From assembly GCA_902799905.1 (NCBI GenBank), contig CADCCB010000034.1, forward strand, positions 1 to 34,650: a stretch of 34,650 nucleotides of DNA, given 5' to 3'. The first letter of the stretch is position 1. The number at the start of each line of letters is the position of its first letter. Under the pieces are notes generated by a model that saw only the letters and a list, made by a program, of their open reading frames with translations, was not told where the DNA came from and did no database searches. The DNA comes from an uncultured Prevotellaceae bacterium (lineage in GTDB: Bacteria > Bacteroidota > Bacteroidia > Bacteroidales > Bacteroidaceae). Of this stretch, positions 1-34,650 are shown in pieces. The position numbers were made by a program, and so were the translations under genes.

Positions 1-641
1 CAGGAACTCCGTGCCGGCGATGTCGTCGTAGGTCATATAGGCCGACAGGTCGATGCCATACATCATCATGTTGCCCGCAATCATGTCGTAGCGGTCGCGT
101 CGTGCCCCTTCCTTCTGGCCGCGCTCGCCCCACATCGGGGCATCGGCAGAGAAGACCACGTAGCCGTGCTGTGCCAGGTAGTCGCCCACGAACTGTCCCT
201 CATAGAGTTGTGCGGCCCAGTCGTCGGCATCCTTGATGACGGTGGAGTCCTCGCAGGCCAGCGGCCGGATCATCTTTTCCTTGCCAATGAAGAGGTGGGC
301 GCCGTGGTCGTGCAAGGCGTTGATGGCAGGGAACGGCCCCTTGCCATCCGGGATCAGCACATAGGCAGTCACGGTGTAGTAGCGTGACAGACGTATCTCG
401 ATTTTTGCATACAGTCGAACACTTTCTGACGGGCAGACTGTCGCCATTCGTCGAAGTCGGTGATGGGGCTATTGCCCCACGCCAGCGGGTAGGTCAGGTC
501 CTTGATCAGTGAGTCGGCATAGACCGGCAGGTTGCGCATATACTCATACTTCTGCCTTTTCTGGGCTTTTGTACCTATGGTTAGCAGCAATGTTGCCAGA
601 ATGACAAGCACCGTTTTATAGGAATGTGTATTCATTGTCAT
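1..641 (-). pseudogene. Secreted alpha/beta-hydrolase esterase (dienelactone hydrolase / acetyl-xylan-esterase-like), frameshifted and cut by the window edge
   Basis: Read on the minus strand from an ATG at 641 or, with a better signal peptide, 635. The first frame gives a Sec signal peptide ending near TIGTKAQ, then a segment typical of Bacteroidota secreted esterases (PLAWGNSPITDFDEWRQSAR), and stops at 369-371. From about 410 down to base 1 another frame stays open and reads RYYTVTAYVLIPDGKGPFP, then LHDHGAHLFIGKEKM and SADAPMWGERGQKEG. These are hallmark segments of the same family (Abhydrolase_7 / dienelactone-hydrolase group). So one gene is split by a frameshift near 401-410. The linker that relatives carry between KVFDCM and the YxVxAYLL strand seems to be missing, which suggests a short out-of-frame deletion; this part rests on memory of the family. 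The catalytic serine region lies outside the window. A substrate such as acetylated xylan is inferred from the neighbouring locus only. A sequencing or assembly error is possible. Confidence 0.72.
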
Positions 642-667
642 TGTTCGTTAAAATCGTTATTTTGGTG

Positions 668-675
668 CAAAGATA
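668..675 (-). promoter_or_regulatory. Candidate Bacteroidota -7 box for the esterase
   Basis: On the minus strand this reads TATCTTTG, matching TAnnTTTG, and lies 27 bases upstream of the 641 start codon. A TTTG (minus strand, 700-703) sits 24 bases further upstream, a little beyond the usual 19-21 base spacing, so the -33 match is weak. The gap between the divergent genes (642-870) therefore appears to hold back-to-back promoters. Confidence 0.4.
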
Positions 676-780
676 CGAAGAAAAAACCGAGATGGTGCAC
701 AAATGTGACACAAAATGAAAAGAAAGTGAAACATTCCTGAAAAACTGTTGACGAACAGAAAAACCCTGTTGACAAATAAA

Positions 781-812
781 AACGCCTCGCACGTATTTAT
801 TGTGTAATTTTG
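781..812 (+). promoter_or_regulatory. Candidate promoter of the fasciclin/SusCD operon
   Basis: A -7 box TAATTTTG at 805-812 is followed by CATCG, and AACGC at 781-785 lies exactly 19 bases upstream of the box. No TTTG is present at the -33 position. The same layout occurs before 19030, 19450 and 29907. The predicted transcript would begin near 817, giving a leader of about 55 nt before the ATG at 871. Confidence 0.5.
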
Positions 813-870
813 CATCGTCAAAATGTGCAGATAAAAGCAAAACCAAATATTATCAAAATCTCAAACAAGT

Positions 871-3480
871 ATGAAAACCAAAAGACAAATCTGGAAATGT
901 GGCCGACACTGGGTGTTGGCTGCTGGAGTGCTGTTGGCTGGTTGTAGTTCATTGCTGTCGTGCCAGGAGTACGACTTGGATGAGCGAACCCCTGATGGTT
1001 GGGGCTCGAGCATCTATGGTTGGCTGGACGAACAAGGGAACTATACCAACACAGTGCAGATGATCAACGATCTTGGCTATCGCGAAGTGTTGGCTAAGAC
1101 GGGTTCGAAAACGCTGTTTGCTGCCGATGACGAGGCCTACAAGCGTTTCTATCAAAGCAATAGTTGGGGAGTGAGGAGTTATCAAGACCTCTCGCTGTCT
1201 CAAAAGAAAATGTTGCTGTTTGGTGGCATGATTGACAACTCGATTCAAATCAACAATCTGTCAACTATTCAGGGCAATCCTTTGCGAGAAGGTCAGGCAA
1301 TGCGTCGTTTCTCAGCCTTGGATGCCTATGATACGGTTCCTGTTCTTAGGCCTCAGGATATGCCTGACAATAAGTATTGGAAGCGTTTTCGTGAAAGTGG
1401 CAAGAATATGGTTTGTCTGGAGGACGGTACCGCCGTGCCGATGATTCTCTTCCTGGAGGCTCAGATGGTCAACAATCGAATCACCAACGAAGATTATAAT
1501 TTCTTGTTCAATAATACAGTTAGTCGTCAGAGTGGTGATGCCAGTGTCAATGGCATTAAGGTGGTGGATCAGAATGTCCGTTGTGCGAATGGATTTATTC
1601 ATCGTACGGAGGATGTGGTGACACCGCTACCAAATATGGCCGAACTCATTGCCCATAAGCCACAGACCACCATTTTTAATCGAATTCTCGAGCGTTTCTG
1701 TGCCCCTTATCCTGATAGTAAAGATCTTGAGAAGACCATACGTTACAATTATCTCTATAATGCCAATGTGGATACGGTCTATACCAAGCACTTCTTCAAT
1801 GACAAGCGTGGTGTGGAGGTTAATAGACTTCCTGATGGAGGTGGCGTGTTTACGTTGCTGCCTTACGATCCAGGGTGGAACTCTTACTATTCTGCCAACT
1901 ATAAGTCTTCTAGCGAGGGCAACGCGGCAGAACAGCGTGATATGGCCGTGATCATGGTGCCTACTGATGATGCCATGAAAGCCTACTGGGAAGGTGCCGG
2001 TAAGCCGTTGAGTGAGAATTTCGCTTCATGGGACGATGTTGATGATCAGACCATCATTGAATTGCTGAAGGTGAATATGCTTCAGTCTTTCATTTCGTCC
2101 GTTCCTTCGAAGTTTAATGCCATCCTTAATGATGCCAACGATCCAATGGGCGTTAATGTGGCTGATATCGACTCAGTATGGCTGGCTTGCAATGGCGCAG
2201 TCTATCTTACCAATAAGGTTTTCTCGCCAACGAGATATGTCAGTGTGCTGTTCCCGCCGCTGATCAACCGTAACATGAAGATTATTAACTGGGCCATAGA
2301 ACAAAACAAGTATAACGTGTATCTGAATGCCCTTGGTACCCGTTACAGTTTCTTTGTACCTACGAATGATGCATTGTTGGAATATATCGACCCCACGTCC
2401 TACGGTAAGGATAAACTCCAAATTCTCAGTTTCCGCTGGAATGAAAAGGCGACCAATGATGTCCAGCGTGTGTCTGCTGTGATTTATAATTATGACCCTG
2501 CAACAGGCGAACGCGACTCTGTTGGTACAACGACTGATAACTATCGTATCACCCGATGCCTGCGTGATATCCTGGATACACATATCGTGATTGGCGATGT
2601 CTGGAATGGAAAGAATACCTATTTCCGCACCAAGAATGGTTGTGGCGTGCGTGTGACAAATTCTACCGATGAGAATAATATGCTTGTAGAAGGCAGTTAT
2701 CAAATGAACGAGGGACATCCACTGCACATTGCGCGTGTCTATGATCAGCGTAAAGAGATAACCGGTGGTAATGGCAAGGTGTACGTTCTTGATGGTGAGC
2801 CGATGATGGGCACCCGTATGACGGTCCATGATCAATTGGCTGCCCACCCACAGTATTTTGGAAAGTTCTTGGAACTGCTTGATGGCAGTGGCCTGTTCGA
2901 GAGTGTTCATGATCCGGGTACAGGCAATAAACAAGACATCAAAGCCTGTGGTGGTATCAATCTGTCATTGTTCAACACCTATCATTATACTATTTATGTC
3001 CCCTCTAATGAGGCTATTGAAGGTCTTCAGACTTCTGGCAGTCTGTCATCATGGGAGCAGGTGGAAGCCAAGCGCGAGGCCGGTGATGATGCCGGCGCCG
3101 AAGCCGACTCGCTTGCTATTCTCAATTTCCTGAAATATCATATTCAGGATAATGCATTCTATATTGGTGCTGCCAAAGAGTCGGGTGATTATGAGACCTC
3201 TCTTATTAATAACAGGACAAAGCGTTTCTATATGTTAAAGAGTGAACTGCTGGATGATGAAATCCGTGTGCAGGATGCCATTGACGTGGCTAATGGAACT
3301 TATCACAAAGTGGTGAAGAAAACCTATATGGAAAACGGGCATGAGATACCTCTCTATAATATACAAGCCCGTGAGTACCAATACGACATTGACCAAGGTA
3401 CGGGAGAAGCGACGAATCTCTATACTTCCTCTTCTGCTGTGATTCACTTGATAGACAAGCCATTAAACTGTGGTAATTAA
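871..3480 (+). CDS. Fasciclin-domain surface lipoprotein, first gene of the import operon
   Basis: The 869-residue product starts with a lipoprotein signal peptide: basic N-terminus, hydrophobic stretch, lipobox LLAGC with Cys25. It should be anchored in the outer membrane. Four fasciclin (FAS1)-like units can be seen, beginning near residues 47, 255, 468 and 649. Each has the family's helix/strand pattern and phrases such as KTLFAADDEAYKRF, VIMVPTDDAMKAYW, YSFFVPTNDALLEYI and YTIYVPSNEAIEGL. FAS1 folds mediate adhesion or ligand binding. In Bacteroidota PULs, fasciclin lipoproteins often accompany SusC/SusD pairs, but their ligand is generally unknown. It lies 29 bases before a SusC gene and has no C-terminal sorting-like tail. 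The ATG is supported by the signal peptide and the upstream promoter candidate. The fold call is firm; a glycan-binding role is inference. Confidence 0.85.
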   Translation: MKTKRQIWKCGRHWVLAAGVLLAGCSSLLSCQEYDLDERTPDGWGSSIYGWLDEQGNYTNTVQMINDLGYREVLAKTGSKTLFAADDEAYKRFYQSNSWGVRSYQDLSLSQKKMLLFGGMIDNSIQINNLSTIQGNPLREGQAMRRFSALDAYDTVPVLRPQDMPDNKYWKRFRESGKNMVCLEDGTAVPMILFLEAQMVNNRITNEDYNFLFNNTVSRQSGDASVNGIKVVDQNVRCANGFIHRTEDVVTPLPNMAELIAHKPQTTIFNRILERFCAPYPDSKDLEKTIRYNYLYNANVDTVYTKHFFNDKRGVEVNRLPDGGGVFTLLPYDPGWNSYYSANYKSSSEGNAAEQRDMAVIMVPTDDAMKAYWEGAGKPLSENFASWDDVDDQTIIELLKVNMLQSFISSVPSKFNAILNDANDPMGVNVADIDSVWLACNGAVYLTNKVFSPTRYVSVLFPPLINRNMKIINWAIEQNKYNVYLNALGTRYSFFVPTNDALLEYIDPTSYGKDKLQILSFRWNEKATNDVQRVSAVIYNYDPATGERDSVGTTTDNYRITRCLRDILDTHIVIGDVWNGKNTYFRTKNGCGVRVTNSTDENNMLVEGSYQMNEGHPLHIARVYDQRKEITGGNGKVYVLDGEPMMGTRMTVHDQLAAHPQYFGKFLELLDGSGLFESVHDPGTGNKQDIKACGGINLSLFNTYHYTIYVPSNEAIEGLQTSGSLSSWEQVEAKREAGDDAGAEADSLAILNFLKYHIQDNAFYIGAAKESGDYETSLINNRTKRFYMLKSELLDDEIRVQDAIDVANGTYHKVVKKTYMENGHEIPLYNIQAREYQYDIDQGTGEATNLYTSSSAVIHLIDKPLNCGN

Positions 3481-3509
3481 AAAACAACGAAATCAAAAAT
3501 AGACAGATT

Positions 3510-6500
3510 ATGAAACGACTGAGTATATTATTATTTTCGTTCTTTAGTTTTTTAGTTACCGCCAACGCCCAGTCTGCCGGTGACATCATCAGTGGTACAG
3601 TGACTGATGAGTTCGGCCCCGTGCTGATGGCCAATGTCGTGGAGGTGGATGCCGCCAACCGTATTGTGGCATCGGCCGTGACAGATATGAGCGGTAACTT
3701 CTCATTTAAGTTAAAGAATCCGAAAGACAAACTGCGTGTCACTTACGTAGGTTATAAAACAGTGACGCTGCCTTTCAACAAGACCAAGTACAGTATCCAC
3801 ATGCAGAGTGCCACCCAGATCAAGGAGGTGACAGTTACGGCAAGGCGCCGTGCGCAGGGTTCCGGCTTGGCTGTCCCCATGGATGAGATCTCTACGGCTC
3901 GTCAGAGTATTGACATGAAGGAATTTGAAGGTCTGGCAATCACTACTGTTGACGAAGCCCTTCAGGGACGTATCGCCGGTTTGGACATCGTGGCCAACTC
4001 TGGTAACCTGGGTTCTGGCACGTCAATGCGTTTGCGCGGTGTGTCAACCGTCTCTAATATTGGTTCTGTCGAACCTCTGATCGTGGTCGATGGCAACGTA
4101 TGGGAGACGGGCGGTCAGCAGTTAGACGGCGACATGAACGAAGAGAAATTCGCCCAGTTGCTGAACATCAACCCGGAGGATATTGAGAGTATTTCAGTGT
4201 TGAAGGATGCTGCCGCTACGGCCATTTGGGGTTCGCAAGGCTCCAATGGCGTTATTGAAATTAAGACTAAGCGTGGTTCACGCGGCAAGACCCGTGTGAC
4301 CTATAGTTTCCGTTTGACTGGTACTTATCAGCCCGATGGCTATCAGATGCTGAATGGTGACGAGTACACCATGATGCTGAAGGAGGCCTATTTCAATCCT
4401 GAGATGAGCGATCGGGCCAGCGATATCGATGAGATCAGTTATCGTCCCAATTTCCCTGAGTATAATATGTATGATGACAACACCGACTGGTTGAAGGAAG
4501 TCAAGAAGACGGGTTGGCGCCAGAACCACTATCTGTCATTGAGTGGTGGTGGTGAAAAGGCCAATTTCCGTATCGGTGCCGGTTATGACCATGAGACTGG
4601 TTCGATCATTGAGCAGTCGCTGGATCGTTTTAGTTCACGTGTCAACTTGGACTACTTCGTCAGCGATCGTATCAAGATTGAGACTAACATCGCGTTGACA
4701 TACACCAAGAACAAGCGAAACCACGGCGACCTTCTGGGACTTGCCTATGTGCGTATGCCAAATCTCTCTATCTATGAAGAAGACAAAAACGGCAACGACC
4801 TCAATGACTATTATACGATGCTGACTTCTGTGTCGGCAGAACTCAGAGATATGTTGGGCAACAAGAACCCTATTGCGTTGGCAAAACTGGCCAAGAGCAA
4901 TGTGACCACTTATAATATTGAGCCAGAGTTTAAGTTGCGCTACAACCTGTTGGGTATAGAAGACGACAAAACCCGCCTGCAGTATGAGGGCAAGGTGGTG
5001 TTCAACATTTTCAATAACTATGAAGATCGGTTCCTGCCACTGTCGCTGAATACAAGGGGATGGAAAGATGAGAATAAAGAGGCCAACCAGACCTATTCCG
5101 GTTCTTCAAAGAGCCTTGGCGTGACCACGACGCATACGCTGACGTTCACCCCTGCCTTTAAGAACAAAGACCATTCGTTGTCGATGATGCTCCGTGGACA
5201 GTTGACCAGTGGTAACAATAGTTCTCAGAATACCACGTCGTGGGGCCTGCCTGATGGCAGCATCCAAAGCACGGCTGCCCAAGGCCTTATCACCGGTATG
5301 AATACTGGTAGTGGCCAGTGGCGTAGTATCTATTTCACCTATTCTGCCCACTATGCCTACAAGGGTCGCTATATGGCCGATTTCTCCATCCGTCGTGATG
5401 GTAGTACCCAGTTTGGCGGTGACCAGCGTTGGGGTAACTTCCCTGCGTTCTCTTTGCGTTGGAATATCAGCAAGGAGCCGTGGTTCCAGAAAGCACTGCC
5501 TTTTGTCTCAATGCTCTCCATCCGTCCGGGTTGGGGCATTGTGGGTCGTCAGCCCGGTCAGGAGTATCTGTATTTCAGTACCTATGACGACGGTACAGGT
5601 AAAGCCTATATGGGTCAGGGTGTGATGTATCCCACCAAGATCCAGTTGAAGAATCTGAAGTGGGAGCAGAAGAAGACCTATAACCTTGGTGTTGACTTCG
5701 GTTTCTTCGATGACAAACTGACTGGTAATGTGGAGTACTACTGGCAGTACACTTCCGACATGCTAATGAACAATCGCGGCATCCCGACATCGTCAGGCTA
5801 CACAGCGTTAGCCGTACAGAATGTGGGTGATATGAAAAACGTGGGTTGGGAGTTCAATATTAATGGTAATCGTATTGTCAAGTTGGGCAAGGTGTCGTTC
5901 GATTTCAATATCACCTTCGCCAACAACCGCAACCAGTTGACGTCTATGGACGAGACCATTCTGAACAGTCCAGCGTTGAATCCAGACTACGATCGTCGTA
6001 ATGGCACTTATCTGACCCGTATCGAGTTGAATCGTGCCTTCGGCAGCATTTATGGCTTCCGTTATAAGGGTGTCTATCAGTACAGTAAGTATTCTGAGAC
6101 AGAGGTGCCCGGTGTGAGTGGTCCTGATGCGCCAGTGGCCCGTGATGCCAATGGCTTGGTCATTCTCGACGAGCATGGCATGACAAAACCGGTCATGTTC
6201 TGTGCCGGTACAGTGGACTATGAGTACAAAGGCGGTGATGCCAAGTATGAGGATATCAACCACGACGGTCAGATCAACGAACTCGATATTGTCTATCTGG
6301 GCTCTTCACTGCCTAAGTTCACTGGTGGTTTCGGTTTCAAACTCAATTGGGGCCGTTTGTCATGGAACAACCAGTTCAACTTCCGCTATGGTAATAAGAT
6401 TATCAATGCTGCCCGCATGAATGTGGAGAACATGGCATCGAACAACAACCAGAGCCGTGCCGTGAACTGGCGCTGGCGCGTAGAGGGTGACATCACTGAG

Positions 6501-6812
6501 ATTCCTCGTGCCTATCGTAATACGGATGGTAACATGAGTTACAACTACCTCGGTAGCGACCGTTTTGTCGAAGATGGCTCGTTCATACGTCTGAACTACA
6601 CGCAGTTGAGTTATTCCTTCGACCCGAAGGTGATCAAGAAGTTGGGGCTGACCCAATTGAGTCTCTATGTGTCGGCAAACAACCTGTTCTGCTTGACTAA
6701 GTATTCCGGCGCAGATCCGGAGGTGGGCTATGGATCGATGGGCGTTGTCACCGATAATGCCAGAACGCCTCGTGCCAAGTCCTTTACCGGTGGTATAACC
6801 ATTCAGTTCTAA
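3510..6812 (+). CDS. SusC-like TonB-dependent outer-membrane receptor (first copy)
   Basis: This 1100-residue protein has a Sec signal peptide (residues 1-20, cleavage ANA/Q). A carboxypeptidase-regulatory-like beta-sandwich (about 28-103) contains ISGTVTDEFG and VTYVGYKTV. A TonB-box-like EVTVTA lies near 107. The plug domain follows, with ALQGRIAGLDIV, the SusC signature SGTSMRLRGVST, PLIVVDG and IESISVLKDAAATAIWGSQGSNGVI. The rest is a beta-barrel ending in aromatic GGITIQF. SusC proteins form the outer-membrane channel that moves oligosaccharides into the periplasm using TonB energy, with a SusD lipoprotein as lid. Its SusD partner starts 18 bases downstream, and a fasciclin lipoprotein gene precedes it, so co-transcription is likely. 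Length is normal for the family (about 1000-1100 residues). Substrate is not shown by the sequence; heteroxylan is inferred from the enzymes downstream. Confidence 0.96.
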   Translation: MKRLSILLFSFFSFLVTANAQSAGDIISGTVTDEFGPVLMANVVEVDAANRIVASAVTDMSGNFSFKLKNPKDKLRVTYVGYKTVTLPFNKTKYSIHMQSATQIKEVTVTARRRAQGSGLAVPMDEISTARQSIDMKEFEGLAITTVDEALQGRIAGLDIVANSGNLGSGTSMRLRGVSTVSNIGSVEPLIVVDGNVWETGGQQLDGDMNEEKFAQLLNINPEDIESISVLKDAAATAIWGSQGSNGVIEIKTKRGSRGKTRVTYSFRLTGTYQPDGYQMLNGDEYTMMLKEAYFNPEMSDRASDIDEISYRPNFPEYNMYDDNTDWLKEVKKTGWRQNHYLSLSGGGEKANFRIGAGYDHETGSIIEQSLDRFSSRVNLDYFVSDRIKIETNIALTYTKNKRNHGDLLGLAYVRMPNLSIYEEDKNGNDLNDYYTMLTSVSAELRDMLGNKNPIALAKLAKSNVTTYNIEPEFKLRYNLLGIEDDKTRLQYEGKVVFNIFNNYEDRFLPLSLNTRGWKDENKEANQTYSGSSKSLGVTTTHTLTFTPAFKNKDHSLSMMLRGQLTSGNNSSQNTTSWGLPDGSIQSTAAQGLITGMNTGSGQWRSIYFTYSAHYAYKGRYMADFSIRRDGSTQFGGDQRWGNFPAFSLRWNISKEPWFQKALPFVSMLSIRPGWGIVGRQPGQEYLYFSTYDDGTGKAYMGQGVMYPTKIQLKNLKWEQKKTYNLGVDFGFFDDKLTGNVEYYWQYTSDMLMNNRGIPTSSGYTALAVQNVGDMKNVGWEFNINGNRIVKLGKVSFDFNITFANNRNQLTSMDETILNSPALNPDYDRRNGTYLTRIELNRAFGSIYGFRYKGVYQYSKYSETEVPGVSGPDAPVARDANGLVILDEHGMTKPVMFCAGTVDYEYKGGDAKYEDINHDGQINELDIVYLGSSLPKFTGGFGFKLNWGRLSWNNQFNFRYGNKIINAARMNVENMASNNNQSRAVNWRWRVEGDITEIPRAYRNTDGNMSYNYLGSDRFVEDGSFIRLNYTQLSYSFDPKVIKKLGLTQLSLYVSANNLFCLTKYSGADPEVGYGSMGVVTDNARTPRAKSFTGGITIQF

Positions 6813-6830
6813 TTGTAATGATTAATAGTT

Positions 6831-8558
6831 ATGAAAACATCATATATATATAATAAGGTGAAAACCATCAAGGGTGTCATGCTCTTGTCGCTGGGCTCAT
6901 TCATGCTGTCAGGGTGCGGTGATTTCCTCGATATCCTTCCCATGGACCAAGTTGTTCTTGAGAACTACTGGAAGGAGAAAAAGGATGTGACGAGTGCTAT
7001 GAATAGTTGCTATGAAGCCTTGGCCGATCAGGACGTTGTCACCCGTATGGGTGTTTGGGGCGAACTGCGCTCGGAGAATATCCTCGCAGGTTCAAACTCT
7101 GGTGTCGATCTCAACGAATTGCTGAAGGAAAACCTGTTGCCGGTAAACTCCATGTGCAACTGGGCAGGCTTCTATAATGTGATCAATCGTTGCAATGTCG
7201 TGATAAACTATGCTCCGGAAGTAGAGGTGGCTGATGCCAACTACACCCGTGCAGAACTCAATGCCACGATTGCCGAGGCTACCACCCTCCGTGCTCTGGC
7301 CTATTTCTATTTGATTCGTACGTTCCGTGATGTGCCTTATACTACGCAGCCCAGTATCGATGACAATCAGAATTACGTCTTGCCGGCTACCCCGTTTGAA
7401 GATGTACTCGACTCGCTGATTAACGATCTTGAGCGCGTTAAGAATATGGCGTTGACTCGTTACTCACAGGAGAAGGTGAGCAACAACCAAGTGATTGTGC
7501 CCAATGATAACAACAGCCGCATCACTCGTTGTGCCGTCTATGCCCTTTTGGCCGACCTCTATCTGTGGAAAGGCGACTGGGATCGCGTGATAGAAAATTG
7601 TGACTATGTAATCAATTACAAGAAGGCCCTGTATGACGAATTGGTCCAGACGGATCAATTGAACAGCATAGGTCTCTATAGTATCAAAGACTACAAGGTT
7701 CCGATGATCCTGGAATCAAAGCCCGGTGCGGCCAAGGAGGTGGGTGTCGCTTATACAAATATCTTCGGCAGGAAAAATTCTTTTGAGAGCCTCTTTGAGA
7801 TATACTATAATGGTGCATCAAGACAGGAGAACAACTGGGTGGCCAATTACTATGGGTCGAGTTCTAATGCGCTGGGTCGTCTGAGGGCTTCCGATTTCTT
7901 GGGTGATGGTTTCGACACTGACAAGAATCAGGTGTTCCTTTCGCAGAGAGATTGTCGTTACTATGAGAGTCTGCAGGCTCGTGACAATACTTATGTCATT
8001 ACAAAATACGTATGGGAAAATACTGACTTTTCTCTGCAAACACCGAGCAATGTGAGTATGGCCAAATGTAACCGTCGCTCCAACAAGAGTGCCAACTGGA
8101 TTATCTATCGCCTGAGTGATGTGCTGCTGATGAAGGCTGAGGCGTTGATTCAGCGTGGTGAGGCTGACTATGAGGAGGCCTATCAGTTGATCAATACTGT
8201 CTTCAAGCGTGCTAATGCTATCGCTCCAGACGGTTCTGGTACCTCCTTGACGTTTGAGGACTATTCTGGCTCTAAGACTCAGATGGAAGACCTGCTCTTG
8301 GAAGAGCGTCATCGTGAGTTCCTGTTCGAGGGCAAGCGCTGGTACGACTTGGTCAGGGCTTCTCGCCGTGATGGTGACACCAAGCGTCTGTCATCCTGTG
8401 TCATCCGCAAGTTCACACAGGATACCAACCTCATCAAGATTAAGTTGGCTGACCCCAACTATGTCTATTTCCCTTATCTTAAGAGCGAACTGAAAGCCAA
8501 CCCGCTCCTGAAGCAGAATCCAGCCTTCAACAAGGGAGAGGATTCAGAGTTGAAGTAA
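6831..8558 (+). CDS. SusD/RagB-family glycan-binding lipoprotein (first copy)
   Basis: The 575-residue product has a lipoprotein signal with lipobox LSGC (Cys29), followed by DFLDILPMDQV and ENYWKEKKDV, the usual SusD N-terminal pattern. The helical TPR-like core includes EATTLRALAYFYLIRTFRDVPY near residue 150. The conserved C-terminal segments YRLSDVLLMKAEALIQRG and LLEERHREFLFEGKRWYDLVR are intact. SusD proteins sit on the cell surface as a hinged lid over SusC and hold glycan chains. The gene lies 18 bases after its SusC and 26 bases before the next fasciclin gene. Family and length (500-600 residues) agree fully. The exact ligand cannot be read from the sequence. Confidence 0.96.
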   Translation: MKTSYIYNKVKTIKGVMLLSLGSFMLSGCGDFLDILPMDQVVLENYWKEKKDVTSAMNSCYEALADQDVVTRMGVWGELRSENILAGSNSGVDLNELLKENLLPVNSMCNWAGFYNVINRCNVVINYAPEVEVADANYTRAELNATIAEATTLRALAYFYLIRTFRDVPYTTQPSIDDNQNYVLPATPFEDVLDSLINDLERVKNMALTRYSQEKVSNNQVIVPNDNNSRITRCAVYALLADLYLWKGDWDRVIENCDYVINYKKALYDELVQTDQLNSIGLYSIKDYKVPMILESKPGAAKEVGVAYTNIFGRKNSFESLFEIYYNGASRQENNWVANYYGSSSNALGRLRASDFLGDGFDTDKNQVFLSQRDCRYYESLQARDNTYVITKYVWENTDFSLQTPSNVSMAKCNRRSNKSANWIIYRLSDVLLMKAEALIQRGEADYEEAYQLINTVFKRANAIAPDGSGTSLTFEDYSGSKTQMEDLLLEERHREFLFEGKRWYDLVRASRRDGDTKRLSSCVIRKFTQDTNLIKIKLADPNYVYFPYLKSELKANPLLKQNPAFNKGEDSELK

Positions 8559-8584
8559 TGAAAACCAATTAGAACTATAAAGAC

Positions 8585-10588
8585 ATGATGAAACAAGTGA
8601 ATAAATTCTCCAAATGGCTGTTGACACTCTGTCTGGCTGTTTTCCAACTATCGTTGGGCTTGTCGTTCGTCTCGTGTGTGGATAATGACGATGATGTGCC
8701 CATGAACAGATATACCTCTGAGAAGATGACGGCAGCAGAGTTACTCACCGATAATATTGACAGGGTGGGCGATTTCGTTGCTCTTCTCAAGCGTACGCCT
8801 TATCTGGCAATGTTGTCTACTTATGGCGACTATACGGTCTTTGCACCCAACAACGAAGCCATTGAGAAGTATTTGGCCGACAACAACTATGCTTCAATTG
8901 ATGATATTCCTGCGGCAGTCGTGGATACGTTGGCCCGTACCCATATCATCAGGACCAAGGCATGGTTTACGACCGACCGCTCTGAGGGCTCCCTGGGAAT
9001 GAACATGGCAGAAACCTATATAGAACTCTCTGTCAACAATGATGTCGACAATAATAATGCTATTGTCCACTATGCCAATAAAGTGGCTCGTATGGTTGAG
9101 TTCGATGACTCGGTGACCAATGGTGTGGTGCATATCGTGAACCGTATTATTCCCCGTACCAGCGACAAGTTGCCCGATGTCATCGCTGCCGACACAGCCG
9201 TCACCATCTTCTCGCAGGCTCTCTTCCTGACCGGCCTTGCCGACTCGCTCATGGCCTATGAGGATAAGACCTATCCCGAATGGGGTAACGATAAGGTGTC
9301 GCAAGACTCAGTCTATTCTTGGAATAACAAGGTTGTTTGTAAGTCTGGTTCTGATGGAGGCGTGCCAGTACCTGTGCAGTGGCCTGAAAAGCATTATTAC
9401 AAGTTCACGGCCTTTATCGAACCCGACGAGGTTTACAATGCCAATGGTATTTACGACTTGGATGACTTGGTGGCCTACGCCAAGGAAGTCTATGATGCTG
9501 TCTATCCAGAAGATGCCGATAAGTATGATGACGATTTCCGTAACCGTAAGAACCCGCTGAACCGTTTTGTCAGTTACCACCTCATCGACCGTGTCCTACC
9601 ATACGATGAGATTATCGAGAGTAAGGAAACACTGGCCTTCTGGGATACCAATAAAGCCGATCCCGAGGAGTTCTATGAGACGATGTGCCCTGGAACGATT
9701 ATGCGATTCTGCTATCCTAACGAGCAACTCTACATCAACCGTAAAGGTTTGAAGAATAACTATGAGGTGCAGGGTGTGCGTGTGCTGACTGCTCAGGAGT
9801 CGGGTGGCGTTCTCCAACAAGCCCCCAATGGTATGTATCATTATCTGGAGGATATTCTTACTTTCAATGAGACTGTGCGTGATGTTGTTCTCAACTGCCG
9901 TATGCGCTTCGATTCCAATGTGTTGAGTCCCGACTTCCAGAACAGTGGCGCCCGTGGCCGCTATGGTGAGGAGAAAGCCATTGCTTTCCGTCTTGGGTTC
10001 ATCAAGAACTGGAAGGTGATGGGTGAGCAGGCAATTATCGCTATTCATGGTGATGCCTTTACATGGTCTCACTATAAGAGTAATGGTGTCACCGTCAGTG
10101 GTATCTTTGATGCTACTTTCAAACTGCCTCCAGTGCCGAAGTCGGGTACTTACGAGATACGCCTTGGCTACACTGTGGGTACCGAGCGTGGTGTCGTACA
10201 GTTCTATTTGGACGATGTGCCCTGTGGCATTCCTGCTGACCTGCGTATGTATGGCGGCGACCCCACCATTGGATGGGTGACAGACGTTTCCGGCGAGACT
10301 GACGAGGCCAAGAATGCCAACAAGGCCATTGACAAGGCGATGCGCAATCATGGCTATATGAAGGGTATGGACTGCTACTGGCAGATGGGCGATAAGGCTC
10401 AAACGCTCCGCTCGCATATCCATAATCTCCGCTATATCATGACCACGACGCAACTTGAGGCCGGTCAGGACTATTACCTGCGTGCCCGCCAGGTATTGAA
10501 AGACCCCACTTGCTATTGGAGTTTCGATTATCTGGAACTATGTCCGAAGAGCGTTTATGGAAGTCCCGAGGGCGAGGATCAGCACTAA
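8585..10588 (+). CDS. Fasciclin-domain lipoprotein with C-terminal beta-sandwich-like domain
   Basis: This 667-residue protein has a signal peptide with lipobox FVSC (Cys31). Two FAS1-like units follow, the first at about 46-190 (AMLSTYGDYTVFAPNNEAIEKYL, then TNGVVHIVNRIIP) and the second at about 195-430 with a long insertion. From about residue 435 the sequence changes to a beta-rich module (AIAFRLGFIKNW, GTYEIRLGYTV, VQFYLDDVPCGIP, YLRARQVL, WSFDYLELCP) that resembles a carbohydrate-binding or lectin-like sandwich. No catalytic motif is visible. It sits 26 bases after SusD and 30 bases before another fasciclin gene. It is probably a surface-exposed accessory glycan-binding protein of the import complex. 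That role is inference; the FAS1 assignment of the N-terminal half is well supported. Confidence 0.82.
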   Translation: MMKQVNKFSKWLLTLCLAVFQLSLGLSFVSCVDNDDDVPMNRYTSEKMTAAELLTDNIDRVGDFVALLKRTPYLAMLSTYGDYTVFAPNNEAIEKYLADNNYASIDDIPAAVVDTLARTHIIRTKAWFTTDRSEGSLGMNMAETYIELSVNNDVDNNNAIVHYANKVARMVEFDDSVTNGVVHIVNRIIPRTSDKLPDVIAADTAVTIFSQALFLTGLADSLMAYEDKTYPEWGNDKVSQDSVYSWNNKVVCKSGSDGGVPVPVQWPEKHYYKFTAFIEPDEVYNANGIYDLDDLVAYAKEVYDAVYPEDADKYDDDFRNRKNPLNRFVSYHLIDRVLPYDEIIESKETLAFWDTNKADPEEFYETMCPGTIMRFCYPNEQLYINRKGLKNNYEVQGVRVLTAQESGGVLQQAPNGMYHYLEDILTFNETVRDVVLNCRMRFDSNVLSPDFQNSGARGRYGEEKAIAFRLGFIKNWKVMGEQAIIAIHGDAFTWSHYKSNGVTVSGIFDATFKLPPVPKSGTYEIRLGYTVGTERGVVQFYLDDVPCGIPADLRMYGGDPTIGWVTDVSGETDEAKNANKAIDKAMRNHGYMKGMDCYWQMGDKAQTLRSHIHNLRYIMTTTQLEAGQDYYLRARQVLKDPTCYWSFDYLELCPKSVYGSPEGEDQH

Positions 10589-10618
10589 TTGATAATTGAC
10601 AATTGATAATTAATAATT
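10587..10618. repeat. AATTGATAATT intergenic repeat (two units)
   Basis: The whole gap between the two fasciclin genes consists of AATTGATAATTGAC followed by AATTGATAATTAATAATT. The first A of the repeat overlaps the stop codon of the upstream gene. The same motif recurs at 25890-25908 and 27723-27739, always directly upstream of a gene. Confidence 0.7.
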
Positions 10619-12271
10619 ATGAACACTAAGAATTTCAAGAATATAGCCCTTTCGCTGGTAGCAGGTTGCGGCTTGGCTGCAACCCTGGCTGCCTGCAGCG
10701 ACTGGGATGATCATTACACTGGTACCTCAGGCATGGAAGAGCCCGGTGCCACGCTATGGGAACAGTTGAAAGCCAACCCCCAGTTGAGCGATTTCTGCGA
10801 GGTTCTGGATCAAACCAAGATTTATCGGCTGCATCAGAAGAAGTCTGCGAGTTACGCCGATATTCTCAGCAGTGGCCAGACGTTCACAGTGATGGCTCCC
10901 GTGAATGGCACCTTCAACAAGGATTCACTCCTGCAGTTGGTTCAGACTGTTGTGGGCGACTCTTCGGTAGAGCGTAGTTTTGTGCAGAACCACATCTCGC
11001 GTTCACTCGTCTCTGTCAAGTCTGATCCTGTGCGTATGCTCATGCTTAACATGAAGCGTATCAACATGGCCGATGGCCAGTTTGATGGCGTGGATGTGTC
11101 GATAGCCAACCAGCGTGCTTCCAATGGCGTATTGCATGTGATACAGAAGTCTTTGCCATACAACCATAATATATATGAGATGTTATGCGACAATCCCGAC
11201 TTGGTGAATATCGGCACCAACCTGCGCCGTTTCAACGAGGACATCTTCGATCCAGAAGCCTCGCTCTCCAATGGTGTTGTCGATGGTGTTCCGGTCTATA
11301 TCGACTCCGTTGTTTACGAGCGCAACCGTGTGCTGGATGTTATCGGTTTGCTGAGAGCCGAAGACTCCACCTATGTGGCCGTGGTTCCCACGACGGAAGG
11401 CTGGAAGGAGGCCTGGGATGAAGCCAGTTCTTATTTCAACTTCGAGGATGGTATGCAGAAGCGTGACTCTTTGCAGCAACTCTACACGACCATTGCATTG
11501 ATGCAGGACGCCGTCTTCAACATGACTGATCAGAAGTCGCCTCAGGATTCACTGATTTCCGTGCCCTATCTGCGTGAGAATTTCACCTTCCCCAAGGGCA
11601 AGCATGTGTATCATGTGTTCAAGAATCCCTATGATGAGGGTGGTATCCTTTATGGTGCCAAAGCGCTGGATTGCAGCAATGGCTTGGTCTATACTCAGGA
11701 GAAGTGGCCGTTTACACCTGAAGCCACCTATTTCAAGGAATTGTTTGTGGAGGGCGAGAGCACCCATCTCATCACCGACTATACCAAGTGTGTTTATAAC
11801 ATCCGTCAGATTGTTTCCGACCAGGTGTCCAATGGCCGTTTCCTGCGCATCGCCCCGCTGTCTGCTACCGACAACTGGACGGTCGATTTCCAAATCTATG
11901 GCACCTTGAGCGGCAGTTACGATATCTATGCTATCGTGCTTCCCAAGACCATTTACAATGAGAATGCCGAAAAACTGCTTCCCAATAAGTTCAAGGCTAC
12001 TATCAGTTATCTTGGGCAGAATGGCAAGACTCAGTCGTATAGTTGCAAGACTGCAGAAAATAAGACAGAGTTTGTGACTGCCCCCGAGCGTATTGATACG
12101 GTGCTGATTGCAGAGGACTTCAAGTTCCCTGTGAGCAGTTATGGTCAGGATGGTAATCGCGTCAGCATTAAACTGGCTTGCTCTATCACAGCCAGGCAGA
12201 CATCAACTTATGATCGTGAGATGTATCTGGATTGCATCTATCTCAAACCTCGTACCTCTAAACCTGAATAA
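10619..12271 (+). CDS. Fasciclin-domain surface lipoprotein (third copy)
   Basis: The 550-residue product has a lipoprotein signal with lipobox LAAC (Cys26), then an Asp-rich linker (SDWDDHY). A FAS1-like unit runs from about 45 to 180 (TLWEQLKANPQLSDFCEVL, TFTVMAPVNGTFNKDSLL, SNGVLHVIQKSLPYNHNIY). A second, more divergent unit starts near 185 and includes STYVAVVPTTEGWKEAW. From about 375 the sequence becomes a beta-rich domain (RFLRIAPLSATDNWTVDFQI, GSYDIYAIVLPKTI, CIYLKPRTSKPE). That C-terminal part is comparable in place, though not obviously in sequence, to that of the preceding fasciclin protein. Only two bases separate its stop from the ATG of the second SusC, so translational coupling is likely. 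It may act with the second SusC/SusD pair. Ligand unknown. Confidence 0.82.
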   Translation: MNTKNFKNIALSLVAGCGLAATLAACSDWDDHYTGTSGMEEPGATLWEQLKANPQLSDFCEVLDQTKIYRLHQKKSASYADILSSGQTFTVMAPVNGTFNKDSLLQLVQTVVGDSSVERSFVQNHISRSLVSVKSDPVRMLMLNMKRINMADGQFDGVDVSIANQRASNGVLHVIQKSLPYNHNIYEMLCDNPDLVNIGTNLRRFNEDIFDPEASLSNGVVDGVPVYIDSVVYERNRVLDVIGLLRAEDSTYVAVVPTTEGWKEAWDEASSYFNFEDGMQKRDSLQQLYTTIALMQDAVFNMTDQKSPQDSLISVPYLRENFTFPKGKHVYHVFKNPYDEGGILYGAKALDCSNGLVYTQEKWPFTPEATYFKELFVEGESTHLITDYTKCVYNIRQIVSDQVSNGRFLRIAPLSATDNWTVDFQIYGTLSGSYDIYAIVLPKTIYNENAEKLLPNKFKATISYLGQNGKTQSYSCKTAENKTEFVTAPERIDTVLIAEDFKFPVSSYGQDGNRVSIKLACSITARQTSTYDREMYLDCIYLKPRTSKPE

Positions 12272-12273
12272 TC

Positions 12274-15200
12274 ATGAAGAAGTATATTATATCATTTGTC
12301 ATGCTGCTAACAGTCCTGACGACGTCAGCACAGGAAAACCTGAAAACCGTGAAGGGACAAGTTGTCGATGCCGCCACGCAGCAGCCTTTGGCCGGTGTCA
12401 TCGTGTCTGCCTATGGCGAGACGAAATATACGGCCATGACCGACGAGCAGGGCCTCTATGAACTGAAAGCCCCCGACTATGTGACATCGGTCTTGATGCG
12501 TGTTGACGGATATAACCTGCAGCAGTGTGCCATTGCCGATGGCAAGGCCAATGCCTATTTGTACAATGAAGCCTTCTCCTCCGAGTATCAGCGCCAGACC
12601 ACGGCCATGCAATCGGTAGGTGCTGCCAATTTTGACAATACGTCTGCCTTCAGCATCGACCCCTTGATTGCGCAGCAACTGGGCGGTGACCTCCGTTCGG
12701 TGTCTCATAGCGGCGTCCCCGGTCTCGGCAATATGCTGATGGTGTCGGGTATCAACTCTATCAATATCAATGCCCGTCCGCTGATTGTCGTCGATGATGT
12801 CATTCTGGATATGCAGTACGACCGCGCAACATTGCACGATGGCTATTTCAACAATATGCTTGCTAACCTCAATGTCAATGACATCGAGAGCGTCGAGGTG
12901 TTGAAAAACGGTACAGCACTCTATGGTGCCAAAGGTGCCAACGGCGTCATCCTGATCAAGACTAAGCGCAACAAGTCGATGGCCACCAAGATCGATGTGA
13001 CCGCAAATGGCCGCTTTGAATTAGTGCCCCGTCTGCCGGAGATGATGGGTGCCGAGGACTATCGCCTCTATGCCACCGAACTGCTGGCTGGCAAGACCGC
13101 CTCGCAAAGTCACATGAAGTTCCTTAACAACGAGGGACCTTCCTATCCTTATTATGAGAAGTACCACCAGAACACCAACTGGAAAGACGAGGTCTATGAT
13201 AATGCCTTCTCGCAGAATTACGGTATTAATGTGCAGGGTGGTGACAATGTAGCCTCTTACAACCTGTCGGTAGGCTATTCGATGGGTAAGAGCACGCTGA
13301 AGGAAAATGATTACACCCGTTTCAACATGCGCTTGAACAGTGATATCTCCATTGCCCGTGGCCTTGACGTGCGCTTCGATGCCTCCTACAGTGATGTTGA
13401 CCGTTCGTTGCGCGACGACGGTGCGCCTGCTTCCATCTTGACCGGTGTGATATCCTCTCCGGGTTTCCTCGGTTTAACCAAGGCTCCGTTCCTCTCTCCT
13501 TTTGCAGTGGACAACAGCGGTAGAATCAGTCGCTTTCTGGCTGAGGCCGATGACTACCTGGATGACTCGGGTGCTGACTATAAGTTGATTAGTCGTGGTC
13601 GTTTGGCCAATCCCAGGAGTATCTTGGAATATGGCGATGGCAAGAACCGAAACAATCTGGGCAATCGACTCATTGTCTTCTCTATCATGCCGCGCTATGA
13701 GTTCAACAAACATCTCTCTGTGAGCGAGCATTTCTCGTTGTCGCTGGTCAATACCAACGAGAACTACTATCTGCCACATCAGGGCGTGCCTCATTTCGTG
13801 GTTGATGGTCTTGACGAGAATACCACGCTTGAGAATTTCGTGCAGAGCCAGTCCTCTAACCTCACTTTCCTCCAGAGTGACACCCGTGTGTCTTGGCAGA
13901 ACCAGTATGATGCCCATCAGGTGAGTGTCAAGGGTGGCTTCCGCTATATGAGCAGCACGTATAAGTTGACGGCTCAGAGCGGCTACAATACGCCGAACGA
14001 CAAGAAGCCCAACATGACTTCGTCGCTGGCCTTCCAGAATACTGATGGTGCTAATGATCAGATTAGTGAAATACAGTGGTATGCCTTGGCAGACTATAAC
14101 TATGCCCAGCGCTATTACCTGAATTTCGGCCTTTCTGCCCATGCCTCTTCTCGTTTCGGTAAGGATGCTTCTGGTCTGAAGGTCGCTGGTGTTGTCTGGG
14201 GATTGTTCCCAAGTGTTGAAGGTGCCTGGGTGTTGACCAACGAGAAATGGCTTGCTGGTGTGAAAGGTATCGACTACCTGCGTCTGAATGCCGGTTTTGA
14301 TATTGCCGGCAACGACAATATCGACTATACCGCTTCGCGCAGTTACTTCGTTTCCCGTCGTATGTTCCATAGTGATGCTACGGGTATCGTCATCGGTAAT
14401 ATCGGTAATACCGAGTTGAAGTGGGAGACTACCTCACGTCTAACTGCTGGTCTGGAAGGTAACTTCCTTAATAACCGCCTGAATGTTCGTTTGAATTATT
14501 TCAAGAGTTGGACTTCTGATCTTCTCTCGCTCCGTCAGTTGGCATGGACCACAGGTCTAGAGAGCAGTTGGAGCAATGAAGGTAAACTGCAGAACGAGGG
14601 CTTCAATGTCCATGTGGGTGTAAAGGTACTCAACACGAAGGATTTCCGCTGGGAACTAGGTGGCACCGTTGGTCACTACCAGAATAAGGTGACCGCTCTT
14701 CCTGACAACAACCGTGCCTTCGAGACCCAGGCCTATGGCGCTTCTGTTTTGACAGCCGTGAATCAGCCCGTTGGCCTGTTCTATGGTTACAAGACCAATG
14801 GTGTCTATGCAAATACTGGCGCTGCCAATGCTGAGGGCCACTATCTGGTGCTTGACAATGAGGACAAAGTCTATTTTAAGGCTGGTGATATGAGTTTTGT
14901 CGATGTCAATCCCTACAATGCCAACGGAGAGTATGCACCTGGTCAGATTGACGAGGCCGACCGTGTGGTCATTGGTGATCCCAATCCCGATATCTACGGA
15001 AATATCTATACCAAGGCCAATTGGAAGAACTTCACCCTTTCGGCTGTGTTCAACTACTCTTTGGGTAATGATATCTACAACTACCAGCGTTCGCTCTTAG
15101 AGGGTGGTACCTATTTCCTCAACCAGACCACAGCCGTCAGCAACCGCTGGATGGTTGAGAATCAGCAGACCGACATCCCTCGCATCAGTTATAAGGATCC

Positions 15201-15474
15201 CATGGGTAATTCCCGTTTCAGCGACCGCTGGATAGAGGATGGCAGTTATCTGCGCTTGGCTTCTGTCACGCTGAGTTACTACCTGCCTATTCAGAGCACC
15301 TATCTGCAGGGTATTACCATCTGGGGCAATGCCTCCAATCTGTTCACTATCACTCGCTATCTGGGTAGTGATCCCGACTGTGCCCTCACCAGTGGCGTGT
15401 TGACTCAAGGCATTGACCGAGGCGTTCTCGGGGCTGGCCGCAACTTCTCTCTGGGCGTGAACATTAACCTCTAA
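12274..15474 (+). CDS. SusC-like outer-membrane receptor (second copy, atypical N-terminus)
   Basis: This 1066-residue protein has a Sec signal peptide (cleavage TSA/Q, residues 1-19) and a carboxypeptidase-regulatory-like domain (VKGQVVDAATQQPLAGVIV...TDEQGLYEL). The plug contains RPLIVVDDVILD and IESVEVLKNGTALYGAKGANGVILIKTKR, and a beta-barrel ends in GRNFSLGVNINL. Unlike the first SusC it has no EVVVTA-type TonB box between the N-terminal domain and the plug. The usual GxxxRIRG plug signature is replaced by GLGNMLMVSGINSININA. This may mean altered TonB coupling or reliance on the other receptor, or only sequence divergence. It starts 2 bases after the fasciclin gene and is followed 38 bases later by its SusD. 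Family call is firm; the meaning of the atypical plug is open. Confidence 0.94.
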   Translation: MKKYIISFVMLLTVLTTSAQENLKTVKGQVVDAATQQPLAGVIVSAYGETKYTAMTDEQGLYELKAPDYVTSVLMRVDGYNLQQCAIADGKANAYLYNEAFSSEYQRQTTAMQSVGAANFDNTSAFSIDPLIAQQLGGDLRSVSHSGVPGLGNMLMVSGINSININARPLIVVDDVILDMQYDRATLHDGYFNNMLANLNVNDIESVEVLKNGTALYGAKGANGVILIKTKRNKSMATKIDVTANGRFELVPRLPEMMGAEDYRLYATELLAGKTASQSHMKFLNNEGPSYPYYEKYHQNTNWKDEVYDNAFSQNYGINVQGGDNVASYNLSVGYSMGKSTLKENDYTRFNMRLNSDISIARGLDVRFDASYSDVDRSLRDDGAPASILTGVISSPGFLGLTKAPFLSPFAVDNSGRISRFLAEADDYLDDSGADYKLISRGRLANPRSILEYGDGKNRNNLGNRLIVFSIMPRYEFNKHLSVSEHFSLSLVNTNENYYLPHQGVPHFVVDGLDENTTLENFVQSQSSNLTFLQSDTRVSWQNQYDAHQVSVKGGFRYMSSTYKLTAQSGYNTPNDKKPNMTSSLAFQNTDGANDQISEIQWYALADYNYAQRYYLNFGLSAHASSRFGKDASGLKVAGVVWGLFPSVEGAWVLTNEKWLAGVKGIDYLRLNAGFDIAGNDNIDYTASRSYFVSRRMFHSDATGIVIGNIGNTELKWETTSRLTAGLEGNFLNNRLNVRLNYFKSWTSDLLSLRQLAWTTGLESSWSNEGKLQNEGFNVHVGVKVLNTKDFRWELGGTVGHYQNKVTALPDNNRAFETQAYGASVLTAVNQPVGLFYGYKTNGVYANTGAANAEGHYLVLDNEDKVYFKAGDMSFVDVNPYNANGEYAPGQIDEADRVVIGDPNPDIYGNIYTKANWKNFTLSAVFNYSLGNDIYNYQRSLLEGGTYFLNQTTAVSNRWMVENQQTDIPRISYKDPMGNSRFSDRWIEDGSYLRLASVTLSYYLPIQSTYLQGITIWGNASNLFTITRYLGSDPDCALTSGVLTQGIDRGVLGAGRNFSLGVNINL

Positions 15475-15477
15475 CCT

Positions 15478-15568
15478 AAAGGTAAAAACATTTTTTTAAA
15501 TAAAGAAAAGATATGAAGACAACAATATTATATCAGGTGGGGAAAACGGCTAAAGGCTTTTTACCTTT
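15478..15568 (+). promoter_or_regulatory. Possible mRNA stem enclosing the second susD start
   Basis: AAAGGTAAAAA at 15478-15488 is perfectly complementary to TTTTTACCTTT at 15558-15568. The 11-bp stem would enclose the A-rich leader and the ATG at 15513. A second partial match (TTTTACCTTT) lies just downstream. It could dampen translation of SusD relative to SusC. The stem is A/T-rich and could be chance. Confidence 0.25.
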
Positions 15569-17252
15569 GTCCCTTTTTGCCCTTTTACCTTTGTGCTTCT
15601 CCTGCTCCAGTATGTTGGAACCAGATTCTGATCTGGTGGAATTTGCTGAGAATCATACATTGAACCATGCTACCGACTCTGTCTATAGTGTGATGGGTAT
15701 CATCAGCAGCCTGCAGACAGTGGCTGACCGCAGTGTGCTCCTCGGTGCTGCCCGTGGTGACCTGATGACTGTTACTAACTCGGCTTCCGCCGACCTGAAG
15801 CATCTGGCGGCTTTCGACTTCACTACTACCAACAAGTATAATGAGGTGAGCGACTATTATGCCATCATCAACAACTGCAACTATTTCATTGCTCATGTCG
15901 ATACAGCGATGGAACGTCGTGGCCGCAACCTCTTTTTGCGCGAGTATGCTGTCGTCAAGTCGTTCCGTGCATGGACCTATTTGCAACTGTCGATGAACTA
16001 TGGTGAAGTGCCTTTTGTCCTCGAACCAGTCATGACTGAGAAAGAGGCTCGCGATGTCATGAATCAGCCGCGCAAGGGCATTCAGGAAATCTGTGATGCC
16101 CTCATCGCCGACCTGACTCCTTTCGTGGGTGTTAACCTGCCGGAGTATCCTACTGTCTATAACGATAATGCCCAGCGTTATTTCATCCCGATGCGTGCCT
16201 TGTTAGGCGATCTCTGCCTGTGGGCCGGCCGCTATCGTGAGGCTGCCTATTGGTACCACGACTTTCTGACCGACAAGGACGATCCCATCATGATGAGCAA
16301 CAATCAAGCCCGATGGGCCAGTTCTTCTAGTTTCACTAATATCATCAGTAGTTATTCACCGGTCAGTTCGCGAGAAGTGCTCACTTATATTCCTATGGAG
16401 CAGCAGGTGTTCGATGGTGTGGTGAGTGACCTGCCGAACATCTTTAACTCGACGGCAGAAAACAACCGTTTCTACCAGTTGACACCGTCTTCTGCCATGT
16501 CAAGTCTCTCACAGTCGCAGATCTTCTGTATTGAGGAGAAGACCGCGACAAAGGCCGATACCACCTATGTGCCTCATACTGGTTTCAGTGAGCCACTCTT
16601 TATCGGCGACTTGCGTATGTGGTCGAACTTTACGCTTCGCTCTTCTGGCACCCAGAGTGAATTCTCGGAAGAGAATTCGTTCTATCAGACGATCTCGAAG
16701 ATTCAGAAAACGCGCATCCCCCTCTATCGTGTCACGATGCTCTATCTACGCTATGCTGAGGCACTCAACCGTGCTGGGTTCCCCCAGTCGGCTTTCGCTG
16801 TGCTGAAGTATGGCATGTGTGAAGATGTCACGAAGAATTGTATCGACACCATCGAGAGCAAACAGGCTGGCAATCTGATCTATTTCGACCCCAATGTGTA
16901 TAAACTGAACGACGAAGCGGGCAACCTGCAGATCATCGGTGTTCATGCTTTGGGTTCTGGTAGTGCTCATGCCAACAAGTACTATGTTCTGCCGCAGCCT
17001 GAGCAGGAACTGGCAAATCGTCAGGACACCATCGACTATCAGATACCTCTGGTCGAGGATATGATCATCGATGAGATGGCGCTCGAGGGTGCTTTCGAGG
17101 GCAATCGCTTCTACGATCTGATGCGTGTGGCCCTGCGTCGTAGCGATCCGGCCTACTTGGCCGATCCTGTGTCGCGTCGTAATGGCGAATCCGATGATGC
17201 CCTCCGCTCTAAGTTGATGGACAGCAAGAACTGGTATCTGCCATTACCATAA
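15513..17252 (+). CDS. SusD/RagB-like lipoprotein (second copy, divergent)
   Basis: The 579-residue product has a lipoprotein-type signal (Cys31 in CFSC, followed by SSMLEPDSDLVEF). It keeps SusD landmarks: REYAVVKSFRAWTYLQLSMNYGEVPFV near residues 145-170, a helical TPR-like repeat (AYWYHDFLTDKDDP), YRVTMLYLRYAEALNRAGF near 410-427 and EMALEGAFEGNRFYDLMRVALRR near 520-540. It should pair with the SusC encoded 38 bases upstream as a surface glycan-binding lid. The N-terminal helix (MLEPDSDLV) differs from the canonical DFLD..P pattern of the first copy, so the two SusD proteins probably bind different parts or lengths of the glycan. It ends the dense import run; 148 bases separate it from the GH30 gene. 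Confidence 0.92.
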   Translation: MKTTILYQVGKTAKGFLPLSLFALLPLCFSCSSMLEPDSDLVEFAENHTLNHATDSVYSVMGIISSLQTVADRSVLLGAARGDLMTVTNSASADLKHLAAFDFTTTNKYNEVSDYYAIINNCNYFIAHVDTAMERRGRNLFLREYAVVKSFRAWTYLQLSMNYGEVPFVLEPVMTEKEARDVMNQPRKGIQEICDALIADLTPFVGVNLPEYPTVYNDNAQRYFIPMRALLGDLCLWAGRYREAAYWYHDFLTDKDDPIMMSNNQARWASSSSFTNIISSYSPVSSREVLTYIPMEQQVFDGVVSDLPNIFNSTAENNRFYQLTPSSAMSSLSQSQIFCIEEKTATKADTTYVPHTGFSEPLFIGDLRMWSNFTLRSSGTQSEFSEENSFYQTISKIQKTRIPLYRVTMLYLRYAEALNRAGFPQSAFAVLKYGMCEDVTKNCIDTIESKQAGNLIYFDPNVYKLNDEAGNLQIIGVHALGSGSAHANKYYVLPQPEQELANRQDTIDYQIPLVEDMIIDEMALEGAFEGNRFYDLMRVALRRSDPAYLADPVSRRNGESDDALRSKLMDSKNWYLPLP

Positions 17253-17286
17253 CTTCATTTTCATGAATGTGAGTAAAAACTAACGG

Positions 17287-17367
17287 CTACGAATTTCTCG
17301 AATTAGGCGAATGATGGATATGTATCACCAATGGCTATTCAATTCGTATCATTCGAGAAATTCGTAG
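17287..17367. repeat. Palindromic intergenic element
   Basis: CTACGAATTTCTCGAAT at 17287-17303 and ATTCGAGAAATTCGTAG at 17351-17367 form a perfect 17-base inverted repeat. The intervening sequence carries further complementary CGAAT/ATTCG steps. It fills most of the gap between the second susD and the GH30 gene. It looks like a dispersed Bacteroidota intergenic palindrome and could fold into a strong hairpin that uncouples or terminates the message. Confidence 0.6.
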
Positions 17368-17400
17368 TTTATAAATTCATAAGAAAAACGCTAATCTACC

Positions 17401-18939
17401 ATGATGAAACGATTACTATCAGTGGTATCGGCAGCCTGTCTGGTCACAGCCATGCAGGCCGCTTCTATAACAGTCACTATCAGCAATACCCGCCATCAGA
17501 CTATCACTGGCTTCGGTGCTGCCTGCTGTGATGGTGCCATGTGTCCTTATGGCAGTGATACGCAACCTGTGAAACTGCTCTACGGCAAGGAGTCAGTCAT
17601 CGGCTTGAATATCATGCGTATGGAGATTTCGCCAAACTTCAAGGGTAACATAACGACCCCCTGGGATACCCCTTACGATTGGTTTGGCTCTACGCCCAGT
17701 GCCAGGATTGTCAAAGAGCGTGGCGGTATTGTCTTTGGTACCCCTTGGTCGCCTCCAGGTGACTACAAGACCAATGGTATTGCCGGTGGCGGCAACTCCG
17801 AGGAACAGGGCTATAAGCGGGGTGAGTTGCGTAGCGACTGCTATGATGACTTCTTCCCGTGGATCAACACCTTCTTGTCTTATATGCAATTGCAGAATGT
17901 GAATGTCGATGCCGTGTCTGTTCAGAACGAGCCTGACTGGTGGGTCAATTATTCTGGTTGTCTCTATACCCCAGAACAACAGGTTAATCTGGTCAAGAAC
18001 TATGCCCATATCCTCGATCGCAAAAAATTCAAAGGCGTGCGTCTGATCAGTGCCGAGCCTTTGGGTTTTAACCCCAGTTATTCTGATGCGCTGATGAACG
18101 ATCCTACGGCTCGCGAACAGATTGACATCGTGGCAGGTCATATCTATGGCCATCCCGCTCATGGCGATCTAAAGAAGTCTGCCGTGTTGGCCAACAAGTA
18201 CGGCAAGGAAATCTGGATGACAGAACACTCTTCGACCGATCATATCGACCACCTGCCTAACTGGCATGAGCAACTGCTCTTTGCCGAGGAACTCAACGAG
18301 TGTATGACTGCTGGCTGCACGGGCTATATCTATTGGTATATGCGTGCACACTGGGCATTCGTCGGTACGGGCGAGGCCAAATATAATCCGGGCAACACCA
18401 AAAACACATTGCTGCCTCGTGCCTATGTCATGTCGCATTTCTCGAAAAATGTCACCGGTTCCACCCGCTTAGGGCTGACGTCGAGCGTCAAGCAGGCTGG
18501 TGATGCAGGTGCTCCTGTGACAGAAACGGCCTTCGAGGCTTCTGCCTATATTAAGGGCGATTCGCTCATCGTCATGGTCATCGACACAACGAAGAATGCC
18601 CTCGACCTGAAACTTAACTTGCCCTATATGGTGAAGAGCGGCACCCATCTGCTGTCCACTGGTAATGAGCCGGAAAACCGCTGCCAGTTGAGCGACCTCG
18701 ACATCACTACTCCTGTCAACGAAGTTATGGTGCCACTGCCTGCCCGTAGTCTCAATACCTATGTATTTATGATAGACTGGGATGCCACTGGAATTGCTAC
18801 TGTCGAGCAAAAAGAGGCGCGTGGCACTACTCAAACAACCTACTATGATCTGCATGGACGTCGTTTGCAGCAACCCATTCAGGGCTTCTATATCGAAAAA
18901 GGCCCCGAGGGTATCAAAAAACGCTATAATTCCTTGTAA
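17401..18939 (+). CDS. GH30-family glycosidase, probable endo-xylanase
   Basis: The 512-residue product has a Sec signal peptide (about residues 1-20, cleavage MQA/A) and no lipobox. The TIM-barrel and side beta-domain of GH30 are recognisable. TITGFGAACC opens strand 1. VDAVSVQNEPDWWV contains the acid/base Glu177. WMTEHSS contains the nucleophile Glu275. YWYMRAHWAF follows, with Arg315 in the loop where subfamily-8 glucuronoxylanases carry an Arg-Arg pair for the uronic acid branch. Only one Arg is kept here, so glucuronate dependence is doubtful. The wording YVMSHFSKNV and the C-terminal beta-strands also fit GH30. The protein ends in a short tail (YYDLHGRRLQQPIQGFYI) like those on the other secreted proteins of the locus. 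The annotated start MMK is supported by the signal peptide; the second Met is equally possible. Endo-xylanase activity is inferred from family. Confidence 0.9.
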   Translation: MMKRLLSVVSAACLVTAMQAASITVTISNTRHQTITGFGAACCDGAMCPYGSDTQPVKLLYGKESVIGLNIMRMEISPNFKGNITTPWDTPYDWFGSTPSARIVKERGGIVFGTPWSPPGDYKTNGIAGGGNSEEQGYKRGELRSDCYDDFFPWINTFLSYMQLQNVNVDAVSVQNEPDWWVNYSGCLYTPEQQVNLVKNYAHILDRKKFKGVRLISAEPLGFNPSYSDALMNDPTAREQIDIVAGHIYGHPAHGDLKKSAVLANKYGKEIWMTEHSSTDHIDHLPNWHEQLLFAEELNECMTAGCTGYIYWYMRAHWAFVGTGEAKYNPGNTKNTLLPRAYVMSHFSKNVTGSTRLGLTSSVKQAGDAGAPVTETAFEASAYIKGDSLIVMVIDTTKNALDLKLNLPYMVKSGTHLLSTGNEPENRCQLSDLDITTPVNEVMVPLPARSLNTYVFMIDWDATGIATVEQKEARGTTQTTYYDLHGRRLQQPIQGFYIEKGPEGIKKRYNSL

Positions 18940-18993
18940 ATTTGATTCATTTTCACGGTAAATGTGAAATCTAAAGGTAAAGAAACAAATAAT

Positions 18994-19025
18994 AAAGCCC
19001 GTTTCATCGTAAAGTCTTATTTTTG
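18994..19025 (+). promoter_or_regulatory. Promoter copy 1 (before the candidate small RNA)
   Basis: AAAGC at 18994-18998, 19 bases, then TATTTTTG at 19018-19025 followed by CATCGTGATTTTG. Upstream lies AACAAATAATAAAGCCC. The block is nearly repeated at 19353-19384. No coding sequence follows before the terminator at 19161-19203. Confidence 0.5.
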
Positions 19026-19029
19026 CATC

Positions 19030-19203
19030 GTGATTTTGGACAAGAACTAGATTGTTAGTAATAAAAGTAGTTTGTAGTAGTTTCCTTCGTAAGAAAGGTA
19101 AATAGTTAGTAGTTGATTTTATTTTTTGTAGTAGAGTTAGTTATAGTACAAAATTCTATGGAGCGACCACCCGTATGTGAAATATAGGTGGCCGTTCTTT
19201 TTT
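19030..19203 (+). ncRNA. Candidate ~170-nt small RNA
   Basis: It is bounded by a promoter-like block ending at 19025 and an intrinsic terminator at 19161-19203. No start codon with a meaningful reading frame lies between. The body is rich in TAGTAG/TTAGTAG repeats and has a small hairpin around TTCCTTCGTAAGAAAGG. It lies on the same strand as its neighbours, between the GH30 gene and a gene with its own copy of the promoter. It could be an independent PUL small RNA or a 3'-processed or attenuated leader. No known RNA family is recognised. The 510-base gap 18940-19449 holds only this candidate and the two promoters. Confidence 0.4.
19161..19203 (+). terminator. Intrinsic terminator
   Basis: GAGCGACCACC (19161-19171) pairs with GGTGGCCGTTC (19187-19197) in an 11-bp stem with one A/C mismatch and one G/U pair. 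It is followed at once by TTTTTT (19198-19203). It separates the small-RNA candidate from the next promoter. Confidence 0.7.
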
Positions 19204-19352
19204 GGACAAATTATTTGCAGATTCCTTTTTGTTTTGTAACTTGTAGGAAATAAAATGCTGACTGTAGAATAATGCCTGTTGTGTCAAATTTTGCGGTAAA
19301 AAGCCCAAAAATACGGTTTGTAACGAAAACGAAATGTTATGAAACAAACAAT

Positions 19353-19384
19353 AAAGCCCTTTTGCGCAAAGGATTTTATCTTTG
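19353..19384 (+). promoter_or_regulatory. Promoter copy 2 (for the 1279-residue protein)
   Basis: AAAGC at 19353-19357, 19 bases, then TATCTTTG at 19377-19384 followed by CACCGTGATTTTG. Upstream lies AACAAACAATAAAGCCC. Very similar to the block at 18994-19025. The predicted start near 19389 gives a leader of about 60 nt before the ATG at 19450. Confidence 0.55.
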
Positions 19385-19449
19385 CACCGTGATTTTGTGG
19401 AATCAACGATTTATTAATCAATATTATTAAATTATTAACTAAAAACATT

Positions 19450-22400
19450 ATGCACATGAGAAGAATTTTCCGCATGTATGTTGCTCTGGCATTGGTAATG
19501 CTGGGCGCAATGAACGTGAGTGCACAAGACCGTATTCCATTTGATGCGGAGCATTTTACGTTTAACGACTACACAGGGTGGGACAATGACGCCGTTGAGA
19601 TAGGTCCCAATGGCGGTTCAAACTTCCTGCTGAACGAGGCTAGTGGCTGCCCCATTGGCGACACTAACTGTAATGCTTGGGTAAATCTTAGTGGTTACTC
19701 TAAGATGTATATCAAGATGGCCGGATGTGATGGTGATGGTGCACTCAATGGTTCCAATCCTCGTATCTTCATCAATCGCACGGTCGATAATGGCCAGTTT
19801 AATGCCGACAGGAGCCAGGCAAAGTGCCTTGTCATTCCTAATGCAGGAACATGGGCTGAGACATACTATACCAAGGAGGACGATGATACGTATGTCATTG
19901 ATTTGGCTAAGATTGCCAAAGACTTCGGCTTCGTTCACTTCCACTCCATCAAGGGGTCGGCTTGGAATACTAAGGCTATTGTGTATAACATTGAGGTGGA
20001 GAAGGGTGCTGCTGTAGGCTGGACAAGTCTGGTCAACAATGGTAGTTTAGAGGGTAGCGATGTGTCGAACTACTTCGTTTCTCTCGATGCCACCAATAAT
20101 GAAGGCTATCAGCCTGCTGAAATTACCGATGGCGCCGGAGTTGATGGCAGCCGTGGTATCATGGTTACCTCACTGGATAATCCTAAGGAGTCGTGGGCTA
20201 CCCAGTTCTTTATCCGTCTGAATGAGCCTTTGGCTGAAGGCACGCCTTGGCGTATCTCCTTCGACATGAAGGCCGACCACACCGCTGCATGGGGTGGTGG
20301 TATCCACAAAGAGCCTCGTAACTGGATGGGAGGTGCTCTGTTCCCTGCAACACCTGACTTCACCACAGAGTTCTATACTTATACTGCAGAAGGTACTATA
20401 AGTGCTGATCAGGCTGGTATGCAGAGCATCGCTTTCGACTTGAACAATGACACACAGGCCAATAACTATTATTTCGATAACATCAAGTTCGAAGTTTACA
20501 AGTATGGTACGATTGTTGGCTTCTCTCAAGACATCTTGCTGGTTGATTTCGGCTTTGAAACGAATTTGGCTGAACTGGTAAAGAAGTCGGGTAAGACACG
20601 TTTGATATTCCCTTCAGACTGCGCTGCCGTCAAGGTGAATGGTACGAATGTTGAACTTTATTCTATTGAGGCTTATGCTGATGGTCGTTTCTATATCTTT
20701 ACGGTGGAACCCATTGAAGAGACTGACGAGGTGCTTGTTTCGTTTACAAACCCCACTGACCCCAACTTCCATTTGCTTTACACTTCAGAATCTGTAAAAG
20801 GACAGACCGTCAAGGACTTTGCTGATCTTGAGGCTACCTATGATTCAGAGGTAGAGGCTGATGATGCTTATCCTTATATTATGGCTACGCCTATTCTGGT
20901 TGCTGCCAATCCTGAGGATGGCTCGTTCAACTTGCCCAACAGCATTAAGGAGTTCAAACTGACCTTCGATAAGAATGTAGATTGCGCAGCCCTTGTCGCA
21001 ACGCTCAATGGTGAGGCTTTGGACATCACGCCTAACACCAACTTCGCGACAGAGTTTACTTTGACCCGTAAGGGCACCAATGATCTTGCTACAGGAGCCT
21101 ATACCATTAATGTGACAAAGATTTATCCGGAAATTAGACTTGCCGATGAGGTCTTCGGTGACACCACCTATACGTTCAACGTGGGTAAGGTTGAACTGGA
21201 TCCTACGGATGTAGAGGAAACTGTGATGACTGATGACTTCGCAGCAAGTGGTGCTTCATGGATTGTGAATGCTGATGCAGGTGGTATGCAGGATGCCAAC
21301 TCTGGTGCTGGTTGCCGTCTGATGCATGGCCGGAATACGGCGTTTGTTCCCGACCTGCTCTATTTGTGTCAGCGCGGTACGCCTGCTGAACAGGGTGGTG
21401 TTGCCCTGTATGGCACGAAGGATGATGCTAAGTTGACCCTGAAAGCAAAGAATTATCATCTGACGCTCGGTGCTAGCCAGTGGGACCGTGACGATGCCCG
21501 TACTCTGAGAGTGCAGGTGCTCCCTGAGAATGCAGTCGACTTCACTAATGGTGCCATTCTCGATGAAAGCCAGATCTTGGCTGAAGACTTCAAAGCTATT
21601 GAGCCTAAGTTGGAGTCTGGTAAGGCTGTTCGTTTCGATCTCTTGATTCCCGTGAAGGTAGAGGGCAACTATATCATCCGTCTCGTTCCTGGAAATGCTG
21701 CCGGTCAGCCCAACGGATTTGCCGATGGTTGTGCTATTGGCGACATCAAGGTTCAGTATTTGCCCAATACTCCTGGTGCAGAATGGATCCGTCTGCTTGA
21801 TGCAGCACTGAAAGATGCTATTGCTATGCGCGACAAGTTTGCTGGTGAGCGCTATGAAGGTGAGACTCAGACCGCTCAGAGTACAGCCATTGAGAAGTAT
21901 CAGATTGAGAAAGAGAATTATACCAATCCTACTGCTTATCAGAATGCCGCTGATGATTTGAAGGCTTTGACTGCTGCTTTGGAAGCCTTTGCTAATCAGT
22001 GCAATAAGTATGATGAACTGATTAAGAAGGGTGTCGATGTCATTCGTCAGACTTCTGCCGAAGAGGATAACGGCAAACCCAACCAGAAGCGTAAGTTCAT
22101 GGGAACAGAGTTGTTCGCTCAACTGACTGATGTCGTTGCCAAGTATCATGGCTCTTCTGAGTGGAAGGATGTGGCTAACCATGAAGGTGAGGATCCCGAG
22201 AATCCAGTTGAGGCACAGTGGCAGTTGTTCTATGAGTATGATGTGCTGAAGGACGCAACGGCTCTGGAGACTGCAATCTCTGAACTGGATAACATCGTCA
22301 ATGAGACTTCGAAGTTGTTCACCGTTGGCAAGCCGAGCATGACAACTACAGGTGTTGCAGCACTGGTTGAGCGTCAGCGTCTGGGTGCAGAAGCACTGAA

Positions 22401-23289
22401 GTCATTAGGTGTTGCTGAAGATGACGAACTTGTGGTCAGCGCCTTGAATGCTTTGACTGATGACGATGCCTTGTCCGAGAGACTGAAGATTCGTTTGACT
22501 GGGATTATCTACGGTCAGTTGCAGGATCCTGACAACAAGTTGTTTGAGGGTGTCACGAATGATCAACTGGAAGTGATTACTCCTACCTATGACATGACTG
22601 CATTTGTGAAGAATCCGAACGCCTATGCACTGGCTTATTCAAGCGAGATCCCCGGTTGGGAGAAGATTACGGGTAACGCTAAGTCGTGGAGCAGTTGGGA
22701 TGGCAATGTTTCTCACAACGATCAGACTCCTTATATCGAGGATTGCGCATTGCATCCAGGTTGGCACGCTGTTGCCAGTGTCGAGCAGACCATTAGCGAC
22801 CTGCCTGCAGGTGTCTATACTATCCAGTTCCGTGCTAATGACAATAGCGCAACCTCTGACGGTACTTACGCTTATGTGAAGACTACAGAGACACCTGCTG
22901 TTGAGGATGGCGCAGAGTTTGACAAGGATCTCAATCTGGCTGGTTATGCTGATGTCAACAACTCTGGATGGGATCGTGAAATCACCAATATCACTGTTAC
23001 TGATGGCATTCTTACCCTCGGCTTTGCATGGGGTCCTGAATCTCAGGCCTTCTTCGATGAGGTTCACATCTTGCTGACAGGTCCTGCTGATGTTGACTAC
23101 AAGCAGCGTAATAAAGAGCACGAAGATACCGGCGTTGAGGCCCTCGCGGCTCAGCCTGCCAATGCTTGTGCTATCGAACTCTATACTTTGGATGGTCGTC
23201 GCATCTCGAACGCTCGTCAGGGCATCGTAATCGTGAAGAAGATCATGAACGACGGTACTGTTCGTACTGAAAAGGTTATTCGCAAATAA
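19450..23289 (+). CDS. Large secreted multidomain, probably glycan-binding protein
   Basis: The 1279-residue product has a Sec signal peptide (cleavage VSA/Q, about residue 25) and no lipobox; the ATG at 19450 and the Met two codons later are both possible starts. Visible parts: a beta-rich N-terminal domain (27-180); a module like the CBM4/9/22 group (about 190-350, ending NNYYFDNIKFEV); a linking beta domain (350-470); a bacterial Ig-like domain of the SbsA type (about 475-580, IMATPILVAANPEDGSF to TTYTFNVGK); another beta-sandwich (590-772); a long helical region (about 777-1035) with coiled-coil-like repeats; a C-terminal beta-sandwich (about 1060-1217); and a tail LYTLDGRRISNARQGIVIV. 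No glycosidase active site is recognised. Its own promoter, its place among xylan-active enzymes and its CBM-like modules suggest a secreted or surface-attached glycan-binding scaffold. That role is inference; an unknown catalytic domain cannot be excluded. Confidence 0.8.
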   Translation: MHMRRIFRMYVALALVMLGAMNVSAQDRIPFDAEHFTFNDYTGWDNDAVEIGPNGGSNFLLNEASGCPIGDTNCNAWVNLSGYSKMYIKMAGCDGDGALNGSNPRIFINRTVDNGQFNADRSQAKCLVIPNAGTWAETYYTKEDDDTYVIDLAKIAKDFGFVHFHSIKGSAWNTKAIVYNIEVEKGAAVGWTSLVNNGSLEGSDVSNYFVSLDATNNEGYQPAEITDGAGVDGSRGIMVTSLDNPKESWATQFFIRLNEPLAEGTPWRISFDMKADHTAAWGGGIHKEPRNWMGGALFPATPDFTTEFYTYTAEGTISADQAGMQSIAFDLNNDTQANNYYFDNIKFEVYKYGTIVGFSQDILLVDFGFETNLAELVKKSGKTRLIFPSDCAAVKVNGTNVELYSIEAYADGRFYIFTVEPIEETDEVLVSFTNPTDPNFHLLYTSESVKGQTVKDFADLEATYDSEVEADDAYPYIMATPILVAANPEDGSFNLPNSIKEFKLTFDKNVDCAALVATLNGEALDITPNTNFATEFTLTRKGTNDLATGAYTINVTKIYPEIRLADEVFGDTTYTFNVGKVELDPTDVEETVMTDDFAASGASWIVNADAGGMQDANSGAGCRLMHGRNTAFVPDLLYLCQRGTPAEQGGVALYGTKDDAKLTLKAKNYHLTLGASQWDRDDARTLRVQVLPENAVDFTNGAILDESQILAEDFKAIEPKLESGKAVRFDLLIPVKVEGNYIIRLVPGNAAGQPNGFADGCAIGDIKVQYLPNTPGAEWIRLLDAALKDAIAMRDKFAGERYEGETQTAQSTAIEKYQIEKENYTNPTAYQNAADDLKALTAALEAFANQCNKYDELIKKGVDVIRQTSAEEDNGKPNQKRKFMGTELFAQLTDVVAKYHGSSEWKDVANHEGEDPENPVEAQWQLFYEYDVLKDATALETAISELDNIVNETSKLFTVGKPSMTTTGVAALVERQRLGAEALKSLGVAEDDELVVSALNALTDDDALSERLKIRLTGIIYGQLQDPDNKLFEGVTNDQLEVITPTYDMTAFVKNPNAYALAYSSEIPGWEKITGNAKSWSSWDGNVSHNDQTPYIEDCALHPGWHAVASVEQTISDLPAGVYTIQFRANDNSATSDGTYAYVKTTETPAVEDGAEFDKDLNLAGYADVNNSGWDREITNITVTDGILTLGFAWGPESQAFFDEVHILLTGPADVDYKQRNKEHEDTGVEALAAQPANACAIELYTLDGRRISNARQGIVIVKKIMNDGTVRTEKVIRK

Positions 23290-23312
23290 TCTCATATCAT
23301 CTATATAGGATT

Positions 23313-23350
23313 GTGGGCAAATGTGCTGCAAGGCATGTTTGCCCGCTTTC
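23313..23350 (+). terminator. Hairpin terminator after the 1279-residue protein
   Basis: GGGCAAATGTGC (23315-23326) pairs with GCATGTTTGCCC (23333-23344) around the loop TGCAAG, extended by GT/GC at the base. The tract after it is short (GCTTTC), so termination may be partial. Confidence 0.55.
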
Positions 23351-23354
23351 ATAA

Positions 23355-23582
23355 AAAACAAAAGACAATGAAGAAGTCCGCACTTTCTATTATAGCCTAG
23401 ATGGTCAGCCGTAGCCCCAGATAGGCACAGCCGACTATAAGATGCGCTTTGACTATCGCCACTTCTTCATGGGTATGAAGTTTGCCGTCTTCAACTATGC
23501 CACCAAGCGGTCAGGCGGTTTTGTCTATATGGGCCGCTTTGACTACTGGAATAAAGACAAGATTTATGAGCAGAATTCTTAG
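23355..23582 (+). pseudogene. Collapsed GH43 gene: C-terminal remnant with an amber codon
   Basis: One frame from 23355 to a TAG at 23580-23582 reads EEVRTFYYSLDGQP, an amber stop at 23412-23414, then PQIGTADYKMRFDYRHFFMG, FAVFNYATKRSGGFVYM and GRFDYW. This is the ending typical of Bacteroidota GH43 beta-xylosidases/arabinofuranosidases, including the (D)YKMR(F/Y)DYR and F(A)xFNYATK segments of the C-terminal sandwich. The amber sits where relatives usually have Trp (TGG to TAG). In another frame an ATG at 23368 reads MKKSALSIIA, the start of a signal peptide, and then stops. So a secreted GH43 gene may have lost nearly all of its body, with the joint near TTTCTATTATAGC, leaving its start and its last ~65 codons. 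The remnant overlaps the first codons of the CotH gene. Not functional. Confidence 0.7.
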
Positions 23583-25887
23583 AACTATCAGTGTACTCCT
23601 GATGATGGCTATGACAGCCGTCAGTCAGGCTCAGGTGTTGCAGTTCAGTCAGCCTCACGGCTTCTACGACCAGCAGTTCACGCTGGCCATCACTGCCGAT
23701 GGGCTGCCTGACAACGCTACCATCTATTACACCCTTGATGGCAGCGAGCCTTCGCAGCAGAGCATGGCCTATGTGAATCCTATCGTGGTGAAGGGTAACA
23801 CCATCCTGCGAGCCGCTGCTGCCGACGCGAAGGGGTTCATCACACCCATCACGACGGCCACCTATCTCTTTGTCAACGATGTGCTCAGTCAGAGCAACAC
23901 GCCAGCGGGTTATCCTGGCACATGGGGCAAGTACACCGATATCAGCGGTACGGCCAAGGCTGACTATGAGATGGATCCTGAGATGACCGCCGACAAGACG
24001 TTGCGTCCTAAGATCATTGAGGGGCTGAAGTCGCTGCCTGTGCTAAGCATCGTCACTGACAAGGATTATCTGTTCAGTCACGAGAACGACCCTGACCGAG
24101 GCGGTATCTATATCTTCACGGGGCCTCCTGTGGGCGATGATACTGGTCACGGCTGGACACGGCCCACCAGTATTGAGATGTTCACCCCGACGAGTCATTC
24201 AATAGATTTCTCCACAACCTGTGGCCTTCGTCTGCATGGCGGGCATGGCCGGCTGGCTGAGAAGAACCCCAAGCATTCGTTCCGTCTGGTCTTCAAGGAG
24301 CAGTATGGCCCGAAGAGCCTGAAATATCCACTCTATGGCGAGAACGAACCCAAGAAATTCGACCAACTGGTGCTGCGCTGCCACTTCGGCAATGCTTGGC
24401 AGCATTGGAATGAGGGCAATCGCCAGAAGGCACAGTACACCCGTGACGTATGGGCTCGGCGGATGCAGCGCAAGATGGGACATACCAGCGTCAATGCTCT
24501 CTATGTGAATCTCTTTATCAATGGCATGTACTGGGGACTGTATAATCTGGCAGAGCGTGTGGACGATCAGTTCGGCAAAGACCATATAGGCGGAGAAAAG
24601 ACCGACATCGACGTGGTGAAGATCGAAGAGTCGGGCGGTAACCATCTGGAGGCCAGCGAAGGCGATATGGCGGCATGGGAAGAGATGGTAGCGACAACGG
24701 CCAATGCCGCAGATGAGGCATCATACGCCAAACTCGACACCCTGCTTGATATCGACGCTTTCATCGATTATATGCTCATCAACCAGTATGGTGGCAATAC
24801 CGATTGGGACCATCACAACTGGTATGCTATCCGGCGACGTGGCGCAGACAGTGAGGGCTTCCGCTTCCTCTGCTGGGACAGCGAAATTATCTTTGAGAAT
24901 CTCAGCGAGAATGTGCTTAGCAAGAATAATGGACAGACTTTTCCAACGGGCATTTTCCATAATCTGATGAGCAACCAGCAGTTTGCTCGTCGCTATGTGA
25001 AACGTGCCAAGCAGGTGCTTGCCGATGACGGTCTGCTCGGACAACAGTCGGTGGTCGGCGTCTGGGACAGTCTCTATCATACCATCGAAAAGGCCATCTA
25101 TGCCGAGGCAGCCCGCTGGGGCGACTATCGTCGTGACGTGCATCGCTGGCAGTCGGCTGGACAACTTTATACCGTTGACGAACACTATATGGCTGAGCGT
25201 AACCGGCTGCTAACACAGTATTTTCCCTATCGAACAGGTATCGTGCTCGACAATATTCTCGCTTTCGCACCGATTGATGACTTCGAGGCTCCGGAAGACT
25301 GGGTTCCGCTGAAGGCGACCATGTTCCACCAATGGAACGGGACGAATGCTAACGCCCAGGTCATCAACGATAATCCTGGCGCAGAACTGAACTTCAATCG
25401 GAGTGTGGGTAGCGGTGGTGTCGTTGCCGGCTTCAGCAGCGTGGGCTACAACCTCTATGCTGATATCAGCCAATACGACCGACTGGTGCTCCGTGGCACT
25501 GGCGGCGAACTGCGTATCCTGGCCAACCGCCAGACCGACCACGGCGAGTATAAGCAGATAGTCGTTTCGTTCAACGAGTGGGATCCATACTGGGATCAAA
25601 CACTGCAGGCCATTGTCCTGCCGTTGGCTGATCTGCGTACTGCCAAGACCAACCAAAATAAGGCGCGTGTGGATAATATCACCCATCTGAATGCCATGAA
25701 GGTTCAGAATGGCAATGTCACTCTGCGTGGGGCATGGCTTGTCCCTGCCGTCGATACTGCTGTCGGCACTATCCGCAAACTGTCTGTTGATGATGGTCAG
25801 TACTATAACCTGAATGGTCAGAAGGTGGCATACCCTGTACGTGGTGGCGTCTATATCTGCAATGGCCGCAAGGTGGTGGTGAAGTAA
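23566..25887 (+). CDS. CotH-family (atypical kinase-like) secreted protein with chitobiase-like N-terminal domain
   Basis: The frame is open further upstream, but the ATG at 23566 is chosen because it begins a good signal peptide (MSRILRTISVLLMMAM, cleavage SQA/Q, residue 22); the upstream codons overlap the GH43 remnant. This gives 773 residues. Residues 24-110 form a chitobiase/beta-hexosaminidase C-terminal-like sandwich (ATIYYTLDGSEPSQQS, ILRAAAADAKGF). The CotH domain spans about 160-480, with LRLHGGHGR, PKHSFRLVFKEQYG, YVNLFINGMYWGLYNLAERVD and LCWDSEIIFE (Asp438, the probable metal-binding Asp). A beta-rich domain follows (about 560-735), then a tail YYNLNGQKVAYPVRGGVYI. CotH proteins in spores are protein kinases; in PULs the role is unproven. 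It precedes the CE1-type esterase by 24 bases and probably shares its transcript. Confidence 0.85.
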   Translation: MSRILRTISVLLMMAMTAVSQAQVLQFSQPHGFYDQQFTLAITADGLPDNATIYYTLDGSEPSQQSMAYVNPIVVKGNTILRAAAADAKGFITPITTATYLFVNDVLSQSNTPAGYPGTWGKYTDISGTAKADYEMDPEMTADKTLRPKIIEGLKSLPVLSIVTDKDYLFSHENDPDRGGIYIFTGPPVGDDTGHGWTRPTSIEMFTPTSHSIDFSTTCGLRLHGGHGRLAEKNPKHSFRLVFKEQYGPKSLKYPLYGENEPKKFDQLVLRCHFGNAWQHWNEGNRQKAQYTRDVWARRMQRKMGHTSVNALYVNLFINGMYWGLYNLAERVDDQFGKDHIGGEKTDIDVVKIEESGGNHLEASEGDMAAWEEMVATTANAADEASYAKLDTLLDIDAFIDYMLINQYGGNTDWDHHNWYAIRRRGADSEGFRFLCWDSEIIFENLSENVLSKNNGQTFPTGIFHNLMSNQQFARRYVKRAKQVLADDGLLGQQSVVGVWDSLYHTIEKAIYAEAARWGDYRRDVHRWQSAGQLYTVDEHYMAERNRLLTQYFPYRTGIVLDNILAFAPIDDFEAPEDWVPLKATMFHQWNGTNANAQVINDNPGAELNFNRSVGSGGVVAGFSSVGYNLYADISQYDRLVLRGTGGELRILANRQTDHGEYKQIVVSFNEWDPYWDQTLQAIVLPLADLRTAKTNQNKARVDNITHLNAMKVQNGNVTLRGAWLVPAVDTAVGTIRKLSVDDGQYYNLNGQKVAYPVRGGVYICNGRKVVVK

Positions 25888-25889
25888 TT

Positions 25890-25908
25890 AATTGATAATT
25901 AATAATTG
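25890..25908. repeat. AATTGATAATT intergenic repeat
   Basis: AATTGATAATTAATAATTG fills the gap between the CotH and CE1 genes, three bases before the CE1 ATG. It is the same unit as at 10601-10618. Confidence 0.65.
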
Positions 25909-25911
25909 AAA

Positions 25912-27669
25912 ATGGGAAACAGAATCAAAGTTCTATTGACGGCAGTGCTGACCATGATGGTCTGTGCAGTGGCTGCCGAGAACATAACCGTGAATGGCAC
26001 TGTACGTTCGTACAATGTCTATGCCCCTATGAATCTGGGCGAGAACCGTCCGTTGCTCATCTTCTGCCATGGCTATAATCAAGATGCCAACTGGATGCAG
26101 AACAGTGAATTCAAGAACGAAACCGTGAGTATGGAGTCCGTCTGCGACACCGCTAAGTTCGTTGTCGTCTTTCCCAATGGTATAGGCAAGGCTTGGGACA
26201 TTGGCGGCGACCGCGACATCAACTTCATCAAGGCCATCATCGAAAAGATGGCTACCCAGTACAAGATAGATCGTAATCGTATCTATATGGGCGGATTCTC
26301 CATGGGCGGTATGCTGACGTACAACGCCATCAACAAGATGCACAACATCATCGCTGCTTTTGTTTCTTGCAGCGGCCCGTCGGTAGTGACACCTAATTCC
26401 AATACGCGCCCTGTGCCTATTCTGCATATTCAGGGAACGGCCGACAACTTCGGTGGTGTGCAGCCGGCACTGAACCCCTGGATACAGCATAATGGCTGTT
26501 CCACCACGGATAAGGTCATTGACAATTACAATGGTTTCAGCGGTGCCAAGTTGCACATCTGGGGATCCGGGGAAAATGGTGTCGAAGTGCGGCTCATAGA
26601 ACTCAAGGATAAAGGCCACTGGATCTGTAAGGAACCGCAGGTGTACACAGGCAAGGAAATCTGGAACTTCTGCAAACGCTATTCCTTGGAGTTGAAAGAC
26701 CCAACGGTGCGGTTCACCACGCCACAGTCTGGTCTCCGATACGTCACCATAGGTGGTGCCACGGAATTGGGATACTTGACACTCACGGCTACGGCCAGTG
26801 ATCCGGATGGGCAGGTGGCTACCGTGGCTTTCTATGACGGCAAACAGTTGCTGGCTACTTTTGACAAAGAGCCCTATTCTTATGTGATACAGGGACTGAC
26901 GAAGGGCGAGCATACGCTGCGGGCCGTCGTCACCGATGACGAAGGCCGCACGGGCAGTTGCGAGGTGGTGGTCAGCGTGGTGGAGCCTACCACCAACTAT
27001 CTGTTGCAGCAGACCTTTACAACTGAGGGAAGCGTGCCGGAAGGGTGGGCTACCTATGATGGCAATGAGCGCCGCGTGGGGTTCGCATCGGGATTCTCTT
27101 CAGGTAGTCGTGTGTTTCATTTCACAGGATCAAAGCACGACTTCGAGTGGGGACTCTATACCCGTAATACCACAGGTGGCAAGAAGTCAGGCTATGCCCG
27201 CTTTGCCGACAAAGCCACGCAGACCACGCTGACGCTCTATCCTGGTAACTACAGACTGATGTGTCGTGTGGCCAACTGGAACCAGGCTGGTTTCTCGCCC
27301 GTCACCGTTGCCGTGGAGGATATGACAGGCAAGGAGTTGTGGAAGGATACGTTCACACCAACCTCTAATGTGGGTAATGCTGCCTCTAACGATTTCTCTG
27401 GCACGACCACGGAATCTTTCTTTTTTGATGTGACAGAAAAGGGACGCTATGCCATCACCTTCTATACGGCTGATGCTTCGTGGGCAGACCTTGTCGTCGG
27501 ACCGGCTGCCATCCATCGAATGGGAAATGTGACAGGTATCTCTACAGTGACGGCTGGCATGAAAAACACCGATGCCTATTATAACCTGAATGGGCAAAGG
27601 GTGAAAGAGGGACAACCGAGTAAGAAAGGTCTCTATATTCATCAGGGCCGGAAAGTAGTGGTAGAGTGA
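25912..27669 (+). CDS. CE1-type secreted esterase (acetyl-xylan or feruloyl esterase / PHB-depolymerase-like)
   Basis: Start set at the ATG at 25912; an upstream in-frame TTG at 25906 is less likely. The 585-residue product has a Sec signal peptide (to about residue 22, VAA/E). An alpha/beta-hydrolase domain spans about 25-260: RPLLIFCHGYNQDANW (oxyanion region), MGGFSMGGM with nucleophile Ser130, IQGTADNFGG with Asp178, and KGHWICKEP with His236. This completes a plausible triad. A Big_7-type Ig-like domain (about 265-360, ASDPDGQVATVAFYDGKQLL) follows, then a beta-rich module (about 365-538, PEGWATYDG...LTLYPGNYRL) and a tail YYNLNGQRVKEGQPSKKGLYI. The family removes acetyl or feruloyl groups from xylan side chains; which one cannot be told here. 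The beta-rich module is homologous to that near the end of the GH98 protein. Confidence 0.9.
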   Translation: MGNRIKVLLTAVLTMMVCAVAAENITVNGTVRSYNVYAPMNLGENRPLLIFCHGYNQDANWMQNSEFKNETVSMESVCDTAKFVVVFPNGIGKAWDIGGDRDINFIKAIIEKMATQYKIDRNRIYMGGFSMGGMLTYNAINKMHNIIAAFVSCSGPSVVTPNSNTRPVPILHIQGTADNFGGVQPALNPWIQHNGCSTTDKVIDNYNGFSGAKLHIWGSGENGVEVRLIELKDKGHWICKEPQVYTGKEIWNFCKRYSLELKDPTVRFTTPQSGLRYVTIGGATELGYLTLTATASDPDGQVATVAFYDGKQLLATFDKEPYSYVIQGLTKGEHTLRAVVTDDEGRTGSCEVVVSVVEPTTNYLLQQTFTTEGSVPEGWATYDGNERRVGFASGFSSGSRVFHFTGSKHDFEWGLYTRNTTGGKKSGYARFADKATQTTLTLYPGNYRLMCRVANWNQAGFSPVTVAVEDMTGKELWKDTFTPTSNVGNAASNDFSGTTTESFFFDVTEKGRYAITFYTADASWADLVVGPAAIHRMGNVTGISTVTAGMKNTDAYYNLNGQRVKEGQPSKKGLYIHQGRKVVVE

Positions 27670-27722
27670 TGTGTTTATCCCAGTCTTCGTGCGAGCAGGT
27701 TATGAGTTGGACAAGCAATAAG

Positions 27723-27739
27723 AATTGATAATTGAATAG
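27723..27739. repeat. AATTGATAATT intergenic repeat
   Basis: AATTGATAATTGAATAG, 10 bases before the ATG of the GH43/GH10 chimera. Third occurrence of this motif family in the window. Confidence 0.55.
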
Positions 27740-27749
27740 AAAACAAGAT

Positions 27750-28007
27750 ATGAATAAGCAGATTATTTTAACGGCTGCGCTGACACTGACGGTAGGCGCA
27801 GCCATGGCACAGAACCCCTTTGTGCAGACATGGTGCACCAGCGACCCAGCACCGATGGTACATGGCAATCGGATGTATGTCTATACTGGTCACGACGAGG
27901 ATGGTGCCGACTTCTTCTGGATGCAGGAGTGGCGTGTTTACTCAACGGAAGATATGGTGAACTGGCAAGACCACGGCTCACCATTGGCGCTGGAGTCGTT
28001 CTCATGA
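27750..28007 (+). pseudogene. GH43 N-terminal fragment ending at an opal codon (5' part of the GH43/GH10 chimera)
   Basis: An ATG at 27750 starts a signal peptide ([21 protein letters not shown]) followed by GH43 blade 1. [20 protein letters not shown] carries the catalytic-base Asp32, then [20 protein letters not shown]. The frame stops at TGA (28005-28007) inside LESFS*ADDRAW, where GH43 relatives have Trp, i.e. TGG to TGA at the last base. The same frame then continues with GH43 sequence (RAWASQCIERNGKFYWYICA), so the stop is a point lesion in a longer gene and not a natural end. An upstream in-frame TTG (27732) is a poorer start. Confidence 0.78.
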
Positions 28008-29750
28008 GCCGACGATCGTGCCTGGGCTTCACAGTGTATCGAGCGTAACGGTAAGTTCTATTGGTACATCTGTGCCCACTCTCGTCTGTCGAAGGGTATG
28101 GCTATCGGTGTTGCCGTTAGCGATTCGCCAACAGGCCCTTTCCGTGATGCCATCGGAAAACCTCTCTATGAAGATGGCAAGTGGGATCATATCGATCCGA
28201 CGGTGATGATAGATGTGGTGAACGAGGCTGTCGGATCACATCAGGCCGATACTTATGTGATGCGTGAAGCCCTTGGTGGTAACGGCAAGACGGGCTACGA
28301 CTGGATTATCAAAGCCTTTGAGATGGCCCATGAGCGCTGGCCGAACGCCATTCTGATTTACAACGACTTCAATACGTTCAACTATGATACCGATGGCTTC
28401 ATCGACTTGGTGCGCACCCTGCGTGATGCTGGTGCTCCCATCGATGCCTACGGTTGTCAGAGCCATGATTTGGGCGGTATGCCTCAAGCCAACTTTAAAA
28501 CCGTGATGGCCAAGATCCAGAATGCGCTGAAGATGCCGATGTATATCACGGAATACGATATCGGCGACACAAACGATGCCAACCAGAAGTGGAACTTCCA
28601 ACAGCATTTCCCCGTGATGTGGGAGGCTGACTACTGTGCTGGCGTCACCTTGTGGGGCTGGTTCTACGGTCACACTTGGATCAACGGCAGCACAGGCGAG
28701 AATGGCATCTCTGGCCTGATCAAGAACAAGCAAGAGCGTTCGGCTTTGACTTGGCTGCGTGACTATATGAAGACAGACAAGGCAAAGACGGCCAAGAGTC
28801 CGTTCCCAGACATGAAGAAGGAGGCCTCGGTCTATGTGAAGCCCGAGGCTCTGCTGGTCAATCCGAAGAAAGAGATGACCATCGACGTGACTGCCAAGAT
28901 GCGCACCAAGACCGTGCAGAGCGTGGCACTCTATGTGAATAATGTACTCTATCAGACTTTGACTGAAGCGCCCTATACCTTTACTTATACACCGGCAAGT
29001 GCTGTGAGGTATAACCTGAAGGCAGTGGTGACCACTACCGATGGTACCACGTATGAGCGTCTGTCGGCCTTTACGGCAACTAATAACTATATTCCCCAGG
29101 AGGGTGATGTGCTGACGGTGACCAGTCGTCTGACGAGTATCTCAGCAGGCAAGACCTTTGCCATTGTCAACGAGCAGGAGAGTAAGGCCCTGTATGGCAT
29201 CAACGATCAGAACTTAGGCTACGACACCTATGACAAGGCTTTCGTTGAGAGCAACACTGGCTATCTGTTTAAGTTGGTCAATAGCAGCGTGTCGGGTAAA
29301 TATCTGCTTCGTCTCATCACGCCGCAGAATGCAGAATATAGCATCTGGGGACAGCCTGGCTATCTGAACTCGCAGCCCGTGACCGGCAACTGTTGCTTCA
29401 TCTTGGGAAATACACAGAAGACCAACGGTCAGGATATTGACAATGGTGCTGTCTGGGAAATCAAGTACGTCGCTGGCAAGGGCTTCTCCCTGAAGAATGT
29501 CGGAACCGGGAAGTACCTGAAGACTAACGATACGGCCAAATACGACGAACCGGCCTTCTTCACCTTCGGTACGCTGGACTATCAGCCGTCGGGTATCAAG
29601 ACCATCGTCAATGGGACATTGCCAACCGATCATTCTGTCTATAATTTGCATGGCATGAAAGTGGGCACAACCGACCAATGGGACAACTTGCCAAAGGGAA
29701 TCTACATTGTCAATGGTAAGAAAATGATGAAACGGCAACCATCATGGTAG
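28008..29750 (+). pseudogene. GH43/GH10 chimera, 3' part (open frame from the Met at 28098), with Ig-like and trefoil-like C-terminus
   Basis: This continues the 27750 frame. GH43 blade 2-3 sequence (WYICAHSRLSKGMAIGVAV, PTGPFRDAIGKPL) runs to WDHIDPTVMID with Asp149. At the shared GAT codon 28212-28214 it switches to GH10 xylanase sequence VVNEAVGS. That has acid/base Glu159, then AHERWPNAILIYNDFNTFNY, DAGAPIDAYGCQSHDLGG and MYITEYDIGD with nucleophile Glu268. The GH10 barrel lacks strands 1-3 and the GH43 propeller lacks its second half, so neither active site can be complete. From about residue 350 come an Ig-like domain (VQSVALYVNNVLYQTLT), a ricin/trefoil-like domain (GKTFAIVNEQESKALYG...GKYLKTNDTAKY) and a tail VYNLHGMKV...KGIYIVNGKK. 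Codon 1 of the full chimera is at 27750 (666 residues). Gene finders may call only 28098-29750 as a xylanase; it is almost surely non-functional. Confidence 0.8.
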
Positions 29751-29768
29751 GTGCTGTCATAAAGCAGA

Positions 29769-29831
29769 ATGAACAATACTCGTCGCGGTAACTGTATTAT
29801 CGACGGAAAGAAGGTGATACATAAACAATAA
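29769..29831 (+). pseudogene. Orphan C-terminal tail remnant (20 codons)
   Basis: A short frame reads NNTRRGNCIIDGKKVIHKQ and stops. It matches the R-G-(x)-Y/C-I-I-x-G-K-K-V pattern found at the ends of the secreted proteins of this locus. An in-frame TAA lies just upstream (29760-29762), so nothing larger survives. It lies 19 bases after the chimera's stop codon. Best read as the leftover end of a deleted secreted-protein gene, or a duplicated tail. Confidence 0.55.
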
Positions 29832-29848
29832 TTGTTGAGACAACAGCG

Positions 29849-29880
29849 AAAGCAGGTCTTTGGGATTCTTTGTAATTTTG
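29849..29880 (+). promoter_or_regulatory. Candidate promoter of the GH98 gene
   Basis: AAAGC at 29849-29853, 19 bases, then TAATTTTG at 29873-29880 followed by CACC. It repeats the spacing of the promoters at 781, 18994 and 19353. The predicted start near 29885 gives a leader of only about 22 nt before the ATG at 29907. Confidence 0.55.
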
Positions 29881-29906
29881 CACCAGAATTCTAAAGACCT
29901 GTTTTT

Positions 29907-32900
29907 ATGCAACAAAAAATCTACTCACTATGCATCGCTTTGCTGATGCTTCTCTTTGTAGGAAACAACCTCTCGGCTCAGCAGCGCCGACCTATTGACA
30001 GTCAGCACCCGATGTGGCTCGTCCATATCGACGTGTGGAACTCTGCCGACCCGCAGAAGATCATCGATCTGATTCCGGCTGACATCAAGCCGTATGTGGT
30101 GATGAACCTCTCGTTGTCGTGTCAGTTCGATACCAAGACTGGTATGTATCGTATGCCGCGTAATGCCGTTCGTACTTATAAGTCGTGGGCTTCAGTCTGT
30201 CAGTTGAACAATATGTGGTTCACCTGTCAGCCTGCCAGTGGTGGTCACACCCATATTCAGGACAATGACCTGGAAACCTTCGAATACTTCTTCAAGACTT
30301 ATCCCAACTTCCTCGGTTGGAACTACGCCGAGCAGTTCTGGGCCTTTGGCGATGCCGGCGACCTGAGTTCGCAGACAGCATCCAGCCGTTGGGCTCTGTT
30401 TGCCAATCTAGTGGAGATGTCTCATAAGTATGGTGGCTTCCTCACCGTCAGTTGGTGCGGTGGCGACTATCACATGAGCACCAACCCCATGGGCGAACTC
30501 AAGGCCGACAAGAAATTCCTGGCTGCTTGTAAGAACTATCCCGAGGCCATCCTCTTCCTTTATAAATATACTCATTCCAGCAGTTTCTACAATAACGAGA
30601 GTATCTGCTGGGGACCGTTTGTCTCTGGTTTGGCCAAGAACTATGGCGTGCGCTACGATAACTGTGGATGGAACGATATGACCTCCAAACTGGTGGGCGA
30701 AAACAAGTGTAAGTATCCTGGCAGCGCCGGTATCGGCACCGTCATGGAGCAGACTTGTGTCAATGGTGGTGCTGTCTGGGACGGCCCGGAACTCATCTGG
30801 ACAGAGGATTTCCAGAACCAATGGGATTCTACGGTCGATGGCTACACCCGTCGCAACTGGGGCACCTTCGACAACTTCAAGGGCATCTGGCTCGATATGT
30901 GGCGTGAGATTATCAAGGGCAATATGTATATCCCCACTCGCGAGGAGGTTGTAAAGAAAACAAAGATTGTCGTTGTCAACGACATAGCCAGCGGCTACGA
31001 ATCTTATACGTCATGGGACGATCTCTACAACGGCCTTTATTTGCAGACCGACCCTGCTAACCAGAAGAAGGAAGCCCGTCATAACTACGGCCAGTGGTAC
31101 AACAACCTCTGCTATTTCAAATCGACAGGTCGCTACGGTGCTATACCCATCGTGATAGGTCTCTATGATGACCTAGCCAAGTCGATTCCACTTCAGGTGA
31201 AGCGTTCCACCTACACATCACGCTGGAGTACGCAGGCCAAGAAACAGACCGATTTCAACGCACAGTATCCAGAGGTCAGCAAGGGCGATCTCTATGTCAA
31301 TCGCTATCGTAACCAACTGGTCACCTACACGCCGTACACCTATCTGAACGCCAAGAAGACGGCATCGGCAGAACTGCCATTGCTCTATAACACCTGCGAT
31401 TCGCTGAAACTCCAGTATGGTAAACTCTCCAGCGCTGTTATCCGTGAGTACGCAGACCATATCGACTTCTATTTCAATAACTACCGCAGCGACTCTACTT
31501 CTACGCAAATCGACAAGATTACTGTGACGGGCGTTGCTGCTGAGCCAACTTACAAAGTAACGAAACCTACCACCGGTGCTGCCGGACATACTTACACCCT
31601 CTCAGGAAAGTCTTATAATGCTGAGACGAAGACCTTCACCATCAGCATTGTCCACATGGGTCCGATCGAGTTCCGACTCAACTGCTCTGGTGCGGCTACC
31701 GACAAACTGACCGATGTGTTGCCTTCCGAGCAGTTGGGTATTCCCCAGCAGCCTGCTCCTTTCAAAGGACCTATCATCATCGAGGCTGAAGACATGGATC
31801 GCAAAAACGTCACCCACAAACTGACTAATTCGGGCTGGTGGGCACAGGAATACAAGGATTTCGCCGGCCTTGGCTACATCGAGACACAGACCAGCACCAG
31901 CAGTGCTCTGCGCCATCAGTTGAAATTGGCTGAGGGCGGAGAATATAATATCCGGGTACGTTATTGCAACAGTAATAAGGCTGGCAACATGAAAGCCATC
32001 GTCAATGGCACGGCACAGGATATCAGTTTCGAGAAACTTGACATCAACGACTGGCGTGAGGCTGTCGTGACAGCAACATTCAAAGCAGGTACAAATGACT
32101 TCGTGCTCCAGAATTCTGGTTCCATCAAGATGACCATCGACCAGATTATTTACGAGCCTGCCGGCACACCGGCCGAGAAGTTTGACGTCAGCGTTCGTAA
32201 GGCTGACTTTGGTAAGGTGGTGGCTGATGTTGATGCGGCTGAGGCTGGAAAGACCGTACATCTTAGTATTATACCGGAAGAGGGCTATGGCATCAAGGCT
32301 CTGAATGTGGTCAACTCTGTGTTCTTTACCCAGGGAAAGACCATTCCTGTAGAGAAGGATGCCTTGGAGGCCACTTTCGTGATGCCCGACGAAGGGGTGA
32401 CGATTCAGCCGGTGTTCTACGACAAGGCAGCCGTCAACTCGATAGACTTTACCAACGTGGCTGCTGGTGCTCTGCCTGAGGGCTGGCGCACAACCGATGG
32501 CGGCGATGTCCGCAACTATCCCACCTCGAATGGCAGCGGTCCTCGTACCTTTGCCGGGCTGGTTGGCTATCAGGGTAAGGCTCTCTATTGGCGTACAACC
32601 AGTGCCGAATACGGACGCCTCGCCAATTATCTGCTGACGCTCGAACCAGGCAAATACCAACTCGTATTCGTGATGGCAGCATGGAAGGGCACACCTACCT
32701 ATCAGGCTAAGATCCTTACCAGCAGCGGCACGACGATTAAGTCATCGGCCACGCTGACGGCCACGCCCAACATCAATGGTAATGCTGCAGGCGACATCTC
32801 GTCGGCTGAGCGAAACACTATGGACTTCGAGATAACGACAAAGGGCAATTATATCATCCAGTTCAAGGAAGTGGGCAGTGGTATGCAGGAGTTCCTTCTG

Positions 32901-33077
32901 GCAGAATGTCGTGTGAGGGATCTCAGCACGGTGACGGGTATCACAACCGTCAATGCAGACATCAGGCGTCCTGCCGGTATCTACGACCCGTCTGGCCGTC
33001 GCCTCAATGCACCGCGTCGTGGTTTGAACATCATCGTCAATGCTGACGGCACCACTCGTAAGGTGATGGTGAAATAA
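29907..33077 (+). CDS. GH98-family secreted glycosidase with CBM6-like and other C-terminal modules
   Basis: The 1056-residue product has a Sec signal peptide (cleavage LSA/Q, residue 24). The GH98 catalytic part spans about 30-600: HPMWLVHIDVWNSADPQKII, YVVMNLSLSC, FLGWNYAEQFWAFGD, GFLTVSWCGGDYH, NYGVRYDNCGWND and PELIWTEDFQNQWDST, which contain the likely catalytic acids. After it come a CBM6/CBM35-like domain (about 621-750, PIIIEAEDMDRKN to IDQIIYEP), a bacterial-repeat-type domain (about 759-841, VVADVDAAEAGKTVHLSIIPEEGYG), a beta-rich module like that of the CE1 protein (845-1006), and a tail IYDPSGRRLNAPRRGLNIIV. GH98 enzymes include endo-galactosidases and, in a Bacteroides ovatus xylan locus, an endo-xylanase for complex corn-type xylan. 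The GH30, GH10 and GH43 neighbours favour xylanase. It has its own promoter and is followed by two hairpins. Exact linkage is unproven. Confidence 0.88.
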   Translation: MQQKIYSLCIALLMLLFVGNNLSAQQRRPIDSQHPMWLVHIDVWNSADPQKIIDLIPADIKPYVVMNLSLSCQFDTKTGMYRMPRNAVRTYKSWASVCQLNNMWFTCQPASGGHTHIQDNDLETFEYFFKTYPNFLGWNYAEQFWAFGDAGDLSSQTASSRWALFANLVEMSHKYGGFLTVSWCGGDYHMSTNPMGELKADKKFLAACKNYPEAILFLYKYTHSSSFYNNESICWGPFVSGLAKNYGVRYDNCGWNDMTSKLVGENKCKYPGSAGIGTVMEQTCVNGGAVWDGPELIWTEDFQNQWDSTVDGYTRRNWGTFDNFKGIWLDMWREIIKGNMYIPTREEVVKKTKIVVVNDIASGYESYTSWDDLYNGLYLQTDPANQKKEARHNYGQWYNNLCYFKSTGRYGAIPIVIGLYDDLAKSIPLQVKRSTYTSRWSTQAKKQTDFNAQYPEVSKGDLYVNRYRNQLVTYTPYTYLNAKKTASAELPLLYNTCDSLKLQYGKLSSAVIREYADHIDFYFNNYRSDSTSTQIDKITVTGVAAEPTYKVTKPTTGAAGHTYTLSGKSYNAETKTFTISIVHMGPIEFRLNCSGAATDKLTDVLPSEQLGIPQQPAPFKGPIIIEAEDMDRKNVTHKLTNSGWWAQEYKDFAGLGYIETQTSTSSALRHQLKLAEGGEYNIRVRYCNSNKAGNMKAIVNGTAQDISFEKLDINDWREAVVTATFKAGTNDFVLQNSGSIKMTIDQIIYEPAGTPAEKFDVSVRKADFGKVVADVDAAEAGKTVHLSIIPEEGYGIKALNVVNSVFFTQGKTIPVEKDALEATFVMPDEGVTIQPVFYDKAAVNSIDFTNVAAGALPEGWRTTDGGDVRNYPTSNGSGPRTFAGLVGYQGKALYWRTTSAEYGRLANYLLTLEPGKYQLVFVMAAWKGTPTYQAKILTSSGTTIKSSATLTATPNINGNAAGDISSAERNTMDFEITTKGNYIIQFKEVGSGMQEFLLAECRVRDLSTVTGITTVNADIRRPAGIYDPSGRRLNAPRRGLNIIVNADGTTRKVMVK

Positions 33078-33100
33078 CTCAGGAAACACAATAGAACAAG

Positions 33101-33135
33101 GCACCCGTGCAGGTCATCGCGCCCTGTGCGGGTGT
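33101..33135 (+). terminator. GC-rich hairpin after GH98
   Basis: GCACCCGTGCAGG (33101-33113) pairs with CCTGTGCGGGTGT (33123-33135) with three G/U pairs. It is followed by TAAAATAA, which is not a clean U-tract. Probably part of a two-hairpin terminator region. Confidence 0.45.
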
Positions 33136-33141
33136 TAAAAT

Positions 33142-33179
33142 AACAGCAGTTACAATCCCTTTCGAGGGTAACTGCTGTT
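33142..33179 (+). terminator. Strong hairpin with UUCG loop after GH98
   Basis: AACAGCAGTTA (33142-33152) pairs perfectly with TAACTGCTGTT (33169-33179). Inside, CCCT-TTCG-AGGG forms an inner stem capped by a stable UUCG loop, with a CAAT bulge. It is nearly symmetric and may work in both directions. The run after it is only GTTAT. Confidence 0.55.
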
Positions 33180-33320
33180 GTTATAGAAATTAGGTGTTGC
33201 TACCTATGCTGTTGTTGACCCGCAAAGAAATTACTACATAGAATTTTTTCTTCAAAAAAGTGCCACATCTGTCACTTTCCCTTTAGTTTATCGAAACCTG
33301 CCTTCAATAATGAGTAAGAT

Positions 33321-33356
33321 TTAACAAATTGTTAAGATTATTTAACTTTAAATTTG
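33321..33356 (+). promoter_or_regulatory. Palindrome plus -7-like box without a gene
   Basis: The perfect palindrome TTAACAAATTGTTAA (33321-33335; arms TTAACAA/TTGTTAA) lies 13 bases upstream of TAAATTTG (33349-33356), which is followed by a small GGCAA/TTGCC hairpin. It looks like an operator next to a promoter, yet no coding frame follows. It could drive an unseen RNA or be a relic. Confidence 0.3.
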
Positions 33357-33766
33357 AGGCAATTTTGCCGTTTGTCAAGTCCAACTGACAATAGAAGGTC
33401 ATTTTAGGGCTTTACAGATAGCACGAAAATCAACGAAAAATAAGGTTCTTGTACCGCAGTTGTATCTCAGATGCTCTAAATATCTGGGATTCAATGGCAG
33501 TTAATAATTCAAAGTCAACTTTGGCTATTTCAGTGCGTATTTTATGGGAAATGTGCTAAAATGCTTACAAATTCACGTTAAACTCTACAAATCTTATTTT
33601 TTTAGTAATATGTGTAAATAAAAAATTTAATTTTTTTCTTTTTTACTATAAATTCTAAACATCTAAACTTCTAAACTCTTAAACTTTTGGTAGGGACATC
33701 CTACATCAGACATCGTTAATATCACTCGCCCCCTGAAATAGGTTACGGCATTATTTGGCGCCCTTC

Positions 33767-33836
33767 TGAAGCCCCTCGCCCCCTCCATATTTCCGTCCCC
33801 CTATAAGGGGGACTCCAATATGAGGGGGAGGCTTCA
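33767..33836. repeat. Long imperfect G/C-tract hairpin element
   Basis: The centre GTCCCCCTATAAGGGGGAC (33795-33813) is a near-perfect palindrome. It is flanked by TGAAGCC...CCCCCTCCATATT on the left and AATATGAGGGGGAGGCTTCA on the right, which pair with a few bulges to make a stem of about 30 bp. Resembles a dispersed palindromic intergenic element. Confidence 0.6.
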
Positions 33837-33866
33837 TTCGGGAGTAGGGAAACAACTGGGCGAAGG

Positions 33867-33984
33867 AACGTCATCTACGCTCCGTTCCGACGGCACTTTA
33901 CGCCCGAAAGTGCCGTAGTTTACCAGGGAAAGGAAGCATCGGAACAACCGTAAACTGCCGTCGGAACGGGTCGTAGATGACGTT
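33867..33984. repeat. 36-bp inverted repeat with inner hairpin
   Basis: Arms at 33867-33902 and 33949-33984 are complementary over 36 bases with only about three mismatches (AACGTCATCTACG...CGTAGATGACGTT; shared core GTTCCGACGGCA/TGCCGTCGGAAC). An inner hairpin CGGCACTTT/AAAGTGCCG lies at 33890-33914. The structure has no coding capacity and looks like a miniature palindromic element. Confidence 0.7.
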
Positions 33985-34015
33985 GGAACGACCCGTAGAT
34001 GACGTTAGGACGACC
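33972..34015. repeat. 22-bp tandem repeat, two units plus a partial third
   Basis: CGTAGATGACGTTGGAACGACC (33972-33993, given here as one 22-base unit whose key parts are CGTAGATGACGTT and ACGACC) is followed by a unit with AG for GG and GG for GA (33994-34015), then CGTAAAACC. It overlaps the right arm of the 36-bp inverted repeat, suggesting local duplication of that arm. Confidence 0.65.
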
Positions 34016-34023
34016 CGTAAAAC

Positions 34024-34063
34024 CTTATCTCTTCTTATCTCTCCTTATCTCTTCTTATCTCTC
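34024..34063. repeat. Tandem CTTATCTCTY repeat
   Basis: Four 10-base units: CTTATCTCTT and CTTATCTCTC alternate twice, making a perfect 20-bp direct repeat. A simple pyrimidine-rich tract on the plus strand. Confidence 0.75.
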
Positions 34064-34148
34064 GTAACTCGTCATGTGTTCTATGAAATGCTATATATTT
34101 GCAAGTAATAAAGGGAAGGGTGAATAGTGAAGAGTGAATAATTTCTTT

Positions 34149-34189
34149 CAGTCGCTCCGCTTGGTGAAAGCGAGCAAGCTCGAGCGGCT
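34149..34189. repeat. Hairpin element
   Basis: CAGTCGCTCCGCTTG (34149-34163) pairs with CAAGCTCGAGCGGCTG (34175-34190) apart from a C versus TC internal loop and one G/T pair. It has the look of a dispersed Bacteroidota intergenic palindrome. Confidence 0.5.
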
Positions 34190-34318
34190 GCCGCCCTTGA
34201 GAGCATAGTGTTTTACCGCCCTTGAAACTATCCTCCATCCACCAGTTACCATCCACCATCCGCCAAATAAACCAACATGCGCCAAATAAAACCCATCCAC
34301 CACTTCACCAACTCCAAT

Positions 34319-34432
34319 ACACTATACAGTAAATACAGTAATAATCTAGGAAAAAGTCCCCCCCCCGTACCGCGCGCACACGGTACGCGCGAAGAAGTTT
34401 TAAGAAATATACTGTATTTTACTGTATAGTGT
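34319..34432. repeat. 22/23-bp inverted repeat flanking a C9 tract and a GTACCG palindrome
   Basis: ACACTATACAGTAAATACAGTA (34319-34340, arms built from CTATACAGTA and ATACAGTA) is matched in reverse at 34410-34432 with a single extra A. Between the arms lie nine Cs (34358-34366) and GTACCG (34367-34372) facing CGGTAC (34381-34386). Each arm itself contains two TACAGTA-type steps, as expected for a multi-site protein binding region. Confidence 0.6.
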
Positions 34433-34455
34433 AATAGAGAAAAAGAGAAAGACCA

Positions 34456-34650
34456 TGAAAGCAATGGACAATCGGAACTGGCGATGGTGGCAGGGACGTT
34501 GTCAAGCGATCTTTGAAATATTGTCACAAAAAAAATCACGGAAATCCTTATTTATTCAACTTTCGGAAGTTGATCTGATAAAGACAAAAACCATAAAAAC
34601 CCTTTCATTGATTTCAATCTTTTCAAGATTTGCGTATAGCGCTGATGCTG
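34456..34650 (+). CDS. Possible partial gene at the right edge (unrecognised)
   Basis: An ATG at 34456 opens a frame with no stop through the window end (65 codons). It begins MKAMDNRNWRWWQGRCQAIF and then is rich in Lys, Ile, Ser and Phe (SRKSLFIQLSEVDLIKTK). It matches no family I recognise. It starts 23 bases after the inverted-repeat element, which could be its control region. A 65-codon open run in AT-rich DNA can occur by chance, so it is weak. Confidence 0.2.

Follow-up and report, generated by a model that had tools for sequence, protein, structure and literature searches.

The 34,650-nucleotide window analyzed here corresponds to contig C34 in the 3.42 Mb genome of an uncultured Prevotellaceae bacterium. 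It contains a PUL of the xylan type, in which susC/susD pairs occur in tandem, as well as GH30/GH59-, GH10-, and GH98-like genes. Between the end of the GH30-like gene at 18939 and a large gene starting at 19450 lie two promoters with a common box, and between these promoters lies a body with a hairpin and a T-run. We interpret this body as the putative orphan copy of a small RNA (sRNA) that in most relatives is followed by the gene of a hybrid two-component sensor-regulator (HTCS). The features of the region are as follows:

17401-18939, + strand: GH30/GH59-like glycosidase gene directly 5' of the sRNA (Pfam: GH59 best, GH30 also above cut-off; NCBIfam: XynC-like, below cut-off)
18982-19026, + strand: predicted sRNA promoter with the common control box GAAACAAAT at 18982 and the -7 box TATTTTTGC at 19018-19026
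19031-19203, + strand: predicted sRNA body, orphan copy, with the 5' end placed from the -7 box (to about +/-5 nt)
19103-19114, + strand: UAGUUAGUAGUU element
19127-19137, + strand: UGUAGUAGAGU, the window sRNA's best match to the HTCS leader on contig C32
19131-19159, + strand: antisense stem-loop, window form GUAGAGUU[AGUUAUAGUACAA]AAUUCUAU, whose loop region is complementary to HTCS leaders in relatives
19161-19203, + strand: terminator hairpin with the conserved apical GUAUGUGAAAUAU, then a T-run
19205-19245, + strand: decayed HTCS promoter, likely a scar, with TAACTTGTA where a relative has TAACTTTGC
19341-19385, + strand: second promoter, for gene 19450, with the same box (GAAAC at 19341) and the -7 box TATCTTTGC at 19377-19385
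19450-23289, + strand: gene of a large protein (1279 aa), the first gene after the second promoter

A first-pass annotation of this DNA had described near-identical promoter blocks about 360 bases apart. Both promoters are real and 359 nt apart, but they are similar rather than near-identical, forming a direct repeat (18966-19038 and 19325-19397) with 75% identity over 73 nt. Each contains what we take to be a Bacteroidota-type -7 box, and GAAACAAA is found exactly 36 nt 5' of this box in both blocks (at 18982 and 19341). A box like that of the sRNA promoter, AAAATGAAAAGAAAGTGAAACAT, was also seen by eye in window 712-813, where it lies 77 nt 5' of a -7 box at 805 that serves the first PUL operon. 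The hairpin and T-run at 19161-19203, previously read as a classical terminator, hold up as well, given that the covariance model of the RNA family (R1) ends there (match 19100-19203, E 8.2e-18). A simple terminator scan of the window did not list this hairpin, presumably because its stem is interrupted near the loop. The body had further been called rich in TAGTAG repeats, and UAG is indeed enriched (12 occurrences versus 8.1 expected, reached by 1.7% of 2000 dinucleotide shuffles), though the repeats are explained only in part. The same is true of the role of the UAGUUAGUAGUU element, which is well conserved in the family. RRM proteins were considered as readers of the UAG repeats and discarded, with no RRM_1 domain found in any of the 3 genomes searched.

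A second copy of the body, which like the scar-like segment at 19205-19245 had escaped the earlier annotation, is present on contig C32 of the same genome (85% identity over 151 nt). Across the genus, some part of the region was matched in 20 of 150 genomes by DNA search, and 69 of 398 genomes gave a match to model R1 at E<=0.01 (56 at E<=1e-4). The body is thus conserved in relatives, a point on which the earlier annotation had made its small-RNA reading depend. Covariation, which it had proposed as a check, is apparent in the terminator hairpin: 10 of 16 pairs had changed on both sides in a first alignment of 8 relatives, and 13 of 16 have done so among 68 aligned members (67 distinct), with a covariation score of 0.409, which none of 500 shuffles reached (0.214 shuffled). 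The alignment was fitted to the hairpin structure and 92.3% of its cells pair, yet sliding the 3' partner by 1-3 columns reduces pairing to 25-43%. Alignment A4 comprises 68 sources and leaves out 5 of the 60 fetched loci (the partial L117 and the weakest ones, L123-L126). The apical GUAUGWGAAUAU (window 19171-19187) is nearly invariant though the stem changes freely, which is more than a plain terminator needs, and a protein or a second RNA may bind it. Further upstream, a stem of at least 4 bp around an AUGG, ACGG, or AUAG loop can form in 57 of 62 members (a count without shuffle control), with GUUAGUU[AUGGUAA]AACUAAU as the commonest form of this antisense stem-loop in the family. The RNA measures 106-248 nt by its predicted ends (median 172). 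A short ORF starting at the conserved AUG seems unlikely by eye: the window carries AUA in its place, and the spacing to the hairpin is variable. The suggested Rfam check came out negative: nothing in the window matched at gathering score, and five sub-threshold matches were to unrelated families (E 4-7.5).

Among named genomes, the RNA pattern was found in 54 stretches (37 repeats of earlier loci, 11 new members, and 6 judged to be chance matches), of which 46 are titled Prevotella or Prevotellaceae; many are ruminant MAGs, and cultured P. communis E15-14 is included. An exact pattern was too strict when run against the 398 genomes (3 matches, one of which, L034, lies within a protein gene by eye). 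The apical-loop pattern, searched in 35 genomes, recovered just two copies in the window's own genome and misses the GAAUAU form, so it is hardly informative on the wider RNA set. A family-wide R1 search gave matches in 19 of 301 genomes at E<=0.01, mostly weak, including 5 of the same genus with the window's genome among them. Outside the genus, L246 (genus g8) alone looks convincing, with a downstream HTCS that is 44% identical. L247 and L251 (genus g30) are likely relatives of the RNA in which the hairpin follows an apparent susD (by eye) and the stretch holds no HTCS match. Matches in g21 and g17 (L252, L257, L258, L259, L260, and L261) seem unrelated to the family; these weak R1 matches are a mutually alike intergenic hairpin element behind an apparent HU gene (by eye). 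The GUAUGUGAAUAUA loop recurs in a hairpin at L124 (G175) that comes with a TAnnTTTGC promoter and lies 5' of a different susC-type locus, with no HTCS match in the fetched stretch.

Of the 60 fetched loci, 45 have the HTCS gene of a xylan-type PUL downstream of the RNA in the same orientation, at a distance of no more than 600 nt. In 4 it lies farther downstream, and the fetched stretch contains none in 11, some of which are cut by contig ends. Within 900 nt upstream and on the same strand, there is a susD gene in 28 of the 60 loci and a GH30-like gene in 5. A homolog of gene 19450 is in view in 30 of the 60, and many relatives' loci encode one with 32-45% identity; its product, for which Pfam gave no match at E 0.001 and sub-cut-off matches only at E 0.5, is a candidate uncharacterised PUL component. 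The HTCS encoded on C32 unites Reg_prop (propeller sensor), HisKA, HATPase_c, Response_reg, and HTH_18 (AraC-type HTH) domains in one chain.

A TAnnTTTGC (-7) box precedes the RNA in 47 of 61 loci and was not found in 14. Two of these 14 begin close to or at the end of a contig, and in several the RNA sits close behind susD (L092, L100, L102, L106, L110, L115, L120, and L121). In the latter loci, processing of the susD message may yield the RNA as a form derived from the susD 3' end. The HTCS gene has its own TAnnTTTG box after the sRNA terminator and near the HTCS start in 47 of 49 loci, a few of which were misplaced by our script (inside the gene). GAAAC[AG] is located at exactly -36 in 30 of 47 sRNA promoters and 15 of 26 promoters of gene-19450 homologs versus only 2 of 46 HTCS promoters (counting the window and only the first GAAAC[AG] per promoter). 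This distribution suggests that the sRNA and PUL promoters are probably under one activator that leaves out the HTCS promoter, and the common box would fit the HTCS itself as activator of the sRNA promoter. Together with the hairpin, the -36 box supports the earlier view of a separate small-RNA gene, as predicted from sequence, with its own promoter and terminator and a control box common with the downstream PUL operon.

The message opposed by this RNA is probably not that of susC or susD, whose leaders had been named as candidates for pairing. For 17 true susC starts in 17 of the 20 genomes fetched, exact complements of just 6-8 nt were found, which is control level, and the 31 susD leaders are at control level, too (mean 6.8 nt versus 6.3 nt for 201 other genes). 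The same holds for 32 fasciclin-type starts (5-10 nt), and two susD_15513-like starts gave 6 and 8 nt (leaders of unnamed ORFs came from 20 stretches and were sorted, with 12 ORFs internal or unmatched). The predicted target is instead the mRNA of the PUL's HTCS regulator, the leaders of which often read UUUUACCAUAACUAUG or something near it and are antisense to the conserved sRNA loop UUAGUUAUGGUAAAACUAA.

An HTCS start was in reach in 57 of 71 loci, 50 of them by script (with G223 and G215 misplaced) and 7 more as well as 2 corrections by hand. Within the script set, 28 of 50 HTCS start regions had an exact complement to the sRNA that was 10-21 nt long, and the exact run was significant against shuffles (p<=0.05) for 29 of 50 start regions. 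The mean longest exact complement was 10.4 nt for 48 HTCS starts (the 21 nt of G034 being artefactual) compared to the 6.3 nt of the 201 other genes and to 7.6 nt for 32 homologs of gene 19450. With G-U allowed and without gaps, 35 of 56 HTCS leaders reached p<=0.05 (one pair left out because its sRNA is too short). Duplex energy did so for 14 of 50 starts and is weak as a test, possibly owing to the many competing duplexes available to AU-rich RNAs.

Cognate partners match each other better than exchanged ones. Over the 57 pairs, the mean score was 26.4 for cognate versus 23.8 for swapped combinations (0 of 5000 permutations), and the outcome did not change after thinning to 54, 39, or 33 representatives (again without the pair with the short sRNA); the permutations ignore ancestry, and thinning removes similar pairs only. 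At G196, 21 nt pair without mismatch up to the HTCS start codon, while P. communis E15-14 has an exact pairing of 13 nt. At G335, the pairing spans 17 bp (G-U allowed), and exchanging either its sRNA or its leader for any of the 56 others gives a poorer match. At G050 and G051, the sRNA loop lacks AUGG and the HTCS leader lacks ACCAU. Where the sRNA is present, 32 of 57 HTCS leaders contain TTACCAT versus none of 30 where it is absent (Fisher 1.7e-8), and the shorter ACCAT occurs in 39 of 57 versus 6 of 30; the 30 sRNA-less HTCS genes are the best loci of 80 genomes chosen for having no R1 match and may include some paralogs. An earlier count had found TTACCAT in 22 of 48 HTCS leaders versus 1 of 301 other leaders. 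Pairing is poor in L163, L129, G129, G297, G157, G050, G250, G289, and G034. Pairing with the regulator's translation start, as in OmrA/B-like feedback sRNAs, is seen by sequence in many relatives and weak in the window's genome. As a separate observation, 6-mers complementary to UAGUUAGUAGUU (19103-19114) occur 5' of -14 in 13 of 57 HTCS leaders (mean 4.9 and maximum 11 in 300 shuffles).

Given the family with its hairpin, the gene order, the common box, and the co-evolving complementarity to the HTCS start in relatives, we consider it likely that the body in the window represents the orphaned member of a Prevotella sRNA family, and that the sRNA would be co-induced with the PUL and repress translation of the cognate HTCS. 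In the sRNA promoter and a PUL promoter, the common box is equally far from the -7 element, and induction of the PUL would probably lead to synthesis of the sRNA, most simply via the HTCS. The AUGGUAA loop of the sRNA, presented in a short stem, would then pair with the HTCS start region, often UUUUACCAUAAC-UAUG, as the computed complementarity and co-evolution suggest. This pairing would block ribosome access and lower HTCS synthesis, amounting to a delayed negative feedback on the sensor. Five HTCS leaders that we folded have little structure (MFE -1.7 to -4.2), which makes it unlikely that the sRNA works through opening an inhibitory fold; blocking is the simpler mode. We infer transcription of the RNA, its activation by the HTCS, the repression, and the role of the window copy from these patterns. 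More tentatively, and with slightly less than even confidence, we propose a dedicated, co-evolving sRNA-HTCS module as a post-transcriptional brake in xylan PULs; rearrangement can split the module, such that induction of the window's PUL would damp the sensor on C32.

In the window itself, the HTCS gene that follows the RNA in most relatives has most likely been lost, as judged from gene order and the promoter-like remnant. The first promoter had been noted to have no gene to serve except a small RNA; this gene-less look arises because the HTCS is missing here, with a promoter-like scar left at 19205-19245. Local alignment of this segment to the HTCS promoter of G297 scores 61 (the best of 1000 shuffles reached 34), and matches to other HTCS promoters are weaker (0 of 1000 shuffles as high for G392, 2 for G129, and 5 for C32). 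Contig C32 (L067, G000:C32) encodes an HTCS beside the second sRNA copy as well as a GH10 protein with 87% identity to the window's, and the PUL is split or duplicated between C34 and C32. The window copy, if it acts at all, would act on this HTCS. The sRNA of C32 and its own HTCS share an exact run of 8 nt (p 0.45; duplex energy p 0.03), and the window sRNA has a weak match of 11 bp, including G-U, at -32 to -22 of the same leader. The brake may be weak, changed, or dying in the window's clade.

These features raise the question of whether the window body is non-functional debris of a deleted HTCS locus, which would be compatible with our main reading of the family. The likely promoter scar, the changed loop letter (AUAG for AUGG), and the weak pairing with the C32 HTCS speak for it, but the window copy retains an intact promoter box, stem-loop, terminator, and apical loop and scores nearly as high with R1 (104.7 bits) as the C32 copy (107.9 bits). 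We regard debris as rather unlikely, with perhaps the most substance among the alternatives. Less plausible is an insulation in cis, in which the antisense element of a read-through transcript would pair with the HTCS start further along and keep the transcript untranslated without any free sRNA acting. In 45 of 60 loci, element and leader do share a strand and are separated by less than 600 nt, but the terminator hairpin is itself under selection, most loci provide the HTCS with a separate promoter behind the terminator, and complementarity persists at distances of 1.1-2.2 kb (13 nt exact at G148, 11 nt exact at G172, and 13 bp with G-U at G324, with just 8 nt at G250).

The main targets of the sRNA could also be other PUL mRNAs, with UAGUUAGUAGUU pairing to AU-rich leaders such as UUAUUAACUA of gene 19450, though we find this improbable. 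UAGUUAGUAGUU is well conserved and has a 12-bp match (G-U allowed) to the leader of gene 19450 in the window, but the match has a p of 0.12, only 5 of 26 gene-19450 leaders in as many genomes reach p<=0.05 versus 35 of 56 HTCS leaders, and susC, susD, and fasciclin-type leaders are at control level. That the matching sequences are sites of one DNA-binding protein rather than RNA pairing partners deserves very little credence. In its favor, the element forms an inverted repeat, and a changing protein could make its sites change together. However, the leader match lies 3' of the HTCS -7 box, in many cases right next to the start codon, and the loop to which it is antisense belongs to a predicted transcribed unit.

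Discussion of HTCS-type PUL regulators usually centers on their role as transcriptional switches. If our reading of repression at the HTCS start is correct, an sRNA dedicated to the start codon of the glycan sensor would give the PUL a built-in brake by which one PUL might even damp the sensor at another locus. Many related genomes, including that of cultured P. communis E15-14, encode the sRNA together with its presumed target in sequences that change in concert, which makes sRNA control of an HTCS directly testable. The open-access literature, represented partly by titles and abstracts, yielded no sRNA for an HTCS in Prevotella, an absence that is not proof. As for a possible attenuator or riboswitch in the HTCS 5' leader, which would share a transcript with the gene, the HTCS box comes after the terminator in 47 of the 49 loci (with the few script misplacements mentioned above).

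The circuit logic resembles that of the enterobacterial sRNAs OmrA and OmrB, which are reported to be activated by a two-component regulator and to pair just 5' of the ompR start codon to lower its expression (PMC10342277). The likeness consists in an sRNA predicted to pair with the start of a two-component regulator, which in our case may also be its activator, the sRNA and PUL promoters having a box in common. OmrA/B differ in working with Hfq and in having several targets, whereas here the sRNA is usually encoded beside its target, a PUL hybrid sensor-regulator. To our knowledge, OmrA/B and the Prevotella sRNA are unrelated in sequence.

The PUL sRNAs known from the literature consulted are DonS-type antisense RNAs, GibS, and FopS. 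One study describes FopS and GibS of B. thetaiotaomicron, together with RbpB, as acting on PUL translation starts, with FopS being around 65-70 nt long, belonging to a 14-member family, targeting susC, and binding the RRM protein RbpB (PMC11697453). Action on PUL translation starts is the common ground, predicted in our case, whereas the Prevotella RNA measures 106-248 nt by predicted ends, is PUL-linked, and does not match susC starts. An RbpB-like RRM partner (PF00076) was found in none of 3 genomes, with a positive control in Bacteroides ihuae. DonS-type RNAs of Bacteroides are reported to be PUL-associated and divergently encoded antisense to susC (PMC7366714, PMC10994844). The Prevotella RNA is likewise a PUL-associated small RNA, but it is sense-oriented between genes and not antisense to susC.

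Roc is an HTCS. In B. thetaiotaomicron, roc is reported to be silenced via its mRNA leader by an unknown agent, three candidate sRNAs having failed (PMC10294740). Both cases would involve post-transcriptional control of a regulator via its leader, as predicted here, with the difference that a candidate sRNA is in hand for Prevotella, in another genus. For S. copri, a further study reports a xylan-PUL HTCS that is constitutively expressed while the PUL is induced (PMC11784079), and sRNA control of the kind proposed may bear on this pattern. The closest link of our analysis to known work is the control of roc through its leader.
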